Both the position numbers and the translations under genes were made by a program. Below, one piece after another: positions 1 to 64,000 of a stretch of 64,000 bases of DNA. How positions within the stretch are numbered: position 1 is the stretch's first letter; each line of letters starts with the position of its first letter. This stretch comes from Gammaproteobacteria bacterium (GTDB lineage Bacteria > Pseudomonadota > Gammaproteobacteria > Pseudomonadales > Pseudomonadaceae): contig JAMCWB010000004.1 of assembly GCA_023475025.1 (NCBI GenBank), positions 124,001-188,000 of the forward strand. The letters run 5' to 3'. A model generated the notes under the pieces. The model was not told the origin of the DNA. It made no database searches and saw nothing but the letters and a program-made list of their open reading frames with translations.

Positions 1-40
1 CGGCAAAGAGTTGTTTTCCCTGATATTCGTGAAGATTCAT
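1..40 (-). CDS. sucC: Succinyl-CoA synthetase beta subunit, 5' end only
   Basis: Only the first 13 codons are present, read leftward from an ATG at 38-40, and the gene leaves the window at position 1. They read MNLHEYQGKQLFA, the highly conserved N-terminus of SucC, the ATP-grasp subunit that makes succinate and ATP or GTP from succinyl-CoA. The position after sucA-sucB-lpdG on the same strand is the usual Pseudomonas order, so the call is firm despite the short length. The 171 bases to lpdG (41-211) contain no gene or clear hairpin. Confidence 0.93.
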   Translation of the reverse strand, partial: MNLHEYQGKQLFA

Positions 41-211
41 GCTTGTCTACCGTTTTGATCGTGTAGGAATTGCGTTATCGGCTACAGCAAACCATCCTGC
101 AACCGGCCTGGATCCTGTTCAGGAACCTGCCGACCGGAGCCGGCGTACCATCCTGGGGTCAACCGAGACCGATGAATCCGACTGCGACTCACCGGTCAAG
201 CGGGCGCTAGT

Positions 212-2961
<2,750 letters not shown>

Positions 2962-3000
2962 TGTTGATCCTTATCGATTCGTCTTGTCGTCTGCCGGTAT

Positions 3001-5853
3001 TTACGCTTTCAGCGCGTCTTCGAGCAGTTTTTCTTGCTGTTCCGCATGCATCGAGGGGTGACCGCAGGCCGGTGCAGCCGAGGCTTCCCGTCCAGCATAG
3101 TCCAGATGCAATCCTTTTACCTTGTGCTCAGCCAGTACCCGGCGCATGTGGTGCTGACTGCAATACCAGGCGCCCTGGTTCATTGGTTCTTCCTGACACC
3201 AGACCACTTTCTTCACGTTCTTGTAGGGTGCCAGCACCTCAGCCAGGTCATCCTCCGGGAAGGGGTACAGCTGCTCGATGCGCACGATGGCGACATTATT
3301 CAGCTCTTCGTTTCTGCGCTTCTCCAGCAGGTCGTAATAGACCTTGCCACTGCACATGATCACGCGATCCACTTTTTTCACATCCAGATCATCGTATTCG
3401 GCAATGACTGGCTGGAACGACCCATCGGCCAGATCTTCCAGGCTGGAAATCGCCAGTTTGTGCCGCAGCAGTGATTTCGGCGTCAAGGCAATCAGCGGCT
3501 TGCGCAGCGGCCGAATGACCTGGCGGCGCAGCATGTGATAGACCTGAGCCGGTGTTGAGGGTACGCACACCTGGATGTTGTGCTCGGCGCTAAGCTGCAG
3601 GAAACGCTCAAGGCGCGCTGACGAGTGCTCCGGCCCCTGTCCTTCATAGCCGTGCGGCAACAGCATGGTCAACCCGCAGAGGCGACCCCACTTGTGCTCG
3701 CCACTGGTAATGAACTGGTCAATAACCACCTGGGCACCATTGGCAAAATCACCAAACTGGGCTTCCCAGATTACCAGCGCGTTGGGCGTGGTAGTCGCGT
3801 AGCCATATTCGAACGCCAGCACGGCTTCTTCAGACAGCAGCGAGTCATAGATATCAAAACGCGGCTGGTTCTCACTCAGGTTGGCCAGCGGGATGTAGGC
3901 ATCACCGAGCTCGCCCTTCTGGTTGTGCAGCACCGCATGGCGGTGCGAGAAAGTGCCACGACCAACATCCTGGCCTGTAATACGCACCGGATGACCTTCA
4001 TGCAGCAAGGTGGCATAGGCCATGGTCTCGGCAAAACCCCAATTGATGGCCAGCGCACCGGCAGCCATCTTGCGGCGGTCTTCGACAATCTTGCTGACCT
4101 GGCGTTGCAGAACCAGACCGTCGGGCAAGGTATTCAGCCGATTGGCCAGTTCCTGCAGGGTTTTCAGCTCGATACGGGTATCGTGCCGGGCAGTCCATTC
4201 ATGTCCGAGATAGGGTGACCAGTTGACGAAAGAGCCGGTATCCGGTTCCTTGACCAGACTTTTCACCACGTGATCACCGTTGTCCAGCGCAGTACGGTAT
4301 TCCTCGAACATCGCTTGCACGCCGTCTTCACTGAGTGCTTCTTCGCTGATCAAGCGCTCGGCATAGATTTCCCGGGTAGTCGGATGTTTGGCAATCTTGG
4401 CGTACATATGCGGCTGGGTACCGGACGGCTCGTCGGCTTCGTTATGGCCACGACGACGGTAGCAAACCAGGTCAATCACTACGTCACGCTTAAACTGCAT
4501 GCGGTAATCAACCGCCAGCTGGGTAACGAAAAGCACCGCTTCCGGATCATCCCCGTTGACGTGAAAGATCGGCGCCTGGATCATCTTGGCAACGTCGGTG
4601 CAGTACTCCGTGGAGCGCGCATCATCCTGGCGGCTGGTGGTAAAGCCGACCTGGTTGTTGACGATGATATGGATGGTGCCACCGGTCTTGTAGGCACGGG
4701 TCTGGGACATCTGGAAGGTTTCCATGACCACGCCCTGCCCGGCAAAGGCAGCGTCACCATGGATGCTGATCGGCACCACCTTGTCACCGTTGGCATCTTT
4801 TCGACGATCCTGACGGGCGCGTACCGAACCTTCCACAACCGGCGAGACAATTTCCAGGTGAGACGGGTTGAAGGCCATGGCCAGGTGTACTTCACCACCG
4901 GACGTCATCACGTTGGAGGAGAAACCCTGGTGGTACTTGACGTCGCCAGAGCCGAGATCAACCTTTTTCTTGCCTTCAAACTCGTCAAAGAGTTCGCGCG
5001 GATTCTTGCCGAGAATGTTCACCAGCACGTTGAGACGACCCCGGTGGGCCATGCCGATAACGACTTCATTGGTGCCGTAAGAGCCGGTGCGCTGAATAAT
5101 TTCATCCAGCATGGGAATCAGGCTCTCGCCACCCTCGACACCGAAACGCTTGGTACCGGGGTACTTGGTGCCGAGGTATTTCTCCAGACCTTCGGCTGCG
5201 GTCAGGCGCTCGAGCAGATGGCGACGTGCATCAACAGAAAAGGTCGGCTTGCCGCGCACGCTTTCCAGGCGTTGCTGGAACCAGCGGCGCTGATTGGAAT
5301 CGACAATGTGCATGTACTCGGCGCCAAAGGTCGAGCAATAAGTCGACTTCAGGGTTTCCATGACATCGGCGAGGGTGGCTTCATCCTTGCCGTCCTGCAA
5401 CTCACCAGTGCGAAACACGGTATTGAGGTCGGCGTCGGTGAGCCCGTAATCGGACATCTGCAGATCAACGATTTCTTCCCGCTGCCAGAGTTCCAGCGGA
5501 TCCAGTCGGGCAGCCTGGTGGCCACGCATACGGTAGGCCTGGATCAGGCGCAGTACATCGACCTGCTTCTTTTCATGATCAACACTGACGCTGCCGGCAG
5601 CCGAGCTGCTTGCTGCAACCGGGCGTCGGTTGTTCTCGGTAAGAAGCTGGAATTGCTGGCGAATGGCGGAATGGGGAATATCCGTCGCAGCATGACCGTT
5701 GACCTGAGGCAGCTTCTGGAAATAGCTGCGCCATTCGTCGGCAACACTGTTCGGATCTTGCAGGTAGAGCTCGTAAAGCTCTTCAACATAGGAGGCATTC
5801 CCGCCGGATAGATGGGAAGTACTCCACAGCTGCTGCATATCGCTGTCTGGCAT
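3001..5853 (-). CDS. sucA: 2-oxoglutarate dehydrogenase E1
   Basis: The thiamine-diphosphate decarboxylase of the 2-oxoglutarate dehydrogenase complex, 950 residues, close to the usual length. The N-terminus (MQQLWSTSHLSGGNASYVEE) is the typical SucA start, preceded here by MPDSD. An alternative start is the Met six codons in. Recognisable blocks include GMAHRGRLNVLVN, the HGDAAFAGQG region of the cofactor site, and RRGHNEADEP. A GAGGG ribosome site lies about 10 bases before the ATG. It is separated from sdhB by 293 bases, so it may have its own promoter as well as readthrough from sdh. Confidence 0.97.
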   Translation of the reverse strand: MPDSDMQQLWSTSHLSGGNASYVEELYELYLQDPNSVADEWRSYFQKLPQVNGHAATDIPHSAIRQQFQLLTENNRRPVAASSSAAGSVSVDHEKKQVDVLRLIQAYRMRGHQAARLDPLELWQREEIVDLQMSDYGLTDADLNTVFRTGELQDGKDEATLADVMETLKSTYCSTFGAEYMHIVDSNQRRWFQQRLESVRGKPTFSVDARRHLLERLTAAEGLEKYLGTKYPGTKRFGVEGGESLIPMLDEIIQRTGSYGTNEVVIGMAHRGRLNVLVNILGKNPRELFDEFEGKKKVDLGSGDVKYHQGFSSNVMTSGGEVHLAMAFNPSHLEIVSPVVEGSVRARQDRRKDANGDKVVPISIHGDAAFAGQGVVMETFQMSQTRAYKTGGTIHIIVNNQVGFTTSRQDDARSTEYCTDVAKMIQAPIFHVNGDDPEAVLFVTQLAVDYRMQFKRDVVIDLVCYRRRGHNEADEPSGTQPHMYAKIAKHPTTREIYAERLISEEALSEDGVQAMFEEYRTALDNGDHVVKSLVKEPDTGSFVNWSPYLGHEWTARHDTRIELKTLQELANRLNTLPDGLVLQRQVSKIVEDRRKMAAGALAINWGFAETMAYATLLHEGHPVRITGQDVGRGTFSHRHAVLHNQKGELGDAYIPLANLSENQPRFDIYDSLLSEEAVLAFEYGYATTTPNALVIWEAQFGDFANGAQVVIDQFITSGEHKWGRLCGLTMLLPHGYEGQGPEHSSARLERFLQLSAEHNIQVCVPSTPAQVYHMLRRQVIRPLRKPLIALTPKSLLRHKLAISSLEDLADGSFQPVIAEYDDLDVKKVDRVIMCSGKVYYDLLEKRRNEELNNVAIVRIEQLYPFPEDDLAEVLAPYKNVKKVVWCQEEPMNQGAWYCSQHHMRRVLAEHKVKGLHLDYAGREASAAPACGHPSMHAEQQEKLLEDALKA

Positions 5854-6146
5854 GCTTGGTCACCCTCTTCAAGGGGACACCACCTGGCGCAAAGACCATT
5901 AATTGGCAGTTTCACCTGCCTTCCGCGCAGAACATGTATTAGGGCACCGCATTGTCCCTGCCGATGACCCTGCCAACCATATTCTGCCAAACCGGAAATT
6001 GCCGGCCCCGACAGATAGTTCGGGTGTTACCCGATTGTCCCTGTTGGTTGTGCTACTAAAACAGGCTGCGGCTTTTTGGGCTGCAGCCCGATCTGTGTAA
6101 CCGGTGCCCTATAGCAGACACCGGTACAGGTTCAGTCAATGCAGAA
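5854..6146. other. sdhB-sucA spacer with hairpins
   Basis: No protein gene is visible here. Two small hairpins lie near the sdhB end. One pairs ACCGGTG with CACCGGT at 6100-6125. The other, read on the minus strand, pairs GGCTGC with GCAGCC and is followed by TGTTTTA, around 6050-6085, so it could act as a weak or partial terminator after sdhB. That would let sdh and suc be expressed partly independently. This is inference from shape only. Confidence 0.4.
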
Positions 6147-6860
6147 TCAGGTACCGCTTTGCAGCAACATGTTGCGGATGTGGCCAATGGCACGGGTCGG
6201 ATTAAGACCCTTGGGGCACACATTCACGCAGTTCATGATGCCGCGGCAGCGAAATACGCTGAACGGATCGTCCAGTGCAGCCAGGCGCTCATCAGTCTTG
6301 GTATCGCGGCTGTCCGCCAGGAAGCGGTAAGCCTGCAACAAACCAGCAGGACCAATGAACTTGTCCGGGTTCCACCAGAATGAAGGGCAGGACGTGGAGC
6401 AGCAGGCACAGAGAATACACTCGTACAGGCCATCCAGTTTATCCCGCTCTTCCGGCGACTGCAGGCGCTCGATAGCCGGCGCCGGCGTGTCGTTCTGCAA
6501 ATACGGCTGAACCTTCTCGTATTGCTTATAGAAGATGCTCATATCCACGACCAGGTCACGAATTACCGGCAAACCCGGTAATGGACGTAGCACCAGCTTG
6601 TTGTTTTTCACCACATCAGACAATGGCGTGATGCAGGCCAGGCCATTCTTGCCATTGATGTTCATACCATCCGAGCCACACACACCCTCGCGGCATGAAC
6701 GGCGGTAGGACATACCTACATCCTGCTCTTTCACCAGAGCCAGTACATCAAGCACCATCAGGTCCTTACCACCGGTATCGACCTGAAAATCCTGCATATG
6801 CGGAGCGCTGTCACTCTCCGGGTTATAACGATAAACACTGACTTGCAACATATCGGTCAC
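6147..6860 (-). CDS. sdhB: Succinate dehydrogenase iron-sulfur subunit
   Basis: A 237-residue Fe-S subunit of complex II that passes electrons from SdhA flavin to quinone. The N-terminal ferredoxin-like part has the 2Fe-2S cysteines in SCREGVCGSDGMNING. The C-terminal part has CILCACCSTSCPS and CRGIMNCVNVCPKGLNP, which ligate the 4Fe-4S and 3Fe-4S clusters. The length is standard. It starts two bases after the sdhA stop, so the two are translationally coupled. Confidence 0.98.
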   Translation of the reverse strand: MTDMLQVSVYRYNPESDSAPHMQDFQVDTGGKDLMVLDVLALVKEQDVGMSYRRSCREGVCGSDGMNINGKNGLACITPLSDVVKNNKLVLRPLPGLPVIRDLVVDMSIFYKQYEKVQPYLQNDTPAPAIERLQSPEERDKLDGLYECILCACCSTSCPSFWWNPDKFIGPAGLLQAYRFLADSRDTKTDERLAALDDPFSVFRCRGIMNCVNVCPKGLNPTRAIGHIRNMLLQSGT

Positions 6861-6862
6861 CC

Positions 6863-8635
6863 TTAGTAGGTACGTACTTTAGGTTCAAAGGTTGGCACTG
6901 TTTTCGGCGTGAAGTTAACGGCCCGCTTTTTCAGCTCCTTGCTGTCAGGCATGAACAGGCTGTGGCACAGCCAGTTCTCGTCATCCCGGTCCTCAAAGTC
7001 TTCACGGGCGTGGGCGCCGCGACTTTCAGTACGCAGGTTAGCCGCAATAGCCGTGGCTTCAGCTACTTCCAGCAGGTTCTGCAATTCCAGTGCCTCGATA
7101 CGCGCAGTGTTGAACGCCTGGCTCTTGTCATTGATCTTGACCTTCTCGATACGCTCGCGCAGGTCAGCCAGTTGTTTGATGCCCTTCTCCATGTATTCGC
7201 CGGTACGGAATACACCAAAGTAGTTCTGCATGCACTGCTGCAGCTCTTTGCGCAGCGGCGCAACATCTTCACCGTCAGTGCGGTTGTTCAGGCCAGACAA
7301 ACGCGCCAGGGACGCTTCGATATCCGACTCAGAGGCAGTACGGTATTCAATACCCTCTTTAAGCGCGCTTTCCAGATGCAGGCCGGCAGCGCGACCAAAG
7401 ACCACCAGGTCAAGCAGCGAGTTGCCACCCAGACGGTTGGCACCATGTACTGACACACAGGCCACTTCACCTACAGCAAACAGACCCTGAACGATCTGGT
7501 CATTGCCATTGGCATCCTGGGTAATCGCCTGACCATGGATGTTGGTCGGGATACCGCCCATCATGTAGTGACAGGTCGGGACCACAGGAATAGGCGCAGT
7601 GACCGGATCAACATGGGCAAAGGTCTTGGACAGCTCACAGATGCCAGGCAGACGGCTGTGCAGCACTTCCTCGCCCAGGTGGTCGAGCTTGAGCATCACG
7701 TGATCCCCGTCCGGACCACAGCCATTACCAGCCAGGATTTCCTTGACCATCGAGCGGGCAACCACGTCACGACCAGCCAGGTCCTTGGCGTTAGGTGCAT
7801 AACGCTCCATAAAGCGTTCGCCATGCTTGTTGATCAGGTAGCCACCTTCACCACGGCAACCTTCAGTTACCAGGGTGCCCGCGCCGGCAATACCGGTCGG
7901 GTGGAACTGCCACATTTCCATATCCTGTGCCGGCACACCTGCGCGCAGGGCCATGCCCATGCCATCGCCGGTGTTGATCAGGGCATTAGTAGTGGATGCG
8001 TAGATACGGCCAGCACCACCGGTTGCCAACACAGTGGCATGGGCACGGATGTAGACGGTTTCACCAGTCTCGATGCAGATCGCAATAGTACCGACCACGG
8101 CACCGTCCTGGTTCTTCACCAGATCAACCGCATACCATTCATTGAGGAAGGTAGTGTTGTGCTTGACGTTGTTCTGATACAGCGTGTGCAGCAGAGCGTG
8201 ACCGGTACGGTCAGCCGCGGCACAGGTACGAGCTGCCTGCGTGGGGTTATCCGGGCCTTTCGACTGACCACCGAAGGGGCGCTGATAGATGCGGCCCTGT
8301 TCGGTACGCGAGAATGGCAGCCCCATGTGCTCAAGCTCAAACACAGCTTCAGGACCAACAGAGCACATGTACTCGATAGCGTCCTGGTCACCGATATAGT
8401 CGGAACCCTTGACGGTGTCGTACATATGCCAGCGCCAGTCGTCATTCGGATCAGCGGAGGCAATGGCGCAGGTAATACCACCCTGGGCAGATACCGTGTG
8501 CGAGCGAGTCGGGAACACTTTGGTGACCACAGCAGTCTTGTGACCACCCTGGGCCAATTGCAACGCGGCACGCATGCCGGCCCCACCACCACCAATAATG
8601 ATGGCGTCAAAAGTCAAAGTACGCATATTAGCCAT
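6863..8635 (-). CDS. sdhA: Succinate dehydrogenase flavoprotein subunit
   Basis: A 590-residue catalytic subunit oxidising succinate to fumarate. The N-terminal dinucleotide fold is [16 protein letters not shown], and the covalent-FAD histidine lies in SHTVSAQGG. The substrate and catalytic region [21 protein letters not shown] is intact, and the C-terminus ends in the usual TFEPKVRTY. It directly abuts sdhD with no spacer. Confidence 0.98.
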
Positions 8636-9010
8636 TTAGACACCCCAAAGAATCTGCACGCCCCAGACGAAGAACACAAACATGGCAAGACCACATACCG
8701 CCTGGAACAGGAAGCGGATGACGGTCGCAGATTTGCCGATGCCCATGGGAGTCAGGTAGTCAGTGGAAATTGTCCACATTCCGACCCAGGCATGAACGCT
8801 GAGGGCCACCAGTGTGAGCAAACTGAAAATACGCACCCAGTTCTGACTGAACAACGCCTGCCACTCGGCGTAAGTCAGGCCCGGATTGAAAATCAGAAAG
8901 CCAAGCAGAAAGAGTACATAGGCTGCCAGAACAACCGCGGATACACGCTGCGCCATCCAGTCATAAAGACCGCTGCGCGACAGATTGGTGACGTTGGTTA
9001 CCATACCCAT
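8636..9010 (-). CDS. sdhD: Succinate dehydrogenase membrane anchor
   Basis: A 124-residue protein with three hydrophobic segments that anchors complex II and shares in haem b and quinone binding. The sequence SVHAWVGMWTISTDYL has the His context of the SdhD haem ligand region. Its start lies inside the end of sdhC (13-base overlap) and its stop abuts sdhA. A role outside complex II is not plausible given this context. Confidence 0.94.
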   Translation of the reverse strand: MGMVTNVTNLSRSGLYDWMAQRVSAVVLAAYVLFLLGFLIFNPGLTYAEWQALFSQNWVRIFSLLTLVALSVHAWVGMWTISTDYLTPMGIGKSATVIRFLFQAVCGLAMFVFFVWGVQILWGV

Positions 9011-9390
9011 ACCCCCAGGAGAACAATGCAGATGGCGGAGATAACGATAACGATCTTCGCGCCCAGTTTACCGCTTTCCAGTTCCTCACCCACGCCTGCA
9101 TCCATCACCAGATGACGGATACCTGCAATCAGGTGATAGATCAGCGCTGACAGCACACCCCAGATGACCAGCTTGGCCAACGGGTTTTGCAGACAACTCT
9201 GAATTTGCTCGAAGCCGGCTTCGGAACTCAACGATGTATCCAGCATCCAGAGCAGACCAGCAATGGCGAGGAACAGGATGACGCCCGAAATACGGTGAGC
9301 AATCGACGTATAAGCGGTTACAGGAAGCTTGATTGTCCTGAGATCTAGGTTGACAGGTCTTTTGCTATTCACGGCTATATTCACACTCAT
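8998..9390 (-). CDS. sdhC: Succinate dehydrogenase cytochrome b556 subunit
   Basis: First gene of the sdh-suc operon, 130 residues with three membrane spans. The N-terminal RPVNLDLRTIKLPVTAYTS followed by IAHRISG is typical of pseudomonad SdhC, and His in YHLIAGIRHLVMD is the expected haem ligand. The start at 9390 adds a few residues before SKRPVNLDL compared with some relatives, and a start nearer that point is possible. A promoter with good spacing lies about 110 bases upstream. Confidence 0.95.
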   Translation of the reverse strand: MSVNIAVNSKRPVNLDLRTIKLPVTAYTSIAHRISGVILFLAIAGLLWMLDTSLSSEAGFEQIQSCLQNPLAKLVIWGVLSALIYHLIAGIRHLVMDAGVGEELESGKLGAKIVIVISAICIVLLGVWVW

Positions 9391-9499
9391 GGCCCCGAGG
9401 TCAGGGCTGGATTATAGGAAGGTGCACGCTTTGGGTACCCCAATGCCCCGTTTTTACGCATCCAGAAACTGGAGCACGGGGTCATTTTGCCGGTCATGG

Positions 9500-9528
9500 A
9501 GTATAGAGACTTGCCCCCCTGATTACAA
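9500..9528 (-). promoter_or_regulatory. Putative sigma-70 promoter for sdhCDAB
   Basis: On the minus strand TTGTAA (9523-9528) and TATACT (9500-9505) are separated by 17 bases. This gives a predicted start near 9493 and a leader of about 100 bases before sdhC. It sits in the 340-base sdhC-gltA divergent region, which holds no other gene that I can support. Confidence 0.6.
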
Positions 9529-9643
9529 TGCGCCAGACCGCTGCCAGCTATGCGGAATGCGTCTGGAAGGCCGCCGTGCGCACAACCCTGGCGGCGTAAT
9601 AAAAGCTTTTTATCGCGGCGATATCCATTCACAATGGGTATAA

Positions 9644-9671
9644 TTGACAAACCGATTTATCACCTTATAGT
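9644..9671 (+). promoter_or_regulatory. Putative sigma-70 promoter for gltA
   Basis: TTGACA (9644-9649) and TATAGT (9666-9671) are separated by 16 bases, predicting transcription from about 9678 and a leader of some 50 bases. The leader ends in a strong AAGGAGG ribosome site at 9718-9724, six bases before the gltA ATG. Confidence 0.65.
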
Positions 9672-9730
9672 GATGCGGGCCCTGCGTGGGGGGTCACACT
9701 TTCGATACCAGCAATTTAAGGAGGCCATCA

Positions 9731-11005
9731 ATGGCTGACAAGAAGGCGCAGTTGATCATCGAGGGCGCTGCCCCCATTGACCTGCCTGTTTACTCCGGAT
9801 CACTTGGTCCTGACGTCGTTGACGTACGCGGGCTGACCGGCGAAGGTTACTTCACCTTCGACCCAGGCTTCATGGCCACCTCGTCCTGCGAGTCCAAGAT
9901 CACCTACATTGATGGCGACAAGGGCATTCTCCTGCATCGTGGCTATCCGATCGAGCAACTGGCCGAGCACGCCGATTTTCTCGAAACCTGCTACCTGCTG
10001 CTCAATGGCGAGCTGCCAGACGACGCCCAGAAGGCCGAATTCGTCAGCACCATCAACAACCACACCATGGTGCACGAACAACTGAAAACCTTCTTCAACG
10101 GCTTTCGCCGTGATGCCCACCCGATGGCCATCATGTGCGGCGTAGTCGGCGCATTGTCAGCCTTTTACCACGACTCGCTGGATATCAACGATGCCAAGCA
10201 CCGGCAGATCTCGGCTATCCGGCTGATTGCCAAGATGCCGACGCTGGCTGCCATGGTCTACAAGTATTCACTGGGCCAGCCACTGATGTATCCACGCAAC
10301 GACCTCTCCTACTCGGAAAACTTCCTGCACATGATGTTCAACTCCCCCTGTGAAGAGAAGAAGGTCAATCCGGTACTGGCCCGGGCGATGGACCGCATCT
10401 TCGTCCTGCACGCCGACCACGAACAGAATGCCTCCACCTCGACCGTACGCCTCACCGGCTCCTCCGGCGCAAACCCCTTCGCCTGCATTGCAGCAGGCAT
10501 CGCCGCGCTCTGGGGCCCGGCACACGGCGGCGCCAATGAAGCCGTGCTCAACATGCTGGATGAAATCGGTGATGTATCGAATATCGAGAAGTTCATCGCC
10601 AAGGCCAAGGACAAGAACGACCCGTTCAAGCTGATGGGCTTCGGTCACCGCGTGTACAAGAACTTTGACCCGCGCGCCAAGGTCATGAAACAGACCTGCG
10701 ACGAGGTGCTGGCGGAACTGGGCATCAACGACCCGCAGCTGGAACTGGCGATGAAGCTGGAAGAGATTGCGCGTAACGATCCTTACTTCAAGGAACGCAA
10801 CCTGTACCCGAACGTTGACTTCTACTCCGGCATCATCCTCAAGGCGATCGGTATCCCGACCTCCATGTTCACCGTGATCTTCGCCACCGGTCGCACACCG
10901 GGCTGGATCGCACACTGGAACGAAATGATCAGCGGCCCGTACAAGATTGGCCGTCCGCGCCAGCTGTACACCGGCCCGACCCAGCGCGATTACCCGAACA
11001 AGTAA
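9731..11005 (+). CDS. gltA: Citrate synthase (type II)
   Basis: Condenses oxaloacetate and acetyl-CoA. The product is 424 residues from the ATG at 9731. The frame is open 15 codons earlier, but the AAGGAGG site at 9718-9724 selects 9731, giving [12 protein letters not shown]. Active-site blocks include the His of [26 protein letters not shown] and [15 protein letters not shown], whose Asp is catalytic. The length matches the hexameric, NADH-regulated form of Gram-negative bacteria. It is divergent from the sdh operon and is followed by a strong terminator. Confidence 0.98.
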
Positions 11006-11013
11006 TCAGCGCG

Positions 11014-11051
11014 CACAAAAAACCCGGCTTCACGTAGCCGGGTTTTTTGTG
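11014..11051. terminator. Bidirectional terminator, gltA and dcd
   Basis: A perfect 16-base-pair stem with a six-base loop: CACAAAAAACCCGGCT pairs with AGCCGGGTTTTTTGTG. A run of six T follows the GC-rich stem on either strand. It lies between the convergent gltA and dcd genes, so it can end transcription from both sides. Confidence 0.93.
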
Positions 11052-11085
11052 CCTGTCTTTCGGCTAACCAGTGCCGCGCATTATT

Positions 11086-11652
11086 TCAGGCGCGCGGCAA
11101 GGTAACTCCACGCTGACCCTGATACTTGCCGCCACGATCGCGGTAGGACACCTCGCAGGGCTCATCAGATTCAAAGAACAGCATCTGCGCCACCCCTTCG
11201 TTGGCATAGATCTTTGCCGGCAGGGTGGTGGTATTGGAAAACTCCAGCGTCACGTGCCCTTCCCATTCCGGCTCCAGCGGCGTGACATTGACGATAATGC
11301 CGCAACGCGCATAGGTGCTCTTGCCCAGGCAAATGGTCAAGACATTGCGCGGGATGCGGAAGTATTCAACCGTCCGCGCCAGGGCAAAAGAGTTCGGTGG
11401 GATGATGCAGACGTCGCTTTTGATATCGACAAAGCTGTTTTCGTCAAAATGCTTGGGATCTACCGTGGCCGAATGAATGTTGGTGAAGACCTTGAATTCA
11501 TCGGCACAGCGCACGTCATAGCCATAGCTGGACACCCCGTAAGAGATCACCCGGTCGCCTTCTGCGCCGCGCACCTGACGCTCGACATAGGGTTCAATCA
11601 TGCCCTGTTCCTGGGACATGCGACGTATCCAACGGTCTGATTTGATGCTCAT
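11086..11652 (-). CDS. dcd: dCTP deaminase
   Basis: A 188-residue enzyme converting dCTP to dUTP for thymidylate synthesis. The characteristic core [20 protein letters not shown] is present, including the catalytic glutamate, followed by [18 protein letters not shown] and a C-terminal [14 protein letters not shown]. The start [12 protein letters not shown] is the usual N-terminus and has an AGGAC ribosome site. It lies downstream of mrp on the same strand, separated by 314 bases that contain a palindromic repeat. Confidence 0.97.
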
Positions 11653-11809
11653 GGGCTGTCCTGCTCGAAGATAAAAAGTGCGTGCATGTTAACGGGTAAT
11701 GTGCAGCGGCAAAAGACCTCTGACAAACTGCCGCAAAGTGTGAGACGAACAAACACGGATCAACCACAAACAGCCTGTGGCCCGGCTGGGCTCAGACCGC
11801 CTGGTGCAT

Positions 11810-11919
11810 GGCGGCATTACCAGCCCCCGGTTCCAGACACGCTACAAGCCATCCATGGGGCTCGACGATAGCCATCCATGGCTATCGACGGTCTGGAACC
11901 GGGGGCTGGCAACACCGCC
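11810..11919. repeat. 110-base palindromic repeat element between mrp and dcd
   Basis: A 29-base inverted repeat with 26 matches brackets this element. The arms are 11810-11838 and 11891-11919, and the inner 19 bases of each (11820-11838, 11891-11909) match perfectly. Inside, off-centre, is a second hairpin with 10-base arms (11866-11875, 11878-11887) and two direct copies of GCCATCCATGG at 11848 and 11871. It has no coding capacity. The shape suggests a REP-doublet or MITE-like element. No target-site duplication is evident, and there is no second copy in this window. The rest of the 11653-11966 spacer holds nothing I can name. Confidence 0.75.
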
Positions 11920-11966
11920 CTCAACTGTCGGAGTGGTGTTCTAGCAGTTCGCCAACCGCACACCAA

Positions 11967-13061
11967 TCAGTCATCGCTGATACTGATCTGCGGCCCTGCT
12001 GCGTCATCTCCGGCGCGTTCGGCCAGCCGGGCGCCGACATGCCGGGCGATATCCTGATACAGCATACTGATCTGGCATTCCGGCTCGGCAATCACGGTTG
12101 GCGTACCGCCATCGGATTGCTCGCGAATCATCATGGATAGCGGCATCGAAGCCAGGAGATCAACCCCGTACTGCTCGGCCAGTTTTTCACCGCCGCCGGC
12201 ACCGAACAGGTGCTCAGCATGACCACAATTGGAACAGATATGCACGGCCATATTCTCTACCACGCCCAGCACCGGGATATGCACCTTGTGGAACATCTCG
12301 ATGCCTTTTTTCGCATCCAGCAACGCCAGGTCCTGCGGGGTGGTGACGATTACCGCACCGCTGACCGGCACCTTCTGCGCCAGCGTCAGCTGGATATCAC
12401 CGGTGCCGGGCGGCATGTCCACTACCAGATAATCCAGTTCATCCCACTGCGTCTGGGTCAGTAGCTGCAACAGCGCGCCAGACACCATAGGGCCTCGCCA
12501 GACTGCCGGTGTATTGTCATCCAGCAAGAACGCCATGGACATGACCTGAATGCCATGCGCGCGGGGCGGAACAAACCATTTGCCGTCACGTACCTCGGGG
12601 CGAGTCCCCTCTGGCAGGCCAAGCATCAACCCCATACTGGGCCCATAGATATCGGCATCCAGCACGCCGACCCGCGCTCCTTCGCGACTCAAAGCCAGGG
12701 CCAGGTTCACCGCGGTGGTGGATTTGCCCACGCCGCCCTTACCAGACGCCACGGCAATGATATTGCGCACCTTGTCCATGCCGGCCAGGGTGCCCTGGAC
12801 GGGTGCCCGCGCCACGGAGCAACTCACCTGTACCGACGCACTGGCTACGCCGGGCACCGCTTCCACGGCAACCTGAAGCATCTGCCCGATACCGGCACAG
12901 AGGCTGCTGGCGGCGTAACCCAGCTCAAGCTCGACTGTCACCTTATCCTGGTCAATCGTCAGCTCACGCAGACAACCCGCACTGAGCAGATCGGTAGTCA
13001 GATAAGGGTCACGATAATTTCTCAATGCCGCTTCCACGGCCTGGCGATCAATAGTGCTCAT
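11967..13061 (-). CDS. mrp: Mrp/ApbC-family Fe-S cluster carrier ATPase
   Basis: A 364-residue P-loop protein that binds and transfers Fe-S clusters. An N-terminal MIP18-like domain (about 1-85) precedes the deviant Walker A ASGKGGVGKST near residue 110. The switch region DADIYGPSMGLM follows, then DMPPGTGDIQLTL. The cluster-binding pair appears as CSNCGHAEHLFG near residue 275. The gene stands alone on the minus strand, and the CCCCT-type ribosome site lies just before its ATG. The apbC name is equally used. Confidence 0.95.
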   Translation of the reverse strand: MSTIDRQAVEAALRNYRDPYLTTDLLSAGCLRELTIDQDKVTVELELGYAASSLCAGIGQMLQVAVEAVPGVASASVQVSCSVARAPVQGTLAGMDKVRNIIAVASGKGGVGKSTTAVNLALALSREGARVGVLDADIYGPSMGLMLGLPEGTRPEVRDGKWFVPPRAHGIQVMSMAFLLDDNTPAVWRGPMVSGALLQLLTQTQWDELDYLVVDMPPGTGDIQLTLAQKVPVSGAVIVTTPQDLALLDAKKGIEMFHKVHIPVLGVVENMAVHICSNCGHAEHLFGAGGGEKLAEQYGVDLLASMPLSMMIREQSDGGTPTVIAEPECQISMLYQDIARHVGARLAERAGDDAAGPQISISDD

Positions 13062-13153
13062 TAGGGGAATGCTCCGGCATCGTGCTGGCTAATCAGCTGG
13101 CTATCCTACTGCCTGCAACGCGCAACGCAAGACACAAGCGATTTTCTGGCGGT

Positions 13154-13187
13154 AAAAACGACAACACACCGCTATTGCGGTGTGTTG
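13154..13187 (-). terminator. Terminator of dctP
   Basis: On the minus strand CAACACACCGC pairs with GCGGTGTGTTG across a four-base loop (13162-13187) and is followed by a T-rich tail (the AAAAA at 13154-13158 on the plus strand). It sits about 30 bases after the dctP stop. Confidence 0.85.
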
Positions 13188-13219
13188 CGATCAAGCCTTT
13201 GTCAAGTGCGGCCTGGTTA

Positions 13220-14287
13220 TTACTCCGCCTGCTCAGCTTCCTCGACCATATCCAGCAGCACCTGCATCAAACGTGCACCACGCTCACCCACCATCTCGGC
13301 GAACGTATCGCGGACCGGCAAGCTCAGCTCACGGAAAGCTTCACGCTCTTCCGCAGTCAGGTACACCAGCTCGATATCACTGTTTTCAGTGATGATATCC
13401 AGACGTTCAGTGTTCAGCTCGGTCTGTACTGCATGGATATAGGGCACCAGCGCCTCTACGGCTTCTTCAATCACCACCCGATGCTCTTCACTCAAGGCGT
13501 CATACCAATCCTTGTTGGCCATGAAGGTAGCAATGAACTGTGCCTGATTGGCAAAAATCAGGTAATCCTGCACCTGATAGAAGTCCATTTCCTGATGCGC
13601 AAATACCGGCTGGATATTGCCGTCAATCTGGCCCAGCTGCATACCGCTGAACAGCTCGCCGTATTCCATGGTAGTCGGGTCAGCACCATAGGCACTGTAG
13701 GTTTCGCGCAGCAGTCGGTTATCCATGGTACGAATGGCAACCCCGGAAAAATCCTCTGGCGTACGAATTTCCTTGTTGGCACTCCAGACCTGCCAGCCTT
13801 CAGGCACAATTGCCAGTGGGTGCAGATCACGCTCACGGAAGGAGTCCAGCAAATCCGGATGCTTGCGGAAGTCAGGGTCGTTGAGCACCTGAGCGTTGGT
13901 CCATTCATCATCGGTGAGAATGAAGTTCAGACTGAACAGCTGTGACTCGGGAACCGTGCCACCCAGAAAGCCCGACCCGAAGGCAAAGTCAACAGCGCCC
14001 GACTGCACCTGGTCATAGATATCGGTCAGGCCGCCGAGCTGGCCGTAGGTATAAATCCGCACATCCACGGCGCCATCGGTTTTCTGGTTGACCAGTTCGG
14101 CAAAATGGGCCGCATACTCATATTGCACGCTGCCCTCTATCTCCTCGATCGCAAAACCCCAGGTAATCGTCTCGATTGCCTCGGGCTCTGCCGGCCCTGC
14201 GGTGGTGGTCACTTCCGGCTCATCAGAACCACATGCTGCCAGCATCACTGCCGCTGCCAGACCGATACAGCCATTACGCCATTTCAT
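13220..14287 (-). CDS. dctP: TRAP transporter solute-binding protein, DctP family lipoprotein
   Basis: A periplasmic binding protein of a tripartite ATP-independent transporter, 355 residues from the ATG at 14287. An AAAAGGAGC ribosome site supports this start over longer ones. The N-terminus MKWRNGCIGLAAAVMLAAC is a lipoprotein signal with a LAAC lipobox, so the mature protein should be membrane-tethered. The IRTMDNRLLRETYSAYGADP region contains the conserved Arg that binds the carboxylate of most ligands. The substrate cannot be read from the sequence. It is unusual in being divergent from dctQ and dctM, with which it must work. Confidence 0.9.
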   Translation of the reverse strand: MKWRNGCIGLAAAVMLAACGSDEPEVTTTAGPAEPEAIETITWGFAIEEIEGSVQYEYAAHFAELVNQKTDGAVDVRIYTYGQLGGLTDIYDQVQSGAVDFAFGSGFLGGTVPESQLFSLNFILTDDEWTNAQVLNDPDFRKHPDLLDSFRERDLHPLAIVPEGWQVWSANKEIRTPEDFSGVAIRTMDNRLLRETYSAYGADPTTMEYGELFSGMQLGQIDGNIQPVFAHQEMDFYQVQDYLIFANQAQFIATFMANKDWYDALSEEHRVVIEEAVEALVPYIHAVQTELNTERLDIITENSDIELVYLTAEEREAFRELSLPVRDTFAEMVGERGARLMQVLLDMVEEAEQAE

Positions 14288-14304
14288 GGAACGCTCCTTT
14301 TCAA

Positions 14305-14320
14305 TTGTTCGTAATAACAA
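14305..14320. promoter_or_regulatory. Inverted repeat in the dctP/dctQ divergent promoter region
   Basis: TTGTT and AACAA flank six bases (14305-14320), and the match extends imperfectly outward as AATTGTT and AACAAATT. It lies just upstream of the dctP ribosome site. A dyad here could be an operator controlling both directions, but no TRAP-specific regulator gene is adjacent and the arms are short. Confidence 0.3.
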
Positions 14321-14415
14321 ATTAACCTTAACACATGAGCTCCAGCTGTCCATTCCGTGCAAAGCACCACGCTATGGGGTATGTTTCAGAAGGAGCCATA
14401 TTACAAGGAGCGGTC

Positions 14416-15000
14416 ATGCCTGCAGCCATACTGCAGACAAAACGCTTGCTGGTCGGGGCAGCAATCCTGCTTGACCGGGCAACAGAGCAGATTGAAAAAC
14501 TGATTCTCGGCAGCAGTGTGTTGTTTCTGGCCGGGCTGCTGATTGCTCATGTTATTGGTCGACAGCTATTTGGTACTGGCGTCACCGGCCAGGTCGAACT
14601 GACCCAATTGAGCATGGTCATCATGACCTTTGCCGGCCTCAGCTATGCTGTGCGCCGAGCCCGCCACATCTGCATGTCCGCCTTTTATGATCAACTCAAA
14701 GGCTTGCCACGCAAGGCCCTGCTGGTCACTATCTGCCTGCTGACCGGCGCCCTGCTGTTCTACTTTGCCTGGCATGCCTGGGACTACGTCAGCACCCTGC
14801 AAAGCCGCGGACGCACCTCTTCCGCGCTGTCGATCCCGTTATGGATTCCCTACCTGATCGCGCCTGTCGGCTTTGCCCTGGCGGGTATCCAATATTGGCT
14901 AACTGCCTTGCGCAACCTGACCTCGAAGCAGATTTACCGCTCCTTTACCGAGCTGGAAGCCTACGACGAAGTGCCCAGTGAGCAGAACCCCGCCATCTGA
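14416..15000 (+). CDS. dctQ: TRAP transporter small membrane subunit, DctQ family
   Basis: A 194-residue membrane protein with four hydrophobic segments. The ATG at 14416 is chosen because AAGGAG lies at 14405-14410. The longer frame from 14335 would overlap the promoter region. The AGLSYAVRRARHICMSAFYDQL stretch after the second span is typical of DctQ. It forms the permease with DctM, whose gene begins 22 bases downstream. Confidence 0.87.
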   Translation: MPAAILQTKRLLVGAAILLDRATEQIEKLILGSSVLFLAGLLIAHVIGRQLFGTGVTGQVELTQLSMVIMTFAGLSYAVRRARHICMSAFYDQLKGLPRKALLVTICLLTGALLFYFAWHAWDYVSTLQSRGRTSSALSIPLWIPYLIAPVGFALAGIQYWLTALRNLTSKQIYRSFTELEAYDEVPSEQNPAI

Positions 15001-15022
15001 ACGCAAGGAGCACTGACCCCAC

Positions 15023-16303
15023 ATGCTGAGCTGGATCATTCTCGTCATGGTGGTATTGCTGCTGCTCGGTTTCCCGATGATGGTTCCGCTGCTGGTCGCC
15101 AGCCTGCTGGTGCTGTTTTTCATTACCGGCATGGACAATGTCAGCCTGTTGATGGGCCAGATGATCAGTGGCGTACAGGCTTGGGCGCTGGCTGCGGTTC
15201 CCTTGTTCATCTTTGCTGCCGACCTGATGACTCGCGGACACACCGCCAACCGGCTGCTGGACCTGGTGCAGAGTTTTGTCGGCCATTTGCGCGGCGGCCT
15301 GCCAATAACCACCGCTGCCAGTTGCACCCTGTTCGGCGCCGTGTCCGGTTCGACGCAGGCGACAGTCGTTGCCATAGGTGGCCCGATGCGGCCAAAACTG
15401 CTGGAAAAAGGTTACAAGGACTCTTTCAGCCTGGCCCTGATCATCAACGCCAGTGACATTGCACTGCTGATTCCGCCGAGCATCGGCATGATCATCTATG
15501 GCGTGGTGTCTGGCGCCTCGATTGGCTCACTGTTTATTGCCGGCATTCTGCCCGGCCTGTTGATTTTCGTCCTGTTCTCGGTCTATTGCTGGATTGCCTC
15601 GATCCGCATGGGTATTGAGCCAGAGGCCCGCGTCGGCTGGATGCTGCGCCTGCAGGCACTGAAGCGCGCCCTGTTGCCACTGGGCTTCCCACTGGTTGTG
15701 GTGGGCGGGATCTACCTCGGCATGTTCAGCCCCACCGAGGCTGCTGCCATCGCCGTACTCTACGCGCTGATATTGGAAGTGGTGATACTGCGCTCGGTAA
15801 AAATAACGGAACTCTGGGACGTTGCCCTCTCCACCGGTTTGATTACCGGCGTGGTCTTTATTCTGGTCGCCGCCGGCAATGCCTTTACCTATACAATCTC
15901 CTTTGCCGGTATTCCACAGGCCCTGCTCGGCCCGGTCATCGACACCATCGGTGACAGCCAGTTACTGGTGTTGGCGCTGATTGCCGTGGCCTTTTTCATC
16001 GGCTGCATGTTTGTTGACCCCATTGTGGTCATCCTGATTCTGACCCCGCTATTCAAACCGGCGGTCGATGCGGCCGGACTCGACCCGGTGCATGTCGGCG
16101 TTATCGTCACCCTGCAAGCCGCCATTGGCTCTGCTACCCCGCCCTTTGGCTGTGACATATTTACCGCCATGGCGGTATTCCGCCGCCCGTATTTCGATGT
16201 CATCAAGGGTACGCCACCCTTTATTCTGATCCTCCTGTTCGCGACTGTACTACTGATCCTGTTTCCACAAATCTCGCTTTGGCTGCCCTCATTGGCCAGT
16301 TGA
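15023..16303 (+). CDS. dctM: TRAP transporter large membrane subunit, DctM family
   Basis: A 426-residue polytopic protein, the sodium-coupled transport subunit. Family blocks include GFPMMVPL near the N-terminus, QMISGVQAWALAAVPLFIFA, TAASCTLFGAVSGSTQATV and IPPSIGMIIYGVVSG, with SPTEAAAIAVLYAL in the middle. It starts after a CAAGGAG ribosome site, 22 bases behind dctQ. Transport is expected to be driven by the sodium gradient and to depend on the divergent DctP. Confidence 0.93.
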   Translation: MLSWIILVMVVLLLLGFPMMVPLLVASLLVLFFITGMDNVSLLMGQMISGVQAWALAAVPLFIFAADLMTRGHTANRLLDLVQSFVGHLRGGLPITTAASCTLFGAVSGSTQATVVAIGGPMRPKLLEKGYKDSFSLALIINASDIALLIPPSIGMIIYGVVSGASIGSLFIAGILPGLLIFVLFSVYCWIASIRMGIEPEARVGWMLRLQALKRALLPLGFPLVVVGGIYLGMFSPTEAAAIAVLYALILEVVILRSVKITELWDVALSTGLITGVVFILVAAGNAFTYTISFAGIPQALLGPVIDTIGDSQLLVLALIAVAFFIGCMFVDPIVVILILTPLFKPAVDAAGLDPVHVGVIVTLQAAIGSATPPFGCDIFTAMAVFRRPYFDVIKGTPPFILILLFATVLLILFPQISLWLPSLAS

Positions 16304-16329
16304 GCAGATTGACATTGGATTGATACTAT

Positions 16330-16356
16330 TCAATAAAATAACCCGGCGGCCGATAG
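16330..16356 (+). promoter_or_regulatory. Possible sigma-28 (FliA) promoter for the chemoreceptor gene
   Basis: TCAA (16330-16333) and GCCGATAG (16349-16356) are separated by 15 bases. This compares with the FliA consensus TAAA-N15-GCCGATAA: 3 of 4 and 7 of 8 positions agree. The downstream gene encodes a chemoreceptor, a usual FliA target. A sigma-70-like TTGACA lies nearby at about 16309, so the assignment is tentative. Confidence 0.45.
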
Positions 16357-16427
16357 CCTGTGGTAACGGCCGATGCCACCTCGGTACATGATAATAACAA
16401 GGCCCGTAAGGGCTACCAGGGGACCCC

Positions 16428-18131
16428 ATGCCAAACGCTCAAGCGATCACCCTCAATCAGGCTGCCGCGACACCCCGCAGCGCCTTGCGCCCTGCCATCA
16501 TCAGCCTGTTTGCCTGCCAGTCGGTACTGTTGCTGCTGGTGCTCTGGCAACTCAGCCATATCTGGCAGCTCCTGGGCCTGGTAATGGGGGTTATTGTGCT
16601 GGGCATTGCCTGGCACCTGCAGGGCAGTGGCGCTGGCAACAGCCAGCTATTGCAGCGTTTGCAACAGGCCAACGGCGAACAGCTGGACCTGTCCGGCAGC
16701 GAACAATCGACTGACGACGCACTTGAGCACGCTTATAACCAGCTGAGCACCCGCCTGCGTGAGATGTTTGCCAGCTTTCAGCGGCAAAGCCTGTCGATCG
16801 CACTGTCATCTGCCAGCAGCCGACTGCTGGCGGAACAGGCCGCCCGGGAAGCCAGCCAACAGCGCAGCCTGTCAGAGCTGATTTTCCAGGCCAGCGAACA
16901 AACCAATAACGCCTTGCAGGATATTTCCGGCCGCGCCTCCAGTATTACCAGCTCGAACAGCCATAATCTGGACATTGCCCGCGCCTCCAGCCAGCAACTG
17001 GGTGACGCACGCCAGCAGATGGCACAGATCAACCAGGTGATGGGCAGTTTCAAGGACAACATTCAGGCGCTCGACAGCACCTCCAACGAGATTCGTGACA
17101 TCCTCACTACCGTGCAGGACTTTTCCGCACAGACCAATATGCTTGCCCTCAATGCAGCCATCGAGGCCGCGCGCGCAGGTGAGCAAGGGCGCGGTTTCGC
17201 CGTGGTTGCCGATGAGGTACGCAACCTGTCGATCAAGGTCGGCAGTGCTGCCGAGAAAATCAATCAGCTGATCGAGCAGATGATCAAGGCGATGTCCGGG
17301 GCAGACGAGCAAACCCGGAACATCCTGCAACAGGCCGACCAGGCCAGTGTTGCCGTCAGCACCGCAGCGGACCAGTTTGAAGGTATGGTCAGCGACTTCC
17401 AGCAAACCAATGATGACCTGCTGATGGTCAGCAGCGCGCTGGAGCAGCTGACAGCAACCAATCAGGAAACCCATCAGCACGGCAGCTCAATTCGCGATCT
17501 GAGCGAAACCATCGGCCAGCATATGCAGGATACCTTTGCCCAGGCCGACCGTATGCGCGACGGCACCAATCAGGTGCTGCAGGCGCTGTGCCGTTTCCGT
17601 CTGGGTGAGGGCCACCTGGAGCACGTCAACGCCCTGCTGCTTGAGCGACGCAAGATTATCGAGCAGGAGCTTGAGGACCTGGCCGATCAGGGGATTGATC
17701 TCTTTGATGACCATTTCACGCCCATCCCCAACACCAAGCCGCAAAAACATGACGTCAGTTGGGCCGATGCGGCCATCGGCAAGATCCGCCCGCTGCTCGA
17801 CAGCTGGGACCAGAATGGCAAGGACGGCATTATCTATATGTCGCCGGTCAACGATCGTGGCTACCTGCCGACCAGCCGCTCTGCTTCATCGAAGCCGCCC
17901 ACCGGGGATCCGCGCGTAGATGCCGTACAGAGCAACTACAAGCTGTTCTCGATCAAGACCGATGCCGAATTGGACAACCTGCGCAAATGCACCTTTATCA
18001 GCATGGGCACTTTTGTTTTGCCAGGAACCAACACGGTGTTTTTCGTTGTTTTCACCCCGCTCTTTATCAAGGGCAAGCGCTGGGGTGCGCTTGCCGCCGG
18101 GGTTCACCCCAAGGCGCTAGGGTTGCAATAA
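16428..18131 (+). CDS. Methyl-accepting chemotaxis protein with no periplasmic domain and a C-terminal extension
   Basis: A 567-residue chemoreceptor. Two hydrophobic segments (about 23-42 and 46-64) are separated by only a few residues, so there is essentially no periplasmic sensor and no clear HAMP domain. A long coiled-coil signalling domain follows, with the conserved hairpin tip at about 220-265 (including [20 protein letters not shown]). After about residue 395 the protein continues for some 170 residues with [20 protein letters not shown] and a C-terminal [20 protein letters not shown]. This part looks like a cytoplasmic sensory domain of PAS or Cache type, placed after the signalling domain. 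The signal it senses is unknown. An AGGGGA ribosome site supports the start. Confidence 0.9.
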
Positions 18132-18154
18132 GTCGAACTTGCCATAAACGCCTC

Positions 18155-18772
18155 TCAAGGAGCCAGCAAGCGGCGGGCAAAATCAGCCGCCGCCGCAGCC
18201 GCCTCCTCGATCAAAGCGTGCTGACTGCGACCCGATGCCTTGGTCGGGCGCAAATCATGTTCGCCGTCATGCAGCCACACCAGCTCAACCCTATCCGCCA
18301 AGGCATACTCGGCCACTTCGTGCTGACGGCCAAAAGGATCGCGGGTGCCTTGCACGATCAATAGCGGCTTGCTGATGTCATGCAGGTGCCCGATGCGCAG
18401 CCGCTCGGGCTTGCCGGGAGGGTGAAACGGGTAACCAAAGACAACCGCGCCAACCGCCACCGACTGTTCAAGAATATGACTGGCAACCCGCCCGCCCATG
18501 GACTTACCCCCGATCAACACAGGCCCTGACAGCCCCTCAAGCTGTTGCAAAAAGGCTTTTTCCAGCTGCGGCATAGGGTTGGGTGGTCGCTTGCGGCCGT
18601 CATTTCGCCGAGTCGCCATGTAAGGAAACTCAAAGCGCAGCACGCTGAAGCCCTGACGCAGTAAGTGCTCTGTCAGCAGTTCCATGTAGGGGCTGTCCAT
18701 AGGTGCGCCGGCACCATGGGCCAGTACCAGCGTGGCCAGACGAGTGGTACCCACGGGATCTTGCCGTATCAT
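18155..18772 (-). CDS. Alpha/beta hydrolase of the KANL3/Tex30 type
   Basis: A 205-residue small hydrolase-fold protein. TLVLAHGAGAPMDSP holds the oxyanion-hole region. The nucleophile elbow is GGKSMGGR, with Ser within GxSxG-like spacing. GTRDPFGRQ and the late HDGEHDL supply candidate Asp and His of the triad. Substrate unknown. It is convergent with the chemoreceptor gene (23-base gap) and shares the 341-base upstream region with ccoN. No secretion signal is seen, so it is probably cytoplasmic. Confidence 0.85.
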   Translation of the reverse strand: MIRQDPVGTTRLATLVLAHGAGAPMDSPYMELLTEHLLRQGFSVLRFEFPYMATRRNDGRKRPPNPMPQLEKAFLQQLEGLSGPVLIGGKSMGGRVASHILEQSVAVGAVVFGYPFHPPGKPERLRIGHLHDISKPLLIVQGTRDPFGRQHEVAEYALADRVELVWLHDGEHDLRPTKASGRSQHALIEEAAAAAADFARRLLAP

Positions 18773-19034
18773 CTAGACTCCTTGAAAAGCGGATCGGTGC
18801 GCGTAGCACGACGCACAATAACAGCACTGCGACACCATGCCACAGCCAGCAGAACACCAGCACCCTTCACTTTCGCTACTCGGCTGTCTACCCTGTCTCT
18901 AGCCCCCATCCGCCAACAGAGCAGACCACAAGGGGTAACTTCCTTGACTGCGCCATGCCGGAAATCGCGTATTGCCGGTTGACAAAACGCGACAAAGAAA
19001 GGCTTGCCAGAGCCTTGGACAACCTTGGATTTCA

Positions 19035-19076
19035 TTGACATGTGTCATTGCAAACAAGTCCTCCATTGCTCATACT
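19035..19076 (+). promoter_or_regulatory. Anr/FNR-type box and -10 of the ccoNOQP promoter
   Basis: TTGAC-ATGT-GTCAT at 19035-19048 resembles the Anr/FNR site TTGAT-N4-ATCAA. The first half is good and the second is weaker. A class II site centred at -41.5 predicts a start near 19083, and a fitting -10 element, CATACT, is at 19071-19076. Anr control of cbb3 oxidase is known in Pseudomonas, and anr lies downstream in this window. The rest of 18773-19113 contains no gene that I recognise. Confidence 0.55.
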
Positions 19077-19125
19077 TGCCCCGCTTTGAACCCCCTTAAA
19101 CTTATAGCTATCCATGGAATCTCGC

Positions 19126-20553
19126 ATGAGCACAGCTACCACAGCAACCGCCTATAACTACAAGGTAGTGCGCCAGTTTGCCATCATGACGGTGGTCTGG
19201 GGCATTGTAGGTATGGCCGTAGGCGTACTACTCGCACTCCAGCTTGTCTGGCCGCAACTCAACTTTGACCTGCCCTGGACCTCGTTTGGTCGTCTGCGGC
19301 CCCTGCACACCAATGCGGTTATTTTCGCCTTTGGTGGTAGCGCACTCTTTGCCACATCGTATTACGTGGTCCAGCGCACCTCGCAAGCGCGTCTGTTCTC
19401 TGATTCACTGGCCGCCTTTACCTTCTGGGGCTGGCAGGCCGTCATCGTACTGGCAGCCATTACCCTGCCGCTGGGTTTCACCACCAGCAAGGAATACGCC
19501 GAGCTGGAATGGCCGATCAGCATTCTGATTGCCGTGGTCTGGATCAGCTACGGCCTGGTGTTCTTCGGCACCATCATGAAACGCAAGATGAAGCATATTT
19601 ATGTCGGCAACTGGTTCTTTGGTGCCTTCATCATTACCGTTGCCGTGCTGCATATCGTCAACAACCTGGCGATTCCGGTCACCCTGACCAAATCCTACTC
19701 CCTGTATGCGGGCGCTACTGACGCCATGATCCAGTGGTGGTACGGGCACAACGCGGTTGGTTTCTTCCTGACTGCCGGTTTTCTGGGGATGATGTACTAC
19801 TTCGTACCCAAGCAGGCCGAGCGCCCGATCTACTCCTACCGCCTGTCGATCGTGCATTTCTGGGCACTGATCTCGATCTACATCTGGGCCGGCCCGCACC
19901 ACCTGCACTACACCGCACTGCCGGACTGGGCACAGTCGCTGGGCATGATCATGTCACTGATTCTGCTGGCGCCATCCTGGGGCGGCATGATCAACGGCAT
20001 GATGACCCTTTCCGGTGCCTGGCACAAACTGCGTACCGACCCCATCCTGCGCTTCCTGGTGGTGGCTTTGGCCTTCTACGGCATGTCCACCTTTGAAGGC
20101 CCGATGATGGCGATCAAGACAGTCAATGCCCTGTCGCATTACACCGACTGGACCATTGGTCACGTTCACGCTGGCGCGCTTGGCTGGGTAGCCATGATCT
20201 CCATCGGCTCGCTGTATCACCTAATTCCACGCGTCTTTGGCCGGGAAGACATGTACAGCGTTACGCTGATCAATGCTCACTTCTGGCTGGCAACCGTCGG
20301 CACCGTGCTCTACATCGTGTCCATGTGGGTCAACGGCATTACTCAGGGCTTGATGTGGCGTGCAGTCAATGTCGACGGCACCCTGACCTACTCCTTCGTG
20401 GAAAGCGTCGTGGCCAGTGCTCCCGGCTATTATGTCCGCGCCCTGGGTGGCCTGCTGTTCCTGGTCGGCATGCTGCTGATGGCATACAACGTATGGCGCA
20501 CCGTACGCCAGTCCAAGCCGGCTGAAGTACAAGCCGCTGGTCAGATGGCCTGA
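19126..20553 (+). CDS. ccoN: cbb3-type cytochrome c oxidase subunit I
   Basis: The catalytic subunit, carrying haem b and the haem b3-CuB oxygen-reduction site, 475 residues from the ATG at 19126. A second ATG at 19114 would add MESR. Neither has a strong ribosome site, and 19126 gives the usual short N-terminus ([19 protein letters not shown]). Twelve membrane spans are expected. The CuB histidines are in [13 protein letters not shown] and [13 protein letters not shown], and [16 protein letters not shown] is conserved. The cbb3 enzymes have high oxygen affinity and serve microaerobic respiration. Confidence 0.97.
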
Positions 20554-20563
20554 GGAGTGATCA

Positions 20564-21175
20564 ATGAGACAACATGAAATCGTAGAAAAGAACCTGGGCC
20601 TGCTGGTGGTGTTCATTGTCATCGCCATCAGCTTCGGCGGCCTGACCCAGATCGTACCCCTGTTTTTCCAGCCAGAAACCACCCAGCCGGTGGACGGCTT
20701 GCGCCCTTACACCGCGCTGGAGCTGGAAGGCCGTGACATCTATATCCGTGAAGGCTGCGTGGGTTGCCACTCACAGATGATTCGCCCCTTCCGCGCCGAG
20801 ACCGAACGTTATGGTCATTACTCGGTAGCCGGCGAGTTCGTCTGGGAACACAACTTTCTCTGGGGCTCCAAGCGTACCGGGCCTGACCTGGCCCGTGTCG
20901 GCGGTCGTTACTCCGATGACTGGCACCGTGCGCATCTGATCAACCCGCGAGACGTGGTTCCCGAGTCCATCATGCCGGCTTACCCCTGGTTGCAGAACAA
21001 CGAACTGAGTGGCCGCCACACCGCACGCAAGATGCAAGTGCTGCGTACTCTGGGCGTGCCCTACACGGATGAAGATATTGCTGGTGCGCAGGAAGCCGTC
21101 GCCGGGGTCAGCGAGATGGATGCCATCATCGCCTACCTGCAGCATCTCGGCACCGTTCTCTCTGACCGTCGGTAA
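20564..21175 (+). CDS. ccoO: cbb3 oxidase cytochrome c subunit II
   Basis: A 203-residue membrane-anchored mono-haem cytochrome c. One N-terminal span (about 11-33) precedes the haem site CVGCH at residues 65-69. The distal Met is likely in [17 protein letters not shown] ribosome site precedes the ATG, and the gene follows ccoN by ten bases. It relays electrons from CcoP to CcoN. Confidence 0.97.
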
Positions 21176-21180
21176 TCGTC

Positions 21181-21387
21181 ATGGATATCAACATGCTACG
21201 CGGTATCTCGACGCTGTTTGTCTTGCTGGCCTTTATCGGCATTACGCTCTGGGCCTATAGCTCCTACAAAAAGAAGGACTTCGACGAAGCAGCCCAGCTG
21301 CCCTTCGCCGATGAGGAGCCGAAAAAGAAAGACGCTGAGCTGAACGAGACTAAAGAGCAGCAAGACACCGGGAGTAACAAAGAATGA
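21181..21387 (+). CDS. ccoQ: cbb3 oxidase small subunit
   Basis: A 68-residue protein with one membrane span (about 8-26) followed by a highly charged tail (YKKKDFDEAAQLPFADEEP). This is the CcoQ pattern. The known role is stabilising the assembled oxidase and the binding of CcoP. It ends in an ATGA overlap with ccoP. Confidence 0.93.
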   Translation: MDINMLRGISTLFVLLAFIGITLWAYSSYKKKDFDEAAQLPFADEEPKKKDAELNETKEQQDTGSNKE

Positions 21388-22271
21388 GTAATTTCTGGAG
21401 CAATTACATCATTGCCCTGACCGTGATCACCTTCATCCTGATGCTGTGGTTGCTGTTTGCCACGCGCAAGGGGCAGCGCCCCGAGCAAACGGAGGAGACC
21501 GTCGGTCACAACTTTGACGGCATTGAAGAGTATGACAACCCGCTACCACGCTGGTGGTTCATGCTGTTTATGGCCACTATTGTCTTTGGTGTGGTCTACC
21601 TGATCCTTTACCCCGGTATGGGCAAGTTCCCCGGCATTCTGGGCTGGACTCAGGTCAATCAGTACGAAACCGAGGTTGAGCGTGCCGAGGCCCGCTTTGC
21701 CCCGATCTTTGCCCGCTTTGCCGATATGCCGGTTGAAGAAGTGGCGCAGGATCCGGAAGCCTTGCGTATCGGTCAGCGCCTGTTCGCAACCAACTGCTCG
21801 GTTTGCCACGGTTCGGATGCCCGCGGGTCATTCGGTTTTCCCAACCTGACGGATGACGACTGGATCTGGGGCGGTTCTGCTGATCAGATCCGCACCACCC
21901 TGGAGCGTGGCCGTCAGGCTGCCATGCCGGCCTGGCAACAGGTTCTGGGCGATGATGGCATTCGCAACACGGCTGCCTATGTGCGCCATCTGTCAGGCCT
22001 GGAAACCGAGAACGTTGATCTCGAGGCCGGACGCCAGCACTATCAAAGCGTTTGTGCCGCCTGTCATGGACCGGAAGGTAAAGGTAACCCGATGCTGGGT
22101 GCGCCCAACCTGACCAATGACATCTGGCTGTATGGCTCGACCATGACGCAGATTCAGCACACCCTGCGCTATGGCCGTAACGGTAACATGCCGGCTCAGG
22201 CACACCTGAACGATGACCGTATCCATATCCTGACTGCCTACGTTCTCAGCCTGTCCGAGAACGCTGAGTAA
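21384..22271 (+). CDS. ccoP: cbb3 oxidase di-haem cytochrome c subunit III
   Basis: A 295-residue membrane-anchored di-haem cytochrome that accepts electrons from soluble cytochrome c. It has two N-terminal spans (about 8-26 and 56-77), with NFDGIEEYDNPLPRWW between them, a signature of CcoP. The haem sites are CSVCH (138-142) and CAACH (224-228). It overlaps ccoQ by four bases. Confidence 0.97.
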   Translation: MSNFWSNYIIALTVITFILMLWLLFATRKGQRPEQTEETVGHNFDGIEEYDNPLPRWWFMLFMATIVFGVVYLILYPGMGKFPGILGWTQVNQYETEVERAEARFAPIFARFADMPVEEVAQDPEALRIGQRLFATNCSVCHGSDARGSFGFPNLTDDDWIWGGSADQIRTTLERGRQAAMPAWQQVLGDDGIRNTAAYVRHLSGLETENVDLEAGRQHYQSVCAACHGPEGKGNPMLGAPNLTNDIWLYGSTMTQIQHTLRYGRNGNMPAQAHLNDDRIHILTAYVLSLSENAE

Positions 22272-22304
22272 GCCCTCTGCGACGGCAAGTCGCATGGTGC
22301 TGGT

Positions 22305-22338
22305 CGCTTGCACATACTATCCTCAGTATGTGCAAGCG
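22305..22338 (+). terminator. Strong hairpin between ccoP and ccoG
   Basis: A perfect 14-base stem, CGCTTGCACATACT with AGTATGTGCAAGCG, closes a six-base loop (ATCCTC). No T run follows, so it is not a standard intrinsic terminator. It could protect the 3' end of a processed ccoNOQP message, or attenuate entry into ccoGHIS. It would give more oxidase subunits than assembly factors, which is inference. Confidence 0.55.
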
Positions 22339-22396
22339 TTAGCCCACCTTCCCCGGTCGGGCTCCCCTTCCCCCCTGAAGTGACGGCCTGATAACC

Positions 22397-23809
22397 ATGA
22401 GCGAAAAAATTCCGGTCAAGGATGTATCTGCTGACGCGGTCAAGACCTACGACCTCTACGCCAAGCGCGAACCCATCTACGTCCGCTCCTACCAGGGGCT
22501 GTTCAAGAATGTTCGCCTGATCGGCGTTGGTCTTCTGTTTATCCTGTATTTCGGCACCGCCTGGCTCAAGTGGGATGGCCGTCAAGCGGTACTCTTCGAC
22601 TTGCCAGCCCGAGAATTCCATATCTTTGCGGCTACTTTCCAGCCGCAGGATTTTTTCCTGTTGTCCTTCCTGCTGATTATCTGCGCCTTCGGCCTCTTCT
22701 TTATCACCGTATTTGCCGGGCGTGTCTGGTGCGGCTATACCTGCCCACAGACCGTGTGGACCTGGATCTACATGTGGGCGGAACGCGTAACCGAGGGCGA
22801 GCGCAACAAGCGCATGAAGCTGGACAAACAACCCTGGAGCGCTGAAAAGGTCGCCCGCAAGTCAGCCAAGCATGCCATCTGGCTGACCGTGGCACTGGCT
22901 ACTGCGATCACCTTTGTCGGCTACTTCATGCCCATTGGTGAACTGGTTTATCAGATAGGTACCCTGCAGGTATCCGGCTGGGCGCTGTTCTGGGTGTTCT
23001 TCTTTACCGCTGCTACCTATATCAATGCCGGCTGGATGCGTGAGCAGGTATGCATCCACATGTGCCCCTATGCCCGCTTCCAGAGCGTGATGTTCGACAA
23101 GGACACCCTGATCGTTTCCTATGACGAGGCACGCGGAGAGCCGCGCGGCTCGCGTAAACGTGATAGCGATCCCAGAGCCCAGGGTCTGGGTGACTGTATC
23201 GACTGCAACATCTGTGTTCAGGTATGCCCAACCGGTATCGATATCCGTAAGGGCCTGCAATATGAGTGCATCGGCTGTGCTGCCTGCGTGGATGCCTGTG
23301 ACCAGGTCATGGACAAGATGAATTACCCGCGCGGGTTGATTCGCTACACCACGGAACATAGCCTTGAGGGCAATGAAACCAAACTGTTACGGCCTCGCCT
23401 GCTCGGTTATGGCGCTGCGCTGGCAGTGATGATCGGCCTCTTCGTGGTTACCCTGAGCAATCTGGCCGAGGTCAGCATGGATGTTCAGCGCGACCGCAAT
23501 GTACTCTACCGGGAAACCCGCGGCGGGCTGATTGAAAACGTTTACATTATTCGTATTAACAACCGCACCAATGCCGATGCAACCTATCAATTGACCGTTG
23601 AAGGTCACCCTGAACTGCGCCTGGAGCTTCCGGCCAACCGCCTGAGCGTGGAGCCCGGCAGTTCTTTGCAGATTCCGGTTAACGTACAATTGGACCCAGC
23701 CTTTATGGAAGGTACCAACATACCCATTCGCTTCCGTGTCGAGGCCGCAGACGACAGCAGCATCAGTGCTGGCGTTGATAGCCGCTTCATGGGCCCAACC
23801 CTCAGGTAA
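22397..23809 (+). CDS. ccoG: cbb3 oxidase assembly ferredoxin-type copper reductase CcoG
   Basis: A 470-residue membrane protein (also FixG/RdxA). Several N-terminal spans include WCGYTCPQTVW. Two ferredoxin-type cluster motifs start near residue 266 (CIDCNICVQVCP and CIGCAACVDACD). The C-terminus is an immunoglobulin-like periplasmic domain beginning near the last span (EVSMDVQRDRNVLYRE). CcoG is known to reduce Cu(II) to Cu(I) for insertion into CcoN. The ribosome site is weak. Confidence 0.95.
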   Translation: MSEKIPVKDVSADAVKTYDLYAKREPIYVRSYQGLFKNVRLIGVGLLFILYFGTAWLKWDGRQAVLFDLPAREFHIFAATFQPQDFFLLSFLLIICAFGLFFITVFAGRVWCGYTCPQTVWTWIYMWAERVTEGERNKRMKLDKQPWSAEKVARKSAKHAIWLTVALATAITFVGYFMPIGELVYQIGTLQVSGWALFWVFFFTAATYINAGWMREQVCIHMCPYARFQSVMFDKDTLIVSYDEARGEPRGSRKRDSDPRAQGLGDCIDCNICVQVCPTGIDIRKGLQYECIGCAACVDACDQVMDKMNYPRGLIRYTTEHSLEGNETKLLRPRLLGYGAALAVMIGLFVVTLSNLAEVSMDVQRDRNVLYRETRGGLIENVYIIRINNRTNADATYQLTVEGHPELRLELPANRLSVEPGSSLQIPVNVQLDPAFMEGTNIPIRFRVEAADDSSISAGVDSRFMGPTLR

Positions 23810-23812
23810 CGC

Positions 23813-24328
23813 ATGCACAAGCACGACTCGATTCCACCCTGGTACAAGCAGTTCTGGCCCTGGTTCATTCTCGGCATCCTCATCTTTGCCGTCATTATCG
23901 GCCTGGGCCTGCTGTTCATTGCCCTGACCAACCAGGACGCTATGGTGCGTGATAACTACTACCGCGAAGGGCGCGCTATCAATATGCACCTGGGGCGTGA
24001 CCAGATGGCCCGTGAGCTCAGCCTGCGCGCCGAGTTCACAATCGATGAGCTGACCGGCGACATCAGCCTGCAGCTCGAGGGTGGGCTTGACCCCATGCCC
24101 CAACGGCTGCAGCTTGATCTGATTGCGCCTACTCTTGCCCACCTAGACCGCAGCTCACTGCTGACCCGGATCAGTGGTAACCAGTACCGTGGGCAACTGG
24201 ACGAAGGTGTTGCCGGCCGTCTGTATATTGACCTGCACGACCCTGACCGTCCGGGTGATGATGGCTGGCGCCTGGCCGGTGAGAAGCAGATCAGCCTTGG
24301 CGAACAATATGAGCTGGTTGCCCGCTAG
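23813..24328 (+). CDS. ccoH: cbb3 oxidase assembly protein CcoH/FixH
   Basis: A 171-residue protein with one N-terminal membrane span (about 14-38, PWFILGILIFAVIIGLGLLF) followed by NQDAMVRDNYYREGRAINM, the FixH signature. The rest is a periplasmic beta-rich domain. It interacts with the oxidase during assembly. It lies three bases after ccoG and just before ccoI. Confidence 0.93.
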   Translation: MHKHDSIPPWYKQFWPWFILGILIFAVIIGLGLLFIALTNQDAMVRDNYYREGRAINMHLGRDQMARELSLRAEFTIDELTGDISLQLEGGLDPMPQRLQLDLIAPTLAHLDRSSLLTRISGNQYRGQLDEGVAGRLYIDLHDPDRPGDDGWRLAGEKQISLGEQYELVAR

Positions 24329-24331
24329 CCT

Positions 24332-26791
24332 ATGTCCACTCCGCTGCCCTGCTACCACTGCGGCGAACCTGTACCCACTGGTGCGCCATGGCAGTGCCGG
24401 ATTCTCGGCGCGGTGCGCCCGATGTGCTGTCCCGGTTGTGAAGCGGTAGCAGATGCCATTGTTGCCGGTGGGCTGGAATCCTTCTATCAGCACCGCACCG
24501 AAAATGCGGCCAACCCGGAAGCCCTGCCCAGGGTACTGGAAGAAGAGCTGGCGTTACTGGATAAAGCCGACGTTCAGCAGCGCTTCATCAAAACCGAAGG
24601 TGACTTCCAGCATCTGCAATTACTGGTAGAAGGGATTACCTGCGCCGCCTGCGGTTGGCTGATCGAACAACGGCTGGGCAAGCTGCCCGGGGTACAGGAA
24701 GTACGCCTGAACCTGAGTAATCACCGCCTGACCCTGGTCTGGGATCCAGACCAGATTCAACCTTCGGCACTACTGGGTGAACTCAAGCGCATCGGCTATA
24801 CCGCACACCCCTATGAGGATGACCGGGCCAGCCTGCAAATGGCCGAAGAGAACCGCCGCTACCTGCGTCGCCTTGGCCTTGCCGGCCTGATGTTCATGCA
24901 GGTGATGATGGCCACCATGGCACTGTCCCCGGAGTTCAACCAGGACATCACGCCGGCAATGGAAGTATTGCTGCGCTGGGTCAGCCTGATCATGACCACC
25001 CCCATCGTGTTCTACAGTTGCGTGCCCTTTTTCAAGGGCGCCTGGCGTGACCTGAAAACCCGCCGCCTGACCATGGATGTGTCGGTTTCGCTGGCCATTG
25101 GCGGTGCCTACCTGGCCGGCGTCTGGGCCACCCTGAGCAACACCGGTGAAATCTACTTTGATTCGGTAGCCATGTTTGCCCTGTTCCTGCTCGCCGGACG
25201 TTATCTGGAACGTCGTGCGCGCCAACGCACACTGGAAAGTACCGCGCGACTGGTCAACCTGTTGCCACCTACCGCTGTCCGGGTCGACAGTACGGGCGCC
25301 AGCGAGCGGATTATGCTCAGTGAGGTCGAGCCTGGCGACCTGCTCGATGTCAAACCCGGCGAAACCATTCCGGCTGACGGAGAGATCGTGCAAGGGCACA
25401 GCAGTGTAGATGAGTCGGCCCTGACCGGTGAATACCTGCCCCTGTCCCGGCAAGCAGGCGACCGGGTAACTGGCGGCACCCTGAATGTGGAGGGGCCATT
25501 GCGCATCCGGGTTGCCGTAACCGGTGAGCGCACACGTCTCTCAGCCATCGTGCGCCTGCTCGAGCGGGCACAAAGTGACAAACCGCGTCTCGGTCGGATA
25601 GCCGATGTGGTCGCGCATTATTTTCTCATCGTGGTGCTGGTGGCCGCAGCCGTCATTGGCGGCACCTGGTGGTGGCTGACAGATCTGGATACCGCCTTCT
25701 GGATCGTGATTGCCATGCTGGTGGTCACCTGCCCCTGTGCCTTGTCACTGGCAGCACCCACCGCGCTGACCACAGCTACCGGCAGCTTGCACAAACTGGG
25801 ATTACTGGTTACCCGGGGCCATGTGCTGGAAGGGCTGAACACGGTCGATACGGTGATTCTGGACAAAACCGGCACCCTGACCGAAGGCCGTATGACCCTG
25901 GAACGCATTGAACCACTGGCTGACCTGGACGCAGATCGCCTGCTGACCTGGGCACGCCAGCTTGAAGCGCATTCCGAGCACCCCATTGCCCGCGCCTTCG
26001 GGCGCAGCCTGAATCCTGCCGACGACATCCGCAATGTGCCGGGCCAAGGCCTTGAAGGGATCTGCGATGGTCAGCTACTGCGCATCGGCAAGCCACAGTT
26101 TGTAGCCGAACTCGGTGGTTATCAGCCCCCTGAGTTGCCGACTGAACCCGGGCAGTGGCTACTCCTGGGTGATCAACGCGGGCCGCTTGGCTGGTTTGTC
26201 CTTAATGATCGCCTGCGCCAGGATGCCAACCAACTGGTGCAAGGACTCAAACAGCGCGGCATGAACGTTATCCTGCTCTCAGGCGATCACCAGCAGGTGG
26301 TTGATCGCATGGCCAGCCAACTGAACATTGCCACCGCCATCGGCAACGCCAGCCCGGATGACAAACTGGCCTATGTGCGCCAGCAACAGGCAGCCGGACA
26401 CCGGGTCTTGATGCTGGGTGACGGGGTCAACGACGTGCCGGTACTCGCCAGTGCTAACATTTCCGTAGCCATGGGTGATGCCTCGGACCTGGCCAAAACC
26501 AGTGCCGACGCCGTACTGCTCAGCAGCCATCTCGCTGTGTTGCTGCAGGCCCTCAATGGTGCCCGCCGCACCCGGCGGATCATGCTGCAAAACCTGTTCT
26601 GGGCGGCGGCCTATAACGCCAGCATGCTGCCCCTGGCAGCCGTTGGCATGGTGACACCGGCCATTGCCGCCCTGGGCATGTCATTGAGTTCGCTGCTGGT
26701 GGTACTCAATGCTCTCCGCTTGTTACGCCTGGGGCCCGACAGCCAGCGCAACCAGGCCGCACGCAGCCACTGGCAGGAGCAAACTGCATGA
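24332..26791 (+). CDS. ccoI: Copper-exporting P1B-type ATPase for cbb3 assembly
   Basis: An 819-residue P1B ATPase. The N-terminus has a cysteine-rich segment (CYHC near 7 and CCPGC near 32) typical of CcoI/FixI, then a heavy-metal-associated domain with CAAC near 104. The transport motif CPCALS lies near 467, the phosphorylated DKTGT near 510, and GDGVNDVP in the P-domain hinge. This subgroup exports copper slowly for cytochrome oxidase maturation rather than detoxification. The ATGA overlap with ccoS shows an operon. Confidence 0.96.
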
Positions 26792-27039
26792 CCGTTCTCT
26801 ATATCCTGGTACCCATTGCCGTTTTGCTGGTTATCGTGGCGGTGCTCATCTTCAACTGGGCGGTGAACAGTGGACAGTATGACGACCTGGACGGGCCCGC
26901 CCACAGCATTCTGTTCGACGATGAAGATCCCGCCCACCTTGCCGCCCAGGCGGGCGAAGACGTCGTCGACAACGAGCCGCCCAAGACTACGGAGCAAAAG
27001 CCCGCGGTCAAGCCCCGATCGGACTCGGGTGACGCATGA
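26788..27039 (+). CDS. ccoS: cbb3 oxidase maturation protein CcoS
   Basis: An 83-residue protein with one membrane span (about 4-26) and the conserved [25 protein letters not shown]. It is required for cofactor insertion into the cbb3 oxidase. The acidic and lysine-rich tail beyond residue 55 is variable. It overlaps its neighbours by four bases at both ends. Confidence 0.95.
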
Positions 27040-27797
27040 GCGCCGAACTGCTGCCCTTGCTACTGACCGCCCTGGCCCTGGGCCTGCTCGGAGGCGGCCA
27101 CTGTATCGGCATGTGTGGCGGCCTGATGGGCGCAATGACTCTGGCCATTCCGGTTGAGCAGCGCAAGGGCTGGGTACTTTGGCGGGTATTGCTCGGCTAT
27201 AACTTCGGGCGCATTGCCAGTTATGCCCTGGCCGGCGCCATTCTTGGCGGCCTTGGCTGGCTGGCCCAGGACCTTGGACTAGGACGCGCATTGCGCACTC
27301 TGGCAGGTCTGATGATGATCGCCATGGGTTTGTATCTGGCCAACTGGTGGGCCGGACTCACCTATATCGAACGTCTGGGCAAGGGCTTGTGGCGGCATAT
27401 CCAGCCACTGGCCAGCCGCATGCTGCCGATCACCAGCGCACCACGCGCACTGGCCGTTGGCGCACTCTGGGGCTGGTTACCCTGCGGCCTGGTCTACAGC
27501 ACCCTGATCTGGGCCAGCAGTCAGGGGCATGCCGGTCAATCCGCCTTGTTGATGCTGGCATTCGGGCTTGGCACCCTGCCTACCCTGCTGGCCACCGGCG
27601 TTGCTGCCGAGCGCCTGCTGAAACTGCTACGTTTGCGTAAGGTACGCATCAGCGCCGCCTTGCTGGTCATTGCCTTTGGTATCTGGACCCTGCCCGGCCC
27701 GCATAAAGCCTGGCTGATGGGGCACAGCCACAATAGTGAGGCAACGCCTGCAGTTGACGCACATCAACACCCTATGGATAGCGCGCCCTTACACTGA
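27036..27797 (+). CDS. SafE/TauE-family membrane protein of the cco cluster
   Basis: A 253-residue integral membrane protein with about six spans. It starts [20 protein letters not shown] and carries GGHCIGMCGGLMGA, a His/Cys-rich motif common in this family, and a GALWGWLPCGLVYSTL repeat later. The C-terminus is histidine-rich (GHSHNSEATPAVDAHQHP). Members are regularly encoded after ccoS in pseudomonads. A role in metal handling during oxidase assembly is suggested by the Cys and His residues and by location, but the function is not established. Confidence 0.8.
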   Translation: MSAELLPLLLTALALGLLGGGHCIGMCGGLMGAMTLAIPVEQRKGWVLWRVLLGYNFGRIASYALAGAILGGLGWLAQDLGLGRALRTLAGLMMIAMGLYLANWWAGLTYIERLGKGLWRHIQPLASRMLPITSAPRALAVGALWGWLPCGLVYSTLIWASSQGHAGQSALLMLAFGLGTLPTLLATGVAAERLLKLLRLRKVRISAALLVIAFGIWTLPGPHKAWLMGHSHNSEATPAVDAHQHPMDSAPLH

Positions 27798-27829
27798 ACC
27801 TCGTTTTCAGTTTCAGTGAGGGAATGCCG

Positions 27830-28912
27830 ATGCACGCCGCCCAGCCCGTGCCTGCCACCATCGGCCAACCCGGGGTTGGCCCGAGTGTATTGCAACCGCA
27901 GGTTTTACACCCCGCTGACCACCTTGCCATCCGCCGTGCACTGCGGGCCAGCCGGCTGGCCCGACGCCCTCTGGCATTGACGCTCCAGCTGCCCTTCTGT
28001 GCCAATGCCTGTCACTTTTGCACGCGCTGCCGGGTCATTGCCAAGGATCGCAGCAAGGCGCATGACTACATGCGCCTGCTGGGCAGGGAAATGGAAACTC
28101 TGAGTCGACAGCTTGATCGCCGTCAGCAAGTCGTGCAGCTGCACCTGGGCGGCGGCACCACGACCTTTGCCGGGCATCGGGCACTGGTACAACTGATGCA
28201 GAACCTGCAGCGATACTTTGACCTGAGTGACCTGCCTGCTATCGATGCCAGTGTTGCCATCGACCCGCGCGAAGTGGATTGGGCCACGCTGGACCTGTTG
28301 CGCGGGCTCGGCTTCAACCGGCTGAGCATCATGCAGCCCAGCCTTGACCCGACTGTGCAGCAGGCCATCAATCGTCTACAGGGTGAGCAGCAACTGGCTG
28401 AGTGCCTGACTGCAGCACGCACATTGCGTTTTCACAGTATCGGCGTCGAGGTCATGACCGGCCTGCCCGAGCAGAGCCTGGCAAGCTTTCGTCAGACACT
28501 TGAAACCCTGGTTGCCTGGCAACCAGAGCGTATTCGGGTCACCCGCTACTACCACCAACCGCAACACTATCCCTTGCAGCGACGAATCAATCGCAACCAC
28601 CTGCCAGCTTCCGGCGAGATCAAGGCAGCCAGCGTCTGGCTGGAGCATTACCTGTGCACAGCCGGCTACCGGCAGCTGCAAGCCGGGCTCTTCGTGCTGC
28701 CCCAGGATCCGCTGGCAATGGCGGCGGAGGATAATCAGCGGCAGGCCACAATCGAGGTCATCTCCAGCGTGCTTGACTACGACAGCCTGGGGCTTGGCCT
28801 GGGCGCAACCAGCCAGGTCAAGGGTCTGAACTGGCGTAACGCCCGGCAACTGGCTGACTGGCAGCAACGCATAGCCCGCGGACAATTTGCCGCCGAATAC
28901 CAATATCCCTGA
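27830..28912 (+). CDS. HemN-like radical SAM protein, divergent and short
   Basis: A 360-residue protein from the ATG at 27830, which is spaced correctly from GAGGGA. An ATG at 27824 is too close to it. It aligns with HemN, oxygen-independent coproporphyrinogen III oxidase, across the barrel: LPFCANACHFCTRCR (Cys57, 61, 64, 67), HLGGGTTTF, SVAIDPREVDW, VQQAINRLQGEQ and SIGVEVMTGLPEQS. It is about 100 residues shorter than HemN. The Tyr before the cysteines is absent. GGGTP is GGGTT, the Glu of EIDPR is Ala143, and the GVQDF block is MQPSL. The fourth Cys is one position later. SAM and cluster binding remain plausible, but haem synthesis activity is doubtful. In Pseudomonas aeruginosa the gene here is a normal hemN. 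Confidence 0.8.
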   Translation: MHAAQPVPATIGQPGVGPSVLQPQVLHPADHLAIRRALRASRLARRPLALTLQLPFCANACHFCTRCRVIAKDRSKAHDYMRLLGREMETLSRQLDRRQQVVQLHLGGGTTTFAGHRALVQLMQNLQRYFDLSDLPAIDASVAIDPREVDWATLDLLRGLGFNRLSIMQPSLDPTVQQAINRLQGEQQLAECLTAARTLRFHSIGVEVMTGLPEQSLASFRQTLETLVAWQPERIRVTRYYHQPQHYPLQRRINRNHLPASGEIKAASVWLEHYLCTAGYRQLQAGLFVLPQDPLAMAAEDNQRQATIEVISSVLDYDSLGLGLGATSQVKGLNWRNARQLADWQQRIARGQFAAEYQYP

Positions 28913-29037
28913 AGCATCGGCCCTGCTCAACTTTGGCCAGTCCATCAAGGCTGGCTATGCTGGTAGGCAGTAATGGCTAAAGTGGCCGCCATGTTGTAGG
29001 CTTTCACGAATAAAAGCCCGGAAGCTGGAAGCCGACC

Positions 29038-29769
29038 ATGAGTGATGCCCTGAAACTGCGCGCCCTACCTGAAGCGCACTGCAAAGACTGCAGTCTGGCA
29101 GCCATGTGCCTGCCCCTCTCCCTGCAGGATGAGGAACTGGACACCCTGGACAATATCGTCAAGCGCGGTCGACCACTGAAAAAAGGTGAAAACCTGTTCC
29201 GTCAGGGCGACCCCTTCAGCTCTATTTATGCCCTGCGCTCCGGTGCAATCAAGACCTTCAGCGTATCAGACAGCGGTGAGGAGCAAATTACCGGCTTTCA
29301 TCTGGCCAGCGAAATGATCGGCCTTTCCGGCATGGATGATGAACGCTACCCGGTGTCCGCAGTTGCACTTGAAACCACCTCAGTCTGTGAAATCCCCTTT
29401 GAGCGCCTTGACGACCTGACCGCTGCCGTACCCCAGCTGCGCAAACAGGTCATGCGCCTGATGAGCCGTGAAATCCGTGACGACCAGCAAATGATGCTGC
29501 TGCTATCGAAGAAAACCGCGGATGAGCGCATCGCTACGCTACTGATCAACCTCTCCGCACGCTTTCGTGCCCGTGGCTATTCCGCCACCGCCTTTCGCCT
29601 GGCCATGTCGCGTAATGAAATCGGCAACTACCTGGGGCTGGCGGTGGAAACGGTATCCCGTGTGTTTACCCGCTTTCAACAGCAGCAACTGATTGCTGCC
29701 GAAGGAAAGCAGATCGAAATTCTCGACCACGCCCAACTCTGCGCCCTGGCCGGTGGTCAATTTGATTAA
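29038..29769 (+). CDS. anr: Oxygen-sensing CRP/FNR-family regulator Anr
   Basis: A 243-residue regulator that activates microaerobic and anaerobic genes when its 4Fe-4S cluster is intact. N-terminal cysteines 15, 18 and 24 ([11 protein letters not shown]) and a further Cys near 113 (TSVCEIP) are the four cluster ligands. A cyclic-nucleotide-type beta roll follows. The C-terminal helix-turn-helix includes [19 protein letters not shown], and its E, S and R residues specify TTGAT half-sites. It sits just downstream of the cbb3 genes, which it is expected to regulate. Confidence 0.96.
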
Positions 29770-29788
29770 AGCAATGTAAGGGTTCGGC

Positions 29789-30334
29789 ATGATCTTCGAC
29801 GAATACGACATCAAATCACAGGTCCGGCCGGTGCCGAACTTCCCCAAGCCCGGGGTGACCTTCCGTGATATTACTCCACTCTACCAGTCGCCGCGCGCCA
29901 TGCGCATGATTGCCGACAGCCTGATCCAGCGTTATGTCGAAAGCCCGGTCACCCACATTGCCGCTATTGATGCGCGCGGCTTTCTGCTCGGCGCCGTACT
30001 GGCCTATGAGCTGAACAAGCCACTGATTCTGCTGCGTAAACCCGGCAAATTGCCGGCAGACACGCTGGAGCAGCGTTACCAGAGTGAATACGGCGAATCT
30101 GCTCTGGAAATTCATCGCGACGCGCTGCAACCCGGCAATCAGGTGCTACTGCTGGATGACCTTATCGCAACCGGTGGCACCTTTCTCGCGGCCGCCCAAC
30201 TGGTCAAGCAACTGGGCGCAGTGGTCTATGAAGCCGCCGCCATCATTGACCTGCCCGACCAAGGTGGCTCTCGCCTGATGCAGGATGCCGACATTCCGAC
30301 CTTTACCCTGTGCGCCTTCGCCGCAGACGAGTAA
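29789..30334 (+). CDS. apt: Adenine phosphoribosyltransferase
   Basis: A 181-residue purine salvage enzyme making AMP from adenine and [23 protein letters not shown] at the N-terminus and the PRPP-binding loop [13 protein letters not shown] are diagnostic. It lies 19 bases after anr, an arrangement also known in Pseudomonas. It has its own AAGGG ribosome site. Confidence 0.96.
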
Positions 30335-30348
30335 ACTCCCGCCTGATT

Positions 30349-30373
30349 ATGTGGTCAGATCCGCTGACCACAT
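30349..30373. terminator. Hairpin after apt
   Basis: ATGTGGTCAG pairs with CTGACCACAT across a five-base loop. There is no T run, so termination may be weak or factor-assisted. It separates apt from the channel gene. Confidence 0.5.
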
Positions 30374-30400
30374 CCTGACAAGCAACGACACACCGGACTT

Positions 30401-31285
30401 ATGACTGACACTGTATTTTCTCAGCAGCCCTGGCGACAGCGGCTGGCCGACTGGATAGAACGCCCACGCGCACAGTTTTTCATCATGGCACTGATCATGA
30501 TCAATGCCGTCGTACTGGGGCTGGAAACCTCACCGCAGATCATGCAGGAGTGGGGCACCCTGCTGCTGACGCTGGATAAACTGATCCTCGCTATCTTCGT
30601 TATCGAGATCAGTCTGCGCTTTGTTGCCCATGGCTGGCGCCTGCTGACCGACCCCTGGGGCCTGTTTGATACCATAGTGATCGCCATCGCCCTGGTTCCC
30701 GCCAGCGGGCCGCTGGCCGTATTGCGCGCCTTGCGGGTACTGCGGGTATTGCGCCTGATCGCCCTGGTGCCAAGCATGAAAATCGTCGTGCAATCGCTGC
30801 TCGCCTCACTGCCTGGCATGGGCAGCATTGTCGCCCTGCTCGGCCTGGTGTTCTATGTAGCGGCCGTTATTGCTACCCAGCTGTTTGGTCCCGCTTTCCC
30901 CGAGTGGTTCGGCACCCTGAGCGCGAGCCTGTTCAGCCTGTTCCAGATCATGACCCTGGAAAGCTGGTCGATGGGCATAGTACGTCCGGTGATGGAGGTG
31001 TACCCCCTGGCCTGGCTGTATTTCGTGCCCTTCATCCTGATTGCCACCTTCATGATGCTGAACCTGTTCATTGCCGTTATCGTCGATGCCATCCAGAACC
31101 AGCGCGAGCGCGTTGCGGCCAGCAAGGCGGGGCCTGATGGCCAGCATTCACTGGAAGAAGCGGCTCATACGCATCCGCATTCCAGCCTGTCCGGCGTCAA
31201 TCAGGAGCTGCTGTTACAGGAAGTGCGTGAATTGCGCAAAGAACTGAGCAGCCTGCGCCAAAGCATGGACAACAAGGCAAACTGA
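30401..31285 (+). CDS. Bacterial voltage-gated sodium channel (NaChBac/NavAb family)
   Basis: A 294-residue single-repeat six-span channel that should form a homotetramer. S1 is about 25-42 and S2 about 58-76. S4 carries four arginines at three-residue spacing (109, 112, 115, 118) in the RALRVLRVLRLI stretch. The selectivity filter is TLESWSM at 185-191, the same as in NavAb; the Glu at 187 gives sodium selectivity. S6 (about 205-232) has MMLNLFIAVIVDA. The C-terminus (about 265-290) is a predicted coiled coil. Sodium entry has been linked to motility, chemotaxis and pH control in alkaliphiles and marine bacteria. It stands alone. Confidence 0.95.
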   Translation: MTDTVFSQQPWRQRLADWIERPRAQFFIMALIMINAVVLGLETSPQIMQEWGTLLLTLDKLILAIFVIEISLRFVAHGWRLLTDPWGLFDTIVIAIALVPASGPLAVLRALRVLRVLRLIALVPSMKIVVQSLLASLPGMGSIVALLGLVFYVAAVIATQLFGPAFPEWFGTLSASLFSLFQIMTLESWSMGIVRPVMEVYPLAWLYFVPFILIATFMMLNLFIAVIVDAIQNQRERVAASKAGPDGQHSLEEAAHTHPHSSLSGVNQELLLQEVRELRKELSSLRQSMDNKAN

Positions 31286-31413
31286 CCCGGCATGCGAGCC
31301 AAGATCGCAATGTGACCAACAATGGATATTTGGCTCCTGTTTGCTTATCATGCAGTCAATAACAACAAGGGTGCCAAATTTCACGGTACCTCCTCATCGA
31401 GGGATATTGCTGC

Positions 31414-32058
31414 ATGGCTCATGCTTCACTGCCACCAGATACGCGCCTGCTGCTGATCGATGATCACCAGATCTATCTTGACGGCCTGGGCTTGACCCTG
31501 AGCAACCTGTGTGAAGGCGTGATCATTGATCATGCGGGTACGGCGCGCGAGGCTGAACAGCAAGTCGCCGACCACAGTTACGACCTGGTTCTGCTAGACC
31601 TGCAACTGCCCGACAGCAGTGGACTCAGCCTGCTGCAACGCCTGCGCGAGATTGATCCGGCCGCTCCCATTGCCATCCTGACAGCCAGCAACAGCCCAAG
31701 CGACCTGGACACGGCGCTGCAGTCTGGCGCGGCGGGCTTTATCAGCAAGACCGCCAACGGGCAATTACTGCAGGATGCGGTTACCCGGCTGCTGTTCGGC
31801 GAGCAGGTGGTGATTGCCGGTGACAATCAACCCCTGGATCGCCAGAGTTGTGCGCGCCAGCTCGGAGTCACGCCGCGGCAACTGGAGATTCTTGACCTGC
31901 TGGCCGAGGGCTTGCCCAACAAGGTGATCTGTCAGCGCCTATCGCTGTCTGAAGATACCGTAAAAACCCATCTCAAGGCCCTGTTTGCTACCCTCGACTG
32001 CCATAATCGTACCGAGTGTGTAGCCCAGGCACGGCGTCTGGGACTGGTCAGTTTCTAG
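31414..32058 (+). CDS. LuxR-type (NarL family) response regulator
   Basis: A 214-residue regulator. The receiver has the acidic pair at 16-17, phospho-acceptor Asp62 (VLLDLQLPDSSG), Thr in LTASNS and the late Lys in ISKTANG. The helix-turn-helix domain is at about 150-205 (LGVTPRQLEILDLLAEG, SEDTVKTHLKALFATL). Its last 11 bases overlap the 3' end of a hybrid kinase gene on the other strand. The kinase's own receiver is a further possible partner. Targets are unknown. Confidence 0.92.
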   Translation: MAHASLPPDTRLLLIDDHQIYLDGLGLTLSNLCEGVIIDHAGTAREAEQQVADHSYDLVLLDLQLPDSSGLSLLQRLREIDPAAPIAILTASNSPSDLDTALQSGAAGFISKTANGQLLQDAVTRLLFGEQVVIAGDNQPLDRQSCARQLGVTPRQLEILDLLAEGLPNKVICQRLSLSEDTVKTHLKALFATLDCHNRTECVAQARRLGLVSF

Positions 32059-33838
32059 GCGGGTTACGCAGCAGTGACTGCAATTGCCGCCGCAGCCGTG
32101 ACGGCAATACTGGCTTGTACAACACGCTGATATCCATCTGCCGAGCCTGCTCGGCAACCTCCTGGCTGGTGTCCGCCGTCACTAATACCACCGGCCCGGA
32201 AAAGCGCTTGCTGGTCCGCAACTGGCGCACCAGTTCAATGCCGTTACTATCACCTTCCAGTCGATAATCTGCCAGCAAGACATCAACGCCGGCACGTTCA
32301 AGCTCCAGCATGACCGCTGCCGGCGTTGCGTAGCTGACTACTTGCAGCCCCCACTGGGCCAGCAGACCCTGCATCGCCTCACGATTGATAGCATCATTAT
32401 CAACAATCGCCACTGTGCCCTGCAGGCCGGGCTGCAACTGACGCAGCGTGGTGTCGGCTTGCTCGCGCCAATCGGCTTGCGGCACCTCGAACCAGAAGCG
32501 GGAACCTTGACCAGGTGCCGACACCAGCCCGGAAGGATACGCCAGCAGATGCAGCAACTGGCGACAGATAGACAACCCCAATCCTACCCCTTTATCCAGG
32601 CTTCGAGCCGGATTGGACAACTGGGTAAACTCTTCAAAGATACGCTCCTGATCAGCCGCCGTCATACCGCAGCCATCATCAACCACTGCCAGTCGCCAGC
32701 GATCAGCAGCCTGACTGAGCTCCACCCGCACCTCGCTGGCGCGTGCATGTACCAGTGCATTATTGAGGAAATTGCGTACCAGGCGTTCCAGCAGTACCGG
32801 GTCACTCTGCACCGCAGCCCGGGGCGGACATAACAGTTGCAGTTCAACACCCCGGGTGCGCGCGCTCGCCTCCATACTGGCCAGCAGCCGGCTGAGCCAG
32901 GGGTGCAGATTGATCGTCTGCAATTGCGGTTGCACCATGCCGACGCTCAAGCGGGAAATATCCAGCAGCGCATTCAGCATGTCTTGCAGCACATGGGCCG
33001 AGTCGGCCAGGCGTTTGAGCGTACTACGGGCCTCCGGGTCGGTGATACGGCCATCCAGATTCTCGATAAACAAGGTCATCGCATGCAATGGCTGGCGTAA
33101 ATCATGGCTGGAGGTTGCCAGAAAGCGTGTCTTGCTCTGACTCTCCCGCTCGGCGCGGCGCTGCGCGGCCTGCATCAAGCCCTCATTGAGAAAACCGTAG
33201 CGCAGCATGTACTCATACAGATAGGCGCCGAAGGTGCCAATCAGCGTAAAGCAGCTCAGGTACAGGCCGCTACTGAAAATAATACTGCGCGCTGAGCCGG
33301 CAGCATATTCCGCCATCAAGTAGACCAGCACAATGATCCAGGAGCCGAGAACCGCATGCCGCGTCGGCTGACCGAGCAGAAAAAAACCGGCCAGGAGCAC
33401 CAGATACAGCCCTTCATGGGTGACGCTGACCGGCAAATCAACCTGCCGTGCAGCTACGATAACCATGGCGACCATCAAACCGGTAAGGATATAGGCCAGG
33501 ATAGAAACGGCAAACGCCTGGGCTGGCGCCACCCTGGCCGGACGGGCGGAATACCAGATGGCCCAGGCCACCACCAGCAGCACAACAAGGCGCACCGGAA
33601 TGGAAATCTGGTAGATAGCAACACTCAGATAGACCCAGTCAAGCAGCATGAACAGCAACATGAAGCTGCCGGCACAGATCGCCACCACAGGCGCACGATT
33701 GGCCAGGCGCACGTGCATGTAATGGGCAAAGTCCTGCTCCAGCCCCGGACTGAAGCGCAGCTGCCGCAAGCCACGTCGCTCGGCCAGCAGCGCTGGTTCA
33801 TCCAGCGTGACCCGGTTCTGATTATCCAGATTTGACAC
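32048..33838 (-). CDS. Membrane hybrid histidine kinase with C-terminal receiver
   Basis: A 596-residue sensor. Six or so membrane spans (about 50-205) form the input region, with no sizeable periplasmic domain. A short coiled coil leads to the phospho-acceptor motif ATSSHDLRQPLHA (His245), of the type with DLRQP. The ATPase domain has NNALVHA, DDGCGM and KGVGLGLSI. A receiver follows with VDNDAINRE and phospho-acceptor Asp524 (LLADYRLEGDSNG). The gene ends tail to tail with the response regulator gene, sharing 11 bases. The stimulus is unknown. Confidence 0.92.
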   Translation of the reverse strand: MSNLDNQNRVTLDEPALLAERRGLRQLRFSPGLEQDFAHYMHVRLANRAPVVAICAGSFMLLFMLLDWVYLSVAIYQISIPVRLVVLLVVAWAIWYSARPARVAPAQAFAVSILAYILTGLMVAMVIVAARQVDLPVSVTHEGLYLVLLAGFFLLGQPTRHAVLGSWIIVLVYLMAEYAAGSARSIIFSSGLYLSCFTLIGTFGAYLYEYMLRYGFLNEGLMQAAQRRAERESQSKTRFLATSSHDLRQPLHAMTLFIENLDGRITDPEARSTLKRLADSAHVLQDMLNALLDISRLSVGMVQPQLQTINLHPWLSRLLASMEASARTRGVELQLLCPPRAAVQSDPVLLERLVRNFLNNALVHARASEVRVELSQAADRWRLAVVDDGCGMTAADQERIFEEFTQLSNPARSLDKGVGLGLSICRQLLHLLAYPSGLVSAPGQGSRFWFEVPQADWREQADTTLRQLQPGLQGTVAIVDNDAINREAMQGLLAQWGLQVVSYATPAAVMLELERAGVDVLLADYRLEGDSNGIELVRQLRTSKRFSGPVVLVTADTSQEVAEQARQMDISVLYKPVLPSRLRRQLQSLLRNPPRN

Positions 33839-33873
33839 AGTGACTCCTGCTTGTATTTTTTCTTCCCTGTCGG

Positions 33874-35403
33874 TCAGCTCGCCGGCGTCACCCGTGCATG
33901 CTGCGCAAGCCAGTCAGCTACCCTGGCCTGCTCAACCGCATTCAGGTGCAAACCCAGTTTGCTGCGCCGCCATAGTACATCCTCAGCAGTAACAGCCCAT
34001 TCATGCCGACACAGATAACGCAGCTCGGCCGCCGTCAGGCCTGCACCAAAACCCTCACCCAGATCCTCTGCGCAGCGGGCACCGGCAAGAAAGCGCCAAC
34101 AGAGCCGACCGTAACTGCGCACATAGCGTTGCCGCTGTGCTGAAGTGAGCCAGGGAAACTCTGCCGTCATTGCGTCCAGCACTACCTGCGGCTCCGTAAA
34201 ATCACCTCCCGGCAGGGGCGTATGCGCCGTCCAGGCTGGGCCCATGTAAGGAAACCAGGGCTGCAATCGCGCCAGCGCCGACTCGGCCAGGCGGCGATAG
34301 GTCGTCAACTTGCCGCCAAAAACACTGAGTAACGCCGGCTGATCAATCTCACCCTGCAAGGACAAGGTATAGTCGCGGGTTACTGCCGAGGGGTTGTCTC
34401 CGGCATCATCCAGCAAGGGCCGGACACCGGCGTAACGATGGCGAATCTGCTGGCGATCCACTGTCTGCCGGAAGTAATGCCCGACAACACCCAGCAGATA
34501 ATCTTCTTCCTCTCGGGTCGGCCTGACCTGTGCAGGGTCGCCCTGATAGTCGCGATCCGTGGTACCCACCAGGGTAAAGTCATCTTCATAGGGCAGCACA
34601 AAGACAATCCGCCGGTCTGCATTCTGCAAGATATACGCTTGCTCACCGCAATACAGACGCGGCAGGACGATATGGCTGCCCTGCACCAGGCGCAGCCCGA
34701 ACGGACTTGGCAGGTCCAGAGCGTCCTCGATCACCCGCGCAGCCCAGGGGCCGGCCGCATTCACCAGGGCACGGGCCTGCACCTCACGCACGCCATCCTC
34801 CGCCTGTAAACTGACCAACCAGTGGGTAGTCTCACGTCTAGCTCCGATACAGCGAGTGCGTGGCAATATCAGCGCCCCTGCTTCAGCGGCTTGCACGGCA
34901 TTGAGCATAACCAGCCGGGCATCATCCACCCAGCAGTCCGAATACTCGAATGCCCGGGTCAAATCCGCGCGCAACGGGTTATCCGCCGCCAGCTTGACCG
35001 CCCGTGAGCCGGGCAAGCGATCTCGACGGCCAAGATGGTCATAGAGAAACAGCCCGGCACGCAGCATCCAATGGGGCCGTAAATGACGCTCGTGCGGCAG
35101 AACAAAGCGCAACGGCCAGATGATATGCGGGGCCTTGGCCAACAGGATCTCGCGCTCATTCAGCGACTCGCGGACCAGGCGAAAGGCATACTGCTCCAGG
35201 TAGCGCAAGCCACCATGAATCAGCTTGCTGCTGGCCGAGGAGGTGTGTGCCGCCAGGTCAGCCTGCTCACAGAGCAGCACGCGCAGGCCGCGGCCAGCGG
35301 CATCATTGGCAATTCCGACGCCATTGATACCACCGCCAATCACCACCAGATCATAGCTATCATTTGCCACCGCAGCGGTGGTCACATCATCAGAGTGCTG
35401 CAT
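33874..35403 (-). CDS. glpD: Aerobic glycerol-3-phosphate dehydrogenase
   Basis: A 509-residue peripheral membrane flavoprotein oxidising glycerol 3-phosphate to DHAP with electrons to quinone. The FAD motif LVVIGGGINGVGIANDAAGR is near residue 20, SSKLIHGGLRYLEQY follows, and ALVNAAGPWA and SVFGGKLTTYRRLAE are family blocks. It is divergent from glpK, so the two probably share regulation by glycerol 3-phosphate. No glpR or glpF gene is in the window. Confidence 0.97.
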   Translation of the reverse strand: MQHSDDVTTAAVANDSYDLVVIGGGINGVGIANDAAGRGLRVLLCEQADLAAHTSSASSKLIHGGLRYLEQYAFRLVRESLNEREILLAKAPHIIWPLRFVLPHERHLRPHWMLRAGLFLYDHLGRRDRLPGSRAVKLAADNPLRADLTRAFEYSDCWVDDARLVMLNAVQAAEAGALILPRTRCIGARRETTHWLVSLQAEDGVREVQARALVNAAGPWAARVIEDALDLPSPFGLRLVQGSHIVLPRLYCGEQAYILQNADRRIVFVLPYEDDFTLVGTTDRDYQGDPAQVRPTREEEDYLLGVVGHYFRQTVDRQQIRHRYAGVRPLLDDAGDNPSAVTRDYTLSLQGEIDQPALLSVFGGKLTTYRRLAESALARLQPWFPYMGPAWTAHTPLPGGDFTEPQVVLDAMTAEFPWLTSAQRQRYVRSYGRLCWRFLAGARCAEDLGEGFGAGLTAAELRYLCRHEWAVTAEDVLWRRSKLGLHLNAVEQARVADWLAQHARVTPAS

Positions 35404-35540
35404 CTACCCCCCGTCCCTGCCCGTGTGGAAAAACAGCCCGCTGCCCCTTGGCCTGCCCGGCGCGGACGTTTAACCTGTCGGGCACAGTCACGCATTAGAT
35501 GCGCTCTACAATAACAGTAAAGCTACAGGATACCGACACC

Positions 35541-37025
35541 ATGGCCACCCACCTTCTTGCCATCGACCAGGGCACCACCAGCAGTCGGGCGATCCTGTTC
35601 GATGCCAAAGGAAAGCCACTGGGCAGCGCGCAAGAAGAGTTTCCCCAGTATTTTCCCCAGGATGGCTGGGTGGAACATGACGCCGAAGAAATCTGGCGCA
35701 GCACGCTGGATGTCTGCCGTCGCCTGCTCAGCGAGCAAAACATGCCAGCCAGCAGCATCCGCGCTATCGGCATTACCAACCAGCGCGAAACCACGCTGCT
35801 GTGGGATGCCGAGAGTGGTGAGCTGCTGCACCGCGCCATTGTCTGGCAGGATCGCCGTACCGCCGATTATTGTGCTGCGCTGAAAGCAGACGGACACGAG
35901 CCTCTGGTCAGCGAGAAAACCGGATTGTTGATCGACCCCTATTTTTCCGCAACCAAGCTACGCTGGCTGCTGGAGAACGTACCAGGCGCCAGAGACCGTG
36001 CCGAGCAAGGCAGATTGCGTTTTGGTACTGTGGATACTTTTCTGCTCTGGCGCCTGACCGGTGGCAAGGTTCATCGCACCGATGCCACCAATGCCTCTCG
36101 CACCCTGTTGTTCAATATCCAAGCCCAGACCTGGGACCCTGACTTGCTGCAGCTGTTCGACATTCCTGCCAGCCTGTTACCCGAGGTAATGGACACCGCT
36201 GCTGACTTCGGCGCAACCGATCCCGACCTGCTCGGCGCCGCGATTCCCGTTGCCGCCATGGCCGGTGACCAGCAAGCAGCACTGGTCGGGCAAGCCTGCT
36301 TTCAACCCGGCATGGTAAAAAGCACCTACGGCACCGGTTGCTTTATGGTCATGAACACGGGCGAGCAGCCCATCCGCTCCAGCAACCGGCTACTCACCAC
36401 CGTGGGTTACCGACTCCAGGGCCGGGTCACCTATGCCCTGGAAGGCAGTATTTTCGTTGCGGGTGCAGCCATTCAGTGGCTGCGTGACGGTCTCAAGCTG
36501 ATCCAGCATGCCGGTGAGACCGAGGCATTGGCCGAACAGACCGGGCATGATTGCGGCGTCTATCTGGTCCCCGCCTTTACCGGGCTGGGTGCACCCTATT
36601 GGGACCCCAGAGCTCGAGGTGCCATTTTTGGCCTGACCCGGGATACCGGCATCGCCGAGATCGTTACCGCTGGCTTGCAGTCAGTCTGCTTCCAGACCCG
36701 CGACCTGCTGGACGCCATGCAGGCTGATGGTGCTGCCAGCACCTCAGCACTGCGCGTCGATGGTGGCATGGTAGTCAACAGCTGGGTAGTGCAGTCGTTG
36801 GCCAATATCCTCGGCGTCCCCGTTGAACGGCCTGAAATAACCGAGACTACGGCGCTGGGTGTGGCCTACCTTGCTGGCCTGCAAACAGGCTTGTTCCCCG
36901 ATCTGGAGGCGATTGCCGCACAGTGGCACTGCGAGCGCGGCTTCAATCCGGACATGTCTGACAACACACGTGACCAACTGTACAAAGGTTGGCTGGATGC
37001 CGTGCGCCGGGTGCGTGAGCCCTGA
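35541..37025 (+). CDS. glpK: Glycerol kinase
   Basis: A 494-residue FGGY-family kinase making glycerol 3-phosphate. The ATG at 35541 gives the standard N-terminus [20 protein letters not shown]. The frame is open 14 codons further up to 35499 without a ribosome site. [34 protein letters not shown] and RVDGGMVVN are conserved. It is divergent from glpD across 137 bases that hold the shared promoter region. Confidence 0.97.
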
Positions 37026-37065
37026 GTCAAGCTGGCGCTCGGCCCGAGCCCAGGATGATGAAAAA

Positions 37066-37479
37066 CTAGATATCCACCCGCCCGCGCAGCTGCTTACGCT
37101 GCCCATGGCGGGTTTTTTCATCCAGGCGGCGTTTTTTTGCTGCTCGCCCGGGCTTGGTTGGCCGCCGAGGCTTGACCTCAACCAGCGCACTGTTGATCAG
37201 CTCAACCAGGCGCCGGATGGCATCGTCACGGTTCTGTTCCTGGGTACGGTATTGCTGGGCCTTGAGCACGACCACACCCTCTTTGCTGATACGCTTGTCA
37301 TTCAGCGCCAGCAATCGCTCCCGGCAATATTCCGGCAGGCTGCTGCGCTGGATATCAAAGCGCAAATGAATGGCACTGGATACCTTGTTGACGTTTTGCC
37401 CACCAGCGCCCTGGGCGCGGATCGGCAAACACTCGACCTCCGCTTCATCCAGCTCCAGGTTCTTGTCCAGTTCAATCAT
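37066..37479 (-). CDS. arfB: Alternative ribosome-rescue factor ArfB
   Basis: A 137-residue release-factor-like hydrolase that frees stalled ribosomes. The catalytic GGQ is at 26-28 in IRAQGAGGQNVNK, followed by SAIHLRFDIQRSSLPE. A basic C-terminal tail (RRPTKPGRAAKKRRLDEK) enters the mRNA channel, as in E. coli YaeJ. The start at 37479 matches the family. The open frame extends upstream into the LysR gene region and is not used. It is convergent with glpK and divergent from the LysR gene. Confidence 0.93.
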   Translation of the reverse strand: MIELDKNLELDEAEVECLPIRAQGAGGQNVNKVSSAIHLRFDIQRSSLPEYCRERLLALNDKRISKEGVVVLKAQQYRTQEQNRDDAIRRLVELINSALVEVKPRRPTKPGRAAKKRRLDEKTRHGQRKQLRGRVDI

Positions 37480-37539
37480 GTGCAGTTCTTCTGGCCTTGA
37501 GAGCGTATGCTGATACTTTAACATTGAACCTGGCATACC

Positions 37540-38439
37540 ATGGATATCCGACAACTTCAGTTTCTGATCGCACTGGATGAAACCCGCCACTTTGGTCAGG
37601 CCGCCGAGCGCTGCCATGTGACCCAGCCGAGCCTGTCAACGCGCTTACGCCAGCTCGAGGAGCAGCTGGGACTGACTCTGGTACAGCGTGACCAGCGCTT
37701 CCATGATTTCACCCCGGAAGGTAAACGTATCCTGGCCTGGGCCCGCAGCCTGATGCGGGCCCATGACGGCCTGCTGGCCGAGGCCGCAGCCTGTCGTGGT
37801 CAACTGATTGGTACCCTGCGATTGGGCATGGTGCCGCTTGCTGGTTTCAACCCCGCGCGCTTGCTGGCTCTATGGCGATCAGCACACCCTGAATTGCGGC
37901 TGCAACTGACAACACTCAGCAGCGAGCAGATCATTGATCAGCTGGCCAGCAACCAGATTGATCTGGGACTGTGCTACCTGAGTAAAATCGACGCCACCAG
38001 CTTCGACAGTCAGATCCTGGCAACGCCAGTCATGGGCCTGCTCTATGCACCAGAACATATCAGCCCACCTGGACCGCCCCTCACCTGGCAGGCCGTCGCC
38101 AGCCTGCCGCTGGGGCTGCTGTCCACCGGCATGCACTTTCGCCAGGCTGTCGACCAGGCCTTACGCAGCAGAGGGTTAACAGCCAGGCTCGTAGTCGAAA
38201 GCGATGCCGTGCAACAGCTCTTACACAGTGTCCGTTTCGGGCTCTGCGCCAGCGTAGTGCCACAAGATAGCGAACTGCTCGCCAGCAACCCTGATCTGGC
38301 CTGGAGTGCGATTTCCGAACACAGCCCGCTGGCCCCGATTGGCCTGATCATAAGGCGCCAGCAACCAGCCAGCGTAGTAGCTCAGACCTGCTTTGATGCC
38401 GCCAGACCGCTGGCGCTGGCGCCCACAGGCGAGCCATAG
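37540..38439 (+). CDS. LysR-family transcriptional regulator
   Basis: A 299-residue regulator. The N-terminal winged helix-turn-helix is MDIRQLQFLIALDETRHFGQ to about residue 60, with QPSLSTRLRQLEEQLGL as recognition helix and dimer start. An effector-binding domain fills about 90-290. It may act on fdhD-ydeP just downstream (77 bases) or on divergent arfB. A dyad TATGC...GCATA lies in the 60-base arfB-lysR gap and could be its own operator. The effector is unknown. Confidence 0.9.
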   Translation: MDIRQLQFLIALDETRHFGQAAERCHVTQPSLSTRLRQLEEQLGLTLVQRDQRFHDFTPEGKRILAWARSLMRAHDGLLAEAAACRGQLIGTLRLGMVPLAGFNPARLLALWRSAHPELRLQLTTLSSEQIIDQLASNQIDLGLCYLSKIDATSFDSQILATPVMGLLYAPEHISPPGPPLTWQAVASLPLGLLSTGMHFRQAVDQALRSRGLTARLVVESDAVQQLLHSVRFGLCASVVPQDSELLASNPDLAWSAISEHSPLAPIGLIIRRQQPASVVAQTCFDAARPLALAPTGEP

Positions 38440-38516
38440 ACAGAAATGATCGACTGATCGGCAGCAGCAATTGGACGCACCTCGGCACAGCGCCTAGCCT
38501 TGGCTGATAAACCTGC

Positions 38517-39329
38517 ATGCCAGCGAGTCTAGCTCCCATGTCCCAGCCTTCACCTGCCACCACCTTCAGCTACCAGGTGTTGCATGCCCCAGGCCAGCAA
38601 CATACTGCCTGCCTGGCTGACGAGGTCGTTGTCGCTATCAATTACAATGGGCTGAACCATGCGCTGATGATGGCCAGTCCGTGCGATCTGTATGACTATG
38701 CCATTGGCTTCAGCCTCGGCCAGGGCATTATTGAGCAGCCCCATGAACTGCTGGATATCAACATCCAACCAGCAGAGGATCACTACCAGCTGGAGCTGCA
38801 ACTGAGCAGCCGGCGGCTGTGGCAGCTCAAGCAGCAGCGCCGACAATTGGCCGGCACCTCCGGCTGCGGACTATGCGGCAGCAGTGCCCTGGAGCAAGCG
38901 CTCCCGCAATTATCAACCTTGCCCGGACACAGTCTGCCAGCGGCCTCTCACCTGGCTGGCTTACGCCAACGACTATCTGCCGCGCAAACCCGGGCACAGT
39001 CGTCTGGCGCCATGCATGCAGCCGGCTTTGTCGATGCCGACGGTGAGTTGCGACTGTGCCGCGAAGATATCGGCCGCCACAACGCCCTGGACAAACTGAT
39101 TGGCGCCATGGCCGTAGCCGAACTATCCGGCAGCGAAGGTTTTGCAGTGGTGACCAGCCGCTGTAGCCTGGAACTGGTGCACAAAGCTGTGCGCGCCGGC
39201 TTGCCGACCCTGGTCAGCCTGGCAGCGCCCAGTCAACTCAGTGTGCGCTGGGCAACGGCTTTGGGACTGAACCTGATTCATTTGCCCCAGCACGCAGCTC
39301 CACGCGTGTATCAGGCGGGGCCAGCCTGA
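38517..39329 (+). CDS. fdhD: Formate dehydrogenase sulfurtransferase accessory protein
   Basis: A 270-residue protein that passes sulfur from a cysteine desulfurase to the molybdenum cofactor of formate-dehydrogenase-type enzymes. The active loop GTSGCGLCG has Cys117 and Cys120. EDIGRHNALDKLIG and VTSRCSLELVHKA are conserved. The start is uncertain: an ATG at 38538 gives MSQPSPATT, and neither site has a clear ribosome site. Its stop overlaps the next start by one base, so its client is probably the YdeP-type protein. Confidence 0.92.
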   Translation: MPASLAPMSQPSPATTFSYQVLHAPGQQHTACLADEVVVAINYNGLNHALMMASPCDLYDYAIGFSLGQGIIEQPHELLDINIQPAEDHYQLELQLSSRRLWQLKQQRRQLAGTSGCGLCGSSALEQALPQLSTLPGHSLPAASHLAGLRQRLSAAQTRAQSSGAMHAAGFVDADGELRLCREDIGRHNALDKLIGAMAVAELSGSEGFAVVTSRCSLELVHKAVRAGLPTLVSLAAPSQLSVRWATALGLNLIHLPQHAAPRVYQAGPA

Positions 39330-41668
39330 TGAGCCACTCACCCATCTACCGCCCTTACCATGGCCCTGCTGCAGGCTGGGGCGCTCTGCGTAGTGTGACT
39401 CAGGCCTGGCTGAACAGTCGCCAGCCGCTGAAGAACCTGCGGGCCATGCTGCGTACCAACCAGCATGGCGGCTTTGACTGCCCGGGCTGTGCCTGGGGCG
39501 ATGATCCCGCTGCCGGCCCGATCAAATTCTGTGAAAACGGCGCCAAGGCGGTTAACTGGGAAGCGACCCGGCGTGCAGCGGATGCGGCGTTTTTTGCCCG
39601 CTACAGCCTGGATCAGTTACGCGCGCAATCGGATTACTGGCTGGAATACCAGGGACGCTTGACCACGCCCATGGTCCTGCACCCCGGCGCCAGCCATTAC
39701 CAGCCAATAAGCTGGGATGACGCCTTTGCCCTGATCGGCACTCATCTGCGCGCACTCGATAACCCGAACAAGGCCGAGTTCTATACCTCAGGACGCGCCA
39801 GCAATGAAGCGGCTTTCCTCTATCAGCTGATGGTCCGGGCCCTGGGTAGCAACAACTTTCCGGATTGCTCGAACATGTGCCATGAGGCCAGCGGCGTAGC
39901 CCTCAGCAGCTGTCTGGGTAATGGTAAAGGCAGCGTCACCCTGGATGATTTTGCCCAGGCGGATGCCATCTTCCTGTTTGGGCAAAACCCCGGCAGCAAT
40001 CATCCACGCATGCTGGAAACCCTTAGCCATGCTGTGCGCCGCGGCGCTCAGGTCGTCTGCTTCAACCCCTTGCGCGAGCGCGGGCTGGAGCGCTTCCAGC
40101 ATCCCCAGAGCCCGCAACAGATGCTCGGCAACAGCTCCGAGCTGACCCATAGCGCCTACTTTCGTCCTCACCTAGGCGGTGACCTGGCAGCCCTGCAAGG
40201 CATGGCCAAGTTTCTCTGGCAATGGGAGCAACAAGCACAAACCAGTGGCGCTCCGGCTATTTTCGATCATGACTTTATACAGGCCAACTGCCAAGGCCTT
40301 GAGACCTATCTGGCCCAGCTGGATGCCACACCCTGGGACAGGATTTGCCAGCAGTCGGGCCTCAGCCTGGCTGAACTTGAGCAGGCCGCTCGCCTCTATG
40401 CACAATCAGAGCGCGTGATTATCTGCTGGGCCATGGGGATTACCCAGCATCACAACTCAGTGGCCACTATCCGCGAAATCGTTAACCTGCAGTTATTGCG
40501 CGGCAACCTGGGCCGCCCTGGTAGCGGCGTATGCCCGGTGCGCGGCCACAGCAACGTTCAGGGCGACCGCACCATGGGCATCAACGAGCGCCCTGGACCG
40601 GCGTTTCTTGACGCTCTGGAGCGGCATTTCGGCTTCTCACCACCCCGCTCGCCCGGGCACAACACCGTATCCGCACTGCAAGCCATGCTGGCCGGCGAGG
40701 TTGACGTTTTCATTGGCCTGGGCGGCAACTTTGCCCAGGCCACCCCCGATAGCCAGCAGGCCCACCAGGCCCTGCGCAACTGCCAGTTAACCGTTCAGAT
40801 CAGCACCAAGCTCAACCGTAGCCACCTGACCACCGGCAAGACTGCATTGATTCTGCCTTGCCTGGGCCGCAGCGATATTGATCAACAGGCTTCAGGGCCA
40901 CAGGCAGTGACCGTGGAAGACTCCTTCAGCATGATTCATGCCTCTTATGGACAGTTGCCACCCCTATCCAGGGATATGCGCTCGGAGCCAGCCATTATTG
41001 CCGGTATCGCAGAGGCCGCGCTGGGTAACTGGCCAGTCAACTGGTCAGAATTGGTGAGCGATTACCGCCGGATTCGTCAACTGATCGCCGCCTGTATTCC
41101 CGGCTTCAGCGATTTTGAGCAACGCCTGGACACCCCCGGCGGCTTTCACCTGCCCAACCCCATTAACCAGCATCAATGGCTCACCCCGTCGGGTCGCGCC
41201 GAGTTCAATAGTTACTCGCTTCCGCCAGATAACCTGCCCGACGCTGTTCGCCGCAGCGGACAACAACCCGAACTCATTCTGCAGAGCCTGCGCTCACACG
41301 ATCAGTACAACACCACCATTTATGCCCTGGACGATCGCTATCGGGGTATTCGCGGCCAACGTCAGGTGCTCTTCATCAACGCCCTGGACCGGGAAAGACT
41401 CGGCTGGCCAGAAGGCGCCAGGGTTGATATCGAGTCGCTCTGGGATGATGCCGTGCCACGACGGGTGCACAACTTCACCCTGATCGATTATGACATTCCA
41501 TCGGGACAGGCCGCGGCCTACTACCCGGAAACCAACCCGCTGCTCCCGTTGACCAGCTATGGTGTGGACAGCTTTACCCCGACAGCCAAATTTATTGCTA
41601 TCCGCCTCTACCCATCCAGCCTGCCAATGACTCCCTTATCGGCCACAAACTGCTATCCTGAAACCTGA
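39329..41668 (+). CDS. FdhF/YdeP-family molybdopterin oxidoreductase
   Basis: A 779-residue putative molybdoenzyme. The N-terminus has GGFDCPGCAWGDD (Cys51, Cys54) and FCENGAKAVNWE (Cys68), the YdeP pattern, instead of the four-Cys set of formate dehydrogenase. SGRASNEAAFLYQ, LFGQNPGSNHPRM and GVCPVRGHSNVQGDRTMGI are family blocks for cofactor binding. The C-terminal dinucleotide-binding domain runs to about residue 760. No signal peptide is present, so it is cytoplasmic. E. coli YdeP is linked to acid resistance, but the substrate is not known. It is coupled to fdhD. Confidence 0.9.
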   Translation: MSHSPIYRPYHGPAAGWGALRSVTQAWLNSRQPLKNLRAMLRTNQHGGFDCPGCAWGDDPAAGPIKFCENGAKAVNWEATRRAADAAFFARYSLDQLRAQSDYWLEYQGRLTTPMVLHPGASHYQPISWDDAFALIGTHLRALDNPNKAEFYTSGRASNEAAFLYQLMVRALGSNNFPDCSNMCHEASGVALSSCLGNGKGSVTLDDFAQADAIFLFGQNPGSNHPRMLETLSHAVRRGAQVVCFNPLRERGLERFQHPQSPQQMLGNSSELTHSAYFRPHLGGDLAALQGMAKFLWQWEQQAQTSGAPAIFDHDFIQANCQGLETYLAQLDATPWDRICQQSGLSLAELEQAARLYAQSERVIICWAMGITQHHNSVATIREIVNLQLLRGNLGRPGSGVCPVRGHSNVQGDRTMGINERPGPAFLDALERHFGFSPPRSPGHNTVSALQAMLAGEVDVFIGLGGNFAQATPDSQQAHQALRNCQLTVQISTKLNRSHLTTGKTALILPCLGRSDIDQQASGPQAVTVEDSFSMIHASYGQLPPLSRDMRSEPAIIAGIAEAALGNWPVNWSELVSDYRRIRQLIAACIPGFSDFEQRLDTPGGFHLPNPINQHQWLTPSGRAEFNSYSLPPDNLPDAVRRSGQQPELILQSLRSHDQYNTTIYALDDRYRGIRGQRQVLFINALDRERLGWPEGARVDIESLWDDAVPRRVHNFTLIDYDIPSGQAAAYYPETNPLLPLTSYGVDSFTPTAKFIAIRLYPSSLPMTPLSATNCYPET

Positions 41669-41682
41669 CACTGCCTTCAGGG

Positions 41683-42690
41683 ATGCACCGGCCTATGATC
41701 AGAATCACCATCACAGGATTATGGATTTTCTTGCTGGTCAGTAGTCCGGTGCTGGCCGAGGATCAGACACCTATAGATGATACCGACCTGCCCGCCTGGG
41801 GCGAGGAGCGGGCTGATCGCATGCATGACCAGGTTGCCCGCTGGGTCACCTCCACCTCGCGCAACCTGGACGGTTTTATTTCCCGTGAATACCCGGATTA
41901 CGACAACACCTCTTACCTGCGCCTGCGTTACACCTACGACTGGGAAGAAGCCCATACCAATGAGCATGATCTGGGCGTACGCTTTCGGCTCGACCTGCCG
42001 ACGACCGAAGAAAGATTGCGTCTGATCATCGAGAGCGAACCCGAGGAAGCCCGCGGCACCCTGGCCGACCAGGGCACAGGCCGGGTACCCGATGACCAGG
42101 CGTCAACCAGCGATACCGTGCTGGGCCTTGACCGCCTCAGCGGTCGCGACAAACGCGAGCAATGGAATTTCCGCAGTGGTGCCGGCGTGCGCTTACGCTG
42201 GCCCCTCGACCCCTACGCACGGATTACCGCTGAGCGCCTGTGGGACCTTGGTCAGGGCCCCTGGCAACTGGGATCGGATAACCGGGCCTCCTGGTTCAAC
42301 AACCGGGGTTATTCAGCGCGTTCGCGCTGGGATGTTGGTCGCCCACTTGATGAGCAGTTGCACCTGCGCTTTGTGACCACCTTTCAGTGGCAGGAAGAGG
42401 AAGACACCCTGGAGTTTTCCGAAAGCGCAGAATTACACCAGATTCTCAGTAACCGCAGCGCCATCCGCTATTCAGCGGTCATGATCGGCAACAGCCTGAG
42501 TGACCCGCGCATCAATGATTATTACCTGCAAGCCTATTATCGCCGCGACATTCACCGTGACCGGGTTTTTCTCGACCTGATTCCGGAGTTGCACTTCCCC
42601 AGACGGGCGGACTTTGACCCGCGATGGGCCTTCACGCTGCGCTTTGAGTTGTATTTTCGTGGCCTGATCCAGCGCACCTATAACCCCTGA
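41683..42690 (+). CDS. Predicted outer-membrane beta-barrel protein, function unknown
   Basis: A 335-residue exported protein. The signal peptide is ITGLWIFLLVSSPVLAED, and an alternative ATG at 41695 gives a tidier leader. The only AGGG lies immediately before 41683, so the true start is open. Many alternating hydrophobic and charged strands (YLRLRYTYDWEE, LGVRFRLDLP, GVRLRWPLDPYARI, WAFTLRFELYFRG) suggest a barrel of about ten or more strands, with a short acidic N-terminal plug. It lies 14 bases after the YdeP gene and before a Fur-controlled receptor. I recognise no named family. Confidence 0.7.
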   Translation: MHRPMIRITITGLWIFLLVSSPVLAEDQTPIDDTDLPAWGEERADRMHDQVARWVTSTSRNLDGFISREYPDYDNTSYLRLRYTYDWEEAHTNEHDLGVRFRLDLPTTEERLRLIIESEPEEARGTLADQGTGRVPDDQASTSDTVLGLDRLSGRDKREQWNFRSGAGVRLRWPLDPYARITAERLWDLGQGPWQLGSDNRASWFNNRGYSARSRWDVGRPLDEQLHLRFVTTFQWQEEEDTLEFSESAELHQILSNRSAIRYSAVMIGNSLSDPRINDYYLQAYYRRDIHRDRVFLDLIPELHFPRRADFDPRWAFTLRFELYFRGLIQRTYNP

Positions 42691-42758
42691 GCCATCCTGA
42701 GTTGGTCACCCACAACCACCACGCTGCTGGTGGTTCATATTATTTGCGGCTAATTGTT

Positions 42759-42808
42759 GACAATGATTCTCATTATATATACGTTTAGCAAATGAGATTG
42801 ATAGCTAT
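42759..42808 (+). promoter_or_regulatory. Fur-box region upstream of the TonB receptor
   Basis: GACAATGATTCTCATTATA (42759-42777) matches the 19-base Fur consensus GATAATGATTATCATTATC at most positions and is palindromic about its centre. A weaker copy, AATGAGATTGATAGCTATT, lies at 42790-42808. This A/T-rich block predicts iron repression of the receptor gene. The 262-base gap to that gene holds no other ORF that I can support. Confidence 0.8.
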
Positions 42809-42952
42809 TGTTTATTGTGCGCAGCGTTAATCGCACACGCGCAATCAATCTCCTCGGAGCGCCCCCTTTGACAACGGCACAGCACCACAGAGTGACTGGC
42901 CGAGGCAGACCAAGTGGGCAAAGACGTGCTAAACCAACCCCAGGAAAACCGA

Positions 42953-45007
42953 ATGAAACACACGCATCACTTCAGTCGCCACAGAGTAGCCGTTGCAATT
43001 GCTGCCGCCATGCTCCCATCCGTTCTCATGGCCCAGACCAGCGAACCCCTGCGTATGCCCGCGATGGAAGTTATCGGCAGCGATGAAGAAAGCATCCTGC
43101 GTCAGACCGGCGCCTTTGTGATCGTCGATCGCGAACAGATTGAACGCATCCAGCCAACCTCCACAGAAGATGTGTTACGTCGCATTCCCGGCGTTCACAC
43201 CAAAACTGAAGAAGAGTCCGCCATTGTCAGCAACTTTGGTATCCGCGGCCTGTCTGCCAGTGAATCCAAGTCACTGGTGCTGGAAGATGGGGTACCAGTA
43301 GCACCCGGCTTGTTTATCGGTAACGACCGTTACTACAACCCACGGATCCAGCGCGTAGATCGTATTGAGGTGCTCAAAGGCTCCTCGTCACTGCGTTATG
43401 GTCCATCTACTATTGGTGGCGTGGTCAACTACATCACTAAAACGCCGGATGACGGTGTAGCGGTTTCCGGTCGCGTAGGATCTTTCAATACCCGCGAAGC
43501 AACCGTCGAAGCCGGTGGACGTACCGCCTCAGGCGAGGCTTTTGGCGGGCTGGTGGCGACCCACGCCCGCAGCGATGGTTTCATGGACAAGGGTTACGAG
43601 ATGACCGACCTGATGTTCAAAGCCGGTGTGGCGCTCAACGACAACCAGAGCCTGGGCTTCAAGTTTTCCTGGTACGACAATGAAGCCAATATCTCCTATC
43701 GCGGCCTGTTCCTCGAGGATTACCGCCGCGGCAAGACCTATAACCCCGCGCCAGACGACTACTACCTGACCGACCGCAAGGCCTTTGACGTCAACCACGA
43801 ATGGCACCTGAATGATCGTGCCACCCTGCGCACCCTCGCCTACTGGAGCGAAGTCACCCGCGACTACTGGCGTTACAACGTTGACAACACCGCCTCCAAC
43901 GCCGCAGGCCGCTGGATCTATACCGATGCTCTGACCGGCAACAACCGCACCTTCGAACGCTTCGGGGTAGAAACCCGCCTCAGCCTGGACCATGACCTCT
44001 TCGGCCTGATCAACCAGGCAGAATTCGGTCTGCGCTTCATGCAGGAAGAGTCTGACGACAAACGCATTCGTGCTACCCGTGCCCAGGACCGTACTGGCGT
44101 AAACGATCGTCACATCAAAGATCAGGCCGACAGCATCGCCGCCTACGTACATAACCGCTTCGTCCTGAGTAACCGCCTGAGCGTAACCCCGGGTCTTCGC
44201 GTAGAGTCCTATGAGCAGAAGCGCACCGTTCTGACCCAGAACAACGACTCGGCTACTACACGCAATACTGAGTTCCTGCCTGGTGTCGGTGCCACCTACC
44301 AGTTGACGCCGGATGCGCAACTCTTTGGTGGCGTCTACCGCGCCTTCTCGCCCGCTTCCAATGGCGTGGCGCTGGACGGACTGACCGACCAGAAGCTGGA
44401 TGGCGAACGCTCGGATAACTATGAGTTCGGTATCCGTGGCCAGCAGGGAACCGTGCAGTATGAGGTGGCCGCCTTCTACATGGACTTCCGCAATCAGGTG
44501 GTAACCGGCAACTCCGATCCCAACCTGTCACAGTCGAATGCCGGAAAAACCCGCCATTACGGCCTTGAAGCTGCATTGGGTGTTGCCCTGGGCGGCGGTT
44601 TCAGCCTGGACACCAACCTGACCTGGGTGCCCGAGTCTGAATTCCGTAGTGGCGACTTCAAGGGTAATCGTCTGCCCTATGCGCCCAAATACATGGCCAA
44701 TGCCGCGCTGAACTACGAGCAAGGGCCATGGGCCGGCGCACTTTCTGCCCACTACCGGGGCTCCCAGTTTGGTGACCCGGCCAATACCCGGGATATCCCC
44801 AGTGGTGCTGCGGGTGGTATCTGGGGTGGCGAAATGCGCTCGTACACGGTGTACGACCTGACCGCCAAGTATCGCGTGAGCGAACAACTGAGCCTGCAGG
44901 GCGCGATCAAGAATCTGACGGACAAACGCTACATCACCGGTTTGCGCCAGGGGATCTATGTCGGGCCAGAGCGTTCAGCCGAGGTTGGTTTCAACTACCG
45001 CTTCTGA
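42953..45007 (+). CDS. TonB-dependent siderophore/ferric-chelate receptor (FecA-like)
   Basis: A 684-residue outer-membrane receptor from the ATG at 42953 (AGGA precedes it; the frame extends 13 codons upstream). After a signal peptide ending VLMAQ, the plug starts about residue 35. Its signature blocks are FGIRGLSASESKSLVLEDG, VDRIEVLKGSSSLRYG and IGGVVNYITKTP. The 22-strand barrel ends in the usual aromatic YRF. There is no extra N-terminal signalling domain, so it does not drive its own sigma factor. Fur boxes upstream point to iron. The exact chelate is not readable; ferric citrate or a hydroxamate are options. Confidence 0.92.
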   Translation: MKHTHHFSRHRVAVAIAAAMLPSVLMAQTSEPLRMPAMEVIGSDEESILRQTGAFVIVDREQIERIQPTSTEDVLRRIPGVHTKTEEESAIVSNFGIRGLSASESKSLVLEDGVPVAPGLFIGNDRYYNPRIQRVDRIEVLKGSSSLRYGPSTIGGVVNYITKTPDDGVAVSGRVGSFNTREATVEAGGRTASGEAFGGLVATHARSDGFMDKGYEMTDLMFKAGVALNDNQSLGFKFSWYDNEANISYRGLFLEDYRRGKTYNPAPDDYYLTDRKAFDVNHEWHLNDRATLRTLAYWSEVTRDYWRYNVDNTASNAAGRWIYTDALTGNNRTFERFGVETRLSLDHDLFGLINQAEFGLRFMQEESDDKRIRATRAQDRTGVNDRHIKDQADSIAAYVHNRFVLSNRLSVTPGLRVESYEQKRTVLTQNNDSATTRNTEFLPGVGATYQLTPDAQLFGGVYRAFSPASNGVALDGLTDQKLDGERSDNYEFGIRGQQGTVQYEVAAFYMDFRNQVVTGNSDPNLSQSNAGKTRHYGLEAALGVALGGGFSLDTNLTWVPESEFRSGDFKGNRLPYAPKYMANAALNYEQGPWAGALSAHYRGSQFGDPANTRDIPSGAAGGIWGGEMRSYTVYDLTAKYRVSEQLSLQGAIKNLTDKRYITGLRQGIYVGPERSAEVGFNYRF

Positions 45008-45022
45008 CCTCATCATGGACAA

Positions 45023-45057
45023 CAGCAGGCCCGCCAAGTGCGGGCCTGCTGCTTTTC
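45023..45057 (+). terminator. Terminator of the TonB receptor gene
   Basis: CAGCAGGCCCGC pairs with GCGGGCCTGCTG (45023-45034 and 45040-45051) across a five-base loop, followed by CTTTTCC. It starts 15 bases after the receptor stop. Confidence 0.88.
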
Positions 45058-45102
45058 CTGCCTGCCATGCAACTGTTGGAGTGGAGCCTGTTCAGCAGAT
45101 AC

Positions 45103-45131
45103 AAAAAAGCCCACTTGAAAGTGGGCTTTTT
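45103..45131. terminator. Terminator of the tRNA-Pro gene, bidirectional
   Basis: GCCCAC and GTGGGC enclose TTGAAA, flanked by A and T runs that extend the stem, so it can work on either strand. On the minus strand it ends the tRNA transcript eight bases after the CCA end. On the plus strand it backs up the receptor terminator. Confidence 0.9.
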
Positions 45132-45138
45132 CGGGAAA

Positions 45139-45215
45139 TGGTCGGAGCGACTGGAATCGAACCAGCGACCTTCTCGTCCCGAACGAGACGCGCTACCAGG
45201 CTGCGCTACGCTCCG
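45139..45215 (-). tRNA. tRNA-Pro (anticodon CGG)
   Basis: On the minus strand a 77-base tRNA begins CGGAGCG, which pairs with CGCTCCG before an encoded ACCA. The D arm is GCGCAGCCTGGTAGCGC, the anticodon stem is TCTCG/CGAGA, and the loop TTCGGGA gives anticodon CGG, reading CCG proline codons. The T arm has GGTTCGATTCC. Every arm pairs well. It is flanked by a promoter and a terminator and is a single-gene unit. Confidence 0.97.
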
Positions 45216-45227
45216 TGATGGTCGGGC

Positions 45228-45255
45228 ATTTTACCGAAACGGATGATTTACACAA
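45228..45255 (-). promoter_or_regulatory. Promoter of the tRNA-Pro gene
   Basis: On the minus strand TTGTGT (45250-45255) and TAAAAT (45228-45233) are 16 bases apart, about 12 bases before the tRNA 5' end. GC-rich discriminator bases between them and the tRNA suit stringent control. Confidence 0.6.
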
Positions 45256-45290
45256 GGCCAGACAATGAAAATTTGTGTCACTGCAGTGAG

Positions 45291-45872
45291 TTACGAAACC
45301 CAGTGATCCGGCAAGTTGGCATTGAACAGGCGCGCATCATCACTGCTCAGTTGAAGCAATGCTGGGTGCTGACTGGCCAACCAATAACGCGGGCTGCGCT
45401 CACCCTCCGCCCAGGCTGTTTGCAATGCAGGTAACAAGGTTTTTGGCAGCACCACCAACAGGGGCTGCCACTGCTCGCCGGAACGCACCAATACGGCACG
45501 CTCGGGCTGTTCAGCCGCGCGCGCCAGCAGCGCTTGCAGCAGGTCGCGGTCAAGCTGGGGCAAATCACAGGGCACCACCAGCAAGTGACTGCCCTGGCAG
45601 GCTTGCAGGCCTGCCAGTATCCCTGCCAACGGGCCGGGGAAATCGCTTTCGGCATCAGCCAGCACCCGATCCGCCCAACGATGATAACGATCCTGGTTGC
45701 GATTACAACTGATCAGCACCTCCGTCACCAATGGCCGCATCAGCGCACTCAAATGCTCTGCAACTGGACGGCCCTGCCAGGGCATCAAGCCTTTGTCCCG
45801 CCCACCCAGGCGCTGCCCACGCCCGCCGGCGAGAATCAGTCCAGCGGGTTGAAAGCGGCAATCCACAGCCAT
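45291..45872 (-). CDS. mobA: Molybdenum cofactor guanylyltransferase
   Basis: A 193-residue enzyme that adds GMP to molybdopterin to make the bis-MGD form used by DMSO-reductase-family enzymes. The nucleotide motif AGLILAGGRGQRLGGRDKGL is at 10-29, and VPCDLPQLD and the PGPLAGILAGL block are conserved. A GGAGGGG ribosome site supports the start. It is divergent from moaB-moeA across 72 bases. The molybdoenzymes at 39.3 kb and 50.8 kb are likely clients. Confidence 0.94.
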   Translation of the reverse strand: MAVDCRFQPAGLILAGGRGQRLGGRDKGLMPWQGRPVAEHLSALMRPLVTEVLISCNRNQDRYHRWADRVLADAESDFPGPLAGILAGLQACQGSHLLVVPCDLPQLDRDLLQALLARAAEQPERAVLVRSGEQWQPLLVVLPKTLLPALQTAWAEGERSPRYWLASQHPALLQLSSDDARLFNANLPDHWVS

Positions 45873-45944
45873 CGAGCCCCTCCGTCAAGGTCACAGATAT
45901 GGTATAAATACAGACTGATCAACAAGCCACAAGGATGCCTAGGC

Positions 45945-46481
45945 ATGTCTCATTCTGCCAGTGAATTCGTTCCGTTGCAGGTTGCAGTACTGACTGTCAG
46001 TGACACCCGCAATCTGTCGAACGACACCTCGGGCCACTTGCTGGTCGACAGCGTCAGCAAAGCCGGTCATCAGCTGCAAGACCGGCAGTTGCTGCCGGAT
46101 GATATCTACCAGATTCGTGCCTGCGTCTCGACCTGGATTGCCGACCCGGGCGTGCAAGCCATCCTGATCACCGGGGGCACCGGCTTTACCGGCCGCGACA
46201 GCACCCCCGAAGCCATTACCCCCTTGCTGGACAAGACCGTGGATGGCTTTGGTGAGTTGTTTCGTCACCTGTCCTGGCAGGAAATCGGCACCTCTACCCT
46301 GCAGTCTCGCGCTCTCGCTGGACTGGCCAATCGCACGCTGATTGTCTGCATGCCCGGATCTACCGGCGCTTGCCGCACCGCCTGGGAAGGTATTCTGGCC
46401 GAGCAACTGGACAGCCGTACCCGGCCCTGCAACTTTGTCCAGCATCTGGCCAGGGCGCCCGTCTGCGAGACGCGGGGATGA
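45945..46481 (+). CDS. moaB: Molybdopterin adenylyltransferase-type protein MoaB
   Basis: A 178-residue MoaB/Mog-fold protein acting between molybdopterin synthesis and metal insertion. [17 protein letters not shown] and [18 protein letters not shown] are the signature blocks, with [16 protein letters not shown] near the end. The ATG at 45945 follows CAAGGAT; the frame is open far upstream but antisense to mobA. A TATAAA at 45903 may be its -10. Its stop and the moeA start overlap as ATGA. Confidence 0.94.
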
Positions 46482-47680
46482 TTCTGACCCCGGTTAACGA
46501 GGCGCTGAACCAGATCCTCAACCATGCCAGCCTGCAGCCCGCCAGGCCCAGCCTGGAGCTTCCACTGCAGCAGGCACTGGGACACATTCTGGCTAGCCCC
46601 ATCAATACCCGTATCGACGTCCCGCCCTGGGATAATAGCGCCATGGATGGTTATGCCTTGCGCAGCGCCGATCTGGCAGCAGGCGCAACACTGCCGATTG
46701 CACAACGTATCACCGCCGGCCTGTCACCCGCCCCGCTGAGTCCCGGCACCTGTGCGCGCATCTTTACCGGCGCGCCCATACCTGCCGGTGCCGATGCGGT
46801 GGAGATGCAGGAAAATGTCGAGATTGATGCCCGTGGAAATGCGCATTTCCTGCAACCTGTCAGCAGCGGCCAGAACGTGCGTCCACAAGGCCAGGACCTG
46901 CACCAGGGGCAAACCCTGTTTACTGGCGGCCGGCGCCTGTTGCCGCAGGATCTCGGCGTTATTGCCAGCTGTGGAATAGACAGGGTCAGTGTCGCTCAAC
47001 CCCTGCGTATTGGCGTGGTGTCTACTGGGGATGAGTTGCTCGAACCCGGCTCCGCTCTGGCACCCGGGAAAATCTACAACAGCAATCGCTTTACCCTGTT
47101 CGGCCTGCTCACCCAGCTTGGTCAGGAGGTGATCGACGGCGGCATCCTCGCCGATGACCCCGACCTGATCAGGCAACAACTGCAACAATTGGGCAACACC
47201 TGCGACCTGATTATCAGCTCCGGCGGGGTCTCGGTTGGCGAGGCGGACTATCTCGGTCAGATACTGCGCGAAAATGGCCAGCTGACCCTATGGAAGCTGG
47301 CCATCAAACCCGGCAAGCCCTTCACCCTGGGCCAGATTGACAGCACCCCGGTACTGGGTTTGCCGGGCAATCCAGCGGCGGTTCTGGTGACCTTCCTCCT
47401 GCTGGTGAAACCCTGGCTGCTGCGCCGTCTGGGCGCATCAGACTACCTGCCCACGGCACTGCCCATGCCCGCCGGCTTCGTCTGGAACAAAGCGGGCAAG
47501 CGCGACGAGTACGCCCGTGCCCTGCTGCACCAGGGTCGCCTGCAATTGAGCGGTCATCAGAGCTCCGGCATTCTCAGCAGCGCCAGCCAGGCCAGCGGGC
47601 TGGTTGTTCTGCCGGCAGGTGTAGAGGTCAAGCCAGGGGATCTGCTTGACTACCTGCCCTTTACCGGACTGCTGAGCTGA
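46478..47680 (+). CDS. moeA: Molybdopterin molybdotransferase
   Basis: A 400-residue enzyme that inserts molybdate into adenylylated molybdopterin. PPWDNSAMDGYALR, IFTGAPIPAGADAVEMQE, VVSTGDELLEPG and SSGGVSVGEADY are the four hallmark blocks of MoeA. The ATG at 46478 overlaps the moaB stop by four bases, so the two are coupled. The upstream extension of the frame lies inside moaB and is not used. Confidence 0.96.
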   Translation: MILTPVNEALNQILNHASLQPARPSLELPLQQALGHILASPINTRIDVPPWDNSAMDGYALRSADLAAGATLPIAQRITAGLSPAPLSPGTCARIFTGAPIPAGADAVEMQENVEIDARGNAHFLQPVSSGQNVRPQGQDLHQGQTLFTGGRRLLPQDLGVIASCGIDRVSVAQPLRIGVVSTGDELLEPGSALAPGKIYNSNRFTLFGLLTQLGQEVIDGGILADDPDLIRQQLQQLGNTCDLIISSGGVSVGEADYLGQILRENGQLTLWKLAIKPGKPFTLGQIDSTPVLGLPGNPAAVLVTFLLLVKPWLLRRLGASDYLPTALPMPAGFVWNKAGKRDEYARALLHQGRLQLSGHQSSGILSSASQASGLVVLPAGVEVKPGDLLDYLPFTGLLS

Positions 47681-47829
47681 ACAAGGTGTCACCCAGGCAA
47701 CATATTTGATAGCAATCTTTGCTGGGGTCTTACGCCTAACCCGTGTAGGGTAAAAAGAACAAATGCCGACTACGCTTAAAACAAGTCGATAAACGTCGAC
47801 CATGCTTTGAACCACAACGGAGGTTACCA

Positions 47830-49104
47830 GTGAACAACGCCGAACTTCAGGCCCTGAAAGAACGCTACGTTGCCGCCGGGGCTGCCAGCCCCAACGAACA
47901 CTTTGCCGCCTATGCCGAGAACGCCATCATCAAGGATGCTGACGGCAAGCGCTTTATCGATTTTGCCGGTGGTATCGGCGTACTGAATATCGGTCATCGT
48001 CACCCCAAGGTGGTCGCCGCGGTCAAGGCTCAACTCGATAAGGTCATGCACACCTGCCAGACCGTCATGCCCTACGAGGGCTATGTGCGTGTTGCTGAAG
48101 CCCTGAGCAAGATTTCTCCCGTGCGTGGTCATGCCAAGGTCATGCTGGCCAACTCCGGCGCCGAAGCGCTGGAAAATGCGGTCAAGATCGCCCGTGCCGC
48201 CACCGGGCGCACCAATGTCATCTGCTTTGACGGCGGCTATCACGGTCGCACCTTCATGACCATGGCCATGAACGGCAAGGTCAAGCCCTATCAGGGCGAC
48301 TTTGGCCCCATGCCTGGCACAGTGTTCCGTGCGCCCTATCCGGTTCCCTACCACGGCGTTGACGAAGAAGAAGCCTTGCGTGGCCTGCGCATGACCCTGC
48401 GCACGGATTCCGCACCGGAAAGCACCGCGGCTATCTTTATCGAGCCAGTGCTTGGCGAGGGTGGCTTCTATGCCGCCTCACCCAGCTTTCTCAAGGCAGT
48501 GCGTGAGATTTGTGACGAGCACGGCATCCTGATGGTGGTCGACGAAGTACAGAGCGGTTTTGGCCGTACCGGCAAGATGTTTGCCATCGAACACAGCGGC
48601 GTCGAGCCGGACATGATGACCATGGCCAAGAGCATGGCTGATGGCATGCCGATCTCAGCCATTGTCGGCACTGACAAGTTGATGGACAGCTCCGGCCCCA
48701 ATTCACTGGGCGGCACCTACACCGGTAGCCCGGTGTCCTGTGCTGCAGTGCTGGCGGTCATGGACGTATTCGAAACCGAAGACATACTGGGCAAGTCACA
48801 GCGCCTGGGTGACAAGCTGGCCAAACGCTTTGCCGACTGGCAAGAGTGCTTCCCCTTTGTCGACAATGGCCGCAATCTCGGCGCCATGGCGGCCTTTGAA
48901 CTGGTTGAAGACAAGCAAAGCCGCAAGCCACGTGCCGACATGGCTGCAGCCATTACCGCCAAGGCCAAAGAGAAGGGTTTGATCCTGCTCAGTTGCGGCA
49001 TGCACGGCAATACCATCCGCTTCCTGATGCCGGTGACCATTGAAGATGAGTTGCTGGAAGAAGGCCTGGCGATTGTTGAAAGCGCCCTGCAAGATCTGGC
49101 CTGA
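47830..49104 (+). CDS. gabT: Class III aminotransferase, 4-aminobutyrate type
   Basis: A 424-residue PLP enzyme, most like GABA aminotransferase, that transfers the omega-amino group to 2-oxoglutarate. It starts with GTG at 47830, six bases after GGAGG. The PLP Asp and Gln are in VVDEVQSGFGRTGKM, and the Schiff-base Lys is in MMTMAKSMADGMPIS. LANSGAEALENAVKIAR binds the phosphate. No succinate-semialdehyde dehydrogenase (gabD) is beside it, so the substrate could also be 5-aminovalerate or another omega-amino acid. Confidence 0.88.
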   Translation: MNNAELQALKERYVAAGAASPNEHFAAYAENAIIKDADGKRFIDFAGGIGVLNIGHRHPKVVAAVKAQLDKVMHTCQTVMPYEGYVRVAEALSKISPVRGHAKVMLANSGAEALENAVKIARAATGRTNVICFDGGYHGRTFMTMAMNGKVKPYQGDFGPMPGTVFRAPYPVPYHGVDEEEALRGLRMTLRTDSAPESTAAIFIEPVLGEGGFYAASPSFLKAVREICDEHGILMVVDEVQSGFGRTGKMFAIEHSGVEPDMMTMAKSMADGMPISAIVGTDKLMDSSGPNSLGGTYTGSPVSCAAVLAVMDVFETEDILGKSQRLGDKLAKRFADWQECFPFVDNGRNLGAMAAFELVEDKQSRKPRADMAAAITAKAKEKGLILLSCGMHGNTIRFLMPVTIEDELLEEGLAIVESALQDLA

Positions 49105-49133
49105 GCCAAGTCTTGCTTTGCTGCAGACAACCC

Positions 49134-49306
49134 TGCGGTCACGGCATGCCGTGACCCTACACCACAAGCAGAGAACGCACCCGCAGTTCAGCCCCTGCAT
49201 CTGAATGAACATCGTCAAAACGGCATAGAAAATCAGGCAGGGGACTCGCATTGCGTTGTGTTGGCAAATGAACACCGCCGCAGGGGCACGGCATGCCGTG
49301 CCCGCA
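49134..49306. repeat. Inverted pair of REP-like palindromes
   Basis: Two 27-base units lie in opposite orientation at 49134-49160 and 49280-49306 and match at 24 positions. Each contains a 20-base perfect palindrome (49137-49156, 49284-49303) sharing the core CACGGCATGCCGTG. The palindromes differ only by a T..A pair versus a G..C pair, which preserves pairing. They sit between the convergent gabT and rbgA-like genes. This is the layout of a REP doublet. The intervening 120 bases hold no gene. Confidence 0.8.
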
Positions 49307-49352
49307 ACAGCTTCTGACCCGGCACAATTCCCGCTGAACGACCCGAGCGCAG

Positions 49353-50333
49353 CTACGCCCGAGGCTTTTTGCCCTTCACCGCCGGCTGTTGACGGTCACT
49401 GCCGTCAGACTCCCGCTTGCCCTTCTTGAACTGCCGCTTGCGCTCGGCAGCCAGCTCGGCTTTTCTCGCCTGCGCCGCCGCGACCTCGGCCTGCTCCAGA
49501 CGCATCATTGCTGGTGTCTCCAGGGTGATGCGGCCCATTTTTCCGGCACGCAGTTCGTTGATCAGCATTTCACAAATCCGGTTCAGATCAACGCGCCCCC
49601 CGCTGCGAATCGCACCACGCCGTACACCGGCCTGCTCCAGTATATCCAGCTCGGTGTCTGCCAGCTGATCGAGATCAAAATGACTGCGCAACGTGTCCGG
49701 GTAAGCCTGGCGCAGGTACTCGATAACAAAGAAGCCGACATCATCAAATGCCATCGCCGTGTTCTTGATGGCACCGGTAGCCGCCAGACGGTAGCTGCTG
49801 TTGGGGTTTTCAATTTTCGGCCAGAGAATACCCGGGGTATCCAGCAATATGACCCCGTCGCCCAACTTGATACGCTGCTGATCCTTGGTGACCGCTGGCT
49901 CATTACCGGTACGGGCAATAGTGCGTTCGGCCAGAATATTGATCAGGGTGGATTTGCCGACATTGGGAATACCCACAATCATCACCGTGATATTTTTGCC
50001 CTTGGCAATCTTGTCCGGCACCATCTTGCGGCACAGCTCAACCAGCTGGCGAATGCGCCCCGGCTCGTCAGTCGTGGTGGGAAAGGTCTTGACCCCGCGC
50101 TCCTGCTCGAGCCAGGCCTGCCACTCTGCAGTTACCTGTGGGTCGGCCAGGTCACTTTTACTGAGCACCTTGATGCAAGGTTTATCGCCGCGCAAACGGG
50201 CGATGGCCGGGTTCTCACTGGACCAGGGAATGCGCGCGTCGAGCACTTCAATCAGCAGATCAACCTGCGGCATGGCTTCGCTGATCGCTTTCTGCGCCTT
50301 GTGCATATGACCGGGATACCACTGGACTACCAT
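49353..50333 (-). CDS. RbgA/YlqF-type circularly permuted GTPase
   Basis: A 326-residue GTPase of the ribosome-biogenesis type. The motifs occur in permuted order: SKSD (G4, about 58-61) comes before GIPNVGKST (G1, about 121-129) and DTPG (G3, about 161). QWYPGHMHKAQK at the N-terminus is the family start. The last 40 residues are Lys/Arg-rich. RbgA acts in large-subunit assembly in Bacillus; the pseudomonad role is inferred. The gene is minus-strand, downstream of grxD. Confidence 0.92.
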   Translation of the reverse strand: MVVQWYPGHMHKAQKAISEAMPQVDLLIEVLDARIPWSSENPAIARLRGDKPCIKVLSKSDLADPQVTAEWQAWLEQERGVKTFPTTTDEPGRIRQLVELCRKMVPDKIAKGKNITVMIVGIPNVGKSTLINILAERTIARTGNEPAVTKDQQRIKLGDGVILLDTPGILWPKIENPNSSYRLAATGAIKNTAMAFDDVGFFVIEYLRQAYPDTLRSHFDLDQLADTELDILEQAGVRRGAIRSGGRVDLNRICEMLINELRAGKMGRITLETPAMMRLEQAEVAAAQARKAELAAERKRQFKKGKRESDGSDRQQPAVKGKKPRA

Positions 50334-50357
50334 GCGCTTGCCACCTCGATAAGTATC

Positions 50358-50382
50358 AAAAAACCCCGCCGCGGCGGGGTTT
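50358..50382 (-). terminator. Terminator of grxD
   Basis: On the minus strand a GC-rich self-complementary stem, CCCCGCCG with CGGCGGGG, is followed by six T. It lies between the grxD stop and the GTPase start, so the two are probably separate units. Confidence 0.88.
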
Positions 50383-50395
50383 GTCAGTTGCCTGT

Positions 50396-50716
50396 TCAGG
50401 CCGACTGCACGGCGCTCTTGATCAGCGTCTGCAGTTCACCGGACTCTTGCATCTCGATGATGATGTCACCACCACCCACCAACTCACCGTTGACCCAGAG
50501 CTGCGGGAATGTCGGCCAGTTGGCGTATTTCGGCAGTTCGGCACGAATATCCGGGTGCTGCAGAATGTCGACGTAGGCAAACTTCTCGCCACAGCTCATC
50601 AGCGCTTGTACAGCGCGTGCGGAGAAACCGCACTGGGGAGCATTGGGTGCACCTTTCATGTAGATGAGTACCGGGTTGCTGCTAACCTGCTCTTTGATGG
50701 TTTCGATGGTATCCAT
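50396..50716 (-). CDS. grxD: Monothiol glutaredoxin
   Basis: A 106-residue CGFS-type glutaredoxin that binds and relays a 2Fe-2S cluster. The motif QCGFSARAVQAL places the single active Cys at 29, and WPTFPQLWVNGELVGGGDII is conserved. The ATG at 50716 has AGGAG at good spacing; the frame is open four codons further. Confidence 0.96.
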   Translation of the reverse strand: MDTIETIKEQVSSNPVLIYMKGAPNAPQCGFSARAVQALMSCGEKFAYVDILQHPDIRAELPKYANWPTFPQLWVNGELVGGGDIIIEMQESGELQTLIKSAVQSA

Positions 50717-50820
50717 GATGCTCCTCACACGGCTGATTCAGGTCCGGCTATCGCCGGGCAATGGCACATTATACGCCATTGCCCGGCAGGCTTCACCTGC
50801 ACAGCCCGTGTGGACTTTGT

Positions 50821-52911
50821 TCAGGCAGCGACCACCTCGATCGGCACCCCATTGACGGCAGCATTGCCGGTTACTGCATCAACCAGCCGCTCATCGGTCA
50901 GGTCATTGGCACTGACCCCGGCATGGGCACGGGCGATATCCTGCTGCACACCCTCCCGGTCGTGCCCCCAGCCATGCGGCAAGCTGACGACGCCCGGCAT
51001 CATGGCGTCGCTGGCCGTGACCATCACCTGCAGCTCCGCCACCCGCGAACGCACACTGACCCGTTGCCCGTCGACAAGCTGACGCTGCTGCATATCGTCC
51101 GGATGCATCAACAGCTGATGCCGTGGCTTGCCTTTGACCAGGCGCTGGAAGTTGTGCATCCAGGAGTTGTTGCTGCGCACATGACGACGACCGATCAACA
51201 ACAGCTGACCCTCAGCAGCGGGCTCTTGAAGGCTGTCAGCAAAACGTTGCAGATCGTTCAGCATGCTGTCAGGCGCAGCTTCAATCTGGCCGCTGGCTGT
51301 TTGCAGGCGTGTCAGCAGGCTAGGCTGCAAGGGCCCAAGATCAATACCATGCGGCTGTTGCTTGAGCACCTCCAGATTGATGCGTTCAGCGTAGGGGCCG
51401 ACTTGCAATCCCTTATCGATCATCTCGGCCGGCGGCATGGTGTCGCGCGCCTGCTCGCCTTTTCTGGCGGCAAAGGCCTGACCCAGGCCGACAAAGATTT
51501 CCCAGTCGTGCAGCGTACCTTCCGGTTTGGCAAACACCGGCTGGTTATAGCGGGTCACATTGCGCACGGCAAAGCTGTTGAACGTAATGTCGTAGTGGTC
51601 GTGCTCCAGCGGCGAGGTGGGCGGCAGAATATAATTCGCATGCCGGGTGGTTTCGTTGATATAGAGGTCAACGCTGACCATGAAGTCCAGACCAGCCAGG
51701 GCCTCATCCAACTGTCGGCCGTTGGGCGTGGATAATACCGGATTCCCCGCCGAGGTTATCAGCGCACGTACCTGGCCCTCCCCGGATGTCAGCATTTCTT
51801 CGGCCAGGGCCACAGAGGGTATTTCGCCGTTGAACTCGGGCAAACCGGAAACCCGGCTGCGCCATTGATCGAAATGCCCCGGCTTGCTCATGCGGGTAAC
51901 GTCAAAGGCAGCCTGGGTAAGCATGGCTCCACCCACCGCATCCAGGCGACCGGTGACCAGGTTGATCAACTGGATTACCCACTGACACAGCGTGCCGTAG
52001 GCTTGCACCGAAACCCCCATACGGCCATAACAGACCGCGCGTTCAGCAGCGGCAAACTCGCGCGCAATCCGCTGTATATCCGCGGCCGGAATGCCGCAGA
52101 CAGATGCCATGCGCTCGGCATCAAAGGTGGCAATGGCTTCACGCACCTGCTGCAGGCCCTGCGTCTGCGCCATTACCGGATTGTCCCGGGTCAGGCCTTC
52201 GGCAAACAGGGTATGCAGGATCGCCAGCAAAAAGGCGGCATCGGTACCCGGACGGATAAACTGATGTTCATCAGCCACGTCCGCCGTTTCACTGCGACGC
52301 GGATCGACGACCAATAACTTGCCGCCGCGCTGCTGGATCGCCTTGAGGCGCTTTTTCACATCCGGCACCGTCATGATGCTGCCATTGGATGCCAGGGGGT
52401 TGGCACCGAGCATGAGAAAATAGTCGGTATGGTCGATATCCGGAATCGGAATCATCAACATATGGCCATACATCCACAGCGATACCAGGTGATGCGGCAA
52501 CTGGTCTACCGAGGTAGCGGAAAACCGTTGGCGGGTCCGTAGCTGGCCAAGAAAGTAGTTACTGTGGGTCATGGAACCAAAGTTGTGCACATTGGGATTG
52601 CCCATGTAGACCGCAACAGCGTTCCTGCCGTGTTCCGCCTGGATATCCTGCAAGCGCTCGGCAATGTCGGCGAAGGCATGTTCCCACTCGACTGGCTGCC
52701 ACTCGCCGTCAACCTTTTTCATCGGTTGGCGCAAGCGCTGAGGATCAGTATGCAGATCTTGCAGGGCAGTAGCCTTGGGACAGATATGTCCACGACTGAA
52801 GGGATCCTGGGGGTCCCCCTTGATCGACACGATGCGTTGCTCGTCGACTTCAATCGCCAGGCCGCAGATGGCCTCACACAGGTGGCAGGCACGATAATGG
52901 GTAGTTGTCAT
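50821..52911 (-). CDS. Molybdopterin (bis-MGD) oxidoreductase, substrate unknown
   Basis: A 696-residue DMSO-reductase-family protein. The N-terminal Fe-S motif has Cys at 9, 12, 16 and 44, a full 4Fe-4S set. LMLGANPLASNG and LLVVDPRRSETADVADEH bind the cofactor, and a C-terminal domain with VSLPHGWGHDREGVQ follows. There is no Tat or Sec signal, so it is cytoplasmic. The expected Mo ligand position is not clearly Cys or SeCys. Relatives are formate-dehydrogenase-like or assimilatory-type enzymes. No electron-transfer partner is adjacent. The start at 52911 begins MTTTHYRACHLC. Confidence 0.88.
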   Translation of the reverse strand: MTTTHYRACHLCEAICGLAIEVDEQRIVSIKGDPQDPFSRGHICPKATALQDLHTDPQRLRQPMKKVDGEWQPVEWEHAFADIAERLQDIQAEHGRNAVAVYMGNPNVHNFGSMTHSNYFLGQLRTRQRFSATSVDQLPHHLVSLWMYGHMLMIPIPDIDHTDYFLMLGANPLASNGSIMTVPDVKKRLKAIQQRGGKLLVVDPRRSETADVADEHQFIRPGTDAAFLLAILHTLFAEGLTRDNPVMAQTQGLQQVREAIATFDAERMASVCGIPAADIQRIAREFAAAERAVCYGRMGVSVQAYGTLCQWVIQLINLVTGRLDAVGGAMLTQAAFDVTRMSKPGHFDQWRSRVSGLPEFNGEIPSVALAEEMLTSGEGQVRALITSAGNPVLSTPNGRQLDEALAGLDFMVSVDLYINETTRHANYILPPTSPLEHDHYDITFNSFAVRNVTRYNQPVFAKPEGTLHDWEIFVGLGQAFAARKGEQARDTMPPAEMIDKGLQVGPYAERINLEVLKQQPHGIDLGPLQPSLLTRLQTASGQIEAAPDSMLNDLQRFADSLQEPAAEGQLLLIGRRHVRSNNSWMHNFQRLVKGKPRHQLLMHPDDMQQRQLVDGQRVSVRSRVAELQVMVTASDAMMPGVVSLPHGWGHDREGVQQDIARAHAGVSANDLTDERLVDAVTGNAAVNGVPIEVVAA

Positions 52912-53114
52912 GGTTTTATCATTGTCAAAGTGGCTCACGGTTGACTGACAATAGGCCTGAAAAGCCGTGACCACCAAGTCTTGCGGCACACTTATTCATT
53001 AATTGAATCCCGCGATATTTGCCATCAGGCGGATTTTCCCGATAAGATCGCTGCTTCTCTTTTTTGGGTCTGCCTGATACTGGGTTTTACAGCCGCGGTA
53101 GTAGAGCTGTTGCC

Positions 53115-53146
53115 GCAATCAGGTAGTCCCGCAATCAGGTAGTCCC
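53115..53146 (+). repeat. Tandem 16-base duplication at the argF ribosome site
   Basis: GCAATCAGGTAGTCCC occurs twice without a gap at 53115-53130 and 53131-53146, ending four bases before the argF ATG at 53150. Each copy contains AGGTAG, the only ribosome-site candidate. The 238-base gap to the divergent molybdoenzyme gene holds no other gene. Confidence 0.85.
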
Positions 53147-53149
53147 GTA

Positions 53150-54055
53150 ATGACTGTACGGCATTTTCTTTCGTTGATGGATCTGAGTCCTACTGAACTC
53201 AACACACTGCTCAAACGGGCAGTCGAGCTCAAGGCACTGCAGCGCCAGGGTGTGATTTACGAACCGCTGAAAAACCGCGTGCTCGGCATGATCTTCGAGA
53301 AAGCCTCAACCCGAACCCGGGTGTCCTTTGAAGCTGGCATGATCCAGCTGGGTGGCCAGGCCATTTTCCTCTCACCACGCGATACCCAGCTGGGCCGCGG
53401 TGAACCGGTCGAAGACAGCGCCCGGGTGCTCTCACGCATGTGCGATGCCATCATGATCCGCACCTTTGCCCACGAGACGCTGGATACCTTTGCTGCCCAC
53501 TCACGGGTGCCGGTGATCAACGGCCTGACAGACGACCTGCACCCCTGCCAACTACTGGCCGACATGCAAACCTTCATGGAGCATCGTGGCAGCATCCAGG
53601 GCAAAACTGTCGCCTGGGTAGGCGATGGTAATAATATGTGCAACACCTTCATCCAGGCTGCCATACAGTTTGATTTCCAGCTGCGGGTTGCCTGCCCCAA
53701 AGGTTATGAACCGGATGCGCAGCTGGTCGCCCAGGCCGGCGATCGGGTGCTGATCACCCAGGATCCGGCAGAAGCCGTTACTGGTGCTCACCTGATCAAC
53801 ACCGACGTCTGGGCCTCCATGGGCCAGGAAGACGAAGCCGATGCACGCATCAAGCGCTTTACGCCCTACCAGGTTACCCCTGCCATGCTCGACCTGGCCG
53901 ATGATAGCGTCATTTTCATGCATTGCCTGCCGGCCCATCGCGGCGAAGAAGTCAGCGCCGAGCTGATGGACGATCCACGCAGCGTGGTCTGGGATCAGGC
54001 AGAAAATCGTCTGCACGCGCAAAAGGCGCTGGTGGAATTCCTTCTGGTAGACTGA
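53150..54055 (+). CDS. argF: Ornithine carbamoyltransferase, anabolic
   Basis: A 301-residue enzyme making citrulline from ornithine and carbamoyl phosphate for arginine synthesis. The carbamoyl-phosphate site is [13 protein letters not shown], the ornithine loop is [11 protein letters not shown], and [12 protein letters not shown] is conserved. The length fits the anabolic pseudomonad enzyme, not the longer catabolic ArcB. A tandem duplication sits over its ribosome-binding region. Confidence 0.96.
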
Positions 54056-54083
54056 TCGCCACGCCTAAACCAGGAGGCTCGGC

Positions 54084-55205
54084 ATGAGCAATCACAGTAC
54101 CGTACTTGAATTGAACCAGCTGAGCTGCGGCTATGGCGATACCACCGTCGTCAGTCAGCTGGATATTCACTTGCGGGCTGGCGACATTGGCTGCCTGCTG
54201 GGCCCTTCGGGCTGCGGCAAAACCACGACCCTGCGCGCCATCGCCGGCTTTGAGCCGGTCACCGGCGGACAGATCCGCCTTGACGGTCGTGAGCTGTCAC
54301 GTCCTGGCGAGCAGGTACCGCCAGAAAAGCGCCAGATTGGCATGGTCTTTCAGGACTACGCACTGTTCCCGCACCTGACGGTGGAAGATAACGTTGGCTT
54401 CGGCATTACCCGACATCCTGAGCGGCGCAAAATCGTCAAGGAACTGCTGGATCTGGTCAAGCTGGGCGCCTACGGCAAGCGCTACCCGCATGAACTCTCC
54501 GGTGGACAGCAGCAGCGGGTAGCCCTGGCCCGCGCGTTGGCCCCTGACCCCAAGCTCTTGCTGCTGGATGAGCCATTTTCCAATCTGGATGGCGAGCTGC
54601 GCCGTCGCCTCTCAGCCGAAGTACGCGAGATACTCAAGGCACGCGGCATCAGCGCCATGCTGGTAACCCACGATCAGAACGAAGCCTTTTCAGTCAGTGA
54701 CCATGTCGGCGTGTTGAAAGACGGTAAGCTGCAGCAGTGGGATACCCCTTACAATCTCTATCACGAACCGGCGACCCCCTTCGTGGCCAGCTTTATCGGC
54801 CAGGGCTATTTCATCCGCGGTCAGTTGCTGTCACCGGATACCGTGCAAACCGAACTCGGCGTTATCCGTGGCAACCGCGCCTATCAATTGCCCGCCGGCA
54901 GCTCGGTCGACGTACTGTTGCGACCGGACGATATTGTCGGACAGGAGCCCAGCAGTCTGAAAGCCGTGATCACCGGCAAGACTTTCCTCGGTGCCACCAC
55001 CCTGTACCGCCTGCAACTACCGACCGGCAGTACGGTGGAATCCATCTTCCCCAGCCATGATGATCATGCTGTAGGCGAAAGTGTGGGTATTCGTATCGCG
55101 GCCGACCACCTGGTGGTGTTCGCTGCGCGAGGCAGTGTCAACGTTCACGCCCAGTTGCCGCTGGAGCAAGTACTGGATAACGAGAACGCGGCCGAGTCAG
55201 CCTGA
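54084..55205 (+). CDS. ABC transporter ATP-binding protein, iron/polyamine type
   Basis: A 373-residue ATPase. Walker A is GPSGCGKTTT (about 40-49), the Q loop is VFQDYALFPHL, the signature is LSGGQQQRVALARAL, Walker B is LLLLDEPFSNLD and the H loop is VTHDQ. Beyond about residue 240 a TOBE domain is present. It resembles FbpC and PotA. No permease or binding-protein gene is adjacent. In Pseudomonas a similar ATPase follows argF. Its partner and substrate cannot be told from here. Confidence 0.93.
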   Translation: MSNHSTVLELNQLSCGYGDTTVVSQLDIHLRAGDIGCLLGPSGCGKTTTLRAIAGFEPVTGGQIRLDGRELSRPGEQVPPEKRQIGMVFQDYALFPHLTVEDNVGFGITRHPERRKIVKELLDLVKLGAYGKRYPHELSGGQQQRVALARALAPDPKLLLLDEPFSNLDGELRRRLSAEVREILKARGISAMLVTHDQNEAFSVSDHVGVLKDGKLQQWDTPYNLYHEPATPFVASFIGQGYFIRGQLLSPDTVQTELGVIRGNRAYQLPAGSSVDVLLRPDDIVGQEPSSLKAVITGKTFLGATTLYRLQLPTGSTVESIFPSHDDHAVGESVGIRIAADHLVVFAARGSVNVHAQLPLEQVLDNENAAESA

Positions 55206-55210
55206 CAGCG

Positions 55211-55241
55211 CTGCAGGCTTGCACCACCGGCAAGCCTGCAG
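55211..55241. terminator. Terminator between the ABC ATPase and serine hydrolase
   Basis: A perfect 12-base stem, CTGCAGGCTTGC with GCAAGCCTGCAG, spans a seven-base loop. CCTTATCCTT follows on the plus strand. The flanking genes converge here. Confidence 0.75.
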
Positions 55242-55249
55242 CCTTATCC

Positions 55250-56491
55250 TTACTCAGCCGGCCTGAACAGAATATGGCTTACGGTATTGTGCACCACCCG
55301 TGAGTGACGGAAGTCTGTATTCTGCATCATGCCCATTACGATGCGCTGATTGTCCGGATCGATCCACGCCCAGGGCCCCTCAATGCCCCACCACCAGAAG
55401 GTCCCTTGCGGCAGATAACCTGCTGGCGCCGGGTCATCGACGACCGCCACATTCAGGCCAAAGGTATTGCCAGGTGCCCATTCAGGACCGGCAATACCCT
55501 CTGGCAGCTGCCGACTGCGCATGGCCTGCACCGTTTCCGGCTGCAACAAACGAACACCATCCAGCTCACCCTCATTCAACAGCATACGGGCAAAACGCAG
55601 ATAATCATCCATGGTGGATACCAGACCACTACCGCCCATGATCAGGGTCGGCTTGCTCAACCAGTCATCCTTGGGCATGGGTTGCAGGCCAGCATCGGTC
55701 GAATGATAACTGGTCGCCAGGCGTTCTGCCTTGTCTGCACTGACGTAATAGGCGGTGTCCGACATTCCCAGTGGATCCAGTACACGCTCGCTAAGGAATA
55801 CGTCGTAAGGCTGTCCACTCAGCACTTCAACCAGACGTGCCTGGATATCAATCGAGAAACTGTAATGCCAGCGGGTGCCGGGCTGGTGGCGCAGAGGGAT
55901 ATCGGCAATGCGGTCAACCAATTGCTCCAGGGTGATGTCCCGGGTAAACAGGTCCGCCTGCTGGTACAGGGTATCGACTGCCGACTGGGTAAAGCGACCG
56001 TAGGTGAAACCACCAGTGTAGTTCATCAGCTCGCGGACAGTCACCGCATGGGTCGCCGGCTCGGTCGGCAGGTTAGCCGGATCAGCATCCAGCGCGCTGG
56101 CTACCTGCAGATCCTTGAACTGGGGCAGATACTTTTCCAGCGGATCGTCCAGGCTCAACTTGCCCTCTTCTACTAACATCAATAACGCTACCGCAGTAAC
56201 CGGCTTGGTCAGCGAGAAGATCTTGTACAGCGTATCCTCCGCCAGAGGTGTTTCGCTGGCGATATCCTGATAGCCCAGTTGCTGACGATGGACAATCTCA
56301 CCATCCTGGTAAATCAGTGTGGCAATGCCGGCGAGGTGGCCATCGTCAATCTGCGCCTGCATGGCGTTATCGAGCATACTCAGACGCTGCGGCGCAATTG
56401 CGTCCGCCTGCGCCAGCGGCGCCAGAAAGAGCGTGGACAGGGCGAGCGCAGAGAGCTGCCGCAAGGCGGCCAGGGGAAAAGAGCTGGACAT
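55250..56491 (-). CDS. Exported beta-lactamase-fold serine hydrolase
   Basis: A 413-residue class C-like hydrolase with a Sec signal ending APLAQA near 29. The nucleophile is Ser93 in SLTK (SxxK, Lys96), and the second motif is the Tyr of WHYSFSID near 210. The third, KTG-like motif is not clear; the HNT or WWWGIEG region near the end may replace it. This pattern suits an esterase or peptidase of the EstB or D-aminopeptidase type rather than a true AmpC. The gene is divergent from msrB-msrA. Confidence 0.85.
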   Translation of the reverse strand: MSSSFPLAALRQLSALALSTLFLAPLAQADAIAPQRLSMLDNAMQAQIDDGHLAGIATLIYQDGEIVHRQQLGYQDIASETPLAEDTLYKIFSLTKPVTAVALLMLVEEGKLSLDDPLEKYLPQFKDLQVASALDADPANLPTEPATHAVTVRELMNYTGGFTYGRFTQSAVDTLYQQADLFTRDITLEQLVDRIADIPLRHQPGTRWHYSFSIDIQARLVEVLSGQPYDVFLSERVLDPLGMSDTAYYVSADKAERLATSYHSTDAGLQPMPKDDWLSKPTLIMGGSGLVSTMDDYLRFARMLLNEGELDGVRLLQPETVQAMRSRQLPEGIAGPEWAPGNTFGLNVAVVDDPAPAGYLPQGTFWWWGIEGPWAWIDPDNQRIVMGMMQNTDFRHSRVVHNTVSHILFRPAE

Positions 56492-56621
56492 CGGGTTTCC
56501 TTGTTTTTTTACTGGTCAGAGACAATACGGCGCAGCGGGAAATGCTTTGATACCAAGGCAGACTGGGGCTGCAGACCGGACTGAAGTATCTTTTAACGGA
56601 TATCACGTGGAAGACACAAGT

Positions 56622-57146
56622 ATGAATCGTCGCACTCTTTTACAAACCATGGCTTTGTTACCCTTGTTACCCGCTATCAGGGCTCTGGCCAGCAGCCCGG
56701 AAGCCAGCTCGCACATGACCGACATTGCTTTTGAACCGCTTGAGCACAGCCATGACTACTGGCGCGATAAAGTATCCGCGCAGGCCTGGCACATTCTGTT
56801 TGAAGAGGGTACTGAACCGGCTGGCAGCAGCCCCCTCGATGCCGTTTATGATCCAGGCACCTATGTCTGTGCCGCCTGCTACATGCCACTGTTCCAGAGT
56901 GATGACAAGTATGACAGCAAAACTGGCTGGCCCAGTTTTACTCAGCCGATCGCCGGCACCATGGGTACCAAGCGTGACTTCAAACTGATCTGGCCACGCA
57001 CCGAATATCACTGCGCCCGCTGCGGCGGCCACCAGGGTCACGTATTCAATGATGGACCACCGCCGCGAGGAGAGCGCTGGTGCAACAACGGCCTGGCCTT
57101 GCGCTTTATCCCGGCCGATCAACCCCTTCCTGATCTGCGAGGCTGA
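56622..57146 (+). CDS. msrB: Methionine sulfoxide reductase B, exported (Tat signal)
   Basis: A 174-residue reductase of the R form of methionine sulfoxide. The N-terminus MNRRTLLQTMALLPLLPAIR has an RR followed by a hydrophobic stretch, a twin-arginine-type leader, so the enzyme should be periplasmic. Zinc ligands are Cys83, 86, 131 and 134, and the catalytic Cys is 154 in ERWCNNGLALRF. The folded zinc site suits Tat export. It is three bases before msrA. The start is not preceded by a strong ribosome site. Confidence 0.92.
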   Translation: MNRRTLLQTMALLPLLPAIRALASSPEASSHMTDIAFEPLEHSHDYWRDKVSAQAWHILFEEGTEPAGSSPLDAVYDPGTYVCAACYMPLFQSDDKYDSKTGWPSFTQPIAGTMGTKRDFKLIWPRTEYHCARCGGHQGHVFNDGPPPRGERWCNNGLALRFIPADQPLPDLRG

Positions 57147-57149
57147 CAC

Positions 57150-57767
57150 ATGAGCCGCCACCTGCTGTCTGTTTTGCTGCTCTGCATGGGTCTGGTTTTT
57201 ACACTGACCATTCAGGCTCAACAGCCCCTGCGCGACGGTCCGCCCGGCACCCAAATGGCGGTATTTGCCGGTGGTTGCTTTTGGTGTACAGAGGCTGACT
57301 TTGACAAGATGAATGGCGTGGTCGAGACCATTTCCGGCTATATCGGCGGCAGTGCCGAAACGGCCAACTACCCGGCCGTCTCAGCCGGTGGCACCGGTCA
57401 TATCGAGGCCGTTGCAGTCTTCTATGACCCACGCCAGACCGATTATGCCACGCTGCTGAAACAGTTCTGGCCGACGATCGACCCGCTGACACCTAACGCT
57501 CAATTCTGCGACCACGGCGCTCACTATCGCAGCGCACTCTTCTACCAGGACGACGAACACAAGGCACTGATAACCGCCTCACGCGATGCGCTCGCCGACT
57601 CTGGTCGTTTCGACCAGCCCATAGTGACCGATATACTGCCGGAGACCGCATTCTATCCGGCCGAGGAGTATCACCAGAACTACTACCAGAAAAACCCGCT
57701 GCGCTATAACTTCTACCGCAGTCGCTGTGGGCGTGATGCCCGGCTGGCTGAGCTATGGGATGATTGA
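57150..57767 (+). CDS. msrA: Methionine sulfoxide reductase A, exported (Sec signal)
   Basis: A 205-residue reductase of the S form. The Sec signal MSRHLLSVLLLCMGLVFTLT ends near IQAQQ. The catalytic Cys43 is in AGGCFWCTE, followed by the YPAVSAGGTGHIEAV block and YHQNYYQKN near the C-terminus. Paired with msrB, it forms a two-gene periplasmic repair unit for both diastereomers. The electron donor is not encoded nearby. Confidence 0.94.
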   Translation: MSRHLLSVLLLCMGLVFTLTIQAQQPLRDGPPGTQMAVFAGGCFWCTEADFDKMNGVVETISGYIGGSAETANYPAVSAGGTGHIEAVAVFYDPRQTDYATLLKQFWPTIDPLTPNAQFCDHGAHYRSALFYQDDEHKALITASRDALADSGRFDQPIVTDILPETAFYPAEEYHQNYYQKNPLRYNFYRSRCGRDARLAELWDD

Positions 57768-57807
57768 GCTACCACATTGCCATGCTCCGGACAACGGGCA
57801 ACAGATC

Positions 57808-57816
57808 TGGTATACT
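57808..57816 (+). promoter_or_regulatory. Extended -10 element before the small gene
   Basis: TGGTATACT fits TGn-TATAAT, so no strong -35 would be needed. Predicted transcription starts near 57823, about 23 bases before the small ORF. It lies just after the msrA stop. Confidence 0.5.
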
Positions 57817-57845
57817 GGCCGACCATTCAACAAAATGTGTGCCTC

Positions 57846-58028
57846 ATGTCAACCAAATCTGCGGCAAAACGCAAGGCCGATGCAGCTGTTGCAACCCATA
57901 GCAGCATCAACGATCAGATCTCTGCCTTCTTGAAGTCTGGCGGTGAAATCCAGCAAATCCCCAACGGCGTCAGCGGCCAGACCTACGGCTCAGCCCGCCC
58001 GCAAGCCGGCAAGCCGGCAGCCCGCTAG
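57846..58028 (+). CDS. Small conserved-looking protein of unknown function (60 aa)
   Basis: A 60-residue soluble protein beginning MSTKSAAKRKADAAVA. A basic N-terminus leads to NDQISAFLKSGGEIQQIPNG, then a Pro/Ala/Lys tail. The middle block resembles a small helix-plus-loop seen in short pseudomonad proteins, but I cannot name the family. An extended -10 element lies upstream. No membrane span or Cys is in this 60-residue form. The ribosome site is poor, so the start is provisional. Confidence 0.6.
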   Translation: MSTKSAAKRKADAAVATHSSINDQISAFLKSGGEIQQIPNGVSGQTYGSARPQAGKPAAR

Positions 58029-58431
58029 CCGGAATGCCTGCACCGCCGGGCGGATGGTCAATCAACTGATATCCACTTCGGCGGGCTGGGCAATCACCAG
58101 CCTACATTGTCACCTTCCTGCCCGGGCAACCCATCCCTGCCTCTCAATAGCAGCCAGCAAGCAGAGCAGCACTATGCCTGCAAAACTTCATTCAGCAGCC
58201 CTCTGTTTCCATACCCAGTAGCAAGCCCATAATGAAGGCCCTCCGTTTCTCAGCCAAGTCCAGGCAGGTTATCCGTTTGCTGCAAGGTTTGTTGACTCAT
58301 CACGCTGCTCCGTAAAGCGCTGCAGGCTGTTTCTGGACAATGCAGCATAGTCGATCGAGCTCAAACACAGGACTCACCAACACAAGGGGCCGCATATAGC
58401 GGCCCCTTGTTTCATGCTGATCAACCCATAC
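58029..58431. other. Non-coding region with a terminator (small gene to symporter gene)
   Basis: I see no convincing gene in these 403 bases. A hairpin at 58382-58410 pairs ACAAGGGGCCGC with GCGGCCCCTTGT across five bases, followed by TTC on the plus strand. It could close a plus-strand transcript and also the minus-strand symporter gene. The size would permit a small RNA ending at this hairpin, but no promoter stands out. Confidence 0.5.
58382..58410. terminator. GC-rich terminator hairpin
   Basis: A 12-base stem with a five-base loop (ATATA) between the small gene and the symporter gene, both of which end here. The T run is short (TTT), so the strength is moderate. Confidence 0.7.
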
Positions 58432-59868
58432 TCAGGGCTGTTGCGGCTCCAGCTGCAGCCGTACATTGCGACGCATGATCCAGCGGTGGATCTTGTCATG
58501 CCGCTCGGAAGTCAGCGGATACTTCCAGGCAATGGCAAAGGCCAGCATATAAAGCGCTACCGGACCAAGAATGTACATCACCCGCAGTGTCATCAACTGG
58601 CTGGCTTCATGCTCGCTGGCCTGGGCATCGAAGCCAAACATCCACAACAGACCCAGTGACAGCCCCAGGCCCAGCGCCATGGCCATTTTCTGCGCCATAC
58701 CCGACATCGCAAAGAACAGACCCGTGCGATGCTCCTTGCTGCGTGCGGTATCCAGGTCAACGATATCAGCCAGCATGGCCAGTGGCAGAAACTGGAAAGC
58801 AGCAAAGCAGAAGCCCTTGAGGGCAAACATGATGGCAAAAGGAACCACCTGCCCAGCCTGCAGGAAGAACATCCCCAGAATACTGATACTGGATACGCCA
58901 ACAGCCACACAGAAGGCCTTGTGCTTACCAATTTTCTTGCCCAGGATCAGCCAGAAGGGGATCCCCAGGATACCGATGCCGAAGTAGATCAGGTACATCA
59001 AACCAATATAGGACTGGATCTGCAGCACATGCTGCATAAAGAACACTGAGAGTGCATTACGGAAAGACTCACCGGTCACCACAATCAGCAGCATCAGCAT
59101 CATGCGCTTGAAGGGCCCATTGTACTTGAGCACCTTGAGGCCTTTTTTCCAGTCGGTTTTCTCGACCGTTTTGGGCGGTGCTTCTTTAACAAAAGCCAAC
59201 GCCAGGAATACCGTAATGGGCAAGGTAACGATAAACAGCCAGGCCATGCCTGCCAGAATAGGGCCATAGCCCATTCTCAACTCACCATCGGTACCCAGCA
59301 GCCAGATAATGAACTGCATGAAGAAGCCATCGGTATGGCCGGCGGCGTAGCGTGAAATCATCGCCTGCACAATGGCTGGTGCCAGGGCGGCCAGAAACAG
59401 GCCGATCAGCACATAACCTTCACGCGAGGCAGTCACCCGGCTGCGCTGGTGGTAAACCGGCGACAATTCGGCGCCCCAGGCCCCATAGGGCAAAGTCACC
59501 ATGGTCCAGCCCAGGTACATCAACACCGTCCATAACAAGAGGTGGCTTACCCCGACATCGGCCGGCGGCATAAACAGCATGACGGTACCCAGCAGTACCA
59601 AAGGTGTACCAAAGAAAATCCAGGGCTTGCGACGACCAAAGCGGGTACTTTTACGGTCGCTGATGGTGCCAATCAAGGGATCGGTAATCACATCGGAAAA
59701 GCGGGCGAGCACCAGTACCAGAGCCACCAGGCCCATATTGATACCCAGCTCACCGGCATAGAACGGAGGCAGATAAACCACCAGAGGGTAGCCAATCACC
59801 GCCAATGGCATACCAATTGACCCGTGGATCAACAGGGTCGAACGCTTGAGGATACCGCTTTGACTCAT
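58432..59868 (-). CDS. GPH-family (sugar/cation symporter type) MFS transporter
   Basis: A 478-residue twelve-span transporter of the glycoside-pentoside-hexuronide family. The start at 59868 has GGGAGAG before it. The diagnostic SDVITDPLIGTISDRKSTRFGRRKPWIFFG block lies between the second and third spans. GISGLV-type repeats are absent, but PLAMLADIVDLDT and SRVTASREGYVLIG are family blocks. The substrate is unreadable, and no catabolic enzyme gene is beside it. Confidence 0.9.
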   Translation of the reverse strand: MSQSGILKRSTLLIHGSIGMPLAVIGYPLVVYLPPFYAGELGINMGLVALVLVLARFSDVITDPLIGTISDRKSTRFGRRKPWIFFGTPLVLLGTVMLFMPPADVGVSHLLLWTVLMYLGWTMVTLPYGAWGAELSPVYHQRSRVTASREGYVLIGLFLAALAPAIVQAMISRYAAGHTDGFFMQFIIWLLGTDGELRMGYGPILAGMAWLFIVTLPITVFLALAFVKEAPPKTVEKTDWKKGLKVLKYNGPFKRMMLMLLIVVTGESFRNALSVFFMQHVLQIQSYIGLMYLIYFGIGILGIPFWLILGKKIGKHKAFCVAVGVSSISILGMFFLQAGQVVPFAIMFALKGFCFAAFQFLPLAMLADIVDLDTARSKEHRTGLFFAMSGMAQKMAMALGLGLSLGLLWMFGFDAQASEHEASQLMTLRVMYILGPVALYMLAFAIAWKYPLTSERHDKIHRWIMRRNVRLQLEPQQP

Positions 59869-60422
59869 ACATCTCTCCCGCAAGAGAACCGCGCAAGCTC
59901 CCGCAGGGCCTGCATTGTTATGGTTATGCGACTCTTCGACCCTGACGCCTGTCTCGACCATAGCGGTCGCAGGCAGACGGCAGTGTCAGTTCAAGAACTG
60001 GTTGCTTGATTATGATTATTAGGCAACTGCCTGATTCTTATGTATGTCTGGCGTCAAAGCAACAGCGAAGGGCCCCTCACGTCGGTTATCAGCTGACAAG
60101 TTGCAGGTTAAGTGCCAGGGCGCTTGCCGCCCCCCTTCTGCAGGCCCTGCCAGCCCTGACCTGGCAGCAATATCAGGCTGCAGGGTGGCAGCTTATTCAT
60201 CCAGCTTATAGCGATGAACGACTGGTCACCCAATGACGCTCACGCCATAAGTGACCGGAACCATGCGCAATATTCTGCATCGAACTCTACTAGTTGGGAG
60301 TCAGTAGAAGCATCTCGAGGTTACCTGCGCAAGCTTCAGGCTGAGAGTGATGCGAAAAGAAACATATTAATGCTGCAAAGCCGGCTGAGATTCCTTAGCC
60401 TGAACTTTTTTGAGCAGCGATA
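59869..60422. other. Leader region of the lipoprotein gene with two small candidate ORFs
   Basis: No established gene is visible in these 554 bases. Two short plus-strand ORFs (60006-60236 and 60214-60423) overlap each other and the lipoprotein start. The second is listed separately. The first encodes 76 residues beginning MIMIIRQLPDSY with no recognisable domain, and I give it little weight. The last 100 bases are less GC-rich than the neighbours. Confidence 0.4.
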
Positions 60423-60423
60423 A
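60214..60423 (+). CDS. Candidate small ORF coupled to the lipoprotein gene (69 aa)
   Basis: Starts MNDWSPNDAHAISDRNHAQY, Ser/Asn-rich, then a Lys/Arg/Leu-rich helical C-terminal half ending LSLNFFEQR. Its stop shares a base with the next ATG (TAATG), the arrangement of coupled genes. However, there is no ribosome site at the start and no recognisable family. It may be an unused frame. Confidence 0.3.
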   Translation: MNDWSPNDAHAISDRNHAQYSASNSTSWESVEASRGYLRKLQAESDAKRNILMLQSRLRFLSLNFFEQR

Positions 60424-61292
60424 TGCCAACTACGCGCAAACTACTCGCCTGGGTGCTGATCAGTTTTTGCCTGGCAGGCCTCTTGTCGGCCTGCAGCAGT
60501 ACCCGTCTTGGCTACCAGAACCTGCCCTGGCTGGTCAGCTGGAAAAGCCGTGACTATGTGCCCTTGACGCGAGAGCAGCGCGCCTGGCTGCGTGAACAGG
60601 TAGCCCTGCAACGTGACTGGCATTGCCAGCAAGAGCTGCCGGGCTATGCCGACTTGCTCGACCAACTGGCAGCACCCGTGCTCAACGGTAATCCCAGTGC
60701 TGATAGCCTGCTGGATAGCCGCAACCAGCTCGAACCTGCTCTTGACCGGCTACTGGCGCAGCTGGCACCCACCCTGGCCGACCTGTTACAGCAACTGGAA
60801 GAAGACCAGATTGCGGCCTTGCAACAGAACTTGCACAAGCAACAACAAGAGCTCTATGACACCTACGTAGCGCCGGATGACGCCACGCAGGCCAATGAAC
60901 GCCAAGAGCGACTGGAACGGCGCCTGCGCCCCTGGCTTGGTCGCCTGCAAAGTGAGCAACAAGAGCGCATAGCCGACTGGTCAGCCCGACTCTCAGGGCA
61001 AAACGCGGTCTGGCTGGATAACCGACGCTACTGGCTGGATGCGTTTACCGCAGCCCTTGATGCGCGCGACAAGCCCGATTTTGCCGCGCAGATAGAGCGC
61101 CTGCTGACCGACCGCGAAAGCTATTGGACCGACAGCTTCCGCGAGCGCACCGAGATCAACAGCCAGCTGGCTGCACACATGCTGAGTGATGTTATGGCCC
61201 TCAATTCGACAAGCCAGAATGCACGCTTACGCCAGCGCCTCGATCGCTTGCAGGCGGATATTGAGCGGATTGATTGCAGCAATAACATCTGA
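60423..61292 (+). CDS. DUF6279-like lipoprotein, function unknown
   Basis: A 289-residue lipoprotein with lipobox LLSAC at about residue 24 (MPTTRKLLAWVLISFCLAGL leader). The mature part is almost all helical and Gln/Glu/Arg-rich, with SSTRLGYQNLPWLVSWKSRDYVPLT at its N-terminus, the family's conserved block. It resembles pseudomonad proteins of DUF6279, for which no function is known. Its ATG overlaps a small upstream ORF by one base. Confidence 0.82.
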   Translation: MPTTRKLLAWVLISFCLAGLLSACSSTRLGYQNLPWLVSWKSRDYVPLTREQRAWLREQVALQRDWHCQQELPGYADLLDQLAAPVLNGNPSADSLLDSRNQLEPALDRLLAQLAPTLADLLQQLEEDQIAALQQNLHKQQQELYDTYVAPDDATQANERQERLERRLRPWLGRLQSEQQERIADWSARLSGQNAVWLDNRRYWLDAFTAALDARDKPDFAAQIERLLTDRESYWTDSFRERTEINSQLAAHMLSDVMALNSTSQNARLRQRLDRLQADIERIDCSNNI

Positions 61293-61319
61293 CCGACGGT
61301 CGGCAAGCCACACTCCCGA

Positions 61320-61361
61320 TTGACCTTGATCAAGTGTTATCGCCACATGCTGGTCTAGAGT
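61320..61361 (+). promoter_or_regulatory. Anr/FNR-type box and -10 for the alcohol dehydrogenase
   Basis: TTGAC-CTTG-ATCAA at 61320-61333 matches the Anr consensus at nine of ten half-site positions. A centre at -41.5 predicts a start near 61368, and TAGAGT at 61356-61361 fits the -10. The box lies 65 bases before the gene and gives the best Anr site in this window. Confidence 0.7.
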
Positions 61362-61397
61362 GAGTCCAATACCCACTCTCTATCCAGGAGTTGTGCC

Positions 61398-62453
61398 ATG
61401 GCCACCATGAAAGCCGCCGTATTTGTTGAACCCGGTCGTATCGAAATCCAGCAGCGCCCGATTCCCGACATTGGCCCCACCGATGCCCTGCTGAAAGTAA
61501 CCACCACCACCATCTGTGGCACTGATGTGCATATTCTCAAGGGTGAATATCCCGTCAAGCCTGGGCTCATCGTCGGCCATGAACCCGTCGGTGTGATCGA
61601 AAAGCTCGGCGAGGCGGTAACCGGCTATAAAGTTGGGCAACGCGTGATTGCCGGCGCCATTACCCCCTGCGGCCAATGCCATCCCTGTCTTGATGGGGTG
61701 TCCAGCCAGTGCGGTGGAAAAGCCATGGGTGGCTGGCAGTTTGGTAACACCATTGACGGCTGTCAGGCTGAATACGTACGCATCCCCAATGCCCAGGCCA
61801 ATCTGACGCCGGTACCCGATGGCTTGACTGACGAACAGGTACTGATGTGCCCGGATATCATGAGCACCGGCTTTGGTGGCGCCGAAAATGGCCATATCCG
61901 CATTGGCGATACCGTGGTGGTCTTTGCCCAGGGCCCTATTGGACTCTGTGCGACAGCCGGCGCCAAGCTCATGGGAGCAACACGCATTATCGTCGTTGAT
62001 GGCGTCCCGGAACGACTTGAAGTCGCCAAGCGACTGGGTGCTGATATCACCATCAACTTCAAGGACGAAGACCCGGTAGCGAAAATACAACAACTGACCA
62101 ATGGTCAAGGCGTTGATGTCGCTATTGAAGCCCTCGGTACCCAGCAAACCTTTGAGGCCTGCCTGCGCGCCCTCAAGCCCGGCGGCACCCTGTCCAGTCT
62201 TGGCGTCTACTCAGGCAAACTGTCACTACCCCTGGACGCCATGGCAGCCGGCCTGGGTGATCACAAGATTGTCACCACCCTCTGCCCCGGCGGCAAGGAG
62301 CGCATGCGCCGACTGATGGAAGTGGTGGCCTCTGGCCGTATTGACCTGACGCCGATGGTCACCCACCGCTTCAAGCTGGATGACATCGTTGCCGCTTACG
62401 ATCTATTCAGCCACCAGCGTGATGGCGTGCTCAAGATTGCCATTACACCCTGA
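61398..62453 (+). CDS. Zinc-dependent alcohol dehydrogenase
   Basis: A 351-residue medium-chain dehydrogenase. Catalytic zinc ligands are the Cys of TTICGTDVH and the GHE of IVGHEPVGVIE. The structural-zinc cysteines are in CGQCHPCLDGVSSQC. The Rossmann motif is VVVFAQGPIGLCATAGAKLM. It resembles secondary-alcohol (2-butanol/isopropanol-type) dehydrogenases and some NAD(P)-linked threonine-type enzymes; the substrate is not certain. The Anr box upstream suggests induction at low oxygen, as for some fermentative dehydrogenases in Pseudomonas. Confidence 0.9.
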   Translation: MATMKAAVFVEPGRIEIQQRPIPDIGPTDALLKVTTTTICGTDVHILKGEYPVKPGLIVGHEPVGVIEKLGEAVTGYKVGQRVIAGAITPCGQCHPCLDGVSSQCGGKAMGGWQFGNTIDGCQAEYVRIPNAQANLTPVPDGLTDEQVLMCPDIMSTGFGGAENGHIRIGDTVVVFAQGPIGLCATAGAKLMGATRIIVVDGVPERLEVAKRLGADITINFKDEDPVAKIQQLTNGQGVDVAIEALGTQQTFEACLRALKPGGTLSSLGVYSGKLSLPLDAMAAGLGDHKIVTTLCPGGKERMRRLMEVVASGRIDLTPMVTHRFKLDDIVAAYDLFSHQRDGVLKIAITP

Positions 62454-62469
62454 GCAGCCACCAGACCAA

Positions 62470-63168
62470 TCAGCCCAGAGTAGCTAGTATGCTGCTCAGG
62501 GCTGAAGCCGGATTTTCAGCGCGCGTGATCGGCCGACCAATCACCAGATAGCTGCTGCCATTCTCCAGCGCCTGCACCGGAGTGACAATACGCTTCTGGT
62601 CATCGGCGCTGGCATCCTCCGGACGAATACCGGGTGTTACCAGCAGAAAGTCATCATTCAGTGCGCCACGCAGTGCCTTGGCTTCTCGCGCAGAACACAC
62701 TACGCCATCAAGGCCGCAGTCCTGGGTCAATCGGGCCAGGCGCTGTACCTGCACCATGGGCTCGATATCCACGCCGACCTCCAGCAAATCTTCCTGCTCC
62801 AGGCTGGTCAGCACCGTCACTGCGGTAAGCAGCGGGCGCGATCCGCTGCGCCGGTCAAGCACCTCCCGGCAGGCCTCGAGCATGCGCCGACCACCGCCAG
62901 CATGCACATTGAGCATCCAGACACCAAGCTCGGCAGCCGCACGCACGGCACCGGCAGCGGTATTGGGAATATCATGAAATTTAAGATCAAGAAAAACCTC
63001 GAACCCCAGTGCCTGTAACTGCTCTACCACCTGCGGACCGCTGGCAGTAAACAACTCCTTGCCGACCTTGAGGCGGCACTGTCGGGGGTCAAGCTGTCCG
63101 GCGAGAGCGATCGCAGCGGCAGCATCAGGGAAGTCCAAAGCAACAATTACGGGTGTCGTGCAGGTCAT
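62470..63168 (-). CDS. pyrF: Orotidine 5'-phosphate decarboxylase
   Basis: A 232-residue enzyme making UMP. The active site is [18 protein letters not shown] with the Asp-Lys-Asp set, and the VIVALDF N-terminal block and [13 protein letters not shown]-terminal phosphate loop are conserved. The start at 63168 has AGGACG before it. The frame is open about 90 codons further upstream without family sequence. It follows lapB on the same strand, as in enterobacteria and pseudomonads. Confidence 0.97.
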
Positions 63169-63247
63169 GCATACGTCCTGTTGTGAAAACGCGTCTTGCG
63201 GTGTGATTGATCGCCTGACAGGGTCTTGTTCAGCGCATGCCCCGTTC

Positions 63248-64000
63248 TCAGTTTCCTGGGTTGGATCGGCCCGGTTCCGGCAAGCGCCTGTCCGGTTCAG
63301 GGCGCAAGCTTGACCATTGATGGCAGGTCGGGCATTGCCAGTGCAGCTCGCGCGCGGCAAAGCCACACGAGTGACAGCGATAGGCATACTTGCTGGCCAC
63401 CAGATCAGCAACAATTTGCTGCTCCAGGGCACGCGCCCCAGCCCCTGCATCCGGCAAGGTCATCAGGTAGCGTAGTAGCGGCAGTGAAGGCTGGCGTCGA
63501 GCGACATCCTGCACATAACGCAACGCCAGCCCCTCGTCGCGCCGGCGCAACTCTGCGGCCTTGGCCAATACCACAGCAACCGACGGGGTAGCCGATGCGG
63601 CCAGCACACGCTCCAGATAAGCCGGCAAATCCAGGCTGCCATTATCCTTGCACCAGTAGGCCAAGGACAAGGCTTGCGGGACGAAATCAACACCTTCGGC
63701 GACCAGCCGCTGCAACCACTTGGCACACTCAACCGGTCGCCCCGCTTGCTGCTCCAGTTCTGCCAGCAGAATAATCGCGCGCGCGCAGCGAGGATCCGTT
63801 TTCAGTGCTTGCCGCAAGAGCTGGCGCACCAGCGGCCATTCGGCTCGCTGTAAAGGGCCACGCGCCTGCTCACAATGGTAATGTGCCAGTGGCGTAGCAA
63901 ACTCAGGCTGCTCACGCACCAGAAGCCGACCAATAGCTATTGCCTGCTCCCAATCATGCTCGCGTTCATGCACCTTGACCATCTCAGTCATGGCATCGGC
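63248..64000 (-). CDS. lapB: LapB (YciM) TPR protein, 5' end cut by the window
   Basis: The last 250 or so residues, with the coding frame continuing past 64000. It is a TPR-repeat protein that controls LpxC turnover and lipopolysaccharide assembly. Helical repeats fill the visible part, including [20 protein letters not shown] and [10 protein letters not shown]. The C-terminus has a rubredoxin-type knuckle pair CHSCG and CPTC that binds iron. The N-terminal membrane span lies outside the window. It lies 79 bases upstream of pyrF. Confidence 0.94.

Follow-up and report, generated by a model that had tools for sequence, protein, structure and literature searches.

A shortened HemN relative beside anr in a few Halopseudomonas species, possibly an ancestral hemN turned to accessory use

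Introduction

A hemN-like gene lies beside cbb3 oxidase genes and anr in the window, the whole stretch of 64,000 nucleotides analysed here, and its product is conspicuously short. The locus raises the question of whether this gene still encodes an oxygen-independent coproporphyrinogen oxidase and, if not, what its product may do and how it came to lie there. Annotation by best match and position could name the gene hemN and thereby misplace the anaerobic heme pathway; the full-length copy in these species lies elsewhere, beside a gene that we take to be moaA. A sequence-only reading of the window had proposed that the gene is not a working oxidase and may serve another radical SAM role tied to the cbb3 oxidase or to Anr. 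No paper on the short gene was found by titles and abstract openings in the openly licensed literature (CC0, CC BY and CC BY-SA; print beyond it may differ), and none there joined HemN with Halopseudomonas, HemN-like radical SAM proteins with cbb3, or coproporphyrinogen with pertucinogena.

Results

The short gene, its family and its distribution

The features of the locus are listed in Table 1. The gene was present where the sequence-only reading had placed it, but the start given there, 27830, is the second in-frame ATG. The neighbours were also as stated, with anr identified by model and the cco names being those we presume from sequence and gene order; no NCBIfam model reached its cut-off for the product that we take to be TauE.

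Table 1 Features of the short-gene locus in the window
Feature	Position	Strand	Remarks
tauE (TauE/SafE-like membrane protein), upstream neighbour	27036..27797	+	name presumed
Anr/FNR-box-like site TTGACGCACATCAA	27754..27767	+	within the 3' end of tauE, 70 bases ahead of the short gene's start codon
Short HemN-derived protein, 362 aa	27824..28912	+	radical-SAM barrel, without HemN C-terminal domain, without recognisable trip-wire
Cysteine loop CX3CX2CX2C (Cys59, Cys63, Cys66, Cys69)	27998..28030	+	only four Cys common to all five short proteins
GGGT stretch, residues 109-112, then private Thr113	28148..28159	+	the other four short proteins have Pro here
AIDPRE, residues 145-150, with Ala replacing HemN Glu145	28256..28273	+	alignment with 1olt
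MQPSL, residues 170-174, replacing HemN GVQDF; Gln172 to Pro	28331..28345	+	alignment with 1olt
anr (Fnr-family oxygen regulator)	29038..29769	+	NCBIfam Fnr model 325 bits, cut-off 228

By model scores, HemN was the nearest named family of the window protein, which obtained 202.9 bits with TIGR00538, under the curated cut-off of 324.95. This scoring also covered the short proteins of G029 (218.9 bits) and G019 (289.3 bits), both below the cut-off, while the full HemN of the window genome, found on another contig when the genome was searched, reached 582.1 bits. Scores with TIGR00539 (HemW; 74.6 bits, cut-off 205.4) and TIGR04419 (PsgB; 12.5 bits, cut-off 300) stayed below their cut-offs. The radical SAM domain PF04055 matched residues 57-228 with 47.0 bits, above its gathering score of 29.5, and the domain search gave no match to HemN_C (PF06969) in the window protein. 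Residues 42-351 aligned with residues 45-351 of E. coli HemN (1olt; E 7e-44), and the protein is about 100 residues shorter than HemN (362 against 457 aa), as had been claimed.

An AlphaFold2 model built from 51 sequences had a mean pLDDT of 75 and a pTM of 0.78, with pLDDT below 50 at residues 1-31, 68-70, 301-316, 332-337 and 358-362. Its best solved match was again 1olt (TM 0.80 by model length, rmsd 2.3). The fourth cysteine has no certain place in this model because of the low pLDDT at residues 68-70, and the case for it as a cluster ligand by geometry was left weak.

The short form was present in five of 37 genus genomes, namely the window genome (G000), G015 (92% identity to the window protein), G027 (71%), G029 (65%) and G019, H. 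yangmingensis (49%). A profile of the five proteins, run over 398 genomes of the family, gave at least 645.7 bits only in these five; the next best score was 435.3 bits, and the further rows among the matches listed had frames of at least 465 aa, as ordinary HemN. By this profile search with its best matches listed, the short form was not found in the other 393 genomes of the sample, although less similar short forms could rank below the best 80 of 559 loci.

Residues lost and kept

The short proteins were compared with 47 full-length HemN from the family loci, comprising 34 genus copies, 11 from other genera and 2 second copies. In E. coli numbering, Tyr56, His58 and Gln311 were conserved in 47/47 of these, Glu145 and Gln172 in 46/47, Cys71 in 45/47 and Phe310 in 40/47. 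Glu145, Gln172, Phe310 and Gln311 have roles in HemN. Tyr56, His58, Cys71, Phe310 and Gln311 are absent from all five short proteins, and Glu145 and Gln172 from four; G019 retains these last two. The window protein carries Thr, Ala, Pro and Glu at the positions of Tyr56, Glu145, Gln172 and Gln311, respectively. The missing Tyr before the cysteine motif, the Ala for Glu and the MQPSL at GVQDF that had been read from the sequence therefore held against E. coli HemN, and so did the fourth cysteine one residue later (CX3CX2CX2C against CX3CX2CXC in HemN). This cysteine lies one residue past HemN Cys71 in a loop of equal length, so that it arose by substitution, not by an insertion or deletion. The GGGTT stretch was also confirmed, but it is private to the window genome; G015 has SGGTP. 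His58, Phe310, Gln311, the C-terminal domain and any recognisable trip-wire are losses beyond those listed earlier.

The losses were unevenly spread along the protein. Among positions invariant in the 47 HemN, all five short proteins retained 43 of 56 in the barrel, 0 of 11 in the C-terminal domain and 1 of 8 at the N terminus in the trip-wire region. Also kept in all five were CX3CX2C (E. coli Cys62, Cys66 and Cys69), GGT and Arg184.

Two full-length proteins showed changes at some of the same positions. L057 (8039-9421, G005) is a full-length HemN with CX3CX2C lacking the fourth Cys, in which Glu145 is Ser, Gln172 is Pro and Cys71 is Arg; G005 has another HemN-length match. These losses arose independently of the short form and without truncation, and they are thus not special to it. 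L023 (1336-2769, G050) is an otherwise ordinary anr-linked HemN in which Cys71 alone has changed, to Arg.

The pattern bears on whether the short protein could still use SAM. PMC13266988 describes Tyr56 of HemN as stacking against the second SAM and as critical to catalysis; according to the same paper, in the methylase NocN, Arg171 forms a salt bridge with the carboxylate of the first SAM and Gly157 is a first-SAM contact. In the sequence alignment, Arg184 of HemN and the short form corresponds to NocN Arg171, and the Gly aligned with NocN Gly157 (Gly170) is Met in four of the five short proteins. At the first-SAM site, Arg184 and GGT are therefore kept, and Glu145, Gln172 and Gly170 are lost in four of five. 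One-SAM cleavage could thus be argued either way, with Arg184 and GGT speaking for it and the three losses against.

The main rival to our own reading follows from the retained residues: a re-tasked radical SAM enzyme, now without the porphyrinogen pocket or a second SAM, that would bind one SAM on its cluster and convert a different, smaller substrate. The conservation of CX3CX2C, GGT and Arg184 in all five, the universal losses of Tyr56, Phe310, Gln311 and Cys71, and the purifying selection described below would suit such an enzyme. However, four of five lack Glu145 and Gln172, which HemN and the genome's own HemW conserve, as well as the glycine at the NocN Gly157 position, and the neighbourhood points to no substrate because it is inherited. 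We consider this explanation somewhat unlikely. The other radical SAM role suggested by the sequence-only reading has the kept motifs in its favour and the partial loss of first-SAM residues against it, and thus stands as a possible role at most.

A further reading, which we regard as unlikely, is a SAM-free Fe-S protein. The moved fourth cysteine would complete an all-Cys [4Fe-4S] site (CX3CX2CX2C) and block the iron that SAM would bind; the protein would be an Anr-induced accessory sensitive to oxygen or redox state, with H. yangmingensis preserving a halfway stage.

Selection on the short gene

The dN/dS of the short gene was 0.11-0.25 (six pairs among the four close relatives). These ratios are rough, since every pair except G000-G015 has a dS above 1.4 and close to saturation. 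dN was lower than dS in each of the four pairs put to a Fisher test (p 8e-9 to 1e-51). The ratios of anr, tauE and the full hemN were lower than that of the short gene, and ccoS could equal it; the short gene stood at least twofold above most neighbours, though not above ccoS, ccoH and ccoI in every pair. dN was higher in residues 260-360. The short gene is constrained, though less than most neighbours, and with a dN/dS of 0.11-0.25 it is not debris; the conserved cysteines likewise speak against a pseudogene.

These rates leave some room for a decaying hemN remnant that heads for loss with no function left. Such decay would agree with the long stem (2.1 changes per column) that leads to the four close relatives, the elevated dN/dS and the faster C-terminal part, the private changes GGGTT and SGGTP, and the empty slot in 27/27 other genus loci examined. 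However, the frame is open in all five genes even though synonymous sites are near saturation in every pair but G000-G015, p did not exceed 8e-9 in the four tested pairs, and exactly four shared cysteines and the upstream site are retained throughout. Decay is accordingly quite unlikely in our estimation.

The slot between tauE and anr

The best 80 of 559 loci included 78 non-short ones; in 74 of these, almost all from Pseudomonas or Stutzerimonas, tauE and anr flanked an ordinary hemN. Counted from reference genes, between which genes without a reference may lie, the order tauE-hemN-anr was found in 75 of the 80 loci, one of them being the short gene of L106 (G019); one of the other five is the short gene of L105 (G015). 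In the other loci of the genus, tauE and anr were 63-110 bases apart with no gene between them in 27/27 examined, five further genus genomes lying outside this set. The place of the short gene beside the cbb3 genes and anr is thus inherited and provides no evidence for a role with either, so that the functional tie that the sequence-only reading drew from position was dropped: the ancestral hemN slot explains the adjacency.

Each of the five short loci had an Anr-box-like site with no more than one mismatch, placed between -70 and -79; in four of them it lay in the tauE coding sequence. Among anr-linked ordinary hemN genes, with start codons assigned mechanically, 56 of 74 had such a site within 250 bases upstream and 18 showed none; among 12 of these loci listed, the seven having one carried it at -73/-74. 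The G019 site matched exactly the one upstream of a Pseudomonas hemN (L118).

Several other observations concern Anr and its sites. Allowing no more than one mismatch, nine Anr/FNR-box-like sites lie in the window (1-64000), where shuffled sequence would lead one to expect 1.3. In H. yangmingensis, the anr frame (L007, 16-963) departs from Anr past about residue 210, near a contig end, which reflects either an interruption or an assembly edge. Each of the five short-gene genomes, and no other in the genus, has a second Anr-like regulator that is 57-62% identical to Anr (L094 9093-9824, L095 9389-10120, L096 2275-3006, L097 9041-9862 and L098 1494-2225). This regulator may be just a marker of the same lineage; the only other second Anr match in the genus at E 1e-60 was 43% identical, in G014.

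Phylogeny

The five short proteins formed one clade (100/99). In one tree this clade was separate and long-branched, nested among the HemN of other genera at 80/86, and the genus's own hemN formed a clade excluding the short proteins (95/99). The sequence-only reading had looked to a HemN tree for a decision; the nesting in the family HemN is weak, yet the altered residues differ from those of orthodox HemN. In AU tests that included 19 of the 78 non-short loci, three topologies were all retained at 5%: the short clade united with the hemN of the genus itself (p-AU 0.17), a recent duplication (p-AU 0.08) and union with the hemN of other genera (p 0.46). The group of other genera in these tests comprised 30 rows, with anr linkage seen for some but not all of them (L015 and L032 being examples of the exceptions). 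No rival origin was rejected, and the argument for inheritance is therefore carried by the slot and the upstream site, not by the tree. The RpoB tree, built without the outgroup row G060 and without the window genome, whose rpoB was found only in pieces, did not resolve the base of the genus, and the four short-bearing species used grouped at only 50/41. In the Anr and TauE trees alike, G019 sat on a long branch whose position was uncertain; the TauE tree retained it as the only short-bearing genome.

A separate observation concerns the two closest genomes. Positions 27150-29100 of the window, comprising most of tauE and the short gene, were 88-99% identical to L048 of G015, whereas the left flank was 64-82% and the right flank 81-86% identical; this segment was likely exchanged recently between the two lineages.

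A different origin, in which the moaA-linked hemN was duplicated late or a gene was acquired from beyond the genus and the newcomer was inserted between tauE and anr, would fit the recent-duplication topology kept at 5%, the 27 other genus loci without a gene and the apparent exchange of tauE and the short gene between G000 and G015. The insertion point would nevertheless have to coincide with the family's own hemN slot, the G019 site is the same as a Pseudomonas hemN site, and the genus's own hemN clade leaves the short proteins out. We judge this origin quite improbable.

Other heme genes of the short-form genomes

Besides its full HemN, the window genome encodes HemW (TIGR00539 396.8 bits, cut-off 205.4) and HemF, the latter being present in 37/37 genus genomes. 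Within this genome, HemN_C was confined to HemN and HemW; the missing tail is therefore not encoded separately, and that possibility was ruled out. A full second hemN was found in four of the five short-form genomes. In G027 (assembly rated 93% complete), the searches recovered the short form, HemW and HemF but not a full-length HemN, and redundancy accordingly covers four of the five.

A still active oxygen-independent coproporphyrinogen oxidase with unusual residues is very unlikely: HemN is the nearest named family and solved fold, the upstream site is like that of hemN and one tree nests the clade among family HemN, but the score lies below the HemN cut-off, the lid domain, Tyr56, Glu145, Gln172 and Gln311 are missing, and an ordinary HemN is present in the genome. 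The claim that the gene is not a working oxidase is thereby upheld, by the full HemN elsewhere and by what has been lost: the lid domain, the Tyr for the second SAM and residues that the HemW of this genome still has.

Discussion

The reading that we favour, to which we give an even chance, is that the short gene represents the anr-linked ancestral hemN of Pseudomonadaceae, made redundant and repurposed as a non-oxidase Fe-S accessory. The short gene probably does a different job at low oxygen. Coproporphyrinogen oxidation would rest, in a small number of Halopseudomonas species, with another hemN beside moaA, and the old anr-linked copy would have lost its C-terminal domain, trip-wire and Tyr56 while its fourth cysteine moved by one residue. 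Glu145 and Gln172 would have been lost later, with the barrel, the cysteine loop and the Anr-type site retained. This order, with truncation, Tyr56 loss and the cysteine shift first and Glu145 and Gln172 second, is suggested by the H. yangmingensis form, which looks like a halfway stage. Judging from the upstream site, Anr would drive the gene at low oxygen, and the cysteines suggest a protein that holds a [4Fe-4S] cluster, which the fourth cysteine may cap. On the repurposing reading, coproporphyrinogen oxidation is impossible with the trip-wire, the lid domain and the second-SAM Tyr all missing; the protein may instead work as an accessory, not a decarboxylating enzyme, in the handling of heme or Fe-S at low oxygen. 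It would thus resemble HemW in the type of role while belonging to a different family.

If a retained function holds, the ordinary slot hemN, the H. yangmingensis form and the four derived forms make up a series. They would then show a radical SAM enzyme in the course of abandoning its original reaction, with the intermediate and the old upstream site still present.

Comparison with known systems

PsgB (TIGR04419), going by the model name, is likewise a HemN relative that departed from radical SAM chemistry (a non-iron pseudo-SAM protein). Its pattern, going by the same name, is opposite, since the short form keeps the cysteines and loses SAM-site residues, and the score of 12.5 bits is far from the cut-off of 300. 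The class C radical SAM methylases (NocN, 9p2u) share the HemN-like barrel and, according to PMC13266988, the absence of a trip-wire and an Arg for the carboxylate of the first SAM; unlike the short form, NocN is described there as retaining the second-SAM Tyr and the C-terminal domain. The NocN match to the window protein spans residues 47-238 only.

HemN itself (TIGR00538; 1olt) has in common with the short form the barrel fold, CX3CX2C, GGT, Arg184, the slot between tauE and anr and the Anr-type site, and differs in possessing the HemN_C domain, the trip-wire and the residues lost from all or four of the five (203 bits for the window protein against a cut-off of 325). HemW (TIGR00539), a HemN-like heme chaperone, shares the HemN-like barrel and CX3CX2C, but the HemW of the window genome still has Tyr, His, Glu and Gln where the short form lost them and has HemN_C, and the short protein scores only 75 bits against a cut-off of 205. 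By analogy with HemW, a HemN relative can take on a handling role: PMC4500134 describes a HemN-like protein with a suggested function in heme trafficking, not biosynthesis.
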